Below, piece by piece: positions 1-64,000 of a stretch of DNA of 64,000 nucleotides (position 1 is the first letter of the stretch; the number at the start of each line of letters is the position of its first letter). Origin of the DNA: an uncultured Collinsella sp. (GTDB lineage Bacteria > Actinomycetota > Coriobacteriia > Coriobacteriales > Coriobacteriaceae); the NCBI GenBank assembly GCA_934655755.1, contig CAKUHA010000002.1, positions 62,001 through 126,000 on the forward strand, read 5' to 3'. The notes under the pieces are model-generated. The model did no database searches and was not told the origin of the DNA. It worked only from the letters and a program-made list of their open reading frames with translations. The position numbers were made by a program, and so were the translations under genes.

Positions 1-94
1 TTGCCTGGCAAAGGCTCGTGCGCAGTTTAGCGTGCGCGGGGCTCATTTTCGCTAAAATCTGTCTCTAACGTTCGCATTGAATAAAGGGGCGGCT

Positions 95-595
95 ATGGAT
101 ATCCAACTTAAGACGGATTGCTTTGATGGCGCGGCGCAGGTGCGCCGCGCCGTTTTTATGGACGAGCAGGGCTATGAGAACGAGTTCGACGCCATCGACG
201 AGGCGCCGAGCTGCATTCATGTGACACTCTACGTGGACGGCGCGCTTGCCGGCTGCTCGCGCGTATTTCCCGAGGAGCTGGAGCGCGTGGCCGATGCGGA
301 GGCTCCGGTGTCGCCGGCGTGCGATATGGACGAAGGCATCGCGGCGGGGGAGACCTACATTATGGGGCGCGTCGCCGTGCTGCCCACCATGCGTCGCCGT
401 GGTCTGGCGAGCAAGATTGTCGAGGCCAGCGATGCCGCCGCGCGCGATGCCGGCGCCAAGCTTATAAAGCTCCATGCGCAAGAGTACGTGCTGCCGCTTT
501 ACGCCAAGGCAGGCTACACGCAGATTGCCCCAGTGGACTACGAAGACGAGGGCCAGCCCCATGCCTGGATGGCTAAACTGCTGGGCGACAGATAG
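95..595 (+). CDS. GNAT family N-acetyltransferase (ElaA/YjcF-like)
   Basis: A 166-residue single-domain protein of the GNAT fold. The acetyl-CoA binding segment is visible as an IMGRVAVLP strand followed by MRRRGLASKI (about residues 87-110), the R/Q-x-x-G-x-G/A loop of the family. The C-terminal part has HAQEYVLPLYAKAGY, typical of ElaA/YjcF-like members with unassigned small-molecule or protein substrates. An upstream in-frame TTG exists, but the ATG at 95 has AAGGGG seven bases before it, so I take it as the start. It stands alone, with htpG about 200 bp downstream. The substrate cannot be told from sequence. Confidence 0.85.
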   Translation: MDIQLKTDCFDGAAQVRRAVFMDEQGYENEFDAIDEAPSCIHVTLYVDGALAGCSRVFPEELERVADAEAPVSPACDMDEGIAAGETYIMGRVAVLPTMRRRGLASKIVEASDAAARDAGAKLIKLHAQEYVLPLYAKAGYTQIAPVDYEDEGQPHAWMAKLLGDR

Positions 596-742
596 GGACG
601 TTCCTTTTCTGCCGGCAGCTGGGGACACTCCTTGGCATTTGGCGTATGGGAGCATTGCAACATACAGTTTTTCGATTCCGTATGTATATATGCGCGCTAA
701 TGGGTTATAAAATCTAAGTCTGAACATAGCAGGTCTGCGATG

Positions 743-767
743 CGGCTCGGGCAACCGAGCCGTTTTT
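743..767 (+). terminator. Terminator-like hairpin in the htpG leader
   Basis: CGGCTCGG, a four-base loop, CCGAGCCG and TTTTT form a textbook intrinsic terminator. It ends 30 bp before the htpG start codon. A -10-like TATAAA lies at 706-711, upstream of the hairpin. It could end the upstream gene's transcript or attenuate htpG. Confidence 0.6.
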
Positions 768-797
768 GCGGACAGGGGTAGCGCGAAAGGACTGCAC

Positions 798-2822
798 ATG
801 CGTCAATTTAAGACAGAGAGCAAAAAGCTGCTCGACCTCATGATCAACTCCATTTACACCAATAAGGAGATCTTCCTGCGCGAGCTTATCTCCAACGCGA
901 GCGATGCCGTCGACAAGCTCAACTTTAAGAGCCTGCAGGATCCGAGCGTCAAGCTCGATCAGGGCGACCTGGCCATTCGCGTCTCTTTCGATAAGGATGC
1001 CCGCACCATCACGATCTCGGATAACGGCATCGGCATGACCGCAGAGGAGCTCGAGCGCAACCTGGGCACCATCGCCCACTCCGGCTCCGAGGAGTTTAAG
1101 ACCGAGAACGCCGAGCAGCAGGGCTCCGATGTCGACATCATCGGCCAGTTTGGCGTGGGCTTCTACTCCGCCTTTATGGTCGCCAGCCACGTGAAGGTTG
1201 TCAGCCGCGCCTATGGCGAGGATGCTGCGCATGTGTGGGAGTCCGACGGCCTAGAGGGCTACACCATCGAGGACGGCGAGCGCGCTGAGCACGGCACCGA
1301 CGTCATCCTGACGCTGCGCGAGAACGAGAAGCTCGACGCCGAGGGCGAGGCCGAGACCTACGATCGCTTCCTGACGGAGTGGGGCCTCAAGAGCCTGATT
1401 CAGCAGTACAGCAACTATGTGCGCTACCCGATTCAGATGATGGTGAGCAAGAGCCGCCAGAAGCCCAAGCCCGAGGACGCCGGCGACGACTACAAGCTCG
1501 AGTACGAGGACTACCAGGAGCTCGAGACCATCAACTCCATGACGCCGATCTGGAAAAAGCGCAGCTCCGATGTCGAGCAGAAGGACTACGACGAGTTCTA
1601 CAAGTCCACGTTCCACGACTTTGATGATCCCGCGCGCACCATCAGCTTCCACGCCGAGGGTACGCTCGAGTACGACGCCCTGCTGTTTGTCCCTGGCCGT
1701 GCGCCGTTCGACCTGTACAGCAAGGATTACGAGAAGGGCCTGTCGCTCTACAGCTCCAACGTGCTGATTATGGAGAAGTGCGACGACCTGCTGCCCGACT
1801 ACTACAACTTTGTACGCGGCGTCGTGGACTCCGCTGACGTGACGCTCAATATTTCGCGCGAGACGCTGCAACAGAACCGTCAGCTCAAGGCTATCGCCAA
1901 GCGCGTGGAGAAGAAAATCACCGCCGATCTTGAGGATATGCGCGACAACGACCGCGAGGCCTACGAGAAGTTCTTTGAGAACTTTGGTCGCGGCCTTAAG
2001 TACGGTATCTACTCCAGCTATGGCATGAAGGCCGACGAGCTCGCCGACCTTCTGCTGTTCTGGTCTGCCAAGGAGCAGAAGATGATTACCCTGGCCGAGT
2101 ATGCCAAGGGTATGCCCGAGGACCAGAAGGCCATCTACTACGCCGCCGGCGACTCGCGCGAGCGCCTGGCCAAGATGCCCGTCGTGAAGGGCGTGCTCGA
2201 TCGCGGCTACGATGTGCTGCTGTTGACGCAGGACGTGGATGAATTCACCTTCCAGGCCATGCGTGAGTACGTGGCCGCCGATATGCCCAAGATCTACGAG
2301 GACGACGCCGCTCGCGAGGCTGCCGAGAAGGCTGTGGCCGACGGTGCCGAGCCCGAGGTCGAGGACCGTCATCTGGAGCTCAAGAACGTCGCGACCGGCG
2401 ATCTTGACCTGGCGACCGATGACGAGAAGAAGGAGGCCGAGGACGCCACCAAGGAGAACGAGGACCTCTTTAGCGCCATGAAGGAAGCGCTCGGCGACAA
2501 GGTCGAGAAGGTTGCCGTTTCTGCGCGTCTGACCGACGCCCCCGCATGCATCACTACTGAGGGCCCGCTGTCTCTCGAGATGGAGAAGGTGCTCCAGAAG
2601 GGTCCCGAGGGTGCACCCGACGGCATGCCCAAGAGCCAGCGTGTACTCGAGCTCAATGCCAAGCACCCGGTCTTCGCCAAGCTCGTCGCTGCCCAGAAGG
2701 CCGGCGACGCCGACAAGATCAAGCAGTACTCCGGCCTGCTCTATGACCAGGCTCTGCTGGTCGAGGGCATCCTCCCCGAGGACCCCGTAGCCTTTGCCGC
2801 GGCCATCTGCAACTTGATGTAG
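798..2822 (+). CDS. htpG: Molecular chaperone HtpG (Hsp90)
   Basis: ATP-dependent cytosolic chaperone of the GHKL ATPase superfamily that remodels client proteins, often with DnaK. The N-terminal ATPase motifs are clear: NASDA (33-37), DNGIGM (75-80) and GQFGVGFYSAF (116-126). The middle domain contains the SRETLQQNR segment. At 674 residues it is slightly longer than the usual 610-640; an acidic stretch (about 510-560, rich in E, D and K) in the C-terminal part explains the excess. GAAAGG precedes the ATG. Monocistronic; a terminator-like hairpin sits just upstream and a strong inverted repeat just downstream. Confidence 0.97.
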   Translation: MRQFKTESKKLLDLMINSIYTNKEIFLRELISNASDAVDKLNFKSLQDPSVKLDQGDLAIRVSFDKDARTITISDNGIGMTAEELERNLGTIAHSGSEEFKTENAEQQGSDVDIIGQFGVGFYSAFMVASHVKVVSRAYGEDAAHVWESDGLEGYTIEDGERAEHGTDVILTLRENEKLDAEGEAETYDRFLTEWGLKSLIQQYSNYVRYPIQMMVSKSRQKPKPEDAGDDYKLEYEDYQELETINSMTPIWKKRSSDVEQKDYDEFYKSTFHDFDDPARTISFHAEGTLEYDALLFVPGRAPFDLYSKDYEKGLSLYSSNVLIMEKCDDLLPDYYNFVRGVVDSADVTLNISRETLQQNRQLKAIAKRVEKKITADLEDMRDNDREAYEKFFENFGRGLKYGIYSSYGMKADELADLLLFWSAKEQKMITLAEYAKGMPEDQKAIYYAAGDSRERLAKMPVVKGVLDRGYDVLLLTQDVDEFTFQAMREYVAADMPKIYEDDAAREAAEKAVADGAEPEVEDRHLELKNVATGDLDLATDDEKKEAEDATKENEDLFSAMKEALGDKVEKVAVSARLTDAPACITTEGPLSLEMEKVLQKGPEGAPDGMPKSQRVLELNAKHPVFAKLVAAQKAGDADKIKQYSGLLYDQALLVEGILPEDPVAFAAAICNLM

Positions 2823-2853
2823 TTCGGGGATACGGCACCGTAACTAATTAGAA

Positions 2854-2919
2854 CGAGAGTGGATAATCTCCCACTTTTGGCTCGAATGTGGGCTTGAAGT
2901 GGGAGATTTTCCACTCTCG
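2854..2919. repeat. Intergenic inverted repeat downstream of htpG
   Basis: Arms beginning CGAGAGTGGA and ending TCCACTCTCG pair over about 23 bp around a 20-bp loop. It probably folds into a hairpin ending htpG transcription, and the T-rich sequence after it supports that. The htpG-YhgE gap (2823-3142) holds this, the next repeat, and otherwise only presumed promoter sequence. Confidence 0.6.
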
Positions 2920-2936
2920 TTTGCTTTTGTACGGAG

Positions 2937-2992
2937 TAGTCATTGGGGACGTTCTTGTTTGACTAGTCGTTTAAGAACGTCCCCAATGACTA
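2937..2992. repeat. Second inverted repeat between htpG and the YhgE gene
   Basis: Arms TAGTCATTGGGGACGTTCTT and its reverse complement are a perfect 20-bp match separated by 16 bp. The GGGGACGTTC core resembles short strings around 596-640. There is no U-run after it, so it looks more like an intergenic palindromic repeat than a simple terminator. Confidence 0.6.
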
Positions 2993-3142
2993 GTTGGGTT
3001 GCTAATTTGTGCGGGTTGTGGTTTTGTGAGCTGCGGGAATTTGAGATACTGTACATCTGTACGTTAACTCATCTTCGTAGTATATTGCTACCCGCAAAAC
3101 TCAGCACCATTGTGCTGCGAGACGCTAGGGTGCCTCCATACA

Positions 3143-5959
3143 ATGGTTGTTAATAGCATGATTCGGTTGAACGACAGGATGGATGGTCCAAGCGTGAGTC
3201 TCGGCAGCAAACTATCCGATGCAAAGGTTTCCTTTGCGATCTTTAAACGCGACATCAAGCGATTGCTCGTGAACCCCGTTGCCCTGGTGGTTACTCTGGG
3301 CGTGTGCGTTATTCCCTCGTTGTATGCCTGGTACAACATCGTGGCCAACTGGGATCCGTACGGAAATACCCAGGGCATCAAAATCGCTATCGCCAACAAT
3401 GACCAGGGAACTCAAAACGACTTGGTGGGCGAGCTCAATGCAGGCGATAAGGTGGTCGATCAGCTCAAGGAGAACGACCAGCTCGGCTGGACCTTCGTTG
3501 ACTCGGCGGCCGATGCCAAAGAGGGCGTCGAGAGCGGCGAGTACTATGCTGCCATCGTGATCCCCAAGAACTTCTCCGACAATCTCGTCTCGATGCTCGA
3601 CGGCAATTACCATCAGCCCAAGCTCACCTATTACGTCAACGAGAAAAAGAGCGCCATTGCGCCCAAGGTCACCGATACCGGTGCCAACACCATCGAGGAG
3701 CAGATCAACTCGGAGTTTGTCTCCACGGTGGGCGAGACCGTCGCGGGTATTGCCAAAGATGCTGGCATCGACCTTAAAGACAAGGCAACCCAGACCCAGG
3801 ATTCGCTGGCGGGCTCGGTGTCCGAGGCGTCTGATACCCTGGGCGAAGTGCGTGATTCCATCGGCGACATGAACACCGCCATCGACAAGACGAGCAGCTC
3901 GATTGCTTCGGCCGATGCTGCGTTGGCGGGCCTGCAGGGACAGGCGCCTTCGCTAACGCAGGCAATCGCTCAGGGTAATGATCTGCTGGGCGAAGCTCGT
4001 ACCACGGCTGGCAAGTCCATCACCTCGCTCTCCAAGGCGCTCTCGGAAGGCAGCCTTGCGCTAACCAAGACATCGGCCTCCGCGAACGCTGCCATCGGCA
4101 AGCTGACGGGCACGGTCACATCTACGACCACCCGCATCGACAACTCGCTCGAGTCTCTCCAGGCAACGATCGATCACAACACCGCAGTTATCGGCCACCT
4201 GCAGATTCTTGCCGGCGATACCTCGACGGGATCGGATCGGATCGACGCACTGATCGCCTCGACGATCGATACGCTCAAGAAGCAGAACGACCAGCTGCAG
4301 AGTATCAAGAACAGTCTGTCCGCACAGTCGAGCGCCATGGCAAAGGACGCTACGGCAATCTCGAACGCGAGCAACGCACTCAACGCGGCAATTCAGACCG
4401 GTACGGCTAACCTCGGTCAGGCTCAGGCCGATCTGGGGCAGAACGCACTGCCGAAGGCTTCGAGCGCGCTTGACTCCTTTGCCGCCGTTTCGGGCGATTT
4501 GACCGGCATTGTGTCGGGTATGACCCCCACGATAGCGAGCGCGCGCGGCACGCTGGCGCAGCTCGACGCCACGCTCAAGCAGGCAAAGACCACGCTGTCC
4601 CAAACCGACACCTCCCTTGCCAAGGTTCAGGACAAGCTCGCGACCGCCGCCAATGACATTGCGGCGCTGCAGACCTCTGAGTCTATGGGCGAGTTAGCCG
4701 ACCTCATGGACGTCGACGTCAATGACGTGGCAGATTTCATGGCATCTCCGGTTGAGCTGACGTCCAAGTCAATCTATCCGGTCAAGAGCTTTGGCTCGGG
4801 CATCGCTCCCTTCTACACCAATCTGGCGCTGTGGGTAGGCGGCTATGTGCTCATCGCTATCTACAAACTCGAGGTCGACCGCGAGGGCATCGGTAGCTTT
4901 ACGGCGCGTCAGGGCTACTTTGGCCGCTGGCTGCTGCTGGTGATCCTGGGCGCGTTCCAGGCCATTATCGTTACGGTGGGCGACCTGGTCATTGGCGTTC
5001 AGTGCGTCAATCCGCTGCTCTTTGTGCTGGGCGGCATCGCTATCTCGTTCACCTACGTCAACATCATCTATGCGTTGTCCACCACGTTTAAGCATATCGG
5101 TAAGGCAATTGGCGTCATCCTCGTCATTGTGCAGATTCCCGGCTCGTCGGGTATGTATCCCATCGAGATGATGCCCGGCTTCTTCCAGTGGCTGCACCCG
5201 CTGCTGCCCTTCACCTATGGCATCAACCTGCTGCGCGAGACCGTCGGTGGCATGTACTCGTTCAACTACCTGTTCAACCTGTGCATCCTGGGCGTGTTCC
5301 TTATCACCGCGCTCTTTATCGGTCTGCAGCTGCGCCCGCTGCTGCTTAACCTCAACCTGCTTTTTGACAAGCAGCTTTCCACGACGGGCCTCATGATCTG
5401 CGAGTCCAACGACCTGCCGCGTCAACGCTATTCGCTGCGCACGGCCATGCGCGTCATGCTCGATTCCGATTCGTACCGTCGCGAGCTGCTCGATCATGCG
5501 GTGGCCTTTGAGCATCGCTACCCGTATTACATTAAGGGCGGTTTCGCCGCCGTGGTAGGCGTACAGGTCCTGCTTTTTGTGCTGTCGACGGTGCTCGATA
5601 TCGACAATAACGGCAAAATCATCCTGCTTGTCATCTGGATCATTTCGGTTATCGCCATCTGCGGCTGGCTCATCAACATCGAGTACATCCGAGCGAGCCT
5701 CAATACCCAGATGCGCATCTCGGCGCTCTCGGACGAGGACCTGCGCCGCGAGATGCGCGAGCATACCGCGGCCATTCCTGCCGCCCGTCGCATGTTTGGC
5801 CTCAACGCCAGCGAACGGGGTTCTAAAGCCGAGACTCAGGCCGTCAATCAGCTCGATCATGACGACGCATGTTACGTGCCCGAGAGCGGAGACGACACGT
5901 TTGTGATGAATGGGGACAGCGCTCCGCTTGGCAAGCACTCCAAAGGAGGTGAGGCATAA
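3143..5959 (+). CDS. YhgE/Pip family membrane protein (large)
   Basis: About 938 residues. The N-terminal membrane segment and the IPSLYAWYNI...WDPYGN signature are diagnostic of YhgE/Pip (phage infection protein) proteins, an ABC-2-transporter-like family. A long Ser/Ala/Thr-rich extracytoplasmic coiled coil follows (about 180-530). The C-terminal third has about six membrane spans, with ABC-2-like PGSSGMYPIEMMP and HPLLPFTYGIN motifs. A charged cytoplasmic tail ends it. Family function is poorly known; roles in phage adsorption and export have been proposed. It directly abuts a second paralogue, so the two probably work as a heteromer. The start is uncertain: ATGs at 3110, 3143, 3158 and 3179 are in frame and none has a strong ribosome site. 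Confidence 0.85.
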   Translation: MVVNSMIRLNDRMDGPSVSLGSKLSDAKVSFAIFKRDIKRLLVNPVALVVTLGVCVIPSLYAWYNIVANWDPYGNTQGIKIAIANNDQGTQNDLVGELNAGDKVVDQLKENDQLGWTFVDSAADAKEGVESGEYYAAIVIPKNFSDNLVSMLDGNYHQPKLTYYVNEKKSAIAPKVTDTGANTIEEQINSEFVSTVGETVAGIAKDAGIDLKDKATQTQDSLAGSVSEASDTLGEVRDSIGDMNTAIDKTSSSIASADAALAGLQGQAPSLTQAIAQGNDLLGEARTTAGKSITSLSKALSEGSLALTKTSASANAAIGKLTGTVTSTTTRIDNSLESLQATIDHNTAVIGHLQILAGDTSTGSDRIDALIASTIDTLKKQNDQLQSIKNSLSAQSSAMAKDATAISNASNALNAAIQTGTANLGQAQADLGQNALPKASSALDSFAAVSGDLTGIVSGMTPTIASARGTLAQLDATLKQAKTTLSQTDTSLAKVQDKLATAANDIAALQTSESMGELADLMDVDVNDVADFMASPVELTSKSIYPVKSFGSGIAPFYTNLALWVGGYVLIAIYKLEVDREGIGSFTARQGYFGRWLLLVILGAFQAIIVTVGDLVIGVQCVNPLLFVLGGIAISFTYVNIIYALSTTFKHIGKAIGVILVIVQIPGSSGMYPIEMMPGFFQWLHPLLPFTYGINLLRETVGGMYSFNYLFNLCILGVFLITALFIGLQLRPLLLNLNLLFDKQLSTTGLMICESNDLPRQRYSLRTAMRVMLDSDSYRRELLDHAVAFEHRYPYYIKGGFAAVVGVQVLLFVLSTVLDIDNNGKIILLVIWIISVIAICGWLINIEYIRASLNTQMRISALSDEDLRREMREHTAAIPAARRMFGLNASERGSKAETQAVNQLDHDDACYVPESGDDTFVMNGDSAPLGKHSKGGEA

Positions 5960-8149
5960 ATGAAGAACATCCTGCACTTGTTTAAGCGCGACGTCCAAAA
6001 CGTGTCTCACTCCGTGATCGGTATGATCGTCGTGATGGGCCTGATCATTGTGCCGTGCCTCTATGCTTGGTTTAACATCGCCGGAAGCTGGGACCCTTAC
6101 GGCAATACCGGCAACCTTAAGATTGCGGTGGTCAACACCGACGAGGGCTACGAGAGCGACCTGATTCCTGTCGAGATCAACGTGGGCGAAAACGTGACCG
6201 CCACCCTGCGCGGCAATGAGAACTTTGATTGGGTTGTCCTCAACGACCGCGATGAAGCGATCGAGGGTGTCAAGTCGGGCGCGTACTACGCTGCCGTCGT
6301 CATCCCCAAAACGTTTAGCGCCGACATGATGACGCTCTTCTCGACCGACGTGAAGCACGCCGGCATCGAGTTCTACGAGAACCAAAAGGCCAACGCTATC
6401 GCTCAGATTGTGACCGAAAAAGGCTCGAGCGCCGTCCAGAGCCAGGTCAACGAGACCTTTACCAAGACCATTACGGCCATCGGCCTCAAGACCGTGTCCA
6501 GCCTGCTCGACTATATGAGCACCGATCAGGTGAGCAACTTTATCGCCAACCTGTCCTCGACGTTGGGCGATTCGGTCGAGGACTTGCAAGACGTTCAGGC
6601 CAGCGCGACGTCGCTTGCGGGCATTTTGAGCTCCACGTCCGATTCACTGACGTCGGCGGGCGGCATGCTCAAGCAGTCCGGAACGACCGAGGAATCGGTA
6701 AAGCAGCTCATGCAGCATGCCGAGAGCGGTATTGCCGATTCCGAGCAAGCGCTCAAGGCCGCCAGCGATGCGATCGACGCGGCGATCGATGGGAGCACGG
6801 GCTCGTTCGATAACGTTTCTACCGAGCTCGCGAAGGCGTTCGATGCCGCAAACCAGCATGTCGACCTTACGGTGTCCCAGCTCAACGATGGCGCAGCCTC
6901 GCTTAATGCGCGCGCCGACGAGATCGATGCGACGGCGGATAAACTCCGCAGCCTTGCTGACCAGGTGAGCAACGACAAGCTCAAGGCAGGGCTTGAGGAT
7001 GCGGCTGCGGAGCTTGGCAAAACTGCGACGGAGTACCGCAATAATGCCAAGGAGCTGACGAGCATCGCGACGTCGCTTACAGACAGCATGGCAAAGGTCA
7101 ATGAGTCCCGTGCCGAGGTCGACCAGGCGATCGCCGATGCCAAGGCTGACATTTCGGGTGCCAAGATTGATTACGACTCCACGTTCTCGGTTAAGGCCAA
7201 GGAGCTCAAGAAGACCATTTCGGGCGTTTTGGATTCGCTGAACGGTATCTCGGGTGACCTGGATAGCGCCGTTGCCGGTCTGACCGATGCCTCCGGCTCG
7301 CTGGCAAAGGGCCTGTCCAAGGCTGCGACGCTGGTCAATAAGGCTTCCGATCAGCTGGGCGAGGCGTCCGACAAGATCAGCGCTTTCAAGGACGAGCTCG
7401 ACGGCGCTCTGATGTCCGATGACCTCGCCACGATCAAGACGATGATCGGCAACGACCCCGAGGGCCTTGCCGCGTCGCTTTCCGGCCCCGTCGCGCTCGA
7501 CCGCAAGCCGGTCTACCCAATCCGCAACTACGGCTCCGCCATGGCGCCGTTCTACACGATTCTGTCGCTGTGGGTTGGCTCGATCGTGCTGGCGGCCATG
7601 ATGAAGGTCTCGGTTAACGATGAGCTCATCAACGAGCTCATCCCCGTGCGCCTGCACGAGATCTATCTGGGCCGTTACCTGTTCTTTGGCGGCTTGGCCC
7701 TGCTGCAGGCGACGCTCGTGTGCGCGGGCGACATCCTGTTCTTTGGCATCCAGTGCGACAACCCGCTGCAGTTTGTGCTGGCTGGCTGGGTTGCGAGCCT
7801 CGTGTTCTCGAATATCGTCTACACGCTCACGGTGTCGTTTGGCGATATCGGCAAGGCGCTCGCCGTCGTGCTGCTGGTTATGCAGGTCGGCGGTTCGGGC
7901 GGTACGTTCCCCATCGAGATGACGGGTCCCGTGTTCCAGGCGATCTATCCGTTCCTGCCGTTCACTCACGGCATCAACGCGATGCATGCCGCCATGGCCG
8001 GTGCATACCATATGGAGTACTGGGTTGAGCTGGGTATTCTGGCGAGTTATCTGATTCCGTCGCTCGCCCTGGGCGTGGTCTTCCGTCGACCGGTCATCAA
8101 AGCCAACGACTGGATCATCGAAAAGCTGGAGTCAACAAAGCTTATTTAG
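5960..8149 (+). CDS. YhgE/Pip family membrane protein (second paralogue)
   Basis: 729 residues, starting at the base after the upstream stop, with a near-perfect AAAGGAGGTGAGG ribosome site inside the end of that gene. This argues for tight co-translation. It repeats the upstream plan: N-terminal transmembrane helix, AWFNIAGSWDPYGN signature (about 29-42), long helical extracytoplasmic region (about 190-500), then six C-terminal spans with GGTFPIEM and YPFLPFTHGINAM. It is shorter because the coiled-coil region and tail are reduced. Likely an envelope complex with its neighbour; the substrate is unknown. No TetR regulator lies next to the pair, although one often does in other genomes. Confidence 0.87.
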   Translation: MKNILHLFKRDVQNVSHSVIGMIVVMGLIIVPCLYAWFNIAGSWDPYGNTGNLKIAVVNTDEGYESDLIPVEINVGENVTATLRGNENFDWVVLNDRDEAIEGVKSGAYYAAVVIPKTFSADMMTLFSTDVKHAGIEFYENQKANAIAQIVTEKGSSAVQSQVNETFTKTITAIGLKTVSSLLDYMSTDQVSNFIANLSSTLGDSVEDLQDVQASATSLAGILSSTSDSLTSAGGMLKQSGTTEESVKQLMQHAESGIADSEQALKAASDAIDAAIDGSTGSFDNVSTELAKAFDAANQHVDLTVSQLNDGAASLNARADEIDATADKLRSLADQVSNDKLKAGLEDAAAELGKTATEYRNNAKELTSIATSLTDSMAKVNESRAEVDQAIADAKADISGAKIDYDSTFSVKAKELKKTISGVLDSLNGISGDLDSAVAGLTDASGSLAKGLSKAATLVNKASDQLGEASDKISAFKDELDGALMSDDLATIKTMIGNDPEGLAASLSGPVALDRKPVYPIRNYGSAMAPFYTILSLWVGSIVLAAMMKVSVNDELINELIPVRLHEIYLGRYLFFGGLALLQATLVCAGDILFFGIQCDNPLQFVLAGWVASLVFSNIVYTLTVSFGDIGKALAVVLLVMQVGGSGGTFPIEMTGPVFQAIYPFLPFTHGINAMHAAMAGAYHMEYWVELGILASYLIPSLALGVVFRRPVIKANDWIIEKLESTKLI

Positions 8150-8226
8150 TTACGCGGTTTTACCAAACCGCGTAACTGCTCGACGCTGCAAACGGCCCCA
8201 AGCGGCAATTTGACGTTCAATTTCAA

Positions 8227-8251
8227 GGGCGCGACCAGAAGGTCAGCGCCC
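8227..8251 (+). terminator. Intrinsic terminator after the YhgE pair
   Basis: GGGCGCGACC, a short loop and GGTCAGCGCCC are followed by TTTCATTTC. A second hairpin, AGTTACGCGG/CCGCGTAACT, overlaps the stop codon of the preceding gene (8148-8176). The rest of the gap to 8482 shows only a GCACGC/GCGTGC hairpin near 8430 and presumed promoter sequence. Confidence 0.55.
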
Positions 8252-8482
8252 TTTCATTTCACGTCACCTTGCTCGCTTAGGGCCGTTTTCGCTGACGTTG
8301 CCGGGACATTGAGGTTTACTCTGCAGGCGCTTTAGCGTAGTGAATTGCACGGGCTGCTTGGTTGTTGCTACAGTAGCGGGGCGTGCCGGGGGTCCGGTGC
8401 GCCCTGTTTTTATTTGACCATGAGGCGGCACGCGGCTATATGCGTGCGGACACCACGCCCAGATTGAGCGCGAGGATGCCCT

Positions 8483-9466
8483 ATGGCCCAGCATGCCACC
8501 GACAATATCGAAAAGATGCCCGATAGCCCTGTTGCCCGCGAGGACCTGGGTGCGGGCGGCACCTCCCGCGGTGCTGGCGCTCGCTCGCCGCTGTTCTGGA
8601 AAGTTTTGCTGCTTTCGGTGGCGGTCGTCTGGGGCTACTCCTTTACGACCATGAAGGATGCGCTCGATACCATTCCGGTGTTCGAACTGCTCTATGTCCG
8701 TTTTCTGCCTGCCGCGCTGGTTATGTTCGGCATCTTCCACAAGCGCATCATCGCGCACCTCAACGCGCGTAACCTCATCGTTGGACTTGGGATGGGTACG
8801 CTTATGTGGGCCGCTTATGCCCTGCAGACGGTCGGTCTGGCACACACTACGGCAGGCAAGAACGCTTTTTTGACGGGCACCTACTGCATTCTCGTGCCCT
8901 TCGCGAGCTATTTCCTGAGCGGCGAAAAGCTCACGCGTTATAACCTGGGTGCCGCGCTGCTGTGCCTGGCGGGCATTGGCCTGGTGGCGCTCGACAGCGT
9001 CGAGTTCAACATCGGCGACGCCATCACGCTGGGCGGTGCGGTCTTCTTTGCCATCCAGATGGCGGTGACGGCCAAGTACGGCCGCAAGATGGACATCAAC
9101 GTCATCACGTTTTGGATGTTCGTGGGCAATGGCGTCTTGAGCCTGATTTCGTCGTTGCTCTTTGAGGCCCAAGCGCCCCTGTCCGTATGGACGCCGAGCT
9201 TTACCGCCGTCATGGCCTTCCTCTCGGTGGGCTGCACGTGCGTGGCGTTGCTGATTCAAAACGTCGGCTTGGCACACGTTCCGGCCTCGACGGGTTCGTT
9301 GCTCCTTTCGATGGAGTCGCCGTCGGGCGTGCTGTTCTCGGTGCTGCTGATGGGGGAGGCCCTCACCTCGCGTTTGCTCGCCGGCTTTGCGCTCATCTTC
9401 CTGTCGATTATCTTGAGCGAAACGCACTTCGACTTCTTGCGTCGAAAAACTCGCCCGCAATTGTAA
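8483..9466 (+). CDS. EamA/DMT-superfamily transporter
   Basis: 327 residues with about ten hydrophobic helices in two EamA repeats, the drug/metabolite transporter layout. The first repeat contains WGYSFTTMKDAL and a LYVRFLPAALVM helix; the second ends ESPSGVLFSVLLMGEALTSRLLAGFALI, the typical end-of-domain signature. Such carriers export amino acids, metabolites or drugs, and the substrate cannot be inferred here. A polar N-terminal extension of about 40 residues precedes the first helix. A ribosome site-like GCGAGG lies before the ATG. A strong terminator follows immediately. Confidence 0.88.
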   Translation: MAQHATDNIEKMPDSPVAREDLGAGGTSRGAGARSPLFWKVLLLSVAVVWGYSFTTMKDALDTIPVFELLYVRFLPAALVMFGIFHKRIIAHLNARNLIVGLGMGTLMWAAYALQTVGLAHTTAGKNAFLTGTYCILVPFASYFLSGEKLTRYNLGAALLCLAGIGLVALDSVEFNIGDAITLGGAVFFAIQMAVTAKYGRKMDINVITFWMFVGNGVLSLISSLLFEAQAPLSVWTPSFTAVMAFLSVGCTCVALLIQNVGLAHVPASTGSLLLSMESPSGVLFSVLLMGEALTSRLLAGFALIFLSIILSETHFDFLRRKTRPQL

Positions 9467-9477
9467 ACAACTTGTTG

Positions 9478-9504
9478 CGCCGCCCTCCCAGGGCGGCGTT
9501 TTTT
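9478..9504 (+). terminator. Intrinsic terminator after the EamA transporter
   Basis: CGCCGCCCT, CC and AGGGCGGCG form a tight GC stem followed by six T residues, 12 bp after the stop codon. Confidence 0.85.
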
Positions 9505-9582
9505 ATGCCGTGCCCTTACAGTTGTGCTTTGCACTTTACGCAATCAAATTGCTTGCTGCAAAAACGTTACTGGAGGGCATCT

Positions 9583-10881
9583 ATGGCACCAGCTCTGTCC
9601 GATCTTCAACCGCAACCAGCGCCTCAGGCCACTACGGCGGCGCAGACCGCTATCGGTGATGGTCTGGTCAAAGAGGCTCAGGCATTTGCCGACGAGCTTG
9701 CCGCGTGGCGCCACGATCTCCATCAGACGCCTGAGCTCGGTAACAATCTTCCACAGACGTCTGCCTATATCCAGGCGCGTCTAGACGAGATGGACATTCC
9801 CTATACCACGCTTGTTGACGGCTCCTGTGTTGTTGGCCTCATCGGCGCCGGTGCGGGCGCTGCCGCTCAGGGTGACGGTGCGTGCACAGACGAGCAGGCC
9901 GGTACGGTCATCATGCTTCGCGGCGATATGGATGCCCTTCCCGTTGCCGAGGAATCGGGCGAGCCTTTTGCCTCCACCAACGGCTGCATGCACGCATGCG
10001 GTCACGATATGCACGCGACGGCGCTGCTCGGCGCGGCTCGTTTGCTTAAAGGCCGCGAGGCCGAGCTCGTTGACGCCAACGCCACGGTCAAGCTGCTGTT
10101 CCAGCCGGGCGAGGAGACCTTTGAGGGTGCCCGCGCCGCCATCGCCGATGGCCTGCTGCAGAACCCGCGTCCTCAGGCGGCCTTCGCCATGCACGTCAAC
10201 AGCCAGTCGCCTTTGGGCCTCGTGCTCTATGGCAGCCCGGCGCTTTCGGGCGTATACGGTTTTCGCATCACGCTCCAGGGCAAGGGCGGCCACGGTTCCA
10301 GCCCCGAAATCTGCATCGACCCCATCACGGCGGGCGTGCATGTGCACCTGGCGCTCCAGGAGCTCATCTCCCGCGAGGTACCGGCTGCCAAGGAAGTCGC
10401 ACTGACCGTGGGTAAGTTCGCCGGCGGACAGGCGGCAAACGTCATCCCCGACACCTGCGTGCTCGAGGGAACGCTGCGCGGCTTCGATGTCGAGCTCATG
10501 GCTCACCTCAAGACCCGCATCGCCGAGGTCGTCAACGGCGTGGCCGCAACGTATCGCACGCCGGCGACTATCGAGACGCTCTCGGATGTTCCGCCGCTGG
10601 TACTCGACGACGGCATGACGCAGGCGTCGCTTGGCTACGTGGGCGCGGTGCTGCCCAAGGCTGCCTTCCTGCCGCTGTTCCATGCCATGGCGAGCGAGGA
10701 CTTCGCACTGATCTCGAGCGAGATTCCGAGTGCGTACTTTACCGTGGGCGCGGCCGTGACCGACACGGACGAGCACTTTGCCCAGCACCATCCCAAGGCA
10801 CGTTTTAACGATGCCGAATTGCCACTCGGCGCCGCGGCTTATGCCGCCGTCGCCTTAGGTTACATCGCCGACCACCGGTAG
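9583..10881 (+). CDS. M20D-family amidohydrolase (aminoacylase/hippurate hydrolase type)
   Basis: 432-residue cytoplasmic metallohydrolase of peptidase family M20, subfamily D (HipO, AbgB, IAA-amino acid hydrolase). Metal-binding and catalytic motifs are present: RGDMDALP (113-120), MHACGHDMHA (136-145) and LFQPGEET (about 172). The GKGGHGSSPE segment marks the dimerisation domain. It should cleave an amide between an acyl group and an amino acid or short peptide. TGGAGGG precedes the ATG at 9583; longer upstream in-frame sequence overlaps the previous gene and lacks family similarity. An MFS carrier follows after 123 bp on the same strand, suggesting uptake and hydrolysis of one compound. 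Confidence 0.9.
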   Translation: MAPALSDLQPQPAPQATTAAQTAIGDGLVKEAQAFADELAAWRHDLHQTPELGNNLPQTSAYIQARLDEMDIPYTTLVDGSCVVGLIGAGAGAAAQGDGACTDEQAGTVIMLRGDMDALPVAEESGEPFASTNGCMHACGHDMHATALLGAARLLKGREAELVDANATVKLLFQPGEETFEGARAAIADGLLQNPRPQAAFAMHVNSQSPLGLVLYGSPALSGVYGFRITLQGKGGHGSSPEICIDPITAGVHVHLALQELISREVPAAKEVALTVGKFAGGQAANVIPDTCVLEGTLRGFDVELMAHLKTRIAEVVNGVAATYRTPATIETLSDVPPLVLDDGMTQASLGYVGAVLPKAAFLPLFHAMASEDFALISSEIPSAYFTVGAAVTDTDEHFAQHHPKARFNDAELPLGAAAYAAVALGYIADHR

Positions 10882-10890
10882 CACCCAACC

Positions 10891-10948
10891 TTGCCTTTCA
10901 AGCCTGCGGGCATGGCCATAAGGCCTATGCCCTTGTCTTTCAAGGCAA
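10891..10948. repeat. Nested inverted repeat between M20 and MFS genes
   Basis: Outer arms TTGCCTT/AAGGCAA enclose an inner palindrome, GGGCAT-GGCC-ATAA-GGCC-TATGCCC. It could act as a partial terminator or transcript-stabilising structure between the two genes. Confidence 0.45.
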
Positions 10949-11004
10949 TCTTGGGCACTACCGGCGCCCGGCGCAGGCTATTCGTTTGTTTATAAAGGAG
11001 CAGT

Positions 11005-12309
11005 ATGTCCCAGCAACGTAAGTTCTTCCCCGGCTGGCTCGTGGTGGCCTCCGGTTTTGTGATCATGGCCACGTGCTACACCATCTTCGTCAACTGCATG
11101 AGCCTGTTCCAGCCGCTCATTGTCAGCGACCTCGGGATCACGCTTGCCCAGTACAACATCTCCAACGCCATCTCTACCGTGGTGAGCGTTGTGGGTTCGC
11201 TCGTCATCGGCCATGTTGCCGACAAGGTAAGCGGTCGAGTCTTGGGTTCGCTTACCGTTATCGCCACCTCGGCGGTGCTCGTAGGCATGAGCTTTGTCGG
11301 CGAGCTTTGGCAGGTCTACGTGCTCTTTGCCGTCTCGGGCTGCTTTGCCGTTGCCTCGACCCGTCTGCTCATTAGCCTGGTGACCGCCAACTGGTTTACC
11401 GCCAAGCGTGGCCTTGCCATCTCCATCGCGCTTTCGGGCTCGGGCTTTGGTGGCGCCATCCTCTCGCCGATCGTGAGCTCGCTGATCGTGAGCGTGGGCT
11501 GGCGTTCCGCCTTCCTGGTGCTCGCTGCTATCTGCATCGTTGCAGCGCTGCCCATCACTGCCTATTCCTTCCGCACCAAGCCTTCCGAGATCGGCCTCAA
11601 GCCGCTCGGCGAGAACCCGGGCGATCCGTCCGCCTCCACCGCAGGCGATAAAAATGAGAAGGCCGCCCCCGAGGTTAGCGTTGGTTGGTCGCGCATCAAG
11701 AAGAGCCCGGCATTTTGGCTGCTCGTCGTCGCTTTCCTCTTTATGGGTCTGGTTAATGGCGCCATCCTGCCCAACCAGGTTACGAACATGACGAGTGTTA
11801 CCGTCAGCGGCGCCAAGATCGTCACGGGTGGCCACGATCCCATGTGGGCAGGCACCGTGCTTTCTGCCTACATGGTCACGGTCGTTATCGCCAAGATTTC
11901 GCTCGGTGCGATCTACGATCGCTTTGGCCTGCGTTTTGGCAACATCCTTGGCTCTGTTGCGTGCATTGTCGCCTGCGTGGCGCTGTGCTTCCCGACGACA
12001 GACCTTGGCCCTATTGTGGCCGCCGTGAGCTTTGGTATCGGAACGTGCATGGGCACCATCACGCCCACTATCGCCGCGTCCAAGCAGTTCGGTATGGCCG
12101 ATCTGGGTAAGGTCACGGGCACCATCACCTCGCTCGAGATGGTCGGCGGCACCGTGGGCGCCATCGTCTCGGGCGTGCTGTTCGATGCCACAGGCTCCTT
12201 TGCGAGCACCTGGATCGTGTGCCTGGTGTGCTCCGTGGTCATGCTCGTATTCTTGCTGGCGTCCGAGCCCATCGCCGCCAAGCTGCGTGCGGGCGTGGCA
12301 GGGGAGTAA
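11005..12309 (+). CDS. MFS transporter (oxalate/formate antiporter-like branch)
   Basis: 434 residues with twelve predicted membrane helices. The N-terminal half reads GWLVVASGFVIM and SLFQPLIVSDLGIT, typical of MFS members near the OFA/monocarboxylate group. A central loop (about 195-235) is polar, as in the fold. A GHVADKVSGR loop corresponds to the conserved loop 2-3 motif. AAAGGAG precedes the ATG. Located 123 bp after an M20 amidohydrolase, so it may import that enzyme's substrate or export its product. The substrate is not determinable; organic anions or acyl-amino acids are candidates. Confidence 0.85.
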   Translation: MSQQRKFFPGWLVVASGFVIMATCYTIFVNCMSLFQPLIVSDLGITLAQYNISNAISTVVSVVGSLVIGHVADKVSGRVLGSLTVIATSAVLVGMSFVGELWQVYVLFAVSGCFAVASTRLLISLVTANWFTAKRGLAISIALSGSGFGGAILSPIVSSLIVSVGWRSAFLVLAAICIVAALPITAYSFRTKPSEIGLKPLGENPGDPSASTAGDKNEKAAPEVSVGWSRIKKSPAFWLLVVAFLFMGLVNGAILPNQVTNMTSVTVSGAKIVTGGHDPMWAGTVLSAYMVTVVIAKISLGAIYDRFGLRFGNILGSVACIVACVALCFPTTDLGPIVAAVSFGIGTCMGTITPTIAASKQFGMADLGKVTGTITSLEMVGGTVGAIVSGVLFDATGSFASTWIVCLVCSVVMLVFLLASEPIAAKLRAGVAGE

Positions 12310-12342
12310 GCGCCCGCCACTCTTTTTTCGTTTGCCCCGTTA

Positions 12343-12412
12343 CGCCCGTGGCTGCCCTGGAAGCCGAATGGATGCTCGTACCGTCATTCGGTTCCCAAGG
12401 CGGCCACGGGCG
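12343..12412. repeat. Intergenic inverted repeat after the MFS gene
   Basis: Arms starting CGCCCGTGGC and ending GGCCACGGGCG pair, with inner arms AAGCCGAATGG/CCGTCATTCGGTT interrupted by a bulge. The broken long stem resembles other palindromes in this window. Confidence 0.5.
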
Positions 12413-12431
12413 GACGAAACGGATCACATGC

Positions 12432-12497
12432 CGCGGCGGCGCGTCTGGCCGAACGAGTCCCCATACCCTCGTTCGGTCAGACGCGCCGCCGCGTTTT
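12432..12497 (+). terminator. Long-stem terminator upstream of hisS
   Basis: A 26-bp stem (CGCGGCGGCGCGTCTG...CAGACGCGCCGCCGCG) with one short bulge is followed by TTTTATGTTT. It separates the MFS gene from hisS. A TATAAT at 12510-12515 right after it is the likely hisS -10. Confidence 0.65.
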
Positions 12498-12557
12498 ATG
12501 TTTGTGCCGTATAATGACCACTACTTATGACGCGATACAAAAGAAAGGTGTTTGCCC

Positions 12558-13871
12558 ATGCAGGCACAGAAGGCGGAGGGAACCCGCGACCTTATCGGCG
12601 CCGAGATGCGCGCCTGGCAAAAGATGCAGCAGATTGCGGCCGGCGTGTTCGAGCCGTTTGGTTTTAAGCCCATTGAGACGCCCGCGATCGAGCAGGTAGA
12701 CGTGTTTGTTCACGGTATCGGCCAGTCGACCGACGTCGTGCGCAAGGAGATGTTCCGCGTGTTTAGCGGTGCCAACCTGGAGCGCGTCTTTACCGAGGGC
12801 ACCGACACCAAGCTCAAGCCCAAGCAGCGCCTGGCGCTTCGTCCCGAGGGCACGGCCGGCGTGGTTCGCGCCGTCGTGGAGAACAACCTGGTGCCCCAGG
12901 GCTCCACGCCGTTTAAGGCGTACTATGCCGAGGCTATGTTCCGCGGCGAGCGTCCCCAGAAGGGCCGTTTGCGTCAGTTCCACCAGGTGGGCATCGAGTG
13001 GCTCGGCGCTCCCGATCCGGCGGCAGACGCCGAGTGCGTCATTATGCTCATGGAGTTCTACAAGCGCCTGGGCTTCGACCTTTCCAAGCTCCGTCTTCTC
13101 ATCAACTCGATGGGTGACGCCCAGTGCCGTCCGGCTTACCGCGAGCAGGTCAAGCAGTTTATCCTCGATCACGCCGACGAGATGTGCGATGAGTGCCGCG
13201 AGCGCGCCGAGCTCAACCCGCTGCGTGCCTTCGACTGCAAGAACGACCACTGCCGCGAGATCATGGCCGACGCGCCGCTGATGGGCGACAACCTGTGCGA
13301 CGAGTGCCGCGAGCACTACGAGCAGGTCAAGCGCTATCTGGATGCCGCCGGCATCGAATATGTCGAGGACCCCACTCTGGTGCGCGGCTTGGACTACTAC
13401 ACCCGTACCGTCTTTGAGGTCGAGGCCCCCGGCGCCGGTGTCGGCTCCATCGGTGGCGGCGGTCGCTATGACGGCCTGGTCGAGCTCGAGGGTGGCAAGC
13501 CCACGGCCGGCGTCGGCTTCGCCGTCGGTTTTGAGCGCGCCCTGCTGGCCCTGCAGGCCTTTGGCAGCGACCTGGGTGCCGATGAAGCCCCGTGTGTCTA
13601 CGTCGCCAACGCCGGCAAGGAGCTGCGCCAGAACGTTTTTGCCATTACGCAGGAGCTTCGCGCCGCAGGTATCGTGACCGAGGCCGACTATCAGGGCCGT
13701 TCGCTCAAGGCTCAGTTTAAGCAGGCCGATAAGGTGGGCGCCAAGCTCATCCTGGTCTTGGGTGGCGACGAGCTTGCCGCCGGCAAGGTCAAGGTGCGCG
13801 ACATGGAGAGCCATGAAGAGGTCCTTGCCGATCTGGACAACGTTGTCGAGGCGGTTTGCGAGCGCCTGTAG
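12558..13871 (+). CDS. hisS: Histidine-tRNA ligase
   Basis: 437-residue class II aminoacyl-tRNA synthetase that charges tRNA-His. Class II motif 2 is GRLRQFHQVGIE, the histidine-specific motif is VRGLDYYTRTVFEV, motif 1 surroundings read RPEGTAGVVRA, and GGGGRYDGL precedes motif 3. The C-terminal anticodon-binding domain (about 340-437) is complete. The start is the ATG at 12558, seven bases after AAAGGTG; a TTG two codons earlier is less likely. Often followed by aspS in other genomes; here aspS lies 9 kb downstream. Confidence 0.97.
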   Translation: MQAQKAEGTRDLIGAEMRAWQKMQQIAAGVFEPFGFKPIETPAIEQVDVFVHGIGQSTDVVRKEMFRVFSGANLERVFTEGTDTKLKPKQRLALRPEGTAGVVRAVVENNLVPQGSTPFKAYYAEAMFRGERPQKGRLRQFHQVGIEWLGAPDPAADAECVIMLMEFYKRLGFDLSKLRLLINSMGDAQCRPAYREQVKQFILDHADEMCDECRERAELNPLRAFDCKNDHCREIMADAPLMGDNLCDECREHYEQVKRYLDAAGIEYVEDPTLVRGLDYYTRTVFEVEAPGAGVGSIGGGGRYDGLVELEGGKPTAGVGFAVGFERALLALQAFGSDLGADEAPCVYVANAGKELRQNVFAITQELRAAGIVTEADYQGRSLKAQFKQADKVGAKLILVLGGDELAAGKVKVRDMESHEEVLADLDNVVEAVCERL

Positions 13872-13929
13872 CGCATCATGTTGAGCTGCGGGCCTGCAAA
13901 TGTGCCCTGCTCATGGCGAGCGATTGTTA

Positions 13930-13963
13930 CGGGGGTGTTTCGCATTTATGCGGAATGCCCCCG
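13930..13963. repeat. Hairpin downstream of hisS
   Basis: CGGGGG and CCCCCG enclose an inner TTCGCA-TTTA-TGCGGAA stem. It lacks a U-run. Probably the 3' end structure of the hisS transcript. Confidence 0.45.
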
Positions 13964-14021
13964 CTTGCGTATGCCGCCTACCGAGAAATACGACCATTTG
14001 GGGCAAAAACCCTTGCAATGC

Positions 14022-14084
14022 AGAAAATACTTTTGTGTGGTAAAGCGCAATCAGTGTCGAAAGTATTTCTCAAGTGCCTATAAT
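14022..14084 (+). promoter_or_regulatory. Candidate ppc promoter with upstream dyad
   Basis: AGAAAATACTTT (14022) and AAAGTATTTCT (14060) are inverted half-sites 26 bp apart. A TATAAT -10 lies at 14079-14084, about 45 bp before the ppc start. No convincing -35 is seen, which suggests activator dependence. The binding protein is unknown. Confidence 0.4.
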
Positions 14085-14128
14085 GAATACCGCATGTTAC
14101 GTGCATAGAAGGAGGAATGGGAGGAAAC

Positions 14129-16942
14129 GTGGCTGAGAACCTAAGCAACCAGTCTGTACCCGAAGCCGCGGCGCGCGTCGCTGCCGTGGTCAACCGCCTC
14201 GTTAACCGAATCGGCTCGAATGCCGAGTCCAGGGAGCGTCTCGCCGAGATCGAGATCCCCGAGGAGCTGCGCGACAATCTGGCGCTGTTCCTGCGCCTGG
14301 AGCGTCGTGTGCTTAGCGAGTATGATCCTGAGATCGCGGACCTGTTCGACAAAATCCTGTCGGCCGAAATTGTGGCCAATGCCGGCAACCCCGGTACGCG
14401 CGCTGCCGACGAGGCCGTTGATGAGCAGGGCGTACCTACCGCCGATGAGTCCACTGCCGTGGCGTTCCGTGAGGTCGTCGATATTATCGACAGCCTGCCG
14501 CTCGATAAGCAGCAGGTTATCGTCCGCGCCTTTACGAGCTTCTTCCATCTGGCAAACCTGTCGGAGGAGAACTACCGCGTGGCCCAGCTGCGCGAGCGCG
14601 AGGCCGGCGCGTCGACCGATACCGAGGTCGATCCCGCCAACGAACTTACCGTCGCCTATCACCAGCTGGTAGACGAGATGGGCGTCGAGGGCGCCAACGA
14701 GCTGCTCGGCAAGCTTGAGTTCCACCCCGTCTTTACCGCACATCCCACCGAGGCCCGTCGTAAGGCCGTCGAGGGCAAGATCCGCCGTATCTCCAACCTG
14801 CTGGAGGAGCGTCCGCGCCTGGGCGGCTCCGACCTGGTGGAGAACGAGCGCCATATGCTGCAGGAGATCGACGCCCTGGTGCGTACGAGCCCCATCGCGC
14901 TCAAGAAGCCCACGCCGGTCGAGGAAGCCGATACCATCATCGACATCTTCGATAACACGCTGTTCGACGTCATCCCCGTCATCTATCGTCGTTTTGACGA
15001 CTGGGTGCTGGGCGACAAGGCCGGCACCGTGCCGCCGCTGTGCCCGGCATTCTTTCATCCCGGCAGCTGGATCGGCTCCGACCGCGACGGTAACCCCAAC
15101 GTCACCGCCAAGGTGAGCCGCGAGGTCGCCGCCAAGTACTTCACCCATATGGTGCTCAAGCTCGAGGACAAGTGCCGCCGCATCGGCCGCAACCTGACGC
15201 TCGAGGCCGAGTACAGCAAGCCGTCGGCCGAGCTCATCAACCTGTGGAACCATCAGGTCGAGATGAGCGCCCAGTACACGGCCCGCGCCGAGCTCATCTC
15301 CGAGCACGAGCCGCATCGCGCCGTCATGCTCGTCATGGCCGATCGCCTGAACGCCACCGTGCGCCGCATCACCGACACCATGTACCACAGCGCCGATGAG
15401 TTCCTGGAGGATCTGCGCGTCGTCCAGCGTTCGCTGGCCGCCTGCGGTGCCGTCCGTGCGGCCTACGGCCCGGTCCAGACCATCATCTGGCAGGTCGAGT
15501 CCTTCGGCTTCCATATGGTCGAGATGGAGTTCCGTCAGCACTCCGTGGTGCACGCCCGCGCCCTCAAGGATATTCACGAGAACGGTATCCACGGCGACCT
15601 GCAGCCCATGACGCGCGAGGTCATCGACACCTTCCGTGCCATCGGCTCCATCCAAAAGCGCTACGGCAAGAAGATGGCGCACCGCTACATTATCTCGTTC
15701 ACCAAGAGCGCCCAGCACGTGGCCGACGTCTTTGAGCTTGCCCACCTGTCCTTCGCACACGAGGAGGATGTCCCCGAGCTCGACGTGATCCCGCTGTTCG
15801 AGCAGCTCGAGGACCTCGAGGGCTGCGTCGACGTGCTCGACCAGATGCTCACGCTGCCCGTGGTGCAAAAGCGCCTTGCCCAGACCAACCGCCGTATGGA
15901 GGTCATGCTGGGCTACTCCGACTCCTCCAAGGATGCCGGTCCTACCACGGCCATGCTCGCCCTGCACTCCGCGCAGGAGCGCATTGCCAAGTGGGCCGAG
16001 AAGAACGATATCGACCTGGTGCTCATGCACGGTCGCGGCGGTGCCGTGGGCCGTGGCGGCGGCCCGGCAAACAAGGCCGTGCTGGCGCAGCCCAAGGGTT
16101 CGGTCAACTGCTTCTTTAAGCTTACCGAGCAGGGCGAGGTCATCTTTGCCCGTTACGGCAACCGCACACTGGCTCAGCGCCATGTCGAGTCCGTTGCCGC
16201 CGCAACGCTTTTGCAGTCGGCCCCGAGTGTCGAGAAGACCAACACCGAGACCACGCAGAAGTTCTGGGATATGGCCGAGAAGCTCAACGCCGCAAGCCAC
16301 GAGCGCTATCTGGACCTGCTGCACACCGACGACTTTACGCCGTGGTTCTCGACCGTGACGCCGCTGACCGAGGTCGGTCTGCTGCCGATCGGCTCGCGTC
16401 CCGCCAAGCGCGGCCTGGGCGCCAAGTCGCTCGACGACCTGCGTACCATTCCGTGGATCTTCAGCTGGAGCCAGGCACGCATCAACCTGGCCGCTTGGTA
16501 CGGCCTGGGCACCGCATGCGAGCAGCTTGGCGACCTTGACCAGCTCAAGGCTGCCTACCAGGAGTGGCCGTTCTTCCGCACCTTCATCGACAACATCGAG
16601 ATGTCGATCGCTAAGACCGACCAGCGCATCGCCAAGATGTATCTGCACCTGGGTGATCGCCAGGATCTGTCCGAGAAGGTCTTTACCGAGATGCAGCTCA
16701 CCCGTAAGTGGGTCCTCGCCATCGTCGGTGACGAATGGCCGCTGCAGCGCCGCCGCGTGCTCGGCTGCGCCGTCCGCGTCCGTAACCCCTACGTCGACGC
16801 TCTGTCCATCGCCCAGGTTCGCGCTCTTCGCGAGGTGCGTATGAACCAGGACGAGATGGCCGAGGAGAAGAAGGCCGAGTACATGAGCCTGATTCTTTCG
16901 ACTGTGACTGGCGTCTCGGCAGGATTGCAAAACACGGGGTAA
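14129..16942 (+). CDS. ppc: Phosphoenolpyruvate carboxylase
   Basis: Cytoplasmic anaplerotic enzyme making oxaloacetate from PEP and bicarbonate; in a fermenting gut anaerobe it would feed the succinate/aspartate branch. About 937 residues, full bacterial length. Catalytic signatures are intact: FTAHPTEARR, MLGYSDSSKDAG, MHGRGGAVGRGGG and IPWIFSWSQARI, and the C-terminus ends in QNTG, the conserved allosteric/active-site tail. I start at GTG 14129 because GGGAGG lies just before it; the ATG at 14117 has AAGGAGG only one base upstream, too close. Monocistronic, followed by a 127-bp palindrome. Confidence 0.96.
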   Translation: MAENLSNQSVPEAAARVAAVVNRLVNRIGSNAESRERLAEIEIPEELRDNLALFLRLERRVLSEYDPEIADLFDKILSAEIVANAGNPGTRAADEAVDEQGVPTADESTAVAFREVVDIIDSLPLDKQQVIVRAFTSFFHLANLSEENYRVAQLREREAGASTDTEVDPANELTVAYHQLVDEMGVEGANELLGKLEFHPVFTAHPTEARRKAVEGKIRRISNLLEERPRLGGSDLVENERHMLQEIDALVRTSPIALKKPTPVEEADTIIDIFDNTLFDVIPVIYRRFDDWVLGDKAGTVPPLCPAFFHPGSWIGSDRDGNPNVTAKVSREVAAKYFTHMVLKLEDKCRRIGRNLTLEAEYSKPSAELINLWNHQVEMSAQYTARAELISEHEPHRAVMLVMADRLNATVRRITDTMYHSADEFLEDLRVVQRSLAACGAVRAAYGPVQTIIWQVESFGFHMVEMEFRQHSVVHARALKDIHENGIHGDLQPMTREVIDTFRAIGSIQKRYGKKMAHRYIISFTKSAQHVADVFELAHLSFAHEEDVPELDVIPLFEQLEDLEGCVDVLDQMLTLPVVQKRLAQTNRRMEVMLGYSDSSKDAGPTTAMLALHSAQERIAKWAEKNDIDLVLMHGRGGAVGRGGGPANKAVLAQPKGSVNCFFKLTEQGEVIFARYGNRTLAQRHVESVAAATLLQSAPSVEKTNTETTQKFWDMAEKLNAASHERYLDLLHTDDFTPWFSTVTPLTEVGLLPIGSRPAKRGLGAKSLDDLRTIPWIFSWSQARINLAAWYGLGTACEQLGDLDQLKAAYQEWPFFRTFIDNIEMSIAKTDQRIAKMYLHLGDRQDLSEKVFTEMQLTRKWVLAIVGDEWPLQRRRVLGCAVRVRNPYVDALSIAQVRALREVRMNQDEMAEEKKAEYMSLILSTVTGVSAGLQNTG

Positions 16943-16965
16943 TAGATAGCCCTGTGGCTCTCACC

Positions 16966-17092
16966 GGGACCCGATGGGTTTCCCTCTGAACACGTCCTCG
17001 CACTTGAAGCCCCCTTATCCTGCTCCTTCGGAGCTGTGGATAAGGGGGCTTCGTGCTGCGGAGTGTGTTCAGAGGGAAACCCATCGGGTCCC
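16966..17092. repeat. 127-bp long inverted repeat with conserved internal loop
   Basis: GGGACCCGATGGGTTTCCC at the left end is exactly complementary to the right end. The stem runs to TTATCC/GGATAA with an apical CTCCTTCGGAG hairpin. One asymmetric interruption, GTCCTCGCAC-TTGAA opposite TTCGTGCTGCGGA, matches the interruption in the palindrome at 19396. It fills the ppc-larA gap together with about 200 bp of featureless T/G-rich sequence (17093-17292). Confidence 0.75.
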
Positions 17093-17316
17093 TTCGTCCT
17101 CGGTCTTCTGGGATTAGAGCTGAAGAGAAGAATGGTGCGCTTCGCGCGTTTGACTAGCGGTCGTGGTTCCTTTTGGGGCTGCGGCCGCCTTTTTGTTCTT
17201 GTCAATTGTGAGCGTTTTGTTAACGGGTTGGTGGGTGGTTGGTTGTTATCGGTGAGCGGCGTATCCTTCCTACGGTTTATCTAGTGTGTTAGATGAAAGG
17301 AAGAGGGCGCTCGTCA

Positions 17317-18594
17317 TTGTTTGAATGTGAATTGCCGTTTGACCACAAGAAGCTGCATCTGGAGCTTGAGGACAAGAACTTCGCAGGTGTGATGGAGGGT
17401 CATCAAAACGAGTTTGAGACTACGAAAACGCAGCAAGAGCTGGTAGAAGAGTCGCTTGCTAACCCTTATGGCTCGCCTTCGCTCGAGGAGCTTTGTGCTG
17501 GCAAGAAGGATATCGTTATCATTAGCTCCGACCATACGCGTCCGGTTCCCTCGCGCGTGACGATGCCTATTCTGCTGCATCACATTCATACTGCTGCGCC
17601 CAAGGCCCACGTTCGTATTCTGGTTGCGACTGGTATGCACCGTCCCTCGACGCATGAGGAGCTCGTCAACAAGTATGGCGAGGAGATCGTTGCCAACGAG
17701 GAGATCGTCATGCACGTCGCGACCGACGACAGCATGATGAAGAAGATCGGTACTCTGCCTTCTGGCGGCGAGTGCATCATCAACAAGATCGCTGCCGATT
17801 GCGATCTGCTGCTTGCCGAGGGCTTTATTGAGCCGCACTTCTTTGCCGGCTTCTCTGGCAGCCGTAAATCCGTGCTGCCCGGTATCGCCAGCTATAAGAC
17901 CATCATGTACAACCACAACGGTCAGTTTGTGAACGACTCTCATTCGCGTGCCGGCAACCTGTGCCACAACCACGTGAGCGAGGATATGTTCGCTGCCGCC
18001 GAGATGGCTCACCTTGCCTTTGTGCTCAACGTGGTGCTCAACGGTAAGCACGAGGTCATCGGTTCCTTTGCCGGTGATATCCACAAGGCCCACGAGGCCG
18101 GCTGCGAATTTGTGAAGAGCCTCGCTGGCGTCGAGCCCGTCGAGTGCGAGATCGCTATCACCACCAACGGTGGCTACCCGCTCGACCAGAACATCTACCA
18201 GGCCGTGAAGGGCATGTGCGCTGCCGAGGCCACGCTTCCCGAGGGCGGCGTAATCATCGACGTCGCCGGTTGCGCCGACGGCCACGGTGGCGAGGGCTTC
18301 TATCACAACATCGCCGACAACGAGCCGGCGGAGTTTGAGCGCGCCTGCATCGACCGTCCCAAGGACGAGACCCTGCCCGATCAGTGGACGAGCCAGATCT
18401 TCGCCCGCATCCTGGCACATCACCCTGTGATCATGGTCACCGATCTGTGCGATCACCAGATGATCAAGGACATGCACATGACCCCGGTCAACACCCTCGA
18501 GGAGGCGCTCAAGCTCGCCTTTGAGATGAAGGGTGCCGACGCCAAGGTCGCCGTCATCCCCGATGGCCTGGGCGTTGTCGTTGCACAGCGCTAG
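17317..18594 (+). CDS. larA: Nickel-dependent lactate racemase LarA
   Basis: LarA interconverts D- and L-lactate with a covalently bound nickel-pincer nucleotide. The SSDHTRPVPS, ATGMHRPST and EPHFFAGFSGSRKSVLPG motifs are present. If translation starts at the TTG at 17317, the catalytic His108, His174, Lys184 and His200 known from Lactiplantibacillus LarA fall at exactly those numbers here. That TTG also has GAAAGGAAGAGGG upstream, while the ATG at 17293 has no ribosome site, so I prefer the TTG (425 residues). An aquaporin-family gene follows; larB and larC lie 2-4 kb away on the other strand. Family members can racemise other alpha-hydroxy acids, so lactate is likely but not certain. Confidence 0.9.
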   Translation: MFECELPFDHKKLHLELEDKNFAGVMEGHQNEFETTKTQQELVEESLANPYGSPSLEELCAGKKDIVIISSDHTRPVPSRVTMPILLHHIHTAAPKAHVRILVATGMHRPSTHEELVNKYGEEIVANEEIVMHVATDDSMMKKIGTLPSGGECIINKIAADCDLLLAEGFIEPHFFAGFSGSRKSVLPGIASYKTIMYNHNGQFVNDSHSRAGNLCHNHVSEDMFAAAEMAHLAFVLNVVLNGKHEVIGSFAGDIHKAHEAGCEFVKSLAGVEPVECEIAITTNGGYPLDQNIYQAVKGMCAAEATLPEGGVIIDVAGCADGHGGEGFYHNIADNEPAEFERACIDRPKDETLPDQWTSQIFARILAHHPVIMVTDLCDHQMIKDMHMTPVNTLEEALKLAFEMKGADAKVAVIPDGLGVVVAQR

Positions 18595-18642
18595 TGCGTG
18601 ACTCAAAGAATCGTTTATAACCGACAAGAAAGATAAGGTTTT

Positions 18643-19374
18643 ATGCTTACCAAACTCCTGTGCGAATTCGGCGCGACGGCCCTCATGATCGTCTTTGGCG
18701 TGGGCGTACACTGCGATACCGTGCTCAAGGGCACCAAGTATCAGGGCTCCGGCCATATGTTTGCCATCACCACCTGGTCTTTTGGCATCTCGGTCTGCCT
18801 GTTTGTCTTTGGCGGCGCCGTGTGCATGAACCCGGCCATGGTGCTTGCCCAGTGCATCGTCGGCCTGGTGCCGTGGGGCAACTGCATCCCCTTCATGCTT
18901 GCCGATATGCTCGGCGGCTTTGTGGGCGCCGTGATCGCTTGGTTTATGTATGCCGATGAGTTCAAGGCCTCCGAGGGCGTCGTCGACCCCATCGCTCAGC
19001 GCAACATCTTCTCGACCAACCCCACCACCGAGGGCACCAACTATGCCCGCAACTTCTTCTGCGAGGCTATCTGCACCTTTGTGTTTATCAGCGCTATCCT
19101 TGCTGCCGCCAGCCGCGCTGGTGAGAACGTTCTGATGCTCGCGATCTGCGTCGGCCTGATCGTTTGGGCCGTTGGTATGGGCATGGGCGGCATCACCGGC
19201 TTCGCCATGAACCAGGCTCGTGACCTTGGCCCTCGCCTTGCCTATCAGGTGCTGCCGATTAAGAACAAGGCCGATAACAACTGGAAGTACGGCTTGCTTG
19301 TTCCTGGCATCGCTCCGTTTGTCGGTGCCATTGTGGCTGCGCTGTTTGTGCATGGTTTCTTGGGCATGTTCTAG
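18643..19374 (+). CDS. Aquaporin/glycerol-facilitator family protein, LarD-like
   Basis: 243-residue MIP-family channel with six membrane spans and two half-helices. The first NPA motif is canonical (MNPAMVLAQ, 63-65). The second reads NQARDLGPRLA (190-194), with Gln in place of the usual Pro. Location 48 bp after larA, same strand, matches LarD, the D/L-lactic acid channel of lactate racemase operons. An AAGAAAG sequence precedes the ATG. Expected role: facilitated diffusion of lactic acid to the racemase. A 125-bp palindrome lies just downstream. Confidence 0.85.
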   Translation: MLTKLLCEFGATALMIVFGVGVHCDTVLKGTKYQGSGHMFAITTWSFGISVCLFVFGGAVCMNPAMVLAQCIVGLVPWGNCIPFMLADMLGGFVGAVIAWFMYADEFKASEGVVDPIAQRNIFSTNPTTEGTNYARNFFCEAICTFVFISAILAAASRAGENVLMLAICVGLIVWAVGMGMGGITGFAMNQARDLGPRLAYQVLPIKNKADNNWKYGLLVPGIAPFVGAIVAALFVHGFLGMF

Positions 19375-19395
19375 TCCAGGGCTACATAGTTGTCC

Positions 19396-19520
19396 GCTGG
19401 CCGCATGGGGTAACTTCCCAGCGCGTCCTCGGACATGAAAGAACCCCCGCTGCGCACTACGTGCGGCGGGGGTTCTTTCGTCCTGCGGAATGCGCTGGGA
19501 AGTTACCCCATACGGCCAGC
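19396..19520. repeat. 125-bp long inverted repeat sharing the internal loop of 16966
   Basis: GCTGGCCGCATGGGGTAACT pairs with the right end with one mismatch. The inner stem GAAAGAACCCCCGC pairs perfectly with its partner. The interruption GTCCTCGGAC-ATGAA opposite TTCGTCCTGCGGA is the same as in the palindrome at 16966, although the stems differ. It occupies the larD-TetR gap; beyond it (to 19675) I see only T/G-rich sequence without a gene. Confidence 0.75.
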
Positions 19521-19675
19521 TGCGGGGTCTTTGTTGCTCTTGAGTAGGCAACCCAACATATATATCTGAATTTGGATGTGGTGGGCGCTTTGCTGGTTGG
19601 GGCTTTGGGGTGTGTGTCTCACTTTGGGATGCATGGCGCCTTGGGATGGGCCGTGCTTTGGGATGAGGGGGTTAC

Positions 19676-20215
19676 TTAGTTGAAGAGGGGCTTGATGGCT
19701 GATAGGTAGTCTTTGGCTACGTCCTCTTTTGGGGCTTCGAAGTTGTGCCAGGCCCACCATTGGACTGTTCCTACGAAGCTTGAGGCTATGTGGTGTAGTA
19801 GAAAGCTGCGATCCATGGTGGCGGCGGGGCCGTTTGGTTCGGTGGGGACGGTTTCGGCTGCTCTTGACATGATGGTCTTGCGTAAGCAGTCGGCGAAGAC
19901 GCGTGAGCCGGCTCCTGCTACCAGGGCTCGTACGCCTTGGCGACGCTCCCAGAGGTTGTTGAGGATGTGCTCGACTTGCACGAGCGGGTCGTCGAACGGC
20001 GTGCCGTCATCGTCGAGGGCGTGGGCGCAGATGTCGATCACGAGCTCGGCGAGTAGGTCGTCTTTGCTCTTGAAAAGGCCGTAGAACGTCGCGCGGCCCA
20101 CGTTGGCACGCGCGATGATGTCGCCGACGGTGATCTTACCGTAGTCTTCCTCGCGAAGGAGCTCGGAAAACGCCGTGACTATAGCGGTGCGGCTTTTGGT
20201 TTTGCGAGCATCCAT
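19676..20215 (-). CDS. TetR-family transcriptional regulator
   Basis: 179 residues. The N-terminal TetR DNA-binding domain is clear: a helix-turn-helix in KITVGDIIARANVGRATFYGLFKSKDDLL (about 26-54). The C-terminal ligand-binding half (TetR_C) is divergent, with several Trp residues near the end (WWAWHNF). It begins 2 bp after the larC stop codon, so it is probably the last gene of larB-larC-tetR. The likely role is control of the lactate racemase genes, perhaps through the dyads upstream of larB. The ligand is unknown. Confidence 0.85.
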   Translation of the reverse strand: MDARKTKSRTAIVTAFSELLREEDYGKITVGDIIARANVGRATFYGLFKSKDDLLAELVIDICAHALDDDGTPFDDPLVQVEHILNNLWERRQGVRALVAGAGSRVFADCLRKTIMSRAAETVPTEPNGPAATMDRSFLLHHIASSFVGTVQWWAWHNFEAPKEDVAKDYLSAIKPLFN

Positions 20216-20217
20216 TC

Positions 20218-21123
20218 TTACGCGTCCACGTGGACGAGCAGGCAGCGGAGCGTGCCCGAGCAACCCTCGTAGGGGCGCTTGCCTGCGCCGTAGCCTACAG
20301 CTTCGATGCGATAACGGGCCGGCAGGTGCTCGGACGTGCGCAGTGCGGCGACGATGGCGGCGCCTGTGGGTGTCACGAGCTCGCCGGCGACCGGTGCAGG
20401 CGTGAGGGCGATATTGCCTGCCTGGCACAGGTTGACGACGGCGGGCACCGGGATGGGCATAAGGCCGTGGGCACAGCGGATGGTGCCGTGGCCCTCGGAG
20501 AGCGACTCGACCACAATATCCTCGATGCCCAGATCATCGAGACAGATGGCGACCGAGCAGACGTCGACGATGGAGTCGACGGCGCCCACCTCGTGGAACA
20601 TGACGGTCTCGGGCGTTTTGCCGTGCGCCTTGGCCTCGGCGGCGGCGAGCGCAGTAAAGATAGCGAGCGCGCGACGCTTGGCGCCTTCGCTCAGCCGAGA
20701 GCCGTCGATGATCGCCGTGACATCGGCCAAAGAGCGGTGGTGATGATGGTGGGCGTGATGATGGCCCTTGTGGTCATGGTCGTGTTCGTGGCAGTGCTCA
20801 TGCTCATCATGGTCATGATGGTGGTGGTGCTCGTGCTCATGGTCGTGCGTGTGCCCTGCGGTCGCATCGTTGCCATAGAGCCAGGCCATATCGTGGTCGT
20901 GGTTCTCGAGCTCCTCTGCCAGCTGAACGTCAAAGTCGCAGGCGTCGATGCCGTGCTTGTTTACGCGTGTGACGGCGATCGTAAAGCCGTCGACCGGCAG
21001 CGTGGCGAGCTGCTCGCGCAGGTGCTCCTCGCTGGCACCCAGGTCGAGCAGAGCCGCGACGGTCATGTCGCCGCTGATGCCCGAGGCGCCGTCGATGATA
21101 AGCGTGTGCTGATGGTTGGACAT
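20218..21123 (-). CDS. larC: Nickel-pincer cofactor nickel-insertion protein LarC (LarC1 portion only)
   Basis: 301 residues. The N-terminus DGASGISGDM and the segment DVCSVAICLDDLGIEDIVVESLSEGHGTIRCAHGLMPIPVPAV are LarC hallmarks. A remarkable His/Asp/Glu tract occupies residues 91-129, probably a nickel store. The protein ends at VGYGAGKRPYEGCSG...LVHVDA, which is where the LarC1 part of lactobacillar LarC ends. The LarC2 part (CTP-dependent cyclometallase), normally appended through a programmed frameshift or in one chain, is missing: the next bases encode a TetR regulator. LarC2 and LarE must be elsewhere if the pathway works. Confidence 0.88.
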   Translation of the reverse strand: MSNHQHTLIIDGASGISGDMTVAALLDLGASEEHLREQLATLPVDGFTIAVTRVNKHGIDACDFDVQLAEELENHDHDMAWLYGNDATAGHTHDHEHEHHHHHDHDEHEHCHEHDHDHKGHHHAHHHHHRSLADVTAIIDGSRLSEGAKRRALAIFTALAAAEAKAHGKTPETVMFHEVGAVDSIVDVCSVAICLDDLGIEDIVVESLSEGHGTIRCAHGLMPIPVPAVVNLCQAGNIALTPAPVAGELVTPTGAAIVAALRTSEHLPARYRIEAVGYGAGKRPYEGCSGTLRCLLVHVDA

Positions 21124-21133
21124 GGAATGCTCC

Positions 21134-21916
21134 TTAGCGGGCGCAGGGCGTACCGGCGCTCAGATGATTGATAAGGCTTGCCTGGTAAGCGGCGCCAAAA
21201 CCGTTCTCGATATTGACGACCGAAACGCCACTGGCGCAGGAGTTGAGCATGGCGAGCAGCGCGGCCACGCCGCCAAAGCTCGCGCCGTAGCCCACGCTGG
21301 TGGGGACGGCGATCACCGGACAACTCACCAAGCCGCCGATGACGCTTGCCAGGGCGCCCTCCATGCCGGCGATGGCGATGACCACCTGCGCCTGGGCAAG
21401 CTCCTCGGCATGTGCGAGAAGGCGGTGCAGACCGGCGACGCCCACGTCGTAGAGGCGATCGACTTCGTTGCCGTAGAACTCGGCTGTTAACGCGGCCTCT
21501 TCAGCGACGGGTAGGTCGCTCGTACCGGCGCAGGCCACGACGATGCGTCCATTGCCGGTGGGGGAGGGCTTGCCGCCCACGAGCGCGAGCTGTGCGTCCG
21601 GGACATATCCTAGGTCAATGTTGTTGCCGAGAAACTCCGCGGTGCGCGCGGCCTTTTCGGCGTCCAAACGCGTGACCAGGATGCGCTCCTGGCCTGCATC
21701 GAGCAGCGCTTTGATAATGGCGGCAATCTGCTCGGCGGTTTTACCGGCGCCGTAGACAACCTCGCCGGCTCCCTGTCGTACACCGCGCGAAAGATCGAGC
21801 TGCGCAAAGCCCAGGTCGGCGGTCGGTGCCGTCTGGATGCGCGTAAGGGCATCGGCCGGCGCAACGCTTCCGTCTGCCACGTCACTTAGCAATTGCTCAA
21901 AATCACGTTTGTCCAT
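21134..21916 (-). CDS. larB: Nickel-pincer cofactor biosynthesis protein LarB
   Basis: 260 residues. LarB carboxylates the pyridinium ring of nicotinic acid adenine dinucleotide and hydrolyses the phosphoanhydride, the first step of nickel-pincer nucleotide synthesis. The C-terminal domain is AIR-carboxylase (PurE)-like: CAGTSDLPVAEEAA, IAIAGMEGALASVIGGL, VIAVPTSVGYGASFGG and a final NIENGFGAAY segment. The start is the ATG at 21916 with AAGGGAAC before it, rather than an upstream ATG 11 codons earlier. First gene of the larB-larC-tetR operon, with two palindromes in its promoter region. Confidence 0.92.
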   Translation of the reverse strand: MDKRDFEQLLSDVADGSVAPADALTRIQTAPTADLGFAQLDLSRGVRQGAGEVVYGAGKTAEQIAAIIKALLDAGQERILVTRLDAEKAARTAEFLGNNIDLGYVPDAQLALVGGKPSPTGNGRIVVACAGTSDLPVAEEAALTAEFYGNEVDRLYDVGVAGLHRLLAHAEELAQAQVVIAIAGMEGALASVIGGLVSCPVIAVPTSVGYGASFGGVAALLAMLNSCASGVSVVNIENGFGAAYQASLINHLSAGTPCAR

Positions 21917-21960
21917 ATAAGTTCCCTTCGACGTTGAGAATTTTAGCACGCGAAGGGTTG

Positions 21961-22010
21961 TTTCCGAACATTAGAGCGAAATTGTTCGGAAATCTAATAT
22001 GTCAGATTTG
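21961..22010. promoter_or_regulatory. Two operator-like dyads upstream of larB
   Basis: TTTCCGAACA and TGTTCGGAAA are perfect inverted arms separated by 12 bp (21961-21992). An overlapping second dyad, AAATCT-N8-AGATTT, spans 21990-22009. They lie 45-95 bp upstream of the larB start on the - strand. The TetR protein of the same operon is the obvious candidate binder; serB is the neighbour on the other side. Confidence 0.5.
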
Positions 22011-22032
22011 ATGAAGTTGTGAGGCTAACTCG

Positions 22033-22668
22033 CTAGTCGCGCAGGATGATGTCCATGGCGAGCATCAAGTTGCGCTCGTCGATGGCAAACGGGGCCGCCT
22101 CGCGCGTCTTGGGCTTGGCGCAAAACGCGATGCCGGTGCCTGCCGCCTGAATCATGGGGATGTCGTTTGCTCCATCGCCAATCGCCACGGTGTGAGCCAT
22201 GTCGACACCGCACTCAACTGCCCAATCCAGCAGTTGGATGAGCTTGGACTCCTTGGTCACAATGTCGGCCGCCAGCTTGCCGGTGAGCTTGCCGTCAACG
22301 ACTTCCAGGCGGTTGGCCAGGCAAAAGTCGATGCCCGCGGCGGCCACGATCTTATCGGCGACCTCATGGAAGCCGCCGCTCACCACGCCGACCTTCCAGC
22401 CCTTGCTGTGCGCCGAGCGCACGAGCCCCAACGCACCGGGGGTAAACGTCACGCGCTCAAAGGTGCGCTCGAACACGCTCTCGTCCAAACCGGCAAGCAG
22501 CCCCACACGCTCCTCGAGCGCCTGCTTAAAGTCCAGCTCGCCGCGCATGGCGCGCTCGGTGATCTGCGCCACCTGCTCGCCCACGCCGGCCTCCTCGCCC
22601 AACAGGTCGATGACCTCTTGGTTGATGAGGGTGGAGTCGATATCCATAACAATGAGGCGTGCAATCAT
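22033..22668 (-). CDS. serB: Phosphoserine phosphatase SerB
   Basis: 211-residue HAD-superfamily hydrolase, final step of serine synthesis. The HAD motif I is MDIDSTLINQE (nucleophile Asp9, Asp11), motif II is in VGVVSGGFHEV, and the C-terminus carries AIGDGANDIPMIQAAGTGIAF (motif IV plus the GDGAND signature of SerB). There is no N-terminal ACT domain, as in short bacterial SerB. The start is the ATG at 22668, with GAAAGGCCC before it. Single gene, convergent with nothing and separated from larB by about 116 bp. Confidence 0.92.
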   Translation of the reverse strand: MIARLIVMDIDSTLINQEVIDLLGEEAGVGEQVAQITERAMRGELDFKQALEERVGLLAGLDESVFERTFERVTFTPGALGLVRSAHSKGWKVGVVSGGFHEVADKIVAAAGIDFCLANRLEVVDGKLTGKLAADIVTKESKLIQLLDWAVECGVDMAHTVAIGDGANDIPMIQAAGTGIAFCAKPKTREAAPFAIDERNLMLAMDIILRD

Positions 22669-22924
22669 GACGGGCCTTTCCAAGTGCTGTTTTTTTGGGG
22701 CATATTGTCGCACGTGACGCGTACGGGAGGGTGCCGCAGTGCGTCAATTGTTTCGTCTCCGTCAAGTCTTTGGGCAGGAGCTACTTTTTCGCGGTACATC
22801 GGCACAGGTGCGATAAGATAGAACGCCATGTCTGGCTGCGCGGTTTACGCAGGCTGGGCAAATCTGTACGACGCCGCCCGGAACGACACGGGGCGGCACA
22901 GATCCATAAAGGAGGATCACTGGT

Positions 22925-24712
22925 ATGAGCCAGACCCGTCCCATCGACGAGCATTCCATGCACACCCGTACCTGCGGCGAGCTTCGCCGCGAGAACGTGG
23001 GCGAAGAAGTCACCCTCACCGGTTGGGTGAGTCGTCGCCGCGACCACGGCGGCCTTATCTTCTGCGACCTTCGCGATCGCGAGGGCATCACGCAGCTCAC
23101 CTTCGACCCCGAGCACTCCGACGGCGATGCCTTTAAGATCGCCGAGACCATGCGTCCCGAGTGGCCCATCAAGATCCACGGCGTCGTGCGCGCCCGTGGC
23201 GAGGAGACCACCAACGCCAAGCTCGCGACCGGCGAAATCGAGGTCCTGACCGACCACGCCGAGGTGCTCAACACTTCCGTCACCCCGCCGTTCCAGATCG
23301 AGGACGGCATCGAGACCAGCGAGGATACCCGTCTGCGCTATCGCTATCTGGACCTCCGTCGTCCCGAGATGATGGCCAACCTCAAGCTGCGCTCCGACTT
23401 CACTTTCGCTATTCGCGAGGCGCTGCACAACCGTGAGTTCATGGAGGTCGAGACGCCCTCCCTGTTCAAGTCCACGCCCGAGGGCGCCCGCGACTTCATC
23501 GTCCCCAGCCGCATCCAGCCGGGCAACTTCTACGCTCTGCCGCAGTCCCCGCAGCTCCTGAAGCAGCTGCTCATGGTCGGCGGCGTCGAGCGTTACTACC
23601 AGGTCGCCAAGTGCTTCCGCGACGAGGACCTGCGCGCCGACCGCCAGCCCGAGTTCACCCAGGTCGATATCGAGATGTCCTTCGTGGACCAGAACGACGT
23701 CATGAGTGCGCTCGAGGAGGTCCTGTCCGACGCCTTCGGCCGCATGGGTGTCGAGATGCCCACGCCGCTGCGTCGCATGGACTACTGGGAGGCCATGGAC
23801 ACCTATGGCTCCGACAAGCCCGATACCCGCTACGGTATGCACCTGGTCGACCTGACCGACGTGTTCGCCAACTCCAAGTTCAAGGTCTTCGCGACCGCCG
23901 CGAACGAGGAGGGTTCCGTCGTCAAGGCCATCAACGCCAAGGGCGCCGGTGCCTGGGCCCGTGCCAAGATCGATAAGCTCGCCGGCGTGGCTTCCACGTT
24001 TGGCGCCAAGGGCCTGGCCTGGATCGCCTTCCGCGAGGACGGCTCCATCAACAGCCCCATCGTCAAGTTCTTCTCGGACGAGGAGATGGCTGCTCTGCGC
24101 GAGCGCATGGACGTCGAGCCCGGCGACCTTGTGATGTTCGCCGCCGGCCCGCGCTTGCTCTCTGACGAGATCCTGGGCGGCATGCGTTCCCACATGGCTA
24201 ACGCGCTCGAGATCAAGCGCGAGGGCCACGACTTCCTGTGGGTCGTCAACTTCCCGCTGTTCCACTGGGACGAGGACCGCAAGGCCTATGCTGCCGAGCA
24301 CCAGCCCTTCACCCTGCCGACCGAGACCGACATCGCCAAGATCGAGGCCGATCCGCTGGCAGCCGGTTCCTGCACCTACGACTTTGTCATGGACGGCTTC
24401 GAGGCCGGTGGCGGCGGTATGCGTATCCACAACGCCGAGATGCAGATGTCCATGCTCAAGCTCCTTGGCTTTACCGAGGAGCGCGCCGAGTCTCAGTTCG
24501 GCTTTCTCATGGAGGCCCTCAAGTTTGGTGCGCCCCCGATGGGCGGCTTCGCCCTGGGCCTGGACCGCGTGTGCATGCTGCTCACCGGCTCCGACTCCAT
24601 CCGCGACGTCATGGCGTTCCCCAAGACGGCCAGCGGCTCCGACCTCATGTCGGGCGCCCCGAGTGCCGTTTCCGGCGCCCAGCTCAAGGACGTCAGCCTG
24701 CGCCTGATGTAG
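22925..24712 (+). CDS. aspS: Aspartate-tRNA ligase
   Basis: 595-residue class II aminoacyl-tRNA synthetase of the bacterial type. It begins with an OB-fold anticodon-binding domain (about 12-110, VTLTGWVSRRRDHGG), continues with motif 2 (CFRDEDLRADRQPEFTQ), includes the bacterial GAD insertion (about 290-400), and ends with motif 3 (GFALGLDRVCMLLTG). It charges tRNA-Asp; whether it also charges tRNA-Asn cannot be told from sequence alone. AAAGGAGG precedes the ATG. A strong terminator follows. Confidence 0.97.
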   Translation: MSQTRPIDEHSMHTRTCGELRRENVGEEVTLTGWVSRRRDHGGLIFCDLRDREGITQLTFDPEHSDGDAFKIAETMRPEWPIKIHGVVRARGEETTNAKLATGEIEVLTDHAEVLNTSVTPPFQIEDGIETSEDTRLRYRYLDLRRPEMMANLKLRSDFTFAIREALHNREFMEVETPSLFKSTPEGARDFIVPSRIQPGNFYALPQSPQLLKQLLMVGGVERYYQVAKCFRDEDLRADRQPEFTQVDIEMSFVDQNDVMSALEEVLSDAFGRMGVEMPTPLRRMDYWEAMDTYGSDKPDTRYGMHLVDLTDVFANSKFKVFATAANEEGSVVKAINAKGAGAWARAKIDKLAGVASTFGAKGLAWIAFREDGSINSPIVKFFSDEEMAALRERMDVEPGDLVMFAAGPRLLSDEILGGMRSHMANALEIKREGHDFLWVVNFPLFHWDEDRKAYAAEHQPFTLPTETDIAKIEADPLAAGSCTYDFVMDGFEAGGGGMRIHNAEMQMSMLKLLGFTEERAESQFGFLMEALKFGAPPMGGFALGLDRVCMLLTGSDSIRDVMAFPKTASGSDLMSGAPSAVSGAQLKDVSLRLM

Positions 24713-24735
24713 GCGATCGGCTACATATTGCCTGT

Positions 24736-24770
24736 AACGAGGGAAGGACATGCGCCTTCCCTCGTTTTTT
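24736..24770 (+). terminator. Intrinsic terminator of aspS
   Basis: AACGAGGGAAGG, an 8-base loop, CCTTCCCTCG and six T residues, 24 bp after the stop codon. Confidence 0.9.
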
Positions 24771-24848
24771 GTGCGCGGGTATTGCGAGAGCATGGGCGGA
24801 ACGGGCGGCGCGGAAACGGGGGGGCAGAATGAGCGCTCAAAACGGGGT

Positions 24849-24882
24849 GGGCTTTCCGCAACAGTTGTTTGGCGGAAAGCCC
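24849..24882 (-). terminator. Hairpin downstream of the ebgR-like gene
   Basis: GGGCTTTCCGC pairs exactly with GCGGAAAGCCC. Read on the - strand it follows the LacI-family gene stop and is followed 6 bases later by GTTTTG. Confidence 0.6.
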
Positions 24883-24893
24883 GTCCCAGTTTC

Positions 24894-25910
24894 TTATAGC
24901 GAGTCTCTCTGGACCAGCTGCATGTGCATCACGGTGGTGGTGGGCTCGGCGCCCTTGATCATGTCGAGCGCAATGTTGGCGGCCATGTGGCCTTCCTCGC
25001 GCAGGGGCTGGCGGACGGTCGTGAGCGTGGGGGTGCAGCGCGCAGCAATCTCGTGATCGTCGAAACCGACGACGGAAACATCTGCCGGAACGGAAAGGCC
25101 TGCCTCGTTGAGTGCGGTAATGACGCCAGCCGCGATACGGTCCGATCCGCAGAGTACGCCATCGAAGGTGATCTCGCGCGCGAGGAGCTGATGCATGGCC
25201 TGATAACCGTCTCCGCTGTTCCATCCGGTGTAGACAACGTTCTCGTCCGGGAGGTCTTTATCCAAGACGGCGCGGTAGCCGCGTAGGCGGTCGATGACGG
25301 CGGGGTTGTCTTGCGGGCCCAGCACGGCGACGATATCTTTGCGCCCGCGCTCTTTCATGGCGAGTGCCGCAAAGTGTCCGCCCTCTTCATCGTCAGAATA
25401 GACCGTCGAGAACACATCGCGATAGGGGTGGCCTTCGAGCTGGCCGCACAGCACGGTGGGTACGCCCAGCTCGCGCAGCACCTCGAGCAGCTCGCTGCCC
25501 TTGTAGGGGGAGACGTCGATCACGGCGTCGAACGAGCGGCGCTCAAAGTGCTCGCGTGCGCGGTTGCGCTCATGCATAGAAGATGCCTGCAAAATAACGG
25601 GCAGATAGGACGACTCCGACAGTTCCTCGGTAATGCCGCTCAAAAACTCACTATAGGTAGGGTCGCTGAACAACTCACTCAGAGGCTCGGTCACGAGCAC
25701 GGCGATGATTTCCGTGCGCCCGACGGCAAGTGCTCGGCCACGAGCGTTGGGGACAAAATTGACTTCCTTAGCCGCCGCGCGGACGCGCTTTTTGGTTTCT
25801 TCGCTAATGCGGGGCGAATCGTTGAGGGCGCGCGATGCCGTGGAGCGCGATACGCCGGCAGCTGCGGCAACCTCGGCAAGCGTAGGTGCGGTGCGAACTG
25901 GTTGGGTCAT
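24894..25910 (-). CDS. LacI-family transcriptional regulator of the beta-galactosidase locus (EbgR-like)
   Basis: 338 residues. The N-terminal LacI helix-turn-helix is canonical (TLAEVAAAAGVSRSTASRALND, about 10-31), followed by the hinge helix GRALAVGRTE and a periplasmic-binding-protein-like sugar domain. It is divergent from the beta-galactosidase gene. The 377-bp intergenic region contains three copies of a CAACCGGTTGCA operator, whose central CG suits LacI proteins. Expected role: repression of the galactosidase pair, relieved by a galactoside. Confidence 0.88.
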   Translation of the reverse strand: MTQPVRTAPTLAEVAAAAGVSRSTASRALNDSPRISEETKKRVRAAAKEVNFVPNARGRALAVGRTEIIAVLVTEPLSELFSDPTYSEFLSGITEELSESSYLPVILQASSMHERNRAREHFERRSFDAVIDVSPYKGSELLEVLRELGVPTVLCGQLEGHPYRDVFSTVYSDDEEGGHFAALAMKERGRKDIVAVLGPQDNPAVIDRLRGYRAVLDKDLPDENVVYTGWNSGDGYQAMHQLLAREITFDGVLCGSDRIAAGVITALNEAGLSVPADVSVVGFDDHEIAARCTPTLTTVRQPLREEGHMAANIALDMIKGAEPTTTVMHMQLVQRDSL

Positions 25911-26153
25911 GGCGTCTCCTGGAACATGCGGTCGGTGTTGTCGCTGATACGGGCTGGTGCGGATACAGCTTACTATAGTGCGCCTGAACAGCGTTCATGA
26001 TATCCGGCCACTGGTAGCATTTCGCATCCAAGCTGCTGCTGAACATGTTTTGCAAAGGCGGGGACATAGATGGGCATGGCCGTTGTCCGCCGCTCTGGGA
26101 ACGCTGCTGTGCGCTGCGTATCGATACTCAGGGTGACATAAGTGCTGCGGTTG

Positions 26154-26254
26154 TACAACCGGTTGCACCGTTAATCCGCTCAAATCGACCGTTCAGCGGA
26201 CAACCGGTTGCACAGTATTTTGCATCGCCCGTAAGATAAGGACAACCGGTTGCA
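26154..26254 (+). promoter_or_regulatory. Triple LacI-type operator and promoter of the beta-galactosidase genes
   Basis: The palindrome ACAACCGGTTGCA occurs at 26154-26167, 26199-26212 and 26241-26254. A promoter fits between the last two: -35 TTGCAC (26208-26213, inside operator 2), 18 bp, -10 TAAGAT (26232-26237). Operator 3 therefore covers the transcription start. An overlapping GGTTGTACAACC adds to the first site. Confidence 0.75.
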
Positions 26255-26272
26255 CAAGAATCACTACGATGA

Positions 26273-29296
<3,024 letters not shown>

Positions 29297-29299
29297 GTC

Positions 29300-29755
29300 A
29301 TGCATCTCTTTAACTCTCGCGCCGACTTCGACGCTCAGATGAAGTCCGTCAAGAAGTGGATGCGTACCGGCCAGGCGCTCGACGGCGTTGCCGACCTGCA
29401 GCACGACGTGGCTTACTCCATCGGCGACTCGTTGGTGTACTGGTGGGTCTATGCCCGCGAGGCCGCAACCGCCGATCTGGTCGGTCACCGTCGCTATCAT
29501 GCCGTGCTTGCCCCGCTCGATGGCGACCTGACCGTCGAGGTTGCCCCCAAGGCCGACCTCACCTGCGCTCGCGCTTACAGCGATATCGATGATCGCGAGC
29601 GCTTTGAGGGGGCAGGGGAGAAGGTGACGATTCCGGCCGGCGGCGTTGCCGTCGTCGAGATTGACGAGGCGTATCGCGTCCTCGCCGACACCACGGATCC
29701 CCGTGTCACCGTGCTTCACGTGACGGTCGAAGGTTATTCCTTCCCCAACAAGTAG
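29300..29755 (+). CDS. ebgC: EbgC-like beta-galactosidase small subunit (YhcH/YjgK/YiaL family)
   Basis: 151-residue cupin-like protein of the YhcH/YjgK/YiaL family. In Escherichia coli EbgC is a required partner of the GH2 subunit EbgA. Here it starts 3 bp after the large-subunit stop, with AAGGAGG inside the end of that gene, so the two are translationally coupled. The C-terminal segment VTIPAGGVAVVEIDEAYRV is the cupin-strand region with the conserved acidic residues. The function as an activator subunit is inferred from family and context. Confidence 0.85.
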   Translation: MHLFNSRADFDAQMKSVKKWMRTGQALDGVADLQHDVAYSIGDSLVYWWVYAREAATADLVGHRRYHAVLAPLDGDLTVEVAPKADLTCARAYSDIDDRERFEGAGEKVTIPAGGVAVVEIDEAYRVLADTTDPRVTVLHVTVEGYSFPNK

Positions 29756-29840
29756 TATTCGTCCACCTGGACGTTTGCTTTGCGCCGTTAAGGGGGATGG
29801 CTTTGTTGACTCCCTTTTCCCATTCCCCTTAGCAGGTACG

Positions 29841-29875
29841 CCGTCCGCGATTGCGCTTGCAGCCCGGACGGTTTT
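29841..29875 (+). terminator. Terminator of the ebgA-ebgC operon
   Basis: CCGTCCG pairs with CGGACGG, followed by TTTT. A weaker AAGGGGGATGG/CCATTCCCCTT pairing at 29789-29830 precedes it. Confidence 0.6.
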
Positions 29876-29895
29876 AGATGAGATATAACGGATGA

Positions 29896-31371
<1,476 letters not shown>

Positions 31372-31418
31372 CGGCCAGGATTAATCTACGGCTGTGGAAT
31401 AAATCGATTCCCTTTCCT

Positions 31419-31449
31419 AAGGAGGGGCCTTACGAGGCCCCTCCTTTTG
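31419..31449 (+). terminator. Terminator of the permease gene
   Basis: AAGGAGGGGCC, loop TTACGA, GGCCCCTCCTTTTG, 48 bp after the stop. Confidence 0.88.
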
Positions 31450-31480
31450 CGCGTTGGGGCTGATTTTTGAACCCTGTGGG

Positions 31481-31690
31481 CAAAAAATGCCAAATATGAG
31501 TACTGTTGCAAAAGTTGTGCCATATTTTTTGGCCTGTTTTGAGCTTAAAGTTAAATTATCTAACCCCCTATGGACATAAATTGGTGACTTCCAGACCCTA
31601 TAAATCGCTCATTTCGATCAATTTGTCCCCGAATTTGCTGTTACTAAATTGGTGACAGTACTCATATTTGCCACTTTTTGCCCACAGGGT
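31481..31690. mobile_element. 210-bp AT-rich element with 36-bp terminal inverted repeats (MITE-like)
   Basis: The left end begins ACCCTGTGGGCAAAAAATG and the right end is its inverted copy; the 36-bp ends match at 34 positions. The interior (about 140 bp) is far more AT-rich than the surroundings, has no gene, and carries the string TAAATTGGTGAC twice. I see no clear target-site duplication. It fills most of the gap between the permease terminator and the HPr gene. It may be a non-autonomous transposon remnant or a structured intergenic element. Confidence 0.6.
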
Positions 31691-31782
31691 ATCCGAAAGG
31701 GTCCTCGACAAGCATCTAACGGTACAATAACTACCACGTGGCTGGGTTTGCCGGCCGAATGAGCGATGCCGTGGGAGGGGAC

Positions 31783-32031
31783 ATGGTCGAGTTTACAAAG
31801 ACGATTAAAGATCCGTTGGGACTGCATGCCCGCCCGGTTGCGCTGCTCTACGACATCATTGCCAGGCACCGCAGCGACGTGTCGGTCAGCATTGGCGACC
31901 GCCATACCGATGGCCGCGACGTTATGGGCCTCATGGCTCTCTACGGCGAGTGCGGCGAGGACATCATCTTCCGCGTCTCGGGCGTGGACGAGGCCTCCTG
32001 CGTTACATCGATCAGAAATCTCTCGCTCTAA
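31783..32031 (+). CDS. HPr-family phosphocarrier protein with Asp at position 46
   Basis: 82 residues, the standard size. The phospho-accepting His15 lies in GLHARPVA, as in PTS HPr. The regulatory serine of low-GC Gram-positives, Ser46 of KSIMGVMSL, is replaced by Asp: RDVMGLMAL (Asp46). HPr carries phosphate from enzyme I to sugar-specific IIA proteins. With Asp46 it cannot be phosphorylated by HPr kinase and may mimic the Ser-phosphorylated form. GGGAGGGG precedes the ATG at 31783; an upstream in-frame GTG/ATG would add 10-15 non-homologous residues. It stands alone, away from ptsI or IIA genes. Confidence 0.88.
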   Translation: MVEFTKTIKDPLGLHARPVALLYDIIARHRSDVSVSIGDRHTDGRDVMGLMALYGECGEDIIFRVSGVDEASCVTSIRNLSL

Positions 32032-32040
32032 GCGCAGCGT

Positions 32041-32067
32041 GTGACAAAGGGACAGTCCCTTTGTCAC
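32041..32067. repeat. Perfect hairpin after the HPr gene
   Basis: GTGACAAAGGGAC pairs with its complement GTCCCTTTGTCAC around a single A-containing centre, 10 bp after the stop codon. Confidence 0.6.
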
Positions 32068-32082
32068 ATTCATTGGTATCAA

Positions 32083-32117
32083 AAGGCGCGGCAAAGGACA
32101 GCCCTTTGCCGCGCCTT
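32083..32117 (+). terminator. Terminator hairpin between HPr and feo genes
   Basis: AAGGCGCGGCAAAGG pairs with CCTTTGCCGCGCCTT, followed by CTTTGTTT. Its CAAAGGACAG apex echoes the hairpin at 32041. Confidence 0.65.
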
Positions 32118-32168
32118 CTTTGTTTCACATAGGAAACTTTTTCGAAAACTGAATAGGGACCCTTCCCA

Positions 32169-32222
32169 AAAAGTTAACCACGTGCTAGTTTACTAAGGCG
32201 AACATAGACGTGGTTAACTTTT
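32169..32222. promoter_or_regulatory. Inverted 15-mers upstream of feoA
   Basis: AAAAGTTAACCACGT (32169) and its exact inverse ACGTGGTTAACTTTT (32208) are 24 bp apart, about 45 bp before the first feoA. They probably bind an iron-responsive regulator (DtxR/IdeR or Fur class); the inner sequence TAGTTTACTAAGG may hold the -10. Confidence 0.5.
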
Positions 32223-32265
32223 GCCGTGTCGATGTTGAGGACGATTCGATGTTAGGAGCCCAGTC

Positions 32266-32508
32266 ATGTCTTGCGGACCGCAGATGCCGGCCATGCCGCT
32301 TTCGATGGTGAAGGCGGGCGAAACCGTGCGCGTGTCTCGTGTAAAGGGCAACGAGGACATGAAACACCACCTCAAGGACCTCGGCTTTGTCGAGGGTAGC
32401 GAGATTCACGTGGTGAGCTCGAGCGGCGCCAACATCATCGTTACCGTGCTGGGCGCCCGCTTTGGTATCGATTCCAAAGTGGCCATGCACATCATGACCG
32501 TCGGTTAG
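32266..32508 (+). CDS. feoA: FeoA-domain protein (first copy)
   Basis: 80 residues with the SH3-like FeoA fold: MVKAGETVRVSRVKGNEDMKHHLKDLGFVEGSEIHVV and the closing ARFGIDSKVAMHIMTV strand. FeoA is a small cytoplasmic partner of the FeoB ferrous-iron transporter. The N-terminus has an extra MSCGPQMPAMPLS with one Cys. First gene of a feoA-feoA-feoB run. GGAG lies eight bases before the ATG. Confidence 0.92.
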   Translation: MSCGPQMPAMPLSMVKAGETVRVSRVKGNEDMKHHLKDLGFVEGSEIHVVSSSGANIIVTVLGARFGIDSKVAMHIMTVG

Positions 32509-32548
32509 ACGACGGTATTTTTGCAAGTACTGAAAGGGGGACAAGTAA

Positions 32549-32770
32549 ATGAAGACGTTGGGTGACGTTAAGGTGGGCGAGAGCTCTACCATCGTCAAGC
32601 TTCACGGTGAGGGTGCACTTCGCCGCCACCTTATGGACCTGGGGCTCATCAAGGGCACGTCGTTTAAGGTCGTGAAGGTCGCACCGCTCGGAGATCCGGT
32701 CGAGATCAACGTGCGCGGCTACGAGCTTTCCATCCGCAAGGAGGAGGCCGCCGTCGTCGAGGTCCAGTAA
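32549..32770 (+). CDS. feoA: FeoA-domain protein (second copy)
   Basis: 73-residue FeoA with the consensus LHGEGALRRHLMDLGLIKGTSFKVVKVAPLGDPVEINVRGYELSIRKEEAAVVEV, closer to the family norm than the upstream copy. AAAGGGGG precedes the ATG. The two divergent FeoA copies may each contact FeoB. A palindrome and 125 bp separate it from feoB. Confidence 0.94.
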   Translation: MKTLGDVKVGESSTIVKLHGEGALRRHLMDLGLIKGTSFKVVKVAPLGDPVEINVRGYELSIRKEEAAVVEVQ

Positions 32771-32800
32771 AAGGGCCCGAGGCGCACATTTCTGCAGATA

Positions 32801-32820
32801 AAGTTAGGTTTTTCTAACTT
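32801..32820. promoter_or_regulatory. Palindrome upstream of feoB
   Basis: AAGTTAG-GTTTTT-CTAACTT resembles DtxR-family iron boxes (TTAGGTTAG type). It lies 76 bp before feoB and could control an internal promoter. Confidence 0.5.
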
Positions 32821-32895
32821 AATCCAGCATCTTTGAAGCACACTATCCAGCCCGTGCGGAGAAAGCAGCGCGGGCAAACAAGGAAGAAGGATTGA

Positions 32896-35223
32896 ATGGC
32901 GGATTCTCAGATCCATGTCGCACTGGCGGGTAACCCCAACTGCGGCAAGACCACGCTTTTCAACCTGATCACCGGCGCCAACGGCTACGTTGGCAACTGG
33001 CCCGGTGTCACGGTTGAGAAAAAGGAGGCCAAGCTCCTGAGTGATAAGAGCGTCACGATTACGGACCTCCCCGGCATCTACTCGCTTTCCCCCTACAGCC
33101 CCGAGGAGCAGTGCTCGCGCGATTACCTCATGAGCGGCGAGCCCGATGTCGTCGTCCAGGTAGTCGACGCCACCAACCTCGAGCGCAACCTGTACCTGGC
33201 GCTTCAGGTTATCGAGACCGGTCTTCCCGTGGTCGTCGCCCTCAACATGGCCGACCTGGTCGAGAAGAACGGCGATAAGATCGACACCGACAAGCTTTCC
33301 AAGAAGCTCGGCTGCCCGGTCATGATGATTTCGGCTCTTAAGAACAAGGGCATCACGGAGCTGTTCGATCAGGTCAAAAAGTCTGCTGCCACCAAGGGCC
33401 AGGTGCCGGAGCACAAGTTCGACTCTTCCATCGAGGACGTTCTGACCCACATCGAGAACAACCTGCCGGATAGCGTCCCCGCCAACAAGCGCCGCTACTA
33501 CGCCGTCAAGCTGTTCGAGCGCGATGCGGACGCCTGCAAGCTCATCAACCTCACCAAGGAGAAGGCCGCTCGCGTGGAGCAGCTGGTCGCCCAGTGCGAG
33601 CAGGACTGCGACGACGACGCCGAGTCCATCATCACTGGCGAGCGCTACGGCGTCATCGCCCACATCATCGACGAGTGCATGACCAAGGCCCCCGCCAAGA
33701 TGAGCACCTCCGAGAAGATCGACCGCGTGGTTACCAACCGTATCCTGGGCCTGCCGATCTTTGTGGTCATCATGTTCTGCGTGTACTACATTGCCGTCTC
33801 CACCCTGGGCGGCACGGTGACCGACTTTACCAACGACCAGCTCTTCGGTACCGATGGCTGGTACGTGCTCGGTCAGGGTCGCGATGCCTACGACGAGGCG
33901 GTCGAGGCTGCGGGCGACGACGCCGATTCGGTCGATCCGGCGGAGTATGGCCCCTATGTCCCCGGCATTACCACCGTGGTGCACGACGCCCTCGTGGCGG
34001 GCGGTACTGAGGACGGCGGTCTGGTCGACTCGCTCGTCTGTGACGGTATCGTCGGCGGCCTGGGTGCCATCTTCGGCTTCGTGCCGCAGATGTTCCTGCT
34101 CTTTGTGATGCTGTCCTTCCTGGAGGACTGCGGCTACATGGCCCGCGTCGCCTTCATCATGGACCGCGTGTTCCGCCGCTTCGGCCTGTCCGGTAAGTCC
34201 TTCATCCCCATGCTCGTGTCCTCGGGCTGCGGCGTCCCCGGCGTCATGGCTACTAAGACCATCGAGAACGAGAAGGACCGCCGCATGACGGTCATGACCA
34301 CCACGTTCATCCCCTGCGGCGCTAAGCTGCCGATCATCGCCCTGCTCATGGGTTCCATCATCGGCGACTCTTCCACCACCGCCGCGTGGATCAGCCCGCT
34401 CTTCTACTTCCTGGGTGTCTTTGCCGTCATCGGTTCGGGCCTGATGCTCAAGAAGACCAAGCTCTTCGCCGGCCGTCCCACGCCGTTTGTCATGGAGCTG
34501 CCTGCCTACCACTTCCCGGCGATCCGTTCTTGGGCGCTGCATGTGTGGGAGCGCTGCTGGGCCTTTATCAAGAAGGCCGGCACGGTTATCTTCGCTTCTA
34601 CCGTCGTGGTTTGGTTCCTGTCCAACTTCGGCAGCTACAACGGCGCCTTTGGCTTCCTGCCTGCCATGGACGGTATCCCCGAGGAGTTTATGGACTACTC
34701 CGTGCTCGCTATGCTCGGCAACCTGGTCGCCTGGATCTTCGCGCCGCTCGGCTTTAACACCTGGCAGGCAACCGCGCTGACCGTCTCGGGCCTCGTCGCC
34801 AAGGAGAACGTCGTCGCTACTGCCGGCTCGCTGTTGTCCGTTGCCGACGCTGCCGAGACCGACCCCAGCCTGTGGACCGCGTTCGCCGGCATGTTCCCGA
34901 CCATGGGTGCTTGTGTGGCCTTTGGTGCCTTCAACCTGCTGTGCGCACCGTGCTTTGCCGCCATGGGTACCATCCGCAACCAGATGGACTCTGGCAAGTG
35001 GACTGCAATCGCTATTGGCTACGAGTGCGCCTTCGCTTGGGTGATCGGCCTGTTCATCAACCAGTTCTACAACCTGCTTGTTCTGGGTCAGTTTGGTATC
35101 TGGACGGTTGTCGCCATCGTGCTGCTGGTCGCGATGCTCTTCCAGATCTTCCGTCCCATGCCTAAGCATGCCTGGACCGACGAGGACGAGACCAACACCG
35201 CCTCCGCCGCTGTTTCCGCCTAA
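32896..35223 (+). CDS. feoB: Ferrous iron transport protein B
   Basis: 775 residues. The N-terminal G domain has G1 GNPNCGKTTLFN (12-23), G3 in DLPGIYSLSPY and the NMAD G4 element, followed by a helical GDI region. The C-terminal membrane part carries two Gate motifs, including SGCGVPGVMATKTIENEKDRRMT, with the conserved Cys thought to line the pore. It imports Fe2+ across the cytoplasmic membrane, as expected in an anaerobe. An insertion (about 315-355, acidic) lies between the first two spans. AAGGAAG and then GGAT precede the ATG. Confidence 0.97.
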   Translation: MADSQIHVALAGNPNCGKTTLFNLITGANGYVGNWPGVTVEKKEAKLLSDKSVTITDLPGIYSLSPYSPEEQCSRDYLMSGEPDVVVQVVDATNLERNLYLALQVIETGLPVVVALNMADLVEKNGDKIDTDKLSKKLGCPVMMISALKNKGITELFDQVKKSAATKGQVPEHKFDSSIEDVLTHIENNLPDSVPANKRRYYAVKLFERDADACKLINLTKEKAARVEQLVAQCEQDCDDDAESIITGERYGVIAHIIDECMTKAPAKMSTSEKIDRVVTNRILGLPIFVVIMFCVYYIAVSTLGGTVTDFTNDQLFGTDGWYVLGQGRDAYDEAVEAAGDDADSVDPAEYGPYVPGITTVVHDALVAGGTEDGGLVDSLVCDGIVGGLGAIFGFVPQMFLLFVMLSFLEDCGYMARVAFIMDRVFRRFGLSGKSFIPMLVSSGCGVPGVMATKTIENEKDRRMTVMTTTFIPCGAKLPIIALLMGSIIGDSSTTAAWISPLFYFLGVFAVIGSGLMLKKTKLFAGRPTPFVMELPAYHFPAIRSWALHVWERCWAFIKKAGTVIFASTVVVWFLSNFGSYNGAFGFLPAMDGIPEEFMDYSVLAMLGNLVAWIFAPLGFNTWQATALTVSGLVAKENVVATAGSLLSVADAAETDPSLWTAFAGMFPTMGACVAFGAFNLLCAPCFAAMGTIRNQMDSGKWTAIAIGYECAFAWVIGLFINQFYNLLVLGQFGIWTVVAIVLLVAMLFQIFRPMPKHAWTDEDETNTASAAVSA

Positions 35224-35252
35224 GTCCAGATAAGGGCGAGCCCCTTTCCACG

Positions 35253-35286
35253 AAGCCCGGGTATCCTCGCGATACTCGGGCTTTTT
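35253..35286 (+). terminator. Terminator of feoB
   Basis: AAGCCCGGGTATC and GATACTCGGGCTT with five T residues, 30 bp after the stop. Confidence 0.85.
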
Positions 35287-35296
35287 GGTGCACCAG

Positions 35297-35369
35297 CTAA
35301 GTTGCGGTGGAATAGTTCCTGTTCGGCGGCCTGGATGGCGAATCTAGGAACTATTTCACCGCAACTTAG
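35297..35369. repeat. AGTTGCGGTG palindromic repeat, copy 1
   Basis: CTAAGTTGCGGTGGAATAG pairs with CTATTTCACCGCAACTTAG; the stem includes G-T pairs. The loop holds TGTTCGGCGGCC. This is one of five intergenic copies in the window (also near 52233, 56131, 60849 and 61702). Confidence 0.8.
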
Positions 35370-35484
35370 TTGATGGGGGAGATGTGGCGTTTCCGCAGAT
35401 AAAACCGACCAAAATAAACCTGTCCCTTTTTGGCGGGTGGGGGATGGTGTAAAGTAAGTGGTGGTTAACTAGAGGAGGCTTGCT

Positions 35485-35685
35485 ATGGCACCTATCGATA
35501 TTGTTGTTCTGGCCGTTATCGGCATTGCGTTTGTCGCTGTGTGCGTGCGCATCTACCGCAAGGGCACTTGCGCCGACTGCGCCCAGGGCGGCGTTTGCAC
35601 GGGGCATTGCTCCAACAAGAAGACCTGCGCGGCGCTTAAAGGCGTGGACAAGATTGCCGAGGATCTTGGTCGCGGCATTCAGTAA
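35485..35685 (+). CDS. FeoB-associated Cys-rich membrane protein
   Basis: 66 residues: one N-terminal membrane helix (IDIVVLAVIGIAFVAVCVRIY) then a Cys-rich cytoplasmic tail (CADCAQGGVCTGHCSNKKTC). Such small proteins often follow feoB in anaerobes and may hand over or sense Fe2+, a role like FeoC. GAGGAGG precedes the ATG. It is separated from feoB by a terminator and a palindromic repeat, so it may be transcribed on its own. Confidence 0.85.
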   Translation: MAPIDIVVLAVIGIAFVAVCVRIYRKGTCADCAQGGVCTGHCSNKKTCAALKGVDKIAEDLGRGIQ

Positions 35686-35701
35686 TAAAACCCAGGCTCA
35701 A

Positions 35702-35735
35702 ACGCCCCGCGAGCATCCGTTCGCGGGGCGTTTTT
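35702..35735 (+). terminator. Terminator after the Cys-rich protein
   Basis: ACGCCCCGCGA, short loop, TCGCGGGGCGTTTTT. Confidence 0.9.
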
Positions 35736-35830
35736 CGCATTTGGGGGTAGGTATGGAGAGTAAACGAATGATTTTGGGGTATCGTTAACCGTATTGTTAA
35801 TTAGCAACTTACCAACACCGGAGTAACTCT

Positions 35831-36910
35831 ATGAGCGCTCGCGTAACCATGAAGGACATAGCCGCCGAGCTCGGCGTTTCCATCAATACCGTGCACAAAG
35901 CCCTGACGGGCAAGGCCGGCGTGAGCGAGTCCGTGCGCGCCAAAGTTAACGATAAGGCCGAGGAGATGGGTTATCACCGCAACACGAGCGCTTCGAGTCT
36001 GCGTCGCAAGGACATCAACCTGACCTTTTGCCTGCCGTGCGCATCGCGCGAGGGTGCTTACTTCTATCGCTACCTGTGGGAAGGCTGCAATCGCTTTGAG
36101 CAGGAGGTTATCGACCAGGGCATTAGCGTCGAGCGCGTCGAGTTTGGCGTCGGCGGCTATGCCGATGCGCTCGAGCAGATTGATGAACGCCTGCAAGTGG
36201 GCGAGAAGATCGACGGCCTGCTTGCTTATGTCCCGGGCGACGATCGCGCGACCCACCTGCTGGAGCAGATTGCCGAGGCGGGTGTGGCGATTGAGCTCGT
36301 CGATGGCGACCGTCCGCACCTCGACCGCCTGGGCGCCAGCTTGGCCGATTATTCGACAGCGGGTAGCCTAATGGCCGAGCAGGCGGCCAACCTGGTTCAT
36401 GCCGCTGGTGCCGATGCCCGCGTTCTACTCTTGGCGGGCGATCCCTATACCGATTCGCACTATCTGACTGCTCGCGCCTTCCATACGTACCTGCGCGAGC
36501 ATAATGTTCCCTGGCAGGTTGAGGATCTTACCGGTGCGCACGCCCAGGTCAAGCAGCTCGAGCGCGAGCTCAAGAACCGTCTCAATGGCCCGGATGCACC
36601 CGAGCTTATCTGCAGTGTGTTCGCGGTGGGCTCCGAGCTGGTGGCCGATGCGCTCATTTCGGCGGGCAAAGCGGGCGAGGTCATGGTAATCGGCAACGAC
36701 CTGTTCCCCGAGAGCGCGCTTGCCCTGCGTCGCGGTATCTTTACCAATATCGTCTACAAGGACCCGGTGGGTTTGGCCTACCGCGGTGCCAAGACGCTGG
36801 GCAATTACTTGCTGTGGGGTAAAGCGCCTGCGGACCCCGTGCAAAAGGGTGCCGTGGAGATGGTGTTTGCCAGCAACGTCGATCGTTACTGCAAGCTCGC
36901 GGGCATCTAG
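35831..36910 (+). CDS. LacI-family regulator, probable controller of the uronate regulon
   Basis: 359 residues. LacI helix-turn-helix at about 5-28: VTMKDIAAELGVSINTVHKALTGKAG. The recognition helix has TVHKAL where most members have TVSRAL, an unusual change at a base-contacting position. The rest is a periplasmic-binding-protein-like effector domain (about 60-350). It lies just upstream of uxaC and in the same direction. The palindrome TGAACGTTCA, with the central CG expected of LacI operators, occurs at uxaC, the transporter, GH105 and kduD but not at its own promoter. I infer that it represses the pectin/galacturonate genes. The effector could be galacturonate, tagaturonate or KDG. Confidence 0.85.
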   Translation: MSARVTMKDIAAELGVSINTVHKALTGKAGVSESVRAKVNDKAEEMGYHRNTSASSLRRKDINLTFCLPCASREGAYFYRYLWEGCNRFEQEVIDQGISVERVEFGVGGYADALEQIDERLQVGEKIDGLLAYVPGDDRATHLLEQIAEAGVAIELVDGDRPHLDRLGASLADYSTAGSLMAEQAANLVHAAGADARVLLLAGDPYTDSHYLTARAFHTYLREHNVPWQVEDLTGAHAQVKQLERELKNRLNGPDAPELICSVFAVGSELVADALISAGKAGEVMVIGNDLFPESALALRRGIFTNIVYKDPVGLAYRGAKTLGNYLLWGKAPADPVQKGAVEMVFASNVDRYCKLAGI

Positions 36911-36935
36911 CCAGTTTGGGCGGGTACCCCCGCTA

Positions 36936-37136
36936 GCGACGTGCATTTTTGAGAGAATTCAGCAGCGGTGAGTCCCGGAGAGGGGCATAACGACTGTTTT
37001 GAGGGCCTTTGGTGGCGGATTTTGCCATCAAAGGCCCTTAGTTGTGCCAATCAAGCACGGCGTATGGGGCAAATGAGGTGCTTCGGGCTGTATTTGGGAC
37101 CCTGCGCTGCAGAATACTCTCAAAAATGCACGTCGC
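36936..37136. mobile_element. 201-bp element with 32-bp terminal inverted repeats
   Basis: The ends GCGACGTGCATTTTTGAGAG are identical and inverted; the full 32-bp ends differ at two positions. The interior folds into two further hairpins: GGGCCTTTGGTGGC with GCCATCAAAGGCCC, and AAGCAC with GTGCTT. No coding potential. It is either a MITE-like element or a large structured RNA in the gap between the LacI gene and uxaC. No target-site duplication is seen. Confidence 0.6.
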
Positions 37137-37264
37137 ATGGGGACCCACCCTGACGGAAGGCGCTATGAGCCCATAGTCGGATGGCTTTGCGGGCCGCGAT
37201 ATGTGCGGCGCGATCCTTGTGACAACCGTTAAACCCCCAAAATCTACCGTTCACCCCGTGATGG

Positions 37265-37320
37265 TTAGGTGAACGTTCACCTAACGTGCCATTTTGCACT
37301 ACTATAGTGAACGTTCACCT
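37265..37320 (+). promoter_or_regulatory. uxaCBA promoter with paired TGAACGTTCA operators
   Basis: Operator 1, TTAGGTGAACGTTCACCTAA (37265-37284), is a perfect 20-bp palindrome. A promoter fits with -35 TTCACC (37276-37281, inside operator 1), 18 bp, -10 TACTAT (37300-37305). Operator 2, AGTGAACGTTCACCT (37306-37320), starts at the base after the -10. Operator centres are 38 bp apart. Confidence 0.8.
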
Positions 37321-37372
37321 AGAGGATAACGGGCGCAAGGTGCACCCGCTCCGCCAACAGAGGGGTTGTTTG

Positions 37373-38800
37373 ATGAAAAACTTCATGGACGATCAGGATT
37401 TCCTGCTGAGCACTAAGACCGGCGAGGACCTGTTCCACAACTTTGCCGAGGGCATGCCCATCGTCGACTACCACTGCCACATCTCTCCCAAGGAGATCTG
37501 GGATGACAAGCGTTTTGAGAACATCACCGAGGTCTGGCTGGGCGGCGACCACTACAAGTGGCGCCTGATGCGTGCCAACGGCGTCGACGAGCGCTTCATC
37601 ACCGGCGATGCCCCTGCTCGCGAGAAGTTCCAGAAGTGGGCCGAGACCCTGGGCCGTTGCGTGGGCAACCCGGTCTTTGAGTGGAGCCACCTGGAACTCA
37701 AGCGTTTCTTTGGCTACGAGGGCGTCCTCAACGGCAATACCGCCCAGGAGGTCTGGGACCTCGCCAACGCTAAGCTCGCCGAGGCCAGCTTCACCTGCCG
37801 CAACTTGATCAAGCAGTCCAACGTCCGCATGATCTGCACCACCGACGACCCCGCCGACAGCTTTGAGTGGCACAAGAAGATTGCCGCCGACGAGAGCTTC
37901 GATGTCCAGGTCGTCCCGGCCATGCGCCCCGACGCCGCCCTGCGCATCGAGCGTGGCCAGGAGTTCGCCGACTACTGCAAGCATCTCTCCGAGGTCGCCG
38001 GTGTTGAGGTCAACGACTTCGAGGGCATGAAGGCCGCTATTTCCAAGCGCTACGACGTTGCCCACGAGCTGGGCTGCCGTGCCTCCGACCACGCACTCGA
38101 CTACGTCATGTATGTCCCGGCTTCTGCCGAGGAGATCGAGGCCATCTTCGCTAAGGGTCTGGCCGCCGAGCCGCTCACCGAGGAAGAGGTCCTCAAGTAC
38201 AAGACCGCCTTTATGCAGTTTGTCGCCGGCGAGTATGTCCGCCTGGGCTGGGCCATGCAGCTGCACTTTGGCTGCAAGCGCGACAACAACCGTGCCATGT
38301 TCGCCAAGCTCGGTCCCGATACCGGTTACGACTGCATCTCCAACTACACGCCGTCTGACCAGCTCGCCGATTTCCTCAACTCCATCCAGGAGACCTGCGG
38401 CCTGCCCAAGACCATCCTGTACAGCCTGAACCCCATCGATAACACCATGATCGATACCGTCATGGGCTGCTTCCAGGAGGCCCCGACTGCCGGCAAGATC
38501 CAGAACGGTTCCGCTTGGTGGTTCAACGACAACGAGGTCGGCATGCGCGAGCAGCTCACGGCCCTTGCCAACGAGGGCGTTCTGGGCAACTTCGTCGGCA
38601 TGCTCACCGACTCCCGTTCCTTCCTGTCCTATCCGCGTCACGAGTACTTCCGCCGCGTGCTGTGCAGTGTGATCGGCGAGTGGGTCGAGCAGGGCAAGTA
38701 CCCCGCCGACATGGAGCTGCTGGGCACCATCGTGCGCGATATCAGCTACAACAACTCTGTCCGCTACTTCGGTTTTGACCTGGACACCGTCGAGGCCTAA
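37373..38800 (+). CDS. uxaC: Uronate isomerase UxaC
   Basis: 475-residue amidohydrolase-fold enzyme converting D-galacturonate to D-tagaturonate (and D-glucuronate to D-fructuronate). The metal motif is DYHCHISPKEIWDD near residue 27. WWFNDNEVGM and LTDSRSFLSYPRHEYFRRVLC near the C-terminus are conserved in UxaC. The start is the ATG at 37373 with AGAGGGG upstream. First structural gene of uxaC-uxaB-uxaA, under paired operators. Confidence 0.96.
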   Translation: MKNFMDDQDFLLSTKTGEDLFHNFAEGMPIVDYHCHISPKEIWDDKRFENITEVWLGGDHYKWRLMRANGVDERFITGDAPAREKFQKWAETLGRCVGNPVFEWSHLELKRFFGYEGVLNGNTAQEVWDLANAKLAEASFTCRNLIKQSNVRMICTTDDPADSFEWHKKIAADESFDVQVVPAMRPDAALRIERGQEFADYCKHLSEVAGVEVNDFEGMKAAISKRYDVAHELGCRASDHALDYVMYVPASAEEIEAIFAKGLAAEPLTEEEVLKYKTAFMQFVAGEYVRLGWAMQLHFGCKRDNNRAMFAKLGPDTGYDCISNYTPSDQLADFLNSIQETCGLPKTILYSLNPIDNTMIDTVMGCFQEAPTAGKIQNGSAWWFNDNEVGMREQLTALANEGVLGNFVGMLTDSRSFLSYPRHEYFRRVLCSVIGEWVEQGKYPADMELLGTIVRDISYNNSVRYFGFDLDTVEA

Positions 38801-38896
38801 GTTCGCACCGAATCACATCGAACCTGGGAGCGCCGTCGCCACACGCGGCGCCCCCGGCAAGCTTGCACGCTAACAAACGCCTAAGGAGATACATAG

Positions 38897-40411
38897 ATGG
38901 AGAACATCAGCTACGAGACGCTCGAGAAGATCGGCTACGAGGGTTACGTGCTGCCCAAGGACGCCCCCGAGAAGGTCCTGCAGTTTGGCGAGGGCAACTT
39001 CCTGCGCGCTTTCGTGGACCGCTTCTTTGACATGGGCAACGAGGCTACCGGCTGGAACGGCAAGGTCGTCATGGTGCAGCCCATCAGCGGCGCCTTTGGC
39101 TTTGCCGACGGCATCAATGCCCAGGACGACCTGTACACCGTGCTGGTGCGCGGCAAGGAGAACGGCAACACGGTCGACGAGTCCCGCGTGATCAGCGCTT
39201 GCAGCCGCTGCCTCAACCCGTACCGCGAGGATGACTACCGCGCCATGATGGAGGTCACCGTCTCCGACGACCTGGAGATCATTGTCTCCAACACCACCGA
39301 GGCCGGCATCGCCTACGACCCGTCCTGCAAGGCCGACGACATGCCGCCCGCGAGCTTCCCGGCCAAGCTGGTCCAGGTGCTCCACACCCGCTGGGCCGCC
39401 GGCAAGCCGGGCGTCATCGTGCTCGCCTGCGAGCTCATCGACCACAACGGCGAGGAGCTGCTGCGCATCATGAACCAGTACGTGAGCGACTGGGGCTGGG
39501 AGGACGAGTTCTCGCAGTGGATGGCCAATGACTGCACCGTCTGCACTACGCTCGTCGACACCATCGTTCCCGGCCGCATCCGCGACCCCAAGGAGGCCGC
39601 TGCGGTTGCCGAGCGTCTGGGCTACGAGGATCCCTTCCTGGCCGTGCGCGAGCCCTTCCAGATGTGGGGCATCCAGGGCGATGAGTCGCTCAAGGAGCGT
39701 CTGCCCTTCGTGAAGGCCGGCCTGCCGGGCGTCTTTGTGACCCCCGATGTCACCCCGTACAAGAAGCGCAAGGTCCGCATCCTCAACGGCGCCCACACCG
39801 CCTTTGTCCCGGGTTCCTGGGTTGCCGGCTTTGACATCGTGCGCGACTGCATGCACGACGAGACTATCCGCGGCTTTATGAACACCATGCTCTACGACGA
39901 GGTCATCCCGACGCTTGCCGCCGACCTGGATGTCGAGGACTGCAAGGCCTTTGCCGCCGCCGTCGAGAACCGCTTCGATAACCCGTTTATCGACCACGCG
40001 CTGCTCTCCATCTGCCTCAACTCCACTGCCAAGTGGCGTGCCCGCGACCTGCCCACGCTCAAGGACTATGTTGCCGAGACCGGTAACCTGCCCAAGTGCC
40101 TGTCCACGAGCCTGGCCACGCTCATCGCGTTCTACACGCAGGAGCTCGTTGCCCGCGAGGGCGACGGCCTGCACCTGCGTCGCGCCGACGGCACCGAGTA
40201 CACCGCTCAGGATGATGCCTTCGTGCTCGACTTCTACGCCGCCCACGCCGGCGCCGACGATGCCGAGTTGGTGCACGACGTGCTCACCAACGAGCAGATG
40301 TGGGGCGAGGACCTGACTCAGATCGCCGGTCTTGAGGAGTTTGTCGTCGACGCGCTCGCCGTCGTGCGCGCCGAGGGCGTTAAGCAGGCATTCGCCAACG
40401 CCCAGGCCTAA
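38897..40411 (+). CDS. uxaB: Tagaturonate reductase (altronate oxidoreductase) UxaB
   Basis: 504 residues of the polyol-specific long-chain dehydrogenase family. The N-terminal NAD-binding segment is VLQFGEGNFLRAFVDRFF (about 26-43); the C-terminal mannitol-dehydrogenase-like domain carries KVRILNGAHTAFVPGSWVAGFDIV. It reduces tagaturonate to D-altronate with NADH. UxuB (fructuronate reductase) is the related alternative, but position between uxaC and uxaA favours UxaB. AAGGAGA precedes the ATG; 96 bp from uxaC. Confidence 0.93.
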   Translation: MENISYETLEKIGYEGYVLPKDAPEKVLQFGEGNFLRAFVDRFFDMGNEATGWNGKVVMVQPISGAFGFADGINAQDDLYTVLVRGKENGNTVDESRVISACSRCLNPYREDDYRAMMEVTVSDDLEIIVSNTTEAGIAYDPSCKADDMPPASFPAKLVQVLHTRWAAGKPGVIVLACELIDHNGEELLRIMNQYVSDWGWEDEFSQWMANDCTVCTTLVDTIVPGRIRDPKEAAAVAERLGYEDPFLAVREPFQMWGIQGDESLKERLPFVKAGLPGVFVTPDVTPYKKRKVRILNGAHTAFVPGSWVAGFDIVRDCMHDETIRGFMNTMLYDEVIPTLAADLDVEDCKAFAAAVENRFDNPFIDHALLSICLNSTAKWRARDLPTLKDYVAETGNLPKCLSTSLATLIAFYTQELVAREGDGLHLRRADGTEYTAQDDAFVLDFYAAHAGADDAELVHDVLTNEQMWGEDLTQIAGLEEFVVDALAVVRAEGVKQAFANAQA

Positions 40412-40489
40412 ATCCTTTTGTGCGCCCGCCGGCCAACCGGTGGGCGCCGCTCGATTTTTGCTCAACCTGTAGGGTTAGGACTCTTTGTA

Positions 40490-41974
40490 ATGAACACTAT
40501 CCAGATCAATCCGGCCGATAACGTGATCGTTGCGCTGTCGCCGCTCGCCAAGGGTACCGCCGTCGCGGTCCCCGGCGTGGGCGAGGTCGTGGCCGTGGAG
40601 GACATCCCGCAGGGCCACAAGATGGCCGTGCGCGCGATTGCCGCGGGGGAGGACGTCATCAAGTACGGCCTGCCCATCGGACACGTGACGGGCGACATCC
40701 AACCCGGTCAGTGGCTTCACACACACAATGTGAAGACCAACCTTTCGGGTGAGGTCGAGTACACCTACAACCCCACGCATCCGGTCGTGGATTCCGTTGA
40801 GCCCGAGACTTTTATGGGCTTCCGCCGCGCCGACGGCCGTGCCGCCACGCGCAACGAGCTGTGGATCATCCCCACGGTCGGCTGTGTCAACGAGGTCGCG
40901 CGCGCCATGTGCGAGCAGGCTCAGGATTTGGTCGAGGGCTCGCTCGAGGGCGTCTATTACTTCCCGCATCCCTTTGGCTGCTCGCAGACCGGCGCCGACC
41001 ACGCCCAGACGCGTCGCCTGCTGGTGGCGCTCTCGCGTCACCCTAATGCTGCGGGCGTGCTGTTCCTGTCGCTCGGCTGCGAAAACTGCACGCATCAGCA
41101 GGTGCTCGACGAGCTCGGTGACTTCGATCACGAGCGCGTCCGTTTCCTCACCTGCCAGGACGTTGCCGACGAGCAGGTCGAGGGCCACAAGATCCTAACC
41201 GAGCTGGCCGACCTCGCCAAGCAGGCCAAGCGTGAGCCCATCCCGGCTTCCGAGCTGGTCATCGGTCTTAAGTGCGGCGGCTCCGACGGTCTTTCGGGCA
41301 TTACCGCCAACCCCACGATCGGTCGCGTGAGTGATATGGTCGTCGCGCGCGGCGGCACGTCGGTGCTGACCGAGGTACCCGAGATGTTTGGCGCCGAGAG
41401 CATCCTGCTCGATCGCTGTGAGAACGAGCAGGTCTTTAATGCCGCCTCCGATATGCTCAACGGCTTTAAGGACTACTTCATCAGCCACGGCGAGGTCGTC
41501 TACGAAAACCCGAGCCCCGGCAACAAGGACGGCGGCATCACCACGCTCGAGGACAAGAGCTGCGGCTGCGTGCAAAAGGGCGGCTCTGCGCCCATCGTCG
41601 ACGTACTGCCGTACGCCGGCCAGGCCACCAAGCATGGTCTGAATATGCTGTGCGGCCCGGGCAACGACATGGTGTCGACCACGGCGCTCACCGCCGCCGG
41701 TTGCCATGTGATCCTGTTCTCGACCGGTCGCGGTACGCCGTTTGGCGCACCGGCGCCCACCCTCAAGGTATTCACCAACCAGCGCCTGTGCGACCACAAG
41801 GCCAACTGGATGGACTTTAACGCCGGTGTGGTGGCTACGGGCGAGCGTACGCTCGATGAGGCTGCCGAGGACTTGTACCAGCTGGTGCTTGAGACGGCGA
41901 GCGGCAAGCTCACAAGTGCCGAGCGTCGCGGCTGCCACGAGATCAGCATCTGGAAGGACGGCGTCTGCCTGTAG
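40490..41974 (+). CDS. uxaA: Altronate dehydratase UxaA
   Basis: 494 residues. The N-terminal SAF domain (about 5-95) contains GHKMAVRAIAAGEDVIKYGLPIGHVT; the large dehydratase domain follows with HPFGCSQTGADHAQTRRLL and GLKCGGSDGLSGITANP. It dehydrates D-altronate to 2-keto-3-deoxy-D-gluconate, using Fe2+ in characterised enzymes. The start is the ATG at 40490; its ribosome site (TTAGGA) is weak. Last gene of the uxa operon, followed by a strong terminator. Confidence 0.95.
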   Translation: MNTIQINPADNVIVALSPLAKGTAVAVPGVGEVVAVEDIPQGHKMAVRAIAAGEDVIKYGLPIGHVTGDIQPGQWLHTHNVKTNLSGEVEYTYNPTHPVVDSVEPETFMGFRRADGRAATRNELWIIPTVGCVNEVARAMCEQAQDLVEGSLEGVYYFPHPFGCSQTGADHAQTRRLLVALSRHPNAAGVLFLSLGCENCTHQQVLDELGDFDHERVRFLTCQDVADEQVEGHKILTELADLAKQAKREPIPASELVIGLKCGGSDGLSGITANPTIGRVSDMVVARGGTSVLTEVPEMFGAESILLDRCENEQVFNAASDMLNGFKDYFISHGEVVYENPSPGNKDGGITTLEDKSCGCVQKGGSAPIVDVLPYAGQATKHGLNMLCGPGNDMVSTTALTAAGCHVILFSTGRGTPFGAPAPTLKVFTNQRLCDHKANWMDFNAGVVATGERTLDEAAEDLYQLVLETASGKLTSAERRGCHEISIWKDGVCL

Positions 41975-42006
41975 GGGCAAGCGCATCCGAGCATCGTGCC
42001 CATGTA

Positions 42007-42044
42007 ACGGCCCCGTTGGGAGTGGTCCCAGCGGGGCCGTTTTT
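42007..42044 (+). terminator. Terminator of the uxaCBA operon
   Basis: ACGGCCCCGTTGGGA, short loop, TCCCAGCGGGGCCGTTTTT, 32 bp after the uxaA stop. Confidence 0.92.
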
Positions 42045-42078
42045 CGTTCCGGGGTTAAGTGAATTAGTCGACAAATAC

Positions 42079-42251
42079 GATAAACGTTCACCTTTTCTAT
42101 TTGTCCAATATGACATCTTTACCAGCAAAAAATAGGGCCATGAGCCTCAAATGTGTCCGTTCAGCGGTAAAAACCGACCGTTCGGGGATAATATGCAAGT
42201 GAACGTTCACCTCGCGTAAGGAATCGCGCATAATCTAGCTAAACGTTCACC
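42079..42251 (+). promoter_or_regulatory. Promoter and operators of the uronate transporter gene
   Basis: Operators: an outlying imperfect TAAACGTTCACC (42079-42092), a full GTGAACGTTCAC (42199-42210) and TAAACGTTCACC (42239-42251). The promoter is -35 TTCACC (42206-42211, inside the middle operator), 17 bp, -10 CATAAT (42229-42234), with the last operator right after the -10. Centres of the two promoter operators are 40 bp apart. Same architecture as the uxaC promoter. Confidence 0.78.
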
Positions 42252-42329
42252 CTGAACGACATGCAGACAAACGTCGGTATGGACTCCAACGTCTTGTTCC
42301 AAGACAATCGAGAAAAGAGAGGGAGCTCG

Positions 42330-43889
42330 ATGACTAACAAGATCGGTAAAAAGCGCAAGATCACATTCTGGACGCGCCTGGGCTTTGGTATGGGCGGTAT
42401 GCTCAACTCCGGTGCCCTGAGCTTTACGCACAGCTACATGGTGCTGTTCCTGTCCACGGAGTGCGGTCTGTCCGCAGGCGAGGCGGCTCTGATTAGCTCG
42501 TTCGCCATTTACCTCAACGCCATCCTTTGCCCGCTGATGGGTTTCGTGGCCGATAACTTCTACGCCACTAAGGTCGGCCGCATCTTCGGTCGTCGCCGTT
42601 TCTGGATTCTGCTGGCTATCCCTATGATGATCGCCGAGCCGCTCATCTTCGTCGCCACGCCGTTTGGCTTCCCGTACTACTTCGCGCTGTATCTGATCTA
42701 CAACGTCGCGTACACGTTCTGCACCGCCAACCTGTCGCCGCTGACCATCGAGATGACCGACGACTTCAAGGAGCGTACGTACCTCACCGGCTACAAGCAC
42801 CTCTTTGGTAACGCCGCTGGCTTCCTGATGGCTGCACTCGTCGGCTTTGGCTTTGGTACCTTCGGCGAGACCAACCCGTTCAGCTACTTCATCATCGCCT
42901 CGATCAACGCTTCGGTCATGGCAATCTCGCTGCTCTGCGTCTACCTGTCCACCTGGGAGCACACCCCCGAGGAGGTCGCTCAGGAGAAGATCGAGAGCGT
43001 CGGCGAGGGCATCAAGAAGTTCTTCATCGACGTCGTTTCCACCTTCCGCAACAAGTCCTTTCGCAAGGTTCTGTACGCACAGGTCTCCACGAAGCTCGCT
43101 GCTGCCTGCTGGTCTGCCTGCCTGTCCTTCTTCATCGTCTACTGCCTGCAGATTCCTAAGTCCTACGAGTCCGTGATGGAGATGCCCGGCAAGGTCGTCG
43201 CTATCGTCTGCACCGCTGTCTGGGTTGCCCTCATGGCCAAGAAGGGCTTCCACAAGTCTTGGTACCTGGCCAACGTCGGTTGCGCCGCGTGCATCATTGC
43301 GTACAACTACTTCGCCTTTGGTCAGATCAACGGCACCTCCACGGTCGCCATCGCCATGATCGCCTACCCCATCATCTTCGCCATCTGGAAGTTCTTCTAC
43401 GTTGGCTTCCAGTATCTGCCCGATGTCCTGCTCAACTACATCCCCGATGTCGATGAGCTCATCACCCTGCGTCGTCGCGAGGGCATCTACAGCTCCGCTC
43501 AGCAGCTCTGCCAGCAGATCGCCCAGGCTGTCGCCGTTAACGCATGGGCTATCGTCCTCGCTGCCTCCGGCTTCATTCAGACCGCCGGCAACAGCGACGC
43601 CGTGACCCAGCCCGCCACCGTGCCTCTGTACATCTGCGGCTACATGCTCATCGGCTGCGCCGGCTTCTTCCTGCTCGCGGCTGTCCTTGCCCGCGGCATC
43701 AAAATCGACAAGGAGCAGTGCGACATCCTCTGCGACGAGATCAAGCGCGTCAAGGAGGGCGGCAAGATGGCCGACGTCCAGCCCGAGGTCAAGGCGCTCT
43801 GCGAGGAGCTCTCCGGCTTCAAGTATGAGGACTGCTTTGCTCACAACAACGTTGGCTTCCAGGACGGCAGCGTGACGCCCGCCGAGTAG
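42330..43889 (+). CDS. GPH-family glycoside/hexuronide:cation symporter
   Basis: 519 residues, about twelve membrane helices. The family is marked by GFGMGGMLNSGALSFTHSYMVLFL at the start and FVADNFYATKVGRIFGRRRFWILLAIP, the GPH loop 2-3 motif. A cytosolic C-terminal tail of about 70 residues resembles that of the hexuronide members. Surrounded by pectin enzymes and under uronate-type operators, it most likely imports oligogalacturonides or galacturonate with Na+ or H+. GAGAGGGAG precedes the ATG at 42330. Confidence 0.88.
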   Translation: MTNKIGKKRKITFWTRLGFGMGGMLNSGALSFTHSYMVLFLSTECGLSAGEAALISSFAIYLNAILCPLMGFVADNFYATKVGRIFGRRRFWILLAIPMMIAEPLIFVATPFGFPYYFALYLIYNVAYTFCTANLSPLTIEMTDDFKERTYLTGYKHLFGNAAGFLMAALVGFGFGTFGETNPFSYFIIASINASVMAISLLCVYLSTWEHTPEEVAQEKIESVGEGIKKFFIDVVSTFRNKSFRKVLYAQVSTKLAAACWSACLSFFIVYCLQIPKSYESVMEMPGKVVAIVCTAVWVALMAKKGFHKSWYLANVGCAACIIAYNYFAFGQINGTSTVAIAMIAYPIIFAIWKFFYVGFQYLPDVLLNYIPDVDELITLRRREGIYSSAQQLCQQIAQAVAVNAWAIVLAASGFIQTAGNSDAVTQPATVPLYICGYMLIGCAGFFLLAAVLARGIKIDKEQCDILCDEIKRVKEGGKMADVQPEVKALCEELSGFKYEDCFAHNNVGFQDGSVTPAE

Positions 43890-43913
43890 GGCTAGCCTAT
43901 CGTTCAAACCACA

Positions 43914-43957
43914 GGGCCGTGCCACCGGATATCCGCCGGCAGGTACGGCCCTTTTTT
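43914..43957 (+). terminator. Terminator of the transporter gene
   Basis: GGGCCGTGCC and GGTACGGCCC with an inner CCGG-ATAT-CCGCCGG hairpin, followed by six T residues. Confidence 0.88.
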
Positions 43958-44006
43958 GCAACAGCGTACAATTAACTCTTAGAAAATCTTTTTGAGGGAG
44001 AAATCC

Positions 44007-45602
44007 ATGGAGACGAACGTTATCTGGCGCAACGCCCGCGCGGCCGCGATCGAGCTCGACGACGGCGGCTACTTTACCTGCGCCGATACGTGGGAGATCT
44101 TTGTTAACGACGAGCCCGCCGGCACCACGAATAAGGTCGAGACCTATGTCGACGGCCTGGTTCCCGGCAAGCGCAACCTGGTTCGCTTCGTCTGCGGCGA
44201 GCGCGAGCTGAGCGTGGGCGTCACCACGCCGGCAGAGCCTTTTACCATTAACGTTCGCGACTGCGGCGCAAAGGGCGATGCTAAGCACGACGACACCACC
44301 AACATCCAGGCCGCCATCATGGCCTGTCCCAAGGGTGGTCGCGTGCTGATTCCCGCCGGCAACTACCGCATCAAGTCGCTCTTCCTCAAGAGCAATATCA
44401 ACATCGAGCTCGCCGAGGGCGCCGTGCTGCTGGCCCGCCACGACCGCGCGGCGCTTGCCTACATCCCCGGTACGGTCAAAGGCGACGAGGGCGCCGGTTA
44501 CGCCGGTACCGACATGACCCCGCTGGGCCGTTGGGAGGGCGAGAGCTTTGCAACCTATTGCTCCACCTTTACCGGCCTGAGCGTGCACGACGTGTGCATC
44601 TATGGCCGCGGTGCAATTGACGGCCAGACCGATTTTGCCGAGGACAACTGGTGGAACAAGGACTTTAAGAACATCTTCCGTCCCGAGGAGGGCCGCGAGG
44701 TCGCCCGTCCGCGCATGATCTTCCTGTCCGAGTGCGAGAACGTGAGCCTGGCCGGCTTTACCGTCCGCAACAGCCCGGCGTGGAACATCCACCCCATCCT
44801 GTGCGAGCACGTCGATGCACTCTGCCTGTCCATCGAGGGTCCCAAGAACTCCCACAACACCGACGGCTTCGACCCTGAGAGCTGCGGCTTTGTCCGCATC
44901 CTGGGCTGCCAGTTCTCGGTGGGCGACGACTGCATCGCCATCAAGAGCGGCAAGCTGGGCATTGAGCCCGAGCTTCGCCCCGCAACGCACGACGTGCTGA
45001 TCTCGCACTGCTACATGCACGATGGCCACGGCGCCGTGGTCCTGGGTTCCGAGGCCGCCGGTGGCATCAAGGACCTTACCGTGAGCAAGTGCCTGTTCGA
45101 GCGCACCGACCGCGGCCTGCGCGTCAAGACCCGTCGCGGTCGCGGCAAGGACGCCGTCAACGAGGGCATCACCTTCGAGCACATTCGTATGGACAAGGTG
45201 CTCACGCCCTTCGTGGTCAACTCGTTCTACTTCTGCGACAAGGACGGCAAGACCGATTATGTCCAGAACCGCGAGGCGCTGCCCGTCGACGACCGCACGC
45301 CCGGCTTTGGCGCCACGACGTTCCGCGATATCGAGGCCACCAACTGCCATGCCGCCGCGGCCTATATCACGGGCCTGCCCGAGAGCAAGGTAACGCGTCT
45401 GACGTTCCAGGACGTCCACGTGACCTTCGCGGAGGATGCCGAGCCCTTTGTCCCGGCCATGGCCTGCGGCGTGGAGCCCATGGTGCGCCAGGGCATCATC
45501 GCGCAAAACGTCAAGGTGCTCGATCTGCAAAATGTGAGCATCGAGGGCCAGGACGGCGAGGAACTGCAACTCCAAAACGTCGACAAGGTTGTGCGCGCGT
45601 AA
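44007..45602 (+). CDS. GH28 polygalacturonase, apparently cytoplasmic
   Basis: 531 residues: a small N-terminal beta-sandwich domain (about 1-78) and a right-handed beta-helix starting NVRDCGAKGDAKHDDTTNI. All GH28 catalytic motifs are intact: NTDG (Asp286), GDD (Asp307, Asp308), GHG (His341) and RVK (Arg372-Lys374). It hydrolyses alpha-1,4 bonds between galacturonate units. No signal peptide or membrane anchor is present, so it should act inside the cell on imported oligogalacturonides, probably as an exo-enzyme. GAGGGAG precedes the ATG at 44007. No TGAACGTTCA operator lies directly before it. Confidence 0.92.
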   Translation: METNVIWRNARAAAIELDDGGYFTCADTWEIFVNDEPAGTTNKVETYVDGLVPGKRNLVRFVCGERELSVGVTTPAEPFTINVRDCGAKGDAKHDDTTNIQAAIMACPKGGRVLIPAGNYRIKSLFLKSNINIELAEGAVLLARHDRAALAYIPGTVKGDEGAGYAGTDMTPLGRWEGESFATYCSTFTGLSVHDVCIYGRGAIDGQTDFAEDNWWNKDFKNIFRPEEGREVARPRMIFLSECENVSLAGFTVRNSPAWNIHPILCEHVDALCLSIEGPKNSHNTDGFDPESCGFVRILGCQFSVGDDCIAIKSGKLGIEPELRPATHDVLISHCYMHDGHGAVVLGSEAAGGIKDLTVSKCLFERTDRGLRVKTRRGRGKDAVNEGITFEHIRMDKVLTPFVVNSFYFCDKDGKTDYVQNREALPVDDRTPGFGATTFRDIEATNCHAAAAYITGLPESKVTRLTFQDVHVTFAEDAEPFVPAMACGVEPMVRQGIIAQNVKVLDLQNVSIEGQDGEELQLQNVDKVVRA

Positions 45603-45627
45603 GCGTCTGCTCTTAAACAATCGAATC

Positions 45628-45694
45628 CGGCATGTTGTGACGTGCGATGGACGGGGCCTTCCCGACCCATCGCACGCGCTCTTTATATGCCGGA
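45628..45694 (+). terminator. Terminator of the GH28 gene
   Basis: An inner stem GTGCGATGG/CCATCGCAC is enclosed by outer CCGGCAT/ATGCCGG arms; CTCTTTAT follows the inner stem. Confidence 0.6.
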
Positions 45695-45736
45695 ACTGCA
45701 GCGTAGGCGATCCGCGACGAAAGGGCGTGGCGACTG

Positions 45737-47899
45737 ATGATGATTGAAGAACAAGTTTTTGAAGTATCGACCGAGCGTGAGGGGGCATACCGCAGTATCT
45801 CCGAAGCCTTGGAGGCAGCCGATCAGCTCTATCCGGATACTGAGCGGCCGGTGACGATTCATGTCGATCCGGGCGAGTATCGCGAGCGGGTCGAGATTCG
45901 TCGGCCGCATGTGACGCTGGTGGGCGAGACGGCTGACAGCGTGCGCATCGTGGGCAGCCTGGGTGCCAAGATGCCCTCGAAGGATGGTTCGGGTGTCGAC
46001 GGTACGCTCGGCACGTTTAGGACCTATACCGTTTTGGTCGATGCCGATGACGTGCGGCTCGAGAACCTCACGATCGTCAACGATGCCGGAGACGGTCGCG
46101 AGGTGGGGCAGGCGATTGCCCTGTACGCCGACGGCGACCGTTTAGTGGTCGACGCCTGTTGCATTACGGGACGCCAGGACACCCTGTTTTTGGGCCCACT
46201 GCCGCCGCGCGAAGTCAAACCGGGCGGGTTTATTGGCCCCAAACAGTTTGCGCCGCGCCGAGTGGGCCGTCAGTATTTCCGACGCTGCCGGATCGAGGGC
46301 GACGTCGACTTTATCTTTGGCGGTGCGCGTGCCTATTTTGAGGGGTGCGAGATCCGCTCGCTTAACCGCAATATGGACGTGAACGGCTATGTGACGACGG
46401 CATCGACGCCCGAGGGGGAGCCGTACGGTTTTGTGTTCCACGGCTGCTCGTTTACGGCCGCGCAAGATGTGGCGTCTGATTCGGTTTACCTGGGACGTCC
46501 TTGGCGCGAGTGGGCGCAGACCGTGTTGATCGATTGCTGGCTGGGACAGCACATCAAGCGTGAAGGCTGGTGGGATTGGAATAAGCCGGAGGCGCACGAG
46601 AGGGCCTGCTACGCCGGCGCAATCCTGCATGGTCCGGCGGGCGATACTGCCGGCTGGGTGCCATGGACCCGCGAGCTCGATGCTGCAGCCACTGCCCGGT
46701 ATGCCCGCGAGCAGGTGCTCTCCGGTGCGGACGGCTGGGACCCCGAGGGCGGCTCGGGCGACAACGTGGAGACCGCTGGCCTTTCCGATAACGGTCGCAC
46801 GGTGCATATCGACACCTATTACGAAGATGAACCGGCGTTTCGCGACCGTCTTAAGAGCGAAGGCCGCTCTGCCGCGTTTAAGGGCGCGACGCCCGGTGAC
46901 TTTGAAGCATGGCAGATCGCGACGAGGGCTCGGCTGTTTGACCTGTTGGGCTTATCGCTTATGGATTGCGTGCCGATTGAGGTACGCGAGCTCGATCGGG
47001 CGCAGATTGCCGGCGGTATCGTGCGCACCCATGCGATGCTGCGGGTGGAGCACAACGTTTGGATGCCGTTCTATCTGCTGGAGCCTCAGGCCCCTAAGCT
47101 CGATGCGCGCGGGTGCAAGCGCTGTTATATCTGCCCGCATGGCCACCAGGGCGCCGGAGCCGCAAGTGTTGCGGGTGTGACGGGCGTGCCGGTGGTCGAC
47201 GACGCCGTGCGTAAGTTCAACTACGACTACGGTCTGCGTCTGGCGCGCGTGGGCTATGTGGCCGTCTGCCCCGATGCTCGCGGTTGGGGATACCGTCGCG
47301 ATTGGAAGGGCCAGGGCGACGACGAGAACAGCTTCCTGCGCGGTACGTGTCTAAACCAGGCGCGCATGGCCGAGCCGCTGGGTCTTACCGTTGCGGGCCT
47401 CAACGCCTGGGACAACATGCGCCTGATCGACTACCTTGAGGCGCGTGGCGACATTGCCATGGACGACCTGGGCTGCTTTGGCTTTTCGGGCGGCGGATAC
47501 ATGACGCTGTATCTGGCGGCGCTCGACCCGCGCGTGCGCAAGGCGTTTGTCTCGGGCTATCTGTACGGCGTCGACGATTCGCTGCTGCACCTCAACGGCA
47601 ACTGCAGCTGCAACTATGTGCCGGGGCTGTGGCGCCTGCTCGATATGGGCGATATCGCCTCGCTCATCGCGCCGCGTCCGCTGCTGGTGCAGAGCTGCGA
47701 AGGCGATCATCTTAACGGTGCCCGTGGGCTTGCGAACGTGGACGAGCAGCTCGATATCGTTCGCGATGCCTATAAGCTCGTGGGGCATGCCGACGGCCTG
47801 TCGCACGAGGTTTGCCCGGGCGGGCACCATTTGGGCGTCGCGCACCTTGCCGAGGATATTGAGTGGCTTGACGAGCACGCTGCTGGGGTCTGCTCGTAG
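45737..47899 (+). CDS. Pectin methylesterase (CE8) fused to an alpha/beta-hydrolase esterase
   Basis: 720 residues, two enzymes in one chain. Residues 1-330 are a CE8 pectinesterase beta-helix: GRQDTLF (147-151), EGDVDFIFGG with the nucleophile Asp191, and LGRPWREW. Residues about 360-720 are an alpha/beta hydrolase of the dienelactone-hydrolase/acetyl-xylan-esterase type with nucleophile Ser584 in GFSGGG, an oxyanion-side HGHQG and a late catalytic HH in GGHHLGVAHL. Together they would remove methyl and probably acetyl esters from homogalacturonan fragments. No signal peptide. AAGGGCGTGG precedes the ATG. Its codon use has more G/T ends than its neighbours, perhaps a sign of separate origin. 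Confidence 0.88.
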   Translation: MMIEEQVFEVSTEREGAYRSISEALEAADQLYPDTERPVTIHVDPGEYRERVEIRRPHVTLVGETADSVRIVGSLGAKMPSKDGSGVDGTLGTFRTYTVLVDADDVRLENLTIVNDAGDGREVGQAIALYADGDRLVVDACCITGRQDTLFLGPLPPREVKPGGFIGPKQFAPRRVGRQYFRRCRIEGDVDFIFGGARAYFEGCEIRSLNRNMDVNGYVTTASTPEGEPYGFVFHGCSFTAAQDVASDSVYLGRPWREWAQTVLIDCWLGQHIKREGWWDWNKPEAHERACYAGAILHGPAGDTAGWVPWTRELDAAATARYAREQVLSGADGWDPEGGSGDNVETAGLSDNGRTVHIDTYYEDEPAFRDRLKSEGRSAAFKGATPGDFEAWQIATRARLFDLLGLSLMDCVPIEVRELDRAQIAGGIVRTHAMLRVEHNVWMPFYLLEPQAPKLDARGCKRCYICPHGHQGAGAASVAGVTGVPVVDDAVRKFNYDYGLRLARVGYVAVCPDARGWGYRRDWKGQGDDENSFLRGTCLNQARMAEPLGLTVAGLNAWDNMRLIDYLEARGDIAMDDLGCFGFSGGGYMTLYLAALDPRVRKAFVSGYLYGVDDSLLHLNGNCSCNYVPGLWRLLDMGDIASLIAPRPLLVQSCEGDHLNGARGLANVDEQLDIVRDAYKLVGHADGLSHEVCPGGHHLGVAHLAEDIEWLDEHAAGVCS

Positions 47900-47976
47900 G
47901 CCATGGGCGTGGCGCGAGCAAACGGTAATGACTGATAAGACCAAAGACCGCCGTGTGGGCGGGGAGGAGTATAACC

Positions 47977-48648
47977 ATGAAACCGACGAAGACCTTGAGC
48001 GAATCGACCATCTGCTGCTTTGGCGATTCGACCACATGGGGCGACAACGGATGCGGCGCAGGCGGCAACGACATCTCCTGGACCACGCACCTGGGTGCGC
48101 TGCTGGGCGGTGCAACCGTCGAGAATTTTGGCATCAAGGGCTCGCGCATTGCCATTAAGGCGGACCGTACCGATTCGTTTGTCGAGCGTCTGGACGGTAT
48201 CGATGACGCAGCCGATGTCTATGTCGTCTTTGGCGGCGTCAACGACTTTAGCCGCAACGTGCCGCTCGGCGAGCTGGGCAGCACCGACGTGCATGAGTTC
48301 TATGGCGCGGTCGACTATCTGATCCGTACCATCACGGCACGCTCGCCCCAGGCAAAGCTCGTGTTTATGACGCCGTGCAAAACGAGTGGCAAGCATGAGA
48401 AGGATATTCCGGCGAGCAATGAGCTCAACCATCTGGGCCTGACGCAGATCGCGTACGTGCAGGCGATGCTCGAGGTCTGTGACCGCTACTCGGTGCCGGT
48501 AATCGACCTGTACGCTCAGAGCGGCATCAGCCCGTTTTTGCCGGAGCATCGCGAGCTCTATATGCCCGACGGCCTGCACTACAGCCCGGCTGGCTATGAG
48601 CGCCTGGCGCATCGCATTGCCGCGGGCTTAGCTGCCGTTTGCCGCTAA
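47977..48648 (+). CDS. SGNH/GDSL-family esterase
   Basis: 223-residue cytoplasmic hydrolase. The GDSL block is CFGDSTTWG (Ser18), the oxyanion Gly/Asn are in FGGVNDF, and the catalytic pair is DGLHYS (Asp198, His201). In this setting it probably deacetylates pectic or rhamnogalacturonan oligosaccharides (like CE12 enzymes), but substrate prediction within SGNH hydrolases is weak. GGGGAGGAG precedes the ATG at 47977. It lies 77 bp after the methylesterase fusion and ends just before an operator-containing palindrome. Confidence 0.85.
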   Translation: MKPTKTLSESTICCFGDSTTWGDNGCGAGGNDISWTTHLGALLGGATVENFGIKGSRIAIKADRTDSFVERLDGIDDAADVYVVFGGVNDFSRNVPLGELGSTDVHEFYGAVDYLIRTITARSPQAKLVFMTPCKTSGKHEKDIPASNELNHLGLTQIAYVQAMLEVCDRYSVPVIDLYAQSGISPFLPEHRELYMPDGLHYSPAGYERLAHRIAAGLAAVCR

Positions 48649-48662
48649 AAGTCTGCCGTTCG

Positions 48663-48730
48663 CGGGGAATATAGGGTTAACGTTCACCCTATATTCCCCG
48701 TTCGCGTTACACTAAGGTTAACGTTCACCC
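48663..48730 (+). promoter_or_regulatory. GH105 promoter region: operator inside a 38-bp palindrome plus second operator
   Basis: CGGGGAATATAGGG and CCCTATATTCCCCG (48663-48700) form perfect arms around TTAACGTTCA, an operator variant. A second TTAACGTTCACCC lies at 48718-48730, right after a possible -10 TACACT (48708-48713). Centres are 41 bp apart. The palindrome could also end the upstream esterase transcript, coupling termination and regulation. Confidence 0.65.
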
Positions 48731-48755
48731 ATCATTAACGTCAGAGGGGACAGCA

Positions 48756-49994
48756 ATGGGTTGCAATCAGATTCTGGATAGCTACATCGAGCAGCTGATC
48801 GAGACGTCTACGCCGCAGGCACCCGCTTGGAACATCGAAAAGCTCCGTGCCGGCAAGGAGAACACCTGGAACTACATCGATGGCTGCATGATCAAGGCAC
48901 TCATCGAGCTGTACGAGATCACGGGTGAGCAGCGCTACCTGACCTTCGCCGACGACTACATCGACTTCTTTGTCCAGGAAGACGGCACCATCAAGCATTA
49001 CAACCCCGAGGAGTACAACCTCGACAACGTAAACGCGGGCAAGACCCTCTATAAGCTGTATGACCTGGTTGGCAAGCCCAAATACCGTGCCGCCATGGAC
49101 ACCATTTACCGTCAGCTCGAGACACAGCCGCGCACCAAAGAGGGCGTCTTTTGGCACAAGGCCGTCTACCCCAACCAGATTTGGCTCGACGGCATGTACA
49201 TGGCGCAGCCGTTCTACATGCAGTACGAGCTGAGCTTCCACAACCGCCGCGCCTGCTCGGACAGCTTCCATATGTTCCAGGTCGTGCACGACCTTATGCG
49301 CAACCCGCTCAACGGTCTGTATTATCACGCCTACGACGCGAGCCGCAAGCAGTTCTGGTGCGATCCGGTTACCGGTCTTTCGGCCAACTTCTGGCTGCGT
49401 GCCGAGGGTTGGTTTGCCATGGCGCTCATCGATACCTGGGAGCTCATGCCGCCCTCGATGTCGGCCGAGAAGGACGAGATCCGCAAGATGTTCCACGACC
49501 TGATCGACGCCATGCTGCCGTATCAGGACGAGAAGACCGGCATGTGGCACCAGGTCATCAACCTGCCCAACATCGCTCCCAACTATCTGGAGGAGAGCGG
49601 TAGTGCCATCTTTGCAAACGCCATCATGAAGGGCGTGCGCCTGGGCGTGCTGGGCGAGCGCTATTACCAGTATGGCCGCCGCGCCTTCGACGGCATCTGC
49701 GAGACTTGCCTGTCCGAGCACGATGGGCAGCTGGCGCTCGACAACATCTGCCTGGTCGCGGGCCTGGGCAACACCACGCACCGCGAGGGCACCTTTGGCT
49801 ACTACATGAGCGAGCCCATCGTCAAAAACGACGCGAAGGGCGTGGCGCCGCTGGTGCTGGCCTATATCGAGACCATGCACCACGACAAGCTGGCCGGCAA
49901 GCGCGACCCGCTGGCCCCCTCGGGCGTGTGCTCCATCGAGGACCCGTTTGGCGGATACACCCCGGGCATCAACGCTTGCAAGGGATGTGAATAG
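48756..49994 (+). CDS. GH105 unsaturated rhamnogalacturonyl/galacturonyl hydrolase
   Basis: 412-residue (alpha/alpha)6-barrel enzyme, YteR/YesR-like. The catalytic Asp145 lies in NQIWLDGMYMAQPF, matching Asp143 of YteR. It cleaves the 4,5-unsaturated uronate left at the non-reducing end by pectate or rhamnogalacturonan lyases, releasing unsaturated galacturonate. The motifs WLRAEGWFAMAL and IAPNYLEESGSAIFANAI are typical. No signal peptide. Under its own operator pair. The product would be handled by the RpiB-type isomerase and SDR encoded at 55-57 kb. Confidence 0.9.
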   Translation: MGCNQILDSYIEQLIETSTPQAPAWNIEKLRAGKENTWNYIDGCMIKALIELYEITGEQRYLTFADDYIDFFVQEDGTIKHYNPEEYNLDNVNAGKTLYKLYDLVGKPKYRAAMDTIYRQLETQPRTKEGVFWHKAVYPNQIWLDGMYMAQPFYMQYELSFHNRRACSDSFHMFQVVHDLMRNPLNGLYYHAYDASRKQFWCDPVTGLSANFWLRAEGWFAMALIDTWELMPPSMSAEKDEIRKMFHDLIDAMLPYQDEKTGMWHQVINLPNIAPNYLEESGSAIFANAIMKGVRLGVLGERYYQYGRRAFDGICETCLSEHDGQLALDNICLVAGLGNTTHREGTFGYYMSEPIVKNDAKGVAPLVLAYIETMHHDKLAGKRDPLAPSGVCSIEDPFGGYTPGINACKGCE

Positions 49995-49995
49995 C

Positions 49996-50901
49996 GTGGG
50001 GGCCATTACTCCGGGCGTGCGCCTGCACGACCTTCCGCAGGGAACGGTCGAGGAGCGTATTCGCATGGCAGGCGAGCTGGGCTTTTCGTGCATTCAGTTG
50101 CCGAGCAAGGTGCTCTATAAGTCGATGGGCATCAACCGCTTGGGCCTGACGCGCGAGCTTGCCGACCACCTGCGTGCGGTACTCGACGAGGCGGGCGTCT
50201 CGGTCGCTGTGTTCGGTTGTTATAAGAATCTGGCAACCCCCGATCGCCAGCAGCTCATGGATAACTTTGCCGAGTATGAGGCATGCCTGAACTTTGCCAA
50301 GATGCTCGGCGGCTGTCCGGTGGGTACCGAGACCGGTCGTCCTAACGTACAGAACGCCGTGGCGGACGACCGCATGACCGACGAGGCGCTCGACGCATTT
50401 GTGGAGGGTCTCAAGTATGTCTGTGGTCGCGCCGAGGCAATGGACGGTCAGATTTTGATTGAACCCGGTTGGAACGAGACGGTTAACACGCCCCAGCGTT
50501 GCCGCGAGGTGCTCGAGCGCGTGCCGAGCTCGGCGCTCGGTGTGATTTACGACCCGGTGTCGCTGCTGCATCCGAGCGTTGTCGGCGAGGCACAGGAGAT
50601 TACATCGGACATGCTCTATCTGTGCGGCAGCAAGATTCGCGTGCTGCATGCTAAGGATTTTGAGGTCGTGGATAACGAGGACGAGGCCGGCTGGTGCGAC
50701 GGCACAGGCTCGCGTCTGGTGTGCCATGGCGTGGGCGAGACGGGTCGTTACGACTTTGAGCCCGTCGTTGCCTGGGCCGCCGCTGCCTGCCCGGGTATTC
50801 CGTGCGTGGTCGAGAACAGCGTGCCGGCGACGGCGGCCGGCTGCCTGACGACGCTCGAGCGCATGTCTGCTCGTTGCGAAGGCGCGCATCGGGAGATGTA
50901 G
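49996..50901 (+). CDS. Sugar phosphate isomerase/epimerase-like TIM-barrel protein
   Basis: 301 residues of the xylose isomerase-like/AP-endonuclease-2 superfamily. Metal-site candidates are the Glu in ILIEPGWN, the Asp in VIYDPVSLLHPS and the His/Asp in VLHAKDFE. It starts at a GTG one base after the GH105 stop, with AAGGGA 11 bases before, and is therefore co-transcribed with GH105. The reaction is unknown; epimerisation or isomerisation of a uronate or a side-chain sugar freed from rhamnogalacturonan is plausible. Related members act on hydroxypyruvate, tagatose or inosose. Confidence 0.8.
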   Translation: MGAITPGVRLHDLPQGTVEERIRMAGELGFSCIQLPSKVLYKSMGINRLGLTRELADHLRAVLDEAGVSVAVFGCYKNLATPDRQQLMDNFAEYEACLNFAKMLGGCPVGTETGRPNVQNAVADDRMTDEALDAFVEGLKYVCGRAEAMDGQILIEPGWNETVNTPQRCREVLERVPSSALGVIYDPVSLLHPSVVGEAQEITSDMLYLCGSKIRVLHAKDFEVVDNEDEAGWCDGTGSRLVCHGVGETGRYDFEPVVAWAAAACPGIPCVVENSVPATAAGCLTTLERMSARCEGAHREM

Positions 50902-50997
50902 CGTGGCCGACGGTCGCTACGGGCGGTCGTTTTGCCGGTACTGGGCAGCATCTGGAACTGCCCACTATTGTGTTGATGCGAATCAGAGGGGAATCGC

Positions 50998-52215
50998 GTG
51001 GCTATCCACATTGTCGAGGAAGCAAATCGTTGTTTGGGTTGTAAAAGGGCGTTCTGCCAGATCAAGGGCTGTCCGGTGCAGACGCCTATCCCGCAGGTCA
51101 TCGATCTGTTTAAGCAGCGTCGTCTAGAAGAAGCGGGCGAGCTGCTGTTCCAGAACAACCCGATGAGCGCGGTCTGCTCCATGGTGTGCAACCATTCCGG
51201 CCAGTGTGAGGGTTCATGCATCCAGGGTCGCAAAGGCACGCCGGTGCATTTCTCAAGCATCGAGAACTATATCTCGACGGCCTATCTCGACCGCAAGGAG
51301 TGGACGCCTGCGCCGTCGTGTGGCATGCAGGTCGCCGTGGTCGGCTCCGGTCCTGCCGGTATTACCGTGGCCATTAAGATGGCCCAGCTGGGCTGCGCTG
51401 TCACCGTGTTTGAGCAGCGCCCCGAGATCGGCGGCGTGCTGGAGTACGGCATCCCCGAGTTCCGCCTGCCGCGCTCGCTGGTGCAAAAGTACCGCCACGT
51501 GATGTGCTCGCTCGGTGTGCGCGTGCGCCCCTCGACCACTATCGGCGGCGCGCTGCATATCGATGACCTGCTGCGCGACGGCTACGACGCGGTCTTTGTG
51601 GGTACCGGCACTTGGCGTGCCCGTAAGCTGGGGATTCCCGGCGAGTCGCGCGGTAACGTGCTGTTTGGTATCGACTATCTGGTCGACCCCACAAGTGTGG
51701 CGATCGGGCAGAACGTGGCGGTTATCGGCGCTGGTAACGTCGCTATGGATGTTGCCCGTACCGCACTGCGCTCGGGTGCTCGCAAGGTTACCGTGTATGC
51801 CCGCTCGCGCCACATCTCTGCCATCGATGATGAGGTCGAGCTGACCGAGCTCGACGGTGCCGAGATTGTGTGCGGCAAGGCTATCTGCGCCATCGACGAC
51901 AACGGCCCCGTGTTCGAGACGGCTATCTTTGACGAGGACAACAACGTGGTGGGCTACGAGGAAGAGCTCGACCATGCCGCGGCCGACACCATCGTCATCG
52001 CGGCCTCGCAGGTGCCCAAGGACAAGCTTGTGCTTACGACGGGCGGTCTGGAGACCGATCATCGCGGCCTGCTTTCGGTTGATGAGCACGGCATGACCAC
52101 CGTGCCCGGCGTCTTTGCTGCCGGCGACGTGGTCAACGGCCCGCTGACGGTAGTCCATGCCGTAGCCGGCGCCAAGCTCGCCGTCGAAGGCATGACATCC
52201 TACCTGGGCCTCTAA
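50998..52215 (+). CDS. NAD(P)-dependent oxidoreductase of the glutamate synthase small-subunit (GltD) family
   Basis: 405 residues. Two Cys clusters at the N-terminus, CLGCKRAFCQIKGCP (12-26) and CSMVCNHSGQCEGSC, bind [4Fe-4S] centres as in GltD, dihydropyrimidine dehydrogenase and sulfide dehydrogenase. A GSGPAG FAD-binding loop (about 118), PRSLVQKYRH and GAGNVAMDVAR (NAD(P) loop) follow. No glutamate synthase large subunit is present, so electron transfer to another partner is likely, perhaps the enoate reductase-like protein encoded next. GAGGGGA precedes the GTG start. Confidence 0.85.
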   Translation: MAIHIVEEANRCLGCKRAFCQIKGCPVQTPIPQVIDLFKQRRLEEAGELLFQNNPMSAVCSMVCNHSGQCEGSCIQGRKGTPVHFSSIENYISTAYLDRKEWTPAPSCGMQVAVVGSGPAGITVAIKMAQLGCAVTVFEQRPEIGGVLEYGIPEFRLPRSLVQKYRHVMCSLGVRVRPSTTIGGALHIDDLLRDGYDAVFVGTGTWRARKLGIPGESRGNVLFGIDYLVDPTSVAIGQNVAVIGAGNVAMDVARTALRSGARKVTVYARSRHISAIDDEVELTELDGAEIVCGKAICAIDDNGPVFETAIFDEDNNVVGYEEELDHAAADTIVIAASQVPKDKLVLTTGGLETDHRGLLSVDEHGMTTVPGVFAAGDVVNGPLTVVHAVAGAKLAVEGMTSYLGL

Positions 52216-52232
52216 TCCATCCCACCCTTATC

Positions 52233-52305
52233 AGTTGCGGTGAAATAGTTCCTGTTTGGTGCGCCAAGAGCCTCATTCGGGAACTATTCCACCGCAACTT
52301 TTTTG
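52233..52305. repeat. AGTTGCGGTG palindromic repeat, copy 2 (with U-run)
   Basis: AGTTGCGGTGAAATAGTTCC pairs with GGAACTATTCCACCGCAACT, followed by TTTTTT. This copy would serve as an intrinsic terminator for the upstream oxidoreductase gene. Confidence 0.8.
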
Positions 52306-52415
52306 TGCGTCGAGCGAAAGCTGGGGGAGTGCGTGCGGCTGTGCGCCGGGCGGATACTGTTACGATAGAGGAATCAGCAAATGCCGCCACGCGGCTCAAA
52401 CGAAAGGAAGCCTGC

Positions 52416-54365
52416 ATGGAGTCCTCCGCCTATCCGATGCTCTTTAGCCCCATCAAGGTTGGTACGACCGAGGTCAAGAACCGCGTCTTTATGCCGCCGG
52501 TGTCCACCAACCTGGCCGATCACGGCTATGTGACCGACGACCTGGTCGACCACTATCGTGCCCGTGCCAAGGGCGGCGTGGGTCTCATCATCACCGAGGT
52601 CGTGACCGTCGAGCCCACCTACACCTACCTGCCGGGCGATATGTGCTGCTACGATGACACGTTCATCCCTGGTTGGGAAAAGCTCGCCGCCGCCGTGCAC
52701 GAGTACGGCTGCAAGATCATGCCGCAGCTCTTCCACCCCGCCTATATGGCCTTTAACGTTCCGGGCACGCCGCGCCTGATCGCCCCGTCCTTCGTGGGCC
52801 CGTCCTATGCTCGCGAGGCACCGCGCCCCATCACGGTTGACGAGATTCATGAGCTCACGCACCAGTTTGGCGACGCTGCCGTGCGTATGCAGAAGGCCGG
52901 CGTCGATGGCGTCGAGGTCCATGCGGCGCACGCCCACGGCATGCTCGGTGGCTTCTTGACCCCGCTCTACAACAAGCGTACCGATGAGTACGGCGGCTCG
53001 CTCGACGCCCGCATGCGCTTCTTGCTCGAGGTCATCGCCGAGATTCGCGAGCGCTGCGGCAAGGATTTCATCATCGACGTCCGCATCTCGGGCGACGAGT
53101 ACACCGATGGCGGCCTGACCCTCAACGACATGATCTATGTCTCGCGTCGCCTGGAGAAGGCCGGCGTCGACATGATCCACGTGTCGGGCGGCACCACCAT
53201 CAAGCGCGGCTCCGCGATTCCCGCCGCTGGTACCCAGCAGGCCTCGCATGCCGCGTGCTCTCGTGAGATCAAAAAGCATGTGAACATTCCCGTCGCCACG
53301 GTCGGCCGCATCAACGAGGCATGGATTGCCGAGGAGCTGATCGAGGACGGCGCCGCCGACATCTGCATGATGGGCCGCGCCAACCTGTGCGATGCCGAGT
53401 TCTGCAACAAGGCGGCTGCCGGCAACGCCGACGAGATTCGCCCCTGCATCGGCTGCCTGCGCTGCCTGAACGGCATCATGTTCGGTAAGCGTATCTCCTG
53501 CACCGTCAACCCCGATGTCGAGCGCGACGAGGCCGGCTACGAGCCTGCCGCCGAGGCCAAGAACGTGCTCGTTGTGGGTGCCGGTCCCGCTGGCATGGAG
53601 GCGGCGTTCATTGCCGCCAAGCGCGGACATAACGTGGTGCTCGTGGACAAGCAGGACGAGCCGGGCGGCGAGATGCGCATCGCTGCCGTTCCGCCGGCAA
53701 AGCAGGAGCTCACCCGCGTTATCAAGTACCAGTATCGTCGTCTGGCCGAGGCGGGCGTAAAGTGCATCTTTGGTACCGAGCTTTCGGCCGAGGACATCCA
53801 GCGCGACTACGCCGGGTACGAGGTCGTCCTGGCCTATGGTGCCGAGCCCATCGCTCCGGCCTTTATGCAGGGCTTTAAGCAGGTCATGACGGCTGACGAC
53901 CTGCTGGGTGGCAATGCCTTCCCGGGCAAGAAGATCGTCATCGTGGGCGGCGGCACCGTCGGCTGCGAGACGGCAGACTACCTGGCCCCGCTGGTCAACG
54001 ACCTGTCGCCTGCCAACCGTGACGTCACCGTCATCGAGATGACCAAGACCCTTGCCGCCAACGAGGGCGGCGCCGGCCGCGCGGTGCTCATCACGCGCAT
54101 GCTCTCTAAGGGCGTCCACGTGCTGACCGAGGCCAAGGTGACCGAGATCACCGAGGACACTATCAGCTACGAGAAGGACGGCGAGATCCACACCATCACC
54201 GGTGCGGATACGCTGGTGCTGGCGATGGGCTACCGCCCCAACACCAAGCTGGCCGACGACCTGGCCGCTGCCGGCGTTACCGCCCACGTGCTGGGCGACG
54301 CCAACAAGTGCGGCAACATCCGCGACGCCATCGGCGACGGCTACAAAGTGGCCTGCGCCCTCTAG
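52416..54365 (+). CDS. NADH:flavin oxidoreductase / 2-enoate reductase family protein
   Basis: 649 residues: an Old Yellow Enzyme-type FMN barrel (about 8-340), a [4Fe-4S] cluster site CIGCLRC...C (Cys344, 347, 350, 362) and a C-terminal FAD/NAD(P) module with VVGAGPAGMEAA and IVGGGTVGCETADYL. The architecture is that of 2,4-dienoyl-CoA reductase FadH, clostridial enoate reductase, BaiCD/BaiH and trimethylamine dehydrogenase. The Cys spacing is C-x2-C-x2-C-x11-C, one residue shorter than FadH. It should reduce an activated C=C bond; plant phenolics, bile acids or enoates are candidates. AAAGGAAG precedes the ATG at 52416. Confidence 0.88.
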   Translation: MESSAYPMLFSPIKVGTTEVKNRVFMPPVSTNLADHGYVTDDLVDHYRARAKGGVGLIITEVVTVEPTYTYLPGDMCCYDDTFIPGWEKLAAAVHEYGCKIMPQLFHPAYMAFNVPGTPRLIAPSFVGPSYAREAPRPITVDEIHELTHQFGDAAVRMQKAGVDGVEVHAAHAHGMLGGFLTPLYNKRTDEYGGSLDARMRFLLEVIAEIRERCGKDFIIDVRISGDEYTDGGLTLNDMIYVSRRLEKAGVDMIHVSGGTTIKRGSAIPAAGTQQASHAACSREIKKHVNIPVATVGRINEAWIAEELIEDGAADICMMGRANLCDAEFCNKAAAGNADEIRPCIGCLRCLNGIMFGKRISCTVNPDVERDEAGYEPAAEAKNVLVVGAGPAGMEAAFIAAKRGHNVVLVDKQDEPGGEMRIAAVPPAKQELTRVIKYQYRRLAEAGVKCIFGTELSAEDIQRDYAGYEVVLAYGAEPIAPAFMQGFKQVMTADDLLGGNAFPGKKIVIVGGGTVGCETADYLAPLVNDLSPANRDVTVIEMTKTLAANEGGAGRAVLITRMLSKGVHVLTEAKVTEITEDTISYEKDGEIHTITGADTLVLAMGYRPNTKLADDLAAAGVTAHVLGDANKCGNIRDAIGDGYKVACAL

Positions 54366-54373
54366 TCAACCCC

Positions 54374-54440
54374 TTGGTGCATGGGGGTCAGGTTGCTTTG
54401 CACCAACTTGGTGCATGCAAACCTGGCCCCTTTGCACCAG
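54374..54440. repeat. Imperfect inverted repeat at the left edge of the TA cassette
   Basis: GGTGCATGGGGGTCAGGTTGC is an inverted, slightly altered copy of the 35-bp repeat that follows at 54408. Together they form a hairpin between the reductase stop codon and the TA promoter. Confidence 0.65.
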
Positions 54441-54442
54441 TC
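54408..54442 (+). repeat. 35-bp direct repeat flanking the TA cassette, left copy
   Basis: It begins TTGGTGCATGCAAACCTG and ends TTTGCACCAGTC. The copy at 55355-55389 differs by one base. Confidence 0.85.
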
Positions 54443-54455
54443 ATCTTGCTTCTGT

Positions 54456-54483
54456 GTATGATATTGTATTGATAATGTCATAC
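54456..54483 (+). promoter_or_regulatory. Operator/promoter of the TA operon
   Basis: GTATGA and TCATAC are perfect outer arms of a 28-bp dyad that contains a -10-like GATAAT (54471-54476); TTGCTT at 54446 could be the -35. The dyad ends 11 bp before the start codon, so the RelB-like domain of the first gene could autorepress here. Confidence 0.6.
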
Positions 54484-54494
54484 AGGAGGCTAAG

Positions 54495-54983
54495 ATGAAT
54501 GCGTCAATTTTGAGCGTCCGTGTTGATGCATCAATTAAGGAATCGTTTGCCGAGCTCTGCGAGGAACTCGGCATGACGTCTTCCGTGGCGGTCAACATGT
54601 TCATGCGACAGATGCTGCGGGAGCGGTCGCTTCCATTCACCCCTTCTCTTTCAGTCGAAAGGGGCGGGGGTAAGACCGACGTTTTGACCGTTGGCGAAAT
54701 CAAGGATGCCGTTATTCGCGCGGCGGGTACTCGAAAGGCGATTCGGTCGGTCACGTTGTTCGGCTCGTATGCCCGGCGTGACGCAAATGCCGATAGTGAT
54801 ATCGACCTGCGCATAGAGGTCGATCCCGATGCGACATTTGGGTTATTCGCGCTTTCCTCGTTCGCAGAGGAGATCAAAGAGGCCACAGGCAAGCAGGTCG
54901 ACGTCGTTTCGAGCGAACACTTGCGAGAAGACATTGCGCAGGCCATCGAGAGGGAGGGTGTGGTGCTGTATGTTCGCCCGTAA
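54495..54983 (+). CDS. Fusion antitoxin: RelB/DinJ-type ribbon-helix-helix plus MNT nucleotidyltransferase
   Basis: 162 residues. Residues 1-50 match RelB/DinJ antitoxins (SVRVDASIKESFAELCEELGM, then VAVNMFMRQMLRERSLPF), a DNA-binding ribbon-helix-helix. Residues about 65-162 are a minimal nucleotidyltransferase with GSYARRDANADSDIDL (90-105), metal-binding Asp102 and Asp104. MNT antitoxins (MntA) neutralise HEPN toxins by adding AMP to a toxin tyrosine. Here the partner HEPN gene overlaps by 14 bp. The fusion joins autoregulation and enzymatic antitoxicity in one chain. AGGAGG precedes the ATG. Confidence 0.88.
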   Translation: MNASILSVRVDASIKESFAELCEELGMTSSVAVNMFMRQMLRERSLPFTPSLSVERGGGKTDVLTVGEIKDAVIRAAGTRKAIRSVTLFGSYARRDANADSDIDLRIEVDPDATFGLFALSSFAEEIKEATGKQVDVVSSEHLREDIAQAIEREGVVLYVRP

Positions 54984-55335
54984 ATCAGATGCGTTGCGCG
55001 CCCAGGAGATTCTCGAGGCGATTGATGAGACGACCGAGAGAATCAAAGCGTTCGGTGTGACGGAAGTCGAGTTCCTCCATGCGGATGACATCAAGGCCAG
55101 GACGCTCGCCGATTCTCTCCTTATGTGTGCCCTTAGGGTGACAGAGGAGGCGGGTAAGCTGTCCGAGAAGGCGCAGCGACTGCATCCCGAGATTGAGTGG
55201 CGCGGTATCATCGGGATGCGTAACTATCTTGCCCATGATTACGGCAACGTCGATCGTGCCGTGGTTTGGGACGCGGTGACATCAGAGTTTCCCACTCTTG
55301 CAGCGGCATGCCGGCAGATTATCGAGGAATCTTAA
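54970..55335 (+). CDS. HEPN-domain toxin (HepT-like)
   Basis: 121-residue all-helical protein with the HEPN RNase motif RNYLAHDY (Arg84, His89, Tyr91), i.e. R-x4-H-x-Y, the form in which Tyr is the AMPylation target of MntA. It overlaps the antitoxin by 14 bp in another frame, so the two are co-translated. Expected role: a ribonuclease that stops growth when not modified. The cassette lies between 35-bp direct repeats. The antitoxin gene is first, as usual for RelB-type operons. Confidence 0.88.
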   Translation: MFARKSDALRAQEILEAIDETTERIKAFGVTEVEFLHADDIKARTLADSLLMCALRVTEEAGKLSEKAQRLHPEIEWRGIIGMRNYLAHDYGNVDRAVVWDAVTSEFPTLAAACRQIIEES

Positions 55336-55354
55336 ACGGGCTGCCCTTGCGGTT

Positions 55355-55389
55355 TTGGTGCATGCAAACCTGACCCCTTTGCACCAGTC
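55355..55389 (+). repeat. 35-bp direct repeat flanking the TA cassette, right copy
   Basis: Identical to 54408-54442 except one base (A for G in CCTGACCCC). It follows the toxin stop codon by 19 bp. Confidence 0.85.
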
Positions 55390-55399
55390 GATAGATAGC

Positions 55400-55440
55400 A
55401 AAAAGCGGCGGTCGTCCCGTGTTGGGGCGGCCGCCGCTTG
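55400..55440 (-). terminator. Terminator of the kduD-dhuI strand
   Basis: AAGCGGCGG with CCGCCGCTT and inner GTCGTCCC/GGGGCGGC; on the - strand it is followed by TTTTTGCT. Confidence 0.85.
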
Positions 55441-55463
55441 CGTTTAGCTGCGATGGGTCGCGA

Positions 55464-56105
55464 TTAGAGACCCAGGAGCTCCTTGACCTTGGCGATGATG
55501 GCCTCGTCGGTGGCGTTGGCGAAGAAGTACTCCTGGAAGTGCTCGCCAGCCAGAGCGCCCTTGACCAGGTCCTGGTCGATCTCGCCCAGGACGTCGACGA
55601 GCGGACGCATGGTCACAGCGCGGACGCCGTCGAGGATCTTCTTGTTGCGCTGCTCGGGCTCAACACGCTCGGCAGGATAGCCGTTGCCCGAACCAAAGCC
55701 GAAGAGCTTCTCGAAAGTGTACTCGAGGTTGAGCTCCTGGCCCCAGCCGTTCTTGAGGGCGAAGGGCATGGCGACGGCGTTACCGTCGTTGACCTGGGCG
55801 AAGGTGTAGGCATCCAGCGGGTCGGCGACATGGCCGCAGAGCACGCCGGGGAAGGAGTTGCAGGCGAGCATGGCGCCCTCGCCGGTGCCGCAGCCGGTCA
55901 CGACATAGTCGGCAGCGCCGGAGTTGAGCAGCACGGCGGCAAGGATGCCGTTCTGAACGTAGGTGAGCGGCTTGGAGTCGGCATCGGCATACATACCGTA
56001 GTTAAAGACGGTGTGGCCCATGGGCTCGACAACCTTCTTAAGGGCAGCCTCGATCATGGGGTTCTTGGAGTTCTGGGAGTTCTCGTTGATGAGAGCGATC
56101 TTCAT
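55464..56105 (-). CDS. RpiB/LacAB-family sugar isomerase, probable DhuI-type uronate isomerase
   Basis: 213 residues. The RpiB-type active site is visible: VVTGCGTGEGAMLACN (Cys in GCGTG) and HVADPLDAYTFAQVNDGNAVAMP. It is longer than ribose-5-phosphate isomerase B (about 150) because of a C-terminal extension (about 135-213). In streptococci an RpiB-family isomerase, DhuI, converts 4-deoxy-L-threo-5-hexosulose uronate to 2,5-diketo-3-deoxygluconate next to an SDR partner, DhuD. The same pairing is seen here, with the SDR gene 228 bp upstream on the same strand. Function is inferred from family and context; no KduI is seen in the window. Confidence 0.8.
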   Translation of the reverse strand: MKIALINENSQNSKNPMIEAALKKVVEPMGHTVFNYGMYADADSKPLTYVQNGILAAVLLNSGAADYVVTGCGTGEGAMLACNSFPGVLCGHVADPLDAYTFAQVNDGNAVAMPFALKNGWGQELNLEYTFEKLFGFGSGNGYPAERVEPEQRNKKILDGVRAVTMRPLVDVLGEIDQDLVKGALAGEHFQEYFFANATDEAIIAKVKELLGL

Positions 56106-56130
56106 TGCGAAATACCTTCCTATTTCTAAC

Positions 56131-56193
56131 TTGCGGTGAAATACAGACTGTTTTGCCTGATGGAAGCCAAAATCAATCCTTATTTCACCGCAA
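56131..56193. repeat. AGTTGCGGTG palindromic repeat, copy 3
   Basis: TTGCGGTGAAATA pairs with TATTTCACCGCAA; the loop has CTGTTTTGCC like other copies. It lies between the isomerase start and the SDR stop. A CATAGGCC/GGCCATG hairpin follows near 56270. Confidence 0.75.
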
Positions 56194-56333
56194 CTACTAA
56201 ATGAACCTAAATGTGGGCAGTTGCGGCGAGGGCGCGTGAGGTGCGTCAGCTCGCCGCGAAAGAGGAGGGCATAGGCCTTTTGGCCATGCCCGACGAATGA
56301 GCCGCGAGATGGCGTGGCTCACGCGGCCGCAGC

Positions 56334-57143
56334 CTACTGCGGCTGCTTGCCGATATATGCGAGAATTCCGCCGTCGACGTAGAGGATGTGGCCGTTGACG
56401 AAGTTCGAGGCATCGGAGGCCAGGAACACGGCGGGGCCCTTCAGATCCTCGGGCGTGCCCCAACGGGCGGCCGGGGTCTTGGCGATGATGAACTGGTCAA
56501 ACGGGTGACGGCTGCCGTCGGGCTGCGTCTCGCGCAGCGGCGCGGTCTGCGGCGTGGCGATATAGCCAGGCCCAATGCCGTTGCACTGGATGTTGGCCTC
56601 GCCAAACTCGGAGCAGATGTTCTTGGTGAGCATCTTCAGACCGCCCTTAGCGGCGGCGTAGCCGGCGATGGTCTCGCGGCCAAGCTCGCTCATCATCGAG
56701 CAGATGTTGATGATCTTGCCGTGACCCTTGGCGATCATACCGGGCAGGCAGGCCTTGGAGACGATGAACGGGGCGTTAAGGTCGATGTCGACGACGCGAC
56801 GGAAGTCCTCGGCGCTCATGTCGAGCATGGGGGTGCGCTGGATAACACCGGCGTTGTTGACCAGGATGTCGGGCGTGGTGCCAAAATCGGCCTCGATCTT
56901 GGCGACGAGCTCGGCGACGACGGTCTCGTCGGTGACGTCGGCCACATAGCCGTGAGCCTCAAAGCCCAGCTCGCGGTAGTGCTTCTCGGCCTCGGCGACC
57001 TTGTCGGCGTGACGTGCGTTATAGGCGATCTTGGCGCCGGCCTCGCCGAGCGCCTCGGCAATGGCCATGCCAATGCCATAGGTGGCGCCGGTCACGAGCG
57101 CGACCTTGCCATCCAGGCGGAAGCTGTCCATAAGATCAGACAT
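56334..57143 (-). CDS. kduD: SDR-family 2-dehydro-3-deoxy-D-gluconate dehydrogenase (KduD/DhuD)
   Basis: 269-residue short-chain dehydrogenase. The cofactor loop is TGATYGIGMAIAEAL (about 19-33), the catalytic YxxxK is in GYAAAKGG with Ser in INICSMMSELGRE, and NNAG is present. It would interconvert 2,5-diketo-3-deoxygluconate and KDG. Gluconate 5-dehydrogenase is the alternative, but the uronate operators upstream and the RpiB-type isomerase downstream favour KduD/DhuD. The start is the ATG at 57143 with GAAAGGATC before it. Confidence 0.87.
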   Translation of the reverse strand: MSDLMDSFRLDGKVALVTGATYGIGMAIAEALGEAGAKIAYNARHADKVAEAEKHYRELGFEAHGYVADVTDETVVAELVAKIEADFGTTPDILVNNAGVIQRTPMLDMSAEDFRRVVDIDLNAPFIVSKACLPGMIAKGHGKIINICSMMSELGRETIAGYAAAKGGLKMLTKNICSEFGEANIQCNGIGPGYIATPQTAPLRETQPDGSRHPFDQFIIAKTPAARWGTPEDLKGPAVFLASDASNFVNGHILYVDGGILAYIGKQPQ

Positions 57144-57159
57144 AGCGATCCTTTCAAAA

Positions 57160-57281
57160 GAAACGTTCATCTATATAAGTCTTGCTTCTAATACAAGCTC
57201 AGTATAGGAGAAGTGAAGGAATTAACGCCCCTATTCTCCTAAAAATAGGTGAACGTTCACTTTTAAAAGGTGAACGGTTGA
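57160..57281 (-). promoter_or_regulatory. kduD promoter region with uronate operators
   Basis: A full AGGTGAACGTTCAC operator lies at 57248-57260, a degenerate TGAACGGTTGA next to it (57271), and a half-conserved AAACGTTCAT at 57161-57170, about 20 bp before the start codon. TATACT on the - strand (near 57205) may be the -10. This places kduD and the isomerase in the uronate regulon. Confidence 0.65.
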
Positions 57282-57301
57282 AATCGGTTGTTGCGATGTC
57301 C

Positions 57302-57559
57302 TTACTCGTTTTTCGCCTGCGCTCCTTCCGCGATCATGTTGCGGTTGTAGACCAGGTGCAGATACATCGCATCGTGCGCGGCGGTGGGGTTGCGCGCAGC
57401 GATGGCGTCGGCCACGCCGCGGTGCGTGCGGATGGTCTCCTCGACGAGCTTTTTGCCCGTAACGTCGATAAAGAGGGGAACAGATGCCTTGAGCACGCCC
57501 ATCAGGCGGGGAATGATGAGGTTTCCGCCATTCAGGGTGGCTACATGGAGTAGCGCCCG
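57302..57559 (-). pseudogene. Truncated GntR-family regulator (FCD domain fragment)
   Basis: About 85 codons encode the C-terminal end of an FCD effector domain: GGNLIIPRLMGVLKA, then THRGVADAIAARNPTAAHDAMYLHLVYNR, ending NE-stop. The winged helix-turn-helix and the first half of the FCD domain are absent; upstream sequence gives way to a terminator and an operator array. It probably was the uronate GntR regulator (UxuR/KdgR type) beside kduD and has decayed by 5' deletion. Confidence 0.7.
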
Positions 57560-57596
57560 TACGCATCGATTTTCCCTCTCATAGATGCGTGGCACA

Positions 57597-57632
57597 AAGA
57601 GCCCCGAGTTCATACGAGCTCGGGGCTCTTTT
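57597..57632. terminator. Bidirectional terminator between the GntR remnant and the AlbA_2 gene
   Basis: AAAGAGCCCCGAG and CTCGGGGCTCTTTT flank a short loop; U-runs are present on both strands. Confidence 0.75.
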
Positions 57633-57655
57633 CGTCTGGATTGCAGACGTATTGC

Positions 57656-57788
57656 CAGACGAAAACGATTTGCGTCTGACGAATAACAAGACGAAAGCGA
57701 AATTTGCGTCTCAAAATCAGACGTAAACCATACGAAAACAGTTTGCGTCTGGTAAAAATCAGTACGCAAACGGTTTTCGTCTTATAAT
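57656..57788 (+). promoter_or_regulatory. Four-site operator array and promoter of the AlbA_2 gene
   Basis: A 23-bp partial palindrome, consensus AGACGAAAACNNTTTGCGTCT, occurs at 57656-57678, 57689-57711, 57729-57751 and (inverted) 57761-57783, with an extra half-site at 57719. The last copy abuts TATAAT (57783-57788), the likely -10, 39 bp before the start codon. The array is AT-rich compared with its surroundings and almost certainly binds a dedicated repressor, possibly the AlbA_2 protein itself. Confidence 0.75.
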
Positions 57789-57826
57789 ACGATTCAAATG
57801 AGTGTGAAAAGAGAGGTGCCGCGCGT

Positions 57827-59080
57827 ATGGTTGTTAGAGAAAGTCCTACCGTCGAATACAAGGAGAGCGTCACGCCGACGTTTCTTAAAACGGTGAGCGC
57901 CTATGCAAACTATGGGACAGGCAAGATCGAGTTTGGTGTTGACGACGAGGGCGTTGCAGTCGGTCTTGCGGATCCAGTCGCTGAATGCCTGCGCATCGAA
58001 AATATGATTAATGACAGCTTGGATCCCGCGCCCCGCTACTCGCTTGAGCCCGATGAGAAACACGGGACCGTAATCCTTACGGTTTATGAGGGCCAGGACA
58101 AACCCTATCGAAGCAAGGGAAAGGCCTATAGGCGTAACGATTCGGCGACGGTGGAGGTCAACCGGTTTGAGTATGGCAGACTGACGCTAGAGGGCAGCAA
58201 TTTGACGTTCGATGCGCTCACTTCGGCTCGGCAAGACCTGAGCTTTCATACGCTCGAGCATAAGTGCGTTGAACATCTCGGCATTTCCGAGCTAACGTCG
58301 GATATCATGCGTACGCTTCGTTTGCTCGGCAGGGACGGCTATACCAATGCCGCGGCGATTTTGGCGGATAAGAACGACTTCCCCGGCATCGACTGCGTCC
58401 GTTTTGGCGATACCGAGGATGTGATTCTGGATCGCGAGACGGCGACGGGTCTATCTGCAATTGAGCAGGTGGACAGGGCGGTGGCCATGTTTGCACGCTA
58501 CTACCGTTATGAGCGTATCGAGGGGATGGAACGCGTCCAAACCGATCGAATTCCTCTTGAGGCGTTCCGCGAAGCTGTTGCAAATGCTCTGGTACATCGG
58601 ACGTGGGATGTGCAAGCGAATGTTCAGGTTGCCCTGTACAATGACCGCATCGTTGTGACTTCGCCGGGATCGCTGCCCGCCGGCTTGACGACGGAGCAAT
58701 ACCTGTATGGGCAAATATCCGTGCTCCGAAATCCAATTGTTGCCGAGGTCTTTTTAAAGCTGGATTACATCGAGAAGTTCGGTACGGGAATCGCACGAAT
58801 CAGGCGTGCGTATCGGGATTCTTTGAGCCAGCCGGTATTTGATGTTCGTGGCGGCATGGTGGCCGTCACATTGCCCGTTATCGATGCCTTTGAAGGGTCT
58901 GAGGAAGAGGTCCAGGTTCTCAAGGCTTTGTCAGGCGGACGAATACTGTCGCGGGGCGAGATTGAGCAACAGACAGGCTTGAGCCGCACGCGCACGTTGG
59001 CGGCGCTTGAATCTCTGCTCAACCGAAACTCGATCGTAAGGCGGGGGACAGGACGCGCCACGAAATACGAGCGCGCATAG
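57827..59080 (+). CDS. AlbA_2 (Schlafen-type) domain regulator with GHKL-like and winged-helix domains
   Basis: 417 residues in three parts. Residues 1-120 form an AlbA_2/Schlafen putative nucleic-acid-binding domain (ESPTVEYKESVTPTFLKTVSAYANYGTGKIEFGVDD). About 240-350 is a HATPase_c_4-like module: EAFREAVANALVHRTW, VVTSPGSLPAG, GTGIARIRRAY. The last 50 residues are a winged helix-turn-helix (ILSRGEIEQQTGLSRTRTLAALESLL). Proteins of this kind are annotated as RecG-like ATP-binding regulators; physiological roles are mostly unknown. GAGAGGTG precedes the ATG. Its own promoter carries four operators. Lower GC than neighbours suggests acquisition. Confidence 0.85.
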   Translation: MVVRESPTVEYKESVTPTFLKTVSAYANYGTGKIEFGVDDEGVAVGLADPVAECLRIENMINDSLDPAPRYSLEPDEKHGTVILTVYEGQDKPYRSKGKAYRRNDSATVEVNRFEYGRLTLEGSNLTFDALTSARQDLSFHTLEHKCVEHLGISELTSDIMRTLRLLGRDGYTNAAAILADKNDFPGIDCVRFGDTEDVILDRETATGLSAIEQVDRAVAMFARYYRYERIEGMERVQTDRIPLEAFREAVANALVHRTWDVQANVQVALYNDRIVVTSPGSLPAGLTTEQYLYGQISVLRNPIVAEVFLKLDYIEKFGTGIARIRRAYRDSLSQPVFDVRGGMVAVTLPVIDAFEGSEEEVQVLKALSGGRILSRGEIEQQTGLSRTRTLAALESLLNRNSIVRRGTGRATKYERA

Positions 59081-59103
59081 GCCAAAAGAGCCATATTGCA
59101 AGA

Positions 59104-59133
59104 CAGGCCCAAGCCTTTGCTGGCTTGGGCCTG
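59104..59133 (+). terminator. Hairpin after the AlbA_2 gene
   Basis: CAGGCCCAAGCC, loop, GGCTTGGGCCTG, followed by TTGTATGTT; 23 bp after the stop. Confidence 0.6.
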
Positions 59134-59170
59134 TTGTATGTTGGCTGGCAGCGGTCGATTTAGAGCAAGA

Positions 59171-59207
59171 TATAGCAACGTATAGCGAGGTATAGCAACG
59201 TATAGCG
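59171..59207. repeat. Short tandem repeat with 10-bp TATAGC period
   Basis: TATAGCAACGTATAGCG occurs twice (59171, 59191), so TATAGC recurs at 59171, 59181, 59191 and 59201. It sits between two convergent genes. Confidence 0.6.
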
Positions 59208-59232
59208 CTGCTCGTGAGTCCTTGCGGTGGCG

Positions 59233-59913
59233 CTATTTTTCAAATGCCGCGCGGATGAAGCGCTGGGCGAATAGCTTGTTGGCGACGTTGATGACGTGGC
59301 CCAAGAACAGTGCCGAGATGGCGGTCGTGACGCCAAAGCCGCCCAGGTTGTGCATAAAAACCAGCGACAGCGCGAGCGAGGCGGCGACATGCGAGCAATC
59401 GAATACGACCTTCACATCGCCAAAGCGGCGTTTGAGTTTTTCGGCAATGACCTGCACCAGACCGTCGGGCGCGTTGGGAACGACGCCCATGTTGACGACG
59501 AGGCTCACGCCAAACGCGGTGATGGCAAGCGAGAGCAGCATGGTCGCAACCTGTGCCGGTAGCGCGGTGGGGTGCAGAGGGTTAACGTTCATAAAGAAAT
59601 CGGTAAAGCCGCCGATCAGCGTTGAGAAAAAGAGCTCGAGCAAAATGCGCGGCTGAAACTCGCGGCGCAAGATGGCTGCCTGTGCGGCGATGTATGCGAC
59701 GTAGGTTGCGGTGATCCAAAAGCCGAGTGTCTTGCCGGTGAGCATGGACAGTGTCGTGGCAAAACAAGTGAGTGCGGCAACGCCCAGGCCCGATGCGGTC
59801 TGAATGCTCATGCCGAGGGCGAGCGTCGCAACACCCGCCAGATACATCAGCATTCTGATGACGGTATGGCACCAGTCGATCTTCTCGCCATTCATGATGA
59901 TGAGCGGTCGCAT
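59233..59913 (-). CDS. YczE/YyaS/YitT-like integral membrane protein
   Basis: 226 residues, about five to six membrane helices: RMLMYLAGVATLALGMSIQTASGLG, then IGGFTDFFMN and VNMGVVPNAPDGLVQ. The family (COG2364-like) is of unknown function; YczE is linked to surfactin production in Bacillus. The start is the ATG at 59913 with GAAAGGACGGG upstream; a longer reading frame would run into the structured leader. The leader on the - strand carries an RNA-like element that is duplicated in front of eda, and the region further upstream has uronate-type and other operators, so a role in uronate metabolism or transport is worth considering. Confidence 0.82.
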   Translation of the reverse strand: MRPLIIMNGEKIDWCHTVIRMLMYLAGVATLALGMSIQTASGLGVAALTCFATTLSMLTGKTLGFWITATYVAYIAAQAAILRREFQPRILLELFFSTLIGGFTDFFMNVNPLHPTALPAQVATMLLSLAITAFGVSLVVNMGVVPNAPDGLVQVIAEKLKRRFGDVKVVFDCSHVAASLALSLVFMHNLGGFGVTTAISALFLGHVINVANKLFAQRFIRAAFEK

Positions 59914-59934
59914 GTTGCTACCCGTCCTTTCGGT

Positions 59935-60058
59935 TGTGAAGAAAAAAGCTGACCTGGGCCGGCAAAAGAGGGTTATCGAAGGCACTGCTGTAAAAGCAGA
60001 AAAGCCGGCCCCACGGTCAGTCGTCTAGAAAGTGTCTCGCTGTGCCGGAATGGGACTG
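59935..60058 (-). ncRNA. Candidate structured leader RNA, copy A (upstream of YczE-like gene)
   Basis: Read on the - strand: conserved 5' block AGTCCCATTCCGGC, outer stem GACTGACC/GGTCAGC, second stem GGGCCGGC/GCCGGCCC, apical stem CTGCT/CAGCAG, and a conserved joining strand GCAGTGCCTTCGATAACC. A TTTTTT run follows the outer stem, so the fold could terminate transcription. It shares blocks and compensatory stem changes with the copy at 62752-62873. A Collinsella-1 candidate RNA motif is known from the literature; I cannot tell whether this is the same. Confidence 0.65.
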
Positions 60059-60095
60059 AAGGGCCAACGAGACGGGAGAAAAGCGAATGACAGGA

Positions 60096-60151
60096 CGTGG
60101 GCAATAGGATGCCAAGATGGTAGGGTGCGTCTTAGCATCCTATTGCCCACG
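60096..60151. repeat. Inverted repeat in the YczE-HIT intergenic region
   Basis: CGTGGGCAATAGGATGC pairs perfectly with GCATCCTATTGCCCACG over 17 bp around a 22-bp loop. Confidence 0.65.
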
Positions 60152-60156
60152 CTTAA

Positions 60157-60170
60157 CGAAATCGGTTTCG
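60157..60170. promoter_or_regulatory. Operator-like palindrome CGAAATCGGTTTCG, copy 1
   Basis: Flanked to AACGAAATCGGTTTCGTT. The same 14-mer appears inverted at 60283-60296. The near-palindromic form with a central CG suits a LacI-type protein distinct from the TGAACGTTCA binder. Confidence 0.5.
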
Positions 60171-60224
60171 TTTGAGCCTTAGTATACGCACGGGATTACT
60201 TTTGCAAAGAGAAAAATAATAAAA

Positions 60225-60240
60225 AGGTGAACGTTCACCT
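60225..60240. promoter_or_regulatory. Perfect uronate operator AGGTGAACGTTCACCT
   Basis: A 16-bp perfect palindrome of the same type as at uxaC, between the YczE-like gene (-) and the HIT gene (+). It ties at least one of the two to the uronate regulon. Confidence 0.7.
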
Positions 60241-60282
60241 AATCGCAACAACTCGTTGGCGGTATCATGGCAAGGACATACT

Positions 60283-60296
60283 CGAAACCGATTTCG
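60283..60296. promoter_or_regulatory. Operator-like palindrome CGAAACCGATTTCG, copy 2
   Basis: Exact reverse complement of the site at 60157-60170, 126 bp away centre to centre, about 110 bp before the HIT gene. Confidence 0.5.
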
Positions 60297-60404
60297 CAAC
60301 GGTTGGAGAGCGCATCGTGTGTTCGTCGTGGACTGCCGGGCAGCTTGGTCGTGCCCGTCGGTCGCATTGCGGCGAACGCTTTCACCCGGATCGAAAGGAT
60401 CACC

Positions 60405-60839
60405 ATGGAACAGCACACCGATTGCTCGTACTGCATGTGCGGGACTGACAACACGCTCGTCGATGCCTTTGGCATCCCCATGCTCGACCTGCCCGCCAGC
60501 AAGCTCATCTTGTTTAAGGAGCAGAGCCACAAGGGTCGCGTGATCGTGGCCTCCAAGCAGCACGTCGATGACATCTCCTGCATGTCCGAGGAGGACGCCG
60601 CCGCCTTTATGGCCGATGTCCGCCATGTCGCCGCCGCGCTGCACAAGGCGTTCAACCCCGACAAGATCAACTTTGGTGCTTATGGTGACACCATGCATCA
60701 TCTGCATGTGCATATCGTCCCCAAGTACAAGGACGACCCGTTTGAGTTTGGCGACGTGTTTGCCATGAACCCCGGCCGCGTCACGCTCGAGCCGGCCCAA
60801 TACGACGAGATCGCCCAGGCAATTATCGCCAACTTGTAA
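60405..60839 (+). CDS. HIT-family nucleotide-binding protein
   Basis: 144 residues. The histidine triad is MHHLHVHIVPKYKDDPFEFG (about 96-115); an N-terminal CSYCMCG may bind zinc, as in Hint-like and galactose-1-phosphate uridylyltransferase-like HIT proteins. HIT proteins hydrolyse or transfer nucleoside monophosphates. The ATG at 60405 follows GAAAGGATC; an upstream in-frame ATG at 60267 would run through the operators and is rejected. Three operator-like sites precede it, which is unusual for a housekeeping HIT gene. Confidence 0.87.
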   Translation: MEQHTDCSYCMCGTDNTLVDAFGIPMLDLPASKLILFKEQSHKGRVIVASKQHVDDISCMSEEDAAAFMADVRHVAAALHKAFNPDKINFGAYGDTMHHLHVHIVPKYKDDPFEFGDVFAMNPGRVTLEPAQYDEIAQAIIANL

Positions 60840-60848
60840 AACCCCTTC

Positions 60849-60933
60849 GCCCCCATAAGCTGCGGTGAAATACGGACTGTTTAGCGGCTCCAGCGGCGCC
60901 ATCAGTCCCTATTTCACCGCAACTTATGGGGGC
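60849..60933. repeat. AGTTGCGGTG palindromic repeat, copy 4
   Basis: GCCCCCATAAG-CTGCGGTGAAATA pairs with TATTTCACCGCAACTTATGGGGGC; the inner CGGACTG/CAGTCC extends the stem. It ends the HIT transcript region and precedes the GntR gene. Confidence 0.8.
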
Positions 60934-60994
60934 AGGGGATGCGATAGTATTACGTGGTGGTATTTGACTAACCGAGGACTTATCCGAGGGCTTT

Positions 60995-61687
60995 ATGGAA
61001 CAGCACCAGCATTATCAGAGTCTGCAAGACCAGGCATACAACGCATTGCGCTCCAAGATCATCTATGCCGAGCTCAAGCCCGGCACGCGCCTTTCGGCGA
61101 TCGGTCTGGAAAAGGAGACGGGGATCGGGCGCACGCCCATCCGCGAGTCCTTTGTGCGTCTGCGCGAGCAGGAGCTGGTGGAAACGCGCCCTAAAAGCGG
61201 TACCTATGTCTCAAAGATCAACATGGAACGTGCCGAGAACGCCTGCTTTTTGCGCGAAAAGCTCGAGAGAAGTGTGCTGATCAAATGCTGCTCGGCTGCT
61301 ACGCTCGAGCAAAAGCGCCGGCTCGAGCAGATTCTCGCCGAGTCCGAGTCGCTTGACCATAGCGAGACACGCCGCTTCTTTGACCTAGACAACCTGTTCC
61401 ACGAGACGTGCTTTGAGATTGCCGGCCGCCACATGCTGTGGGATTGGATGAAGAGCATCAACACGCATTTTGAGCGGTATAACTGGCTGCGCGCGGTGTC
61501 ACAGGATCTGGATTGGGAGCCGATTCGTCGGCAACACCGCCGAATCCTCGAGGCCATTAAGGAAGGCGACACCGATGCGGCGAGCTATCTGGCGCAGACG
61601 CATCTGCATCTGATGCCCGAAGAGCAGGGCCCGGTTATCGCCTTGCATCCCGACTACTTTGAGCTGCCCAAAGACTCGTCCATCTAA
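60995..61687 (+). CDS. GntR-family (FCD) transcriptional regulator
   Basis: 230 residues. The N-terminal winged helix is LKPGTRLSAIGLEKETGIGRTPIRESFVRLREQELVETRPKSGTYVS (about 27-73). The C-terminal all-helical FCD domain has metal-ligand-type residues in FHETCFEIAG, RRQHRRILEAI and LAQTHLH. FCD regulators commonly sense organic acids, including uronates. It is close to eda-kdgK and kduD, so control of those genes is possible. A weak ribosome site (CGAGGG) precedes the ATG. Confidence 0.87.
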   Translation: MEQHQHYQSLQDQAYNALRSKIIYAELKPGTRLSAIGLEKETGIGRTPIRESFVRLREQELVETRPKSGTYVSKINMERAENACFLREKLERSVLIKCCSAATLEQKRRLEQILAESESLDHSETRRFFDLDNLFHETCFEIAGRHMLWDWMKSINTHFERYNWLRAVSQDLDWEPIRRQHRRILEAIKEGDTDAASYLAQTHLHLMPEEQGPVIALHPDYFELPKDSSI

Positions 61688-61701
61688 TCTATCCCCTCAT
61701 A

Positions 61702-61768
61702 AGTTGCGGTGGAATAGGGATTGTTTTGCGGCCCAGGCGGCGCAAGCAGTCCCTATTTCACCGCAACT
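61702..61768. repeat. AGTTGCGGTG palindromic repeat, copy 5
   Basis: AGTTGCGGTGGAATAGGGA pairs with TCCCTATTTCACCGCAACT, including one G-T pair; the loop has TTGTTTTGCGGCC. Confidence 0.8.
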
Positions 61769-61795
61769 GCGTTGGGGCATGGTCGGGGCACAAAG

Positions 61796-61860
61796 ATGCG
61801 GTGCCGTTTGGAGGAACAGACCGGAAGCAAGGGGGTCGATTCCTCCAGACGGCACCGCAT
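61796..61860. repeat. Inverted repeat with ATGCGGTGCCGT arms
   Basis: ATGCGGTGCCGTTTGGAGGAA pairs with TTCCTCCAGACGGCACCGCAT apart from one mismatch, with a 23-bp loop. No gene overlaps it. Confidence 0.6.
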
Positions 61861-61912
61861 TGGTGTTGGCGCTCTGGATTATGTTGGAGCAAAGATTCGG
61901 CCGAGGGAAATA

Positions 61913-62011
61913 AAGCGGCTCGGGGGCGTGTCGCTTCCGTCACGTTCTATCAGCATACAAGACGGTTTCGGTTCTTGTCCGTGACGGAAACGGCACGCTT
62001 CCGAGCCGCTT
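61913..62011. repeat. 99-bp inverted repeat before the eda terminator
   Basis: AAGCGGCTCGG...TTCCGTCACG pairs with CGTGACGGAA...CCGAGCCGCTT with two short internal loops. It resembles the 16966/19396 type in scale but lacks their shared loop. The gap 61688-62061 holds only this, the two preceding repeats and a terminator. Confidence 0.6.
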
Positions 62012-62012
62012 C

Positions 62013-62046
62013 AAAAATGGGGGTGCGGTCTAGGTCGCACCCCCAC
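62013..62046 (-). terminator. Terminator of eda
   Basis: On the - strand GTGGGGGTGCGAC, loop, ACCGCACCCCCAT then TTTTTG; 16 bp after the eda stop. Confidence 0.88.
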
Positions 62047-62061
62047 GATAGAGAGCTAGGT

Positions 62062-62703
62062 CTAGGCGCGGACCTTCTTGACGACGTCCATTGCCTCGCG
62101 AGCGATCTGCTCGACCTTGGAGAAGTCGCCGTCGGCGAACAGGGCCGGCTTGACCATCCAGGTGCCACCACAGGCGATGATGGCGGAGGAGCTCAGGTAC
62201 TCCTCGACGTTAGCGGTGCTCACGCCGCCGGTGGGCATAAAGCGGTGACCGACAAACGGAGCAGCGAGGGCCTTGATGGTGTTGAGGCCGCCGTACTGGG
62301 CTGCCGGGAAGAACTTGGTGACCTTGAGGCCCAGGTTGACGGCAGCGGTGACCTCGGAGGGAGTCACGGCGCCGGGCAGCACGGGCAGGTCGATGTCGAT
62401 GCAGTGCTTGACGACGTCCTCGTTGTAGCCCGGGGAGACGATGAACTTGGCGCCGGCGGCACGGGCCTGCTCAACCTGCTCGACGGTCAGGACGGTACCG
62501 GCGCCCACGCACATCTCGGGCTCGGCATCGGCCATAGCGGCGATGCACTCGGCAGCGCAAGCGGTGCGGAAGGTGACCTCAGCGGACTTCATGCCGGCGG
62601 CCATCAGGGCGTGAGCGAGCGGAGCGGCGTCCTCGACCTTGTCGAGCACGACGACCGGCACAATGCCCAGGGACTCAAGCGTGGTGTAGAACTGATCGAA
62701 CAT
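62062..62703 (-). CDS. eda: KDPG/KHG aldolase
   Basis: 213-residue class I aldolase splitting 2-keto-3-deoxy-6-phosphogluconate into pyruvate and glyceraldehyde-3-phosphate. The catalytic Glu is in AEVTFRT, the phosphate/pyruvate loop in CVGAGTVLT, FIVSPGYNEDVV is conserved, and the Schiff-base Lys lies in KVTKFFPA; RFMPTGGVS closes the barrel. The start is the ATG at 62703 with GAAAGGAAC upstream. It follows kdgK on the same strand after 255 bp that contain a structured leader RNA candidate. Confidence 0.95.
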   Translation of the reverse strand: MFDQFYTTLESLGIVPVVVLDKVEDAAPLAHALMAAGMKSAEVTFRTACAAECIAAMADAEPEMCVGAGTVLTVEQVEQARAAGAKFIVSPGYNEDVVKHCIDIDLPVLPGAVTPSEVTAAVNLGLKVTKFFPAAQYGGLNTIKALAAPFVGHRFMPTGGVSTANVEEYLSSSAIIACGGTWMVKPALFADGDFSKVEQIAREAMDVVKKVRA

Positions 62704-62751
62704 GATGTTCCTTTCGATGTGCGGCGCGCGGGTGCGCGTAATTGCTAAAGA

Positions 62752-62873
62752 AGATTGGCCATGAGCCGGTTCCGGATTGGTTATCGGAGGCACTGCTTGG
62801 GTCACAAGCAATTTCGGAACCGGCTACGAGGCCAGTCGTGAAGGAATGCCAGGCAGAGCCGGAATGGGACTAA
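62752..62873 (-). ncRNA. Candidate structured leader RNA, copy B (between kdgK and eda)
   Basis: On the - strand: AGTCCCATTCCGGC, outer stem GACTGGCC/GGCCAATC, second stem AGCCGGTTCCG/CGGAACCGGCT, apical stem GCTTG/CAAGC, and the joining strand GCAGTGCCTCCGATAACC. Stems differ in sequence from copy A but keep pairing, and unpaired blocks are conserved. It ends about 50 bp before the eda ATG. Just upstream a GCGGGCTGCAG/CTGCAGCCCGC hairpin (62904-62941) may end the kdgK transcript. Confidence 0.65.
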
Positions 62874-62958
62874 GTGGTTCTATCTGGCCGGAGGAGTCGG
62901 GGAGCGGGCTGCAGGGGTATGGGTATGGAAAACTGCAGCCCGCGGAATGGGGAACGAA

Positions 62959-63993
62959 TTAACGGGCGACGCGGGTGCCACCGTCGGCAGCGTTTGCCAC
63001 GGCGGCGATCTCGTCGGCGGTCACCAGGTTGGAATCGCCCTTGATGGTGAGCTTGAGAATCGAGGCCGCGATAGCGTAGTTGACGGCGTCCTGCGGGTCG
63101 AAGTCGTTGATGAGGGCATGGACGAGGCCGGCGTTGAAAGCGTCGCCGGCGGCAACGCCCTCGAGCACGTGCACGTCGTGAGCAGGGGAGAACCAGTGCT
63201 CGCCGCTCTCGGCGTCATAGAGCATGCCCATCCAGATGGAGCGTTCGACGCAGGAGATGTTGCGGACGACCGAGGCGACCTTCTTGCAGCCGTACTCGGC
63301 GCAGATCTGACGGGCCATCTCGACGTAGGTGTCGCGCTCCTCGATGCCGTGGGCAAGGGAGCCGGAGACGCAGGTCATCCCGAGGCCGGCAGGTGCGTCC
63401 TCGTCGTTGGCGATGCAGATGTCGACGAGCGGCAGGAGCTCCTTCATGGTTGCCTGCGACTTCTCGGGCGACCACATCTTGCCGCGGTAGTTAACGTCGC
63501 ACACGGTGGTGATGCCCTTGGCGCGGCAAGCGGTGAGGGCATCCTTGCAGGCAGCGGCCATCTCGTCGGAGACAGCGGGCGTCACGCCAGAGAAGTAGAA
63601 GACGTCGATGCCCTTGAGGATCTCGTCCCAGTCAAAGACGTCGCGCTTGGCCATGTTGATGGCCGAGTACTTGCGGTCGTAGACGCAGCCGTTGCCGCGC
63701 TGCGAGGCGCCGACCTCAAACACGTAGGAGCCAAGACGGTCGCCCTGACGCACGACGCGCGTGGTGTCGACGTCGTAGACCTTCAGCGAGCGCAGAGCGC
63801 ACTCGCCCAGGCGGTTGGCCGGAACGACGGAAACGTAAGCGGCCTTATCGCCCTGGTAGGACAGGGAAAGCGCGGTGTTGGCCTCGGCGCCGCCGTAGCG
63901 GACGTCGAACTCGGTGGCCTGCTCAATACGCAGGTGATCTTTGGGCGAGAGCCTCATCATGATCTCGCCGAAGGTAAGAACCGTTTTACCCAT
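62959..63993 (-). CDS. kdgK: 2-dehydro-3-deoxygluconokinase
   Basis: 344-residue PfkB-family sugar kinase phosphorylating KDG to KDPG. N-terminal GGAEANTALSLSYQGD is the substrate-side PfkB signature; the catalytic loop is GVAAGDAFNAGLVHALI with the base Asp. FYFSGVTPAVSDEM is typical of KDG kinases. The start codon at 63993 lies seven bases inside the window edge, so upstream control is not visible. It supplies Eda, encoded next. Confidence 0.93.
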   Translation of the reverse strand: MGKTVLTFGEIMMRLSPKDHLRIEQATEFDVRYGGAEANTALSLSYQGDKAAYVSVVPANRLGECALRSLKVYDVDTTRVVRQGDRLGSYVFEVGASQRGNGCVYDRKYSAINMAKRDVFDWDEILKGIDVFYFSGVTPAVSDEMAAACKDALTACRAKGITTVCDVNYRGKMWSPEKSQATMKELLPLVDICIANDEDAPAGLGMTCVSGSLAHGIEERDTYVEMARQICAEYGCKKVASVVRNISCVERSIWMGMLYDAESGEHWFSPAHDVHVLEGVAAGDAFNAGLVHALINDFDPQDAVNYAIAASILKLTIKGDSNLVTADEIAAVANAADGGTRVAR

Positions 63994-64000
63994 GGTCGCG

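Follow-up and report, generated by a model that had tools for sequence, protein, structure and literature searches.

Two minus-strand leaders in the window, by which we mean the whole 64-kb stretch analysed here, are copies of one RNA of about 140 nt with the architecture P0, linker and P1-P2-P3. Comparison of the copies showed that this is a two-domain RNA under structural selection, P0 carrying an invariant loop and P1-P2-P3 a nearly invariant 3' bulge. Sequence comparison also showed a second hairpin module, K, which has its own conserved loop, adjoins a common LacI-type operator and lies at the predicted starts of the kdgK and DUF6198 transcripts. Our tentative reading, put forward as possible rather than probable, is that P0-P3 is a new structured leader RNA which acts in cis within a KDG/uronate regulon (kdgK-eda-DUF6198) of the Collinsella aerofaciens complex, and that a factor bound to it may tune the downstream gene. 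The features are collected in Table 1.

Table 1. Positions in the window of the leader RNAs, the K module and the neighbouring genes.
Feature	Position	Strand	Remarks
YczE-like membrane protein gene (DUF6198), 3' of copy A	59233..59928	-	Pfam PF19700, 53.5 bits; NCBIfam YczE below its cut-off
Leader RNA copy A (P0, linker, P1-P2-P3), 5' of DUF6198 gene	59940..60076	-	cmsearch 116.6 bits, E 2e-26; covariation
Copy A long hairpin	59949..60020	-	P1 60015-60020/59949-59954, P2 60004-60010/59957-59963, P3 59995-59999/59985-59989
Copy A conserved block GUGCCUUCGAUAACC	59971..59985	-	first G also closes P3, remainder is the 3' bulge
Copy A GACU	60019..60022	-	candidate partner of AGUC in P0 loop (putative pseudoknot)
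Copy A hairpin P0	60034..60073	-	covarying stem
Copy A P0 loop AGUCCCAUUCC	60047..60057	-	loop found in 25/25 copies
K hairpin, 5' of copy A	60095..60152	-	loop GCACCCUACC inside AAGAY/RUCUU
LacI-type operator CGAAACCGATTTCG	60157..60170	-	immediately before K hairpin
Promoter-like site TTTGCA-16-TATACT, 5' of copy A	60181..60208	-	9/12 matches; weak
Second exact operator CGAAACCGATTTCG	60283..60296	+	
eda, KDPG/KHG aldolase	62062..62703	-	Pfam PF01081, 223 bits; TIGR01182 over cut-off
Leader RNA copy B (P0, linker, P1-P2-P3), between kdgK and eda	62746..62891	-	cmsearch 156.4 bits, E 4e-36
Copy B long hairpin	62755..62835	-	P1 62830-62835/62755-62760, P2 62815-62825/62764-62774, P3 62805-62811/62793-62799
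Copy B conserved block GUGCCUCCGAUAACC	62779..62793	-	first G also closes P3, remainder is the 3' bulge
Copy B GACU	62834..62837	-	possible P0-loop partner
Copy B hairpin P0	62848..62888	-	covarying stem
Copy B P0 loop AGUCCCAUUCC	62861..62871	-	
Inverted repeat 5' of copy B	62904..62943	-	CAUACCCAUACC in loop, resembling GCACCCUACC only loosely; membership uncertain
PfkB-family sugar kinase, probably KDG kinase (kdgK), 5' of copy B	62959..63993	-	Pfam PF00294

In each copy the 5' hairpin P0, with AGUCCCAUUCC as its loop, is followed by GACU and then by the long hairpin P1-P2-P3, whose 3' bulge is GUGCCUYCGAUAACC. A sequence-only reading had placed two minus-strand leaders here, and cmsearch, with a model built from copy A and 14 other copies, copy B among them, found them both. 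That reading had also described two blocks shared by the leaders as unpaired, and the sharing proved exact. At up to three mismatches CAGTGCCTNCGATAACC occurs in the window only at the two leader sites, each time with 0 mismatches; it is this exactness that counts, since shuffles already give 0.60 matches at that tolerance. The description as unpaired failed for AGTCCCATTCC, which is the loop of P0, a hairpin that had been missed. GACU is present in 24 of the 25 leader copies (AACU in L056), and the bulge block is likewise kept in 24, L056 having one letter changed. The inverted repeat upstream of copy B showed one compensatory change, C-G to U-A, and mismatches in 5 of 17 copies. Fold stability, for stretches tested without part of P0, gave z scores of -0.96 for copy A and -3.56 for copy B; copy A would not have been flagged by stability alone.

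The claim of selected structure with covarying stems was upheld in 25 leader copies (21 distinct), scored over 36 pairs against 500 shuffles. Pairing held in 94.1% of cells, compared to 85.2% in shuffles, and fell to 24-44% when the 3' partners were slid by 1-3 columns. Changes on both sides of a pair were seen in 84 cells versus 27.7 in shuffles, a value reached by 0/500. Two of the five measures of the covariation tool failed to exceed shuffles: pairs with a double change (14/36, reached by 26/500) and further pair types (26, reached by 500/500). P0 has covariation of its own; for the putative pseudoknot covariation is uninformative, because the AGUC/GACU pairs hardly vary. Among the 16 eda-leader copies the mean difference was 0.000 in loop and bulge, 0.102 in the stems and 0.120 at eda fourfold sites, i.e., the stems are nearly as variable as the fourfold sites. 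The double changes mostly reflect the A-versus-B split and sub-lineages of B, and the independent P0-P3 loci are two only, in one species complex. The leaders combine covarying stems with conserved unpaired nucleotides in the manner of an aptamer.

Leader B precedes eda in all 16 Collinsella genomes with an eda of at least 94% identity, and leader A precedes DUF6198 in all 7 with a DUF6198 gene of at least 90% identity; of the 43 Collinsella genomes, leader B was not found in the other 27 and leader A not in the other 36. The leaders lie directly 5' of their genes at fixed orthologous positions in these 16 and 7 genomes, as the sequence-only reading had it for the window. The covariance-model search and orientation check which it had proposed gave further copies that covary, all in sense orientation to their genes. 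Sense-orientation leaders of functionally related genes are what a riboswitch would present, here at two loci only.

The P0-P3 leader was found only within the C. aerofaciens complex. A class search (396 genomes, stricter filters) returned 16 Collinsella genomes and four weak matches, L047-L050 (E 0.10-0.27), which were rejected, none having AGTCCCATTCC. The 7-mer GATAACC occurs somewhere in 3 kb at L049 and L050, as chance allows. A phylum search of 396 genomes returned only genome G001, and in 12 genomes laxer filters added to the known copies only copy B on its reverse strand and the ygeY-end hairpin described below. A gapped pattern run over genome contigs matched 15 Collinsella stretches and three others (Bradyrhizobiaceae, Agrobacterium, Metallosphaera), which lack a P0 stem at the 11-mer and were taken as chance; it matched nothing in viral contigs, and the copy A leader as sole query matched nothing in plasmids. 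Leaders were also scored, with filters off, at 17 loci of more distant eda and DUF6198 genes. The best, L111 (22.4 bits, E 0.0006), proved to be a GC-rich hairpin some 1 kb away from its gene, and the alignment does not show the P0 loop block. L092 (13.6 bits) is opposite in strand to its gene and has neither block. Both were rejected.

Exact matches to the operator CGAAACCGATTTCG occur both at the promoter of copy A and, in G001, between lacI and kdgK. Operator and K hairpin, the latter with another stem, are repeated before kdgK in 16 genomes. At one mismatch or fewer the K loop occurs at 23 places in the 43 genomes: 16 precede leader B at a constant distance of about 1.16 kb, which places them before kdgK, and 7 precede leader A. 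The stems of the kdgK and leader A sets are quite different while the loop is kept, and both-side changes are found among the kdgK copies as well. Among the 50 K-loop matches listed, 27 lie elsewhere with 2-3 mismatches, many of them being one conserved site, AAGACGCACGCTACCGTGTC; six such loci were folded and none had a long stem. Because operator and second hairpin are common to leader A and kdgK, we infer a single kdgK-eda-DUF6198 regulon.

The genes fit one pathway. The best NCBIfam match of the kinase, below cut-off, is the kinase part of a KHG/KDPG aldolase-sugar kinase fusion, and the window also holds the pathway genes uxaC, altronate/galactarate dehydratase and pectinesterase. In a relative, G033, the DUF6198 gene overlaps an iolC-like gene. 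Membership in the kdgK regulon, together with this overlap, would tie the uncharacterised DUF6198/YczE-like membrane family to sugar-acid metabolism. KDPG, the product of the kinase, is toxic on accumulation. Leader B lies precisely between the genes for its synthesis (the kinase) and its removal (the aldolase), a place at which a KDPG sensor would be of use.

Under the cis-acting leader reading, the P0 loop would dock on the downstream domain, AGUC pairing with GACU, and the docked loop and the bulge would form a binding site. The bound factor may be a small pathway metabolite, KDPG or KDG, which we consider slightly more likely than a protein or small RNA. It would tune the gene just 3' through translation, Rho-dependent termination or processing, not through a conserved intrinsic terminator, and KDPG aldolase and membrane protein would thereby be matched to the flux made by the kinase. 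The sharper version is a new riboswitch class for 2-keto-3-deoxy-6-phosphogluconate (KDPG) or KDG by which human gut Collinsella would match KDPG aldolase and the YczE-type protein to uronate flux, inside an RNA regulon whose kdgK, eda and DUF6198 messages are marked by the portable, fixed-loop P0 and K modules, with P0 re-used at the ygeY end. It is unlikely on present sequence evidence; we know of no riboswitch class for either compound. A uronate-metabolite riboswitch gains from the operator and 5' hairpin common to kdgK and from the position of leader B, and is weakened by P0 loops that recur at places other than the leaders.

In the 43 Collinsella genomes the P0 loop 11-mer was counted 74 times, compared to 8 for the reversed control: in 23 leader copies, at 18 ends of ygeY-like genes, on the opposite strand of ndk at 21 sites and at 12 other sites. 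At the ygeY ends it lies inside a 12-bp stem closing exactly as in P0. The ndk site, antisense to its gene, has a stem of only 5 bp, a length reached by some 8% of random positions and by one site (L150) among the 12 others. TCCCAT is not enriched in hairpin loops of the window (1/245 hairpins). It is possible, if somewhat doubtful, that the P0 (AGUCCCAUUCC) and K (GCACCCUACC) hairpins are sites for a trans factor (a small RNA, or a protein that binds RNA or acts in antitermination), the leaders being its targets, and that the RNA itself senses no small molecule. The constant loop and differing stem of the K hairpin favour this, and a regulon with two modules, each having a conserved C-rich loop, fits a trans factor at least as well as a metabolite; the presence of K before kdgK makes it somewhat likelier and the cis-acting leader reading somewhat less so. 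However, the ygeY and ndk sites have neither P1-P3 nor the bulge (model R1 search over that length), and a loop-only site leaves unexplained a bulge as conserved as the loop. Alternatively, the hairpins might be mRNA stability or processing elements that set kdgK apart from eda and either shield or expose message 5' ends. Leader B lies between two cistrons, no site resembling a promoter or terminator was found near it, the hairpins are strong, and K stands at predicted 5' ends; but a protective hairpin needs no conserved loops or bulge, and P0-P3 of copy A is not intercistronic, so that we regard this explanation as quite unlikely. A repeat or mobile palindrome at the DNA level, with no role as RNA, might account for two copies a few kb apart in one genus only, but it is barely credible given the fixed orthologous positions, constant sense orientation, compensatory stem changes and the empty plasmid and viral searches.

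Attenuation was weighed in two forms. In the classical form P1/P2 would serve as intrinsic terminator, and its 3' arm would pair instead with the 5' CCGGC block as antiterminator. The sequence-only reading had pointed to TTTTTT after copy A and to CCGGC/GCCGG pairing. The tract is present in the window copy (CTTTTTT after P1) but is not a conserved feature, being broken in the A copies L054 (GGTCAGCCCAATTCC) and L057 (GGTCAGACATTTC) and absent from B copies, and a terminator scan did not call P1/P2 of copy A. The alternative helix fared better as a pairing, keeping 8-9 of 9 pairs in 25/25 copies in the best register tested (mean 8.56 versus 7.24 for the next), with both-side changes at 5/9 pairs, although two of five measures were not above shuffles (142/500 and 450/500 reach them). 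As a fold it failed: in the 11 sequences folded it was 12-24 kcal/mol worse than the best fold, and folding turned up no competing structure of similar energy. Such an attenuator is very unlikely. Leader-peptide attenuation or translational coupling in copy A would use a 37-codon ORF that ends in the linker; it is intact in 7/8 A copies, with pN 0.068 versus pS 0.128. Against this, the ORF is truncated in L057, its AGG abuts the ATG, leaving too little space for a ribosome site, and it spans the K hairpin, whose own pairing explains the constraint. By eye, the corresponding frame of copy B has no ATG, GTG or TTG, so a short ORF with a ribosome site is not common to both copies, and the frame of block 2 relative to the downstream ATG is not constant, all of which makes this form highly improbable. 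An in-frame N-terminal extension was also rejected: both window copies have block 2 in frame with the ATG, but only 7/25 copies overall do.

In sum, the common human gut genus Collinsella appears to have a structured leader RNA that is so far undescribed, together with a second hairpin module, and the paralogous A/B pair makes a ligand search and mutational tests straightforward. Among the papers listed by our literature search none was seen to describe the leader; the supplementary candidates of PMC8040213 lay outside that search, and an unnamed overlap there is possible. That study of human microbiome structured RNAs includes a 51-bp Collinsella candidate, HMP2_254, which like the leaders lies 5' of a gene, but the gene is that for L7/L12. 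Collinsella-1, with which identity had been entertained, is likewise a candidate structured RNA from the same organisms and of similar size (196-position model); it was marked as probably not cis-regulatory by Weinberg et al. 2010 (PMC2864571). Identity can be dropped, as neither leader matches RF01700 (gathering score 35 bits) even at E<=10, and RF01700 itself is over cut-off in 4/6 genomes at places other than the leaders. No Rfam 15 family matches the leaders at gathering score, and at E<=10 they score 14.4 bits or less. At locus L120 of G001, MIR6143 scored 31.1 bits (cut-off 75) on the strand opposite the kdgK K hairpin.

Targets of regulators such as LoaP (processive antitermination) or CsrA (RNA binding) are recurrent, loop-recognised leader hairpins with conserved loops and free stems; the hairpins described here may be comparable in this respect, with other loop letters. 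Metabolite riboswitches are compact 5' leaders, located before genes of a single pathway, in which covarying stems enclose conserved unpaired blocks. While the Collinsella leaders have no conserved expression platform and belong to one species complex, their layout is the same.

Leaders A and B, the two copies of one RNA, precede a DUF6198 membrane gene and eda, respectively. The window probably belongs to a Collinsella of the C. aerofaciens complex. Genes for uxaC, altronate/galactarate dehydratase and pectinesterase are also present in the window, so the neighbourhood is one of pectin/uronate catabolism. By eye, long imperfect palindromes (GTTGCGGTGAAATAGGGACTG type), REP-like, were seen near both leaders at about 60850-60930 and 61700-61775 of the window. 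In G033, a Collinsella relative, an inositol-type cluster (L121 5584-7337, minus strand) contains an iolC-like gene whose end is overlapped by a DUF6198 homologue, an arrangement that suggests a role for this membrane family in sugar-acid/inositol catabolism.

Features of the window and of loci from related genomes (L120 is the 16-kb locus of G001, the nearest of the genomes compared)
Feature	Sequence	Positions	Strand	Remark
kdgK (PfkB kinase)	window	62959-63993	-	
Leader B	window	62746-62891	-	between kdgK and eda
eda	window	62062-62703	-	
GntR/FCD regulator and HIT protein	window		+	between eda and leader A
Leader A	window	59940-60076	-	precedes the DUF6198 gene
DUF6198 membrane gene	window	59233-59928	-	2 kb beyond eda
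K hairpin upstream of leader A	window	60095-60152	-	right after LacI-type operator
LacI-type operators	window	60157-60170, 60283-60296		copy A promoter region
LacI-family gene	L120	5037-6107	-	
Third operator	L120	6162-6175		gap between LacI-family and kinase genes
K hairpin before kdgK	L120	6193-6250	+	directly after operator
Kinase protein	L120	6215-7327	+	frame
Site Q	L117	1262-1299	+	orthologues L185-L203
Site N	L127	1277-1314	-	before ndk, on the other strand

The structure of the leader RNA was derived from 15, later 25, copies. The sequence-only reading had drawn three covarying stems from two sequences; these were kept in the 25 copies, but a 5' hairpin, P0, had been overlooked. P0 has 12 pairs (GUCUCGUUG../..CAGCGAGAC in A, GCCAGRUAGA../..UCUGCCUGGC in B), and the 3' end of its loop is AGUCCCAUUCC in all 25 copies. 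The linker after P0 terminates in GACU(G), with GACU in 24 of the 25, and P1, P2 and P3 stack into a single long hairpin. On its 3' side, block 2, GUGCCUYCGAUAACC, separates P3 from P2 as a large one-sided bulge (24/25 copies). We infer a pseudoknot between GACU, whose first two letters are conserved and inconsistently paired in P1, and the complementary AGUC of the P0 loop, near-invariant pairs being no proof of it.

Covariation was scored in an alignment of the 25 copies (21 distinct rows, including 7 distinct A rows). Cells were paired at 94.1%, falling to 24-44% when partners were slid by 1-3 columns, and the covariation score was 0.363 vs 0.199 for shuffled alignments, the former being reached by 0 of 500 shuffles. 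Two other measures on the 25 copies, pairs with double change and further pair types, were not above shuffles. The double changes come mostly from the A/B split and from B sub-lineages, so that many cells reflect few independent events. The rate pattern is evidence independent of covariation: among 16 B copies (L041 was excluded because its eda is interrupted), there were 0 differences in the 11-nt P0 loop and the 15-nt block 2, with per-site differences of 0.102 in the stems, 0.111 in the spacer to the ribosome site and 0.120 at eda fourfold sites. That is, the stems drift at near neutral speed yet stay paired, and the unpaired blocks are frozen.

Leader B was found in 16 of 43 Collinsella genomes, precisely those whose eda is at least 94% identical, and leader A in 7, precisely those whose DUF6198 gene is at least 90% identical. 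A covariance search with filters off found no leader at the eda of G033 (74%; kinase-eda gap about 75 bases), or of G345 (69%), or at eight more eda genes of 59-63%, one of them partial. Outside the genus, neither the 396 genomes searched at class level, the 396 at phylum level nor a scan of the GTDB set with a gapped exact pattern yielded a credible copy, and the RNA therefore seems to have arisen and duplicated within Collinsella. In one genome (G011; L091, L102) eda is interrupted, being in two overlapping pieces with one in-frame TGA, and leader B is intact.

The leader RNA belongs to a coherent regulon with a second hairpin module, the K hairpin. The LacI-type palindrome CGAAACCGATTTCG has two exact sites in the window and three in the G001 locus, two of the latter with the window's spacing. 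The G001 hairpin loop, AAGAUGCACCCUACCGUCUU, recurs upstream of leader A as the loop of an inverted repeat of 16 bp (AAGACGCACCCUACCAUCUU), and the stems differ throughout between the kdgK and leader A sites (GCGUUGGCACGGAGGUGC vs GCGUGGGCAAUAGGAUGC); the common loop, AAGAYGCACCCUACCRUCUU, sits on differing stems of 16-18 bp. With at most one mismatch, the pattern AAGAYGCACCCTACCRTCTT occurs at 23 places in the 43 genomes, 16 before kdgK and 7 before leader A, and the operator lies upstream of the hairpin in 10/10 distinct kdgK contexts and 7/8 A contexts. At kdgK the almost unbroken 18-bp stem has both-side changes (CGGAGG/CCUCCG vs CGCAGG/CCUGCG); among the A copies alone the stem is without compensatory change and has mismatches in 6 of 8. 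The distance from the kdgK hairpin to leader B is constant, about 1.16 kb (16 genomes). No promoter-like site was found for leader B, which is probably co-transcribed with kdgK; its own upstream repeat, with CAUACCCAUACC as the loop, may be distantly related to the K hairpin. Since kdgK and leader A share the K hairpin and operator, we propose a layout in which K would open the kdgK-eda message, with P0-P3 ahead of eda, and in which both modules, K and P0-P3, would stand in tandem on the DUF6198 message.

The P0-loop 11-mer is over-represented in the genus, with 74 exact matches in the 43 genomes vs 8 for the reversed pattern; the 74 are 23 leader copies, 21 at site N, 18 at site Q and 12 others, sites Q and N having been identified post hoc. 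Site Q is where an M20 peptidase gene, ygeY-like, ends, and a carbamoyltransferase (ygeW-like) gene lies downstream of it; both names are presumed from resemblance. The stop codon TAG is in its loop, and its unbroken 12-bp stem, attained at 0.05% of random window positions, closes exactly as P0 does. The loop is exact in 18 of the 19 genomes with a 100%-identical gene, one loop letter being changed in the nineteenth, and the hairpin is absent at the seven 86-88% orthologues examined. At site N (AGTCCCATTCCGGCAC), where the 11-mer is conserved in 21 genomes, 16 nt are identical to leader A and the stem is 5 bp, a length attained at 8% of random positions; the complement of the site would be part of the ndk mRNA. 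Among the 12 other matches, L150 alone attains 5 bp, and none of the remainder exceeds 3. These lengths count unbroken pairs adjoining the loop, a measure on which the leaders' own interrupted stems score only 3 and 2. Site Q supports a modular hairpin, and site N is a weak candidate for one. Also upstream of the carbamoyltransferase gene, a second hairpin has a conserved loop, CCCAUGCUU, on stems of differing sequence at 10 of 11 loci (L204, L205, L206, L207, L208, L210 and C. aerofaciens L185, L186, L194, L199; not L209). It gave no Rfam match in the four loci scanned (L117, L204, L206, L207) and looks like another undescribed structured RNA.

How the leaders act was considered at the levels of output and input. 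The intrinsic terminator proposed earlier fails on orthologues and was rejected because no U-tract is conserved after P1: the sequence there is variable in A copies (CTTTTTTC, CCTTTTC, CTTTTTC, TTTTTTC, CCCAATTCC or ACATTTC), and the tract is absent in B copies. A switch is suggested by an alternative helix that the 3' strands of P0 and P2 could form with each other: in the best register tested it has 8-9 of 9 pairs in 25/25 copies, with both-side changes at 5 of the 9, and in copy A it spans positions unpaired in P2. Two measures for this helix were not above shuffles, and in the 11 sequences folded the helix could be imposed only at a cost of 12-24 kcal/mol, which makes a plain equilibrium switch unlikely. 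The output may be translational control, Rho-dependent control or processing. For the input, the leader may plausibly be a sensor, as the sequence-only reading's riboswitch implied, and a close rival is that a trans factor acts instead of sensing by the leader.

The leaders match no Rfam family; the sole Rfam match at gathering score in the window was the aspS RNA (RF02930; 22830-22913, plus strand; 76 bits). No description of the leader was found among the open-access matches listed, a scope outside which supplementary candidate lists lie, especially that of PMC8040213, and an unlabelled earlier prediction is possible. In sum, the leader is a genuine, apparently undescribed cis-regulatory RNA of narrow distribution. 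It gave no match to Collinsella-1, with which an identity had been raised: Collinsella-1 occurs in the same genomes but is a different RNA.
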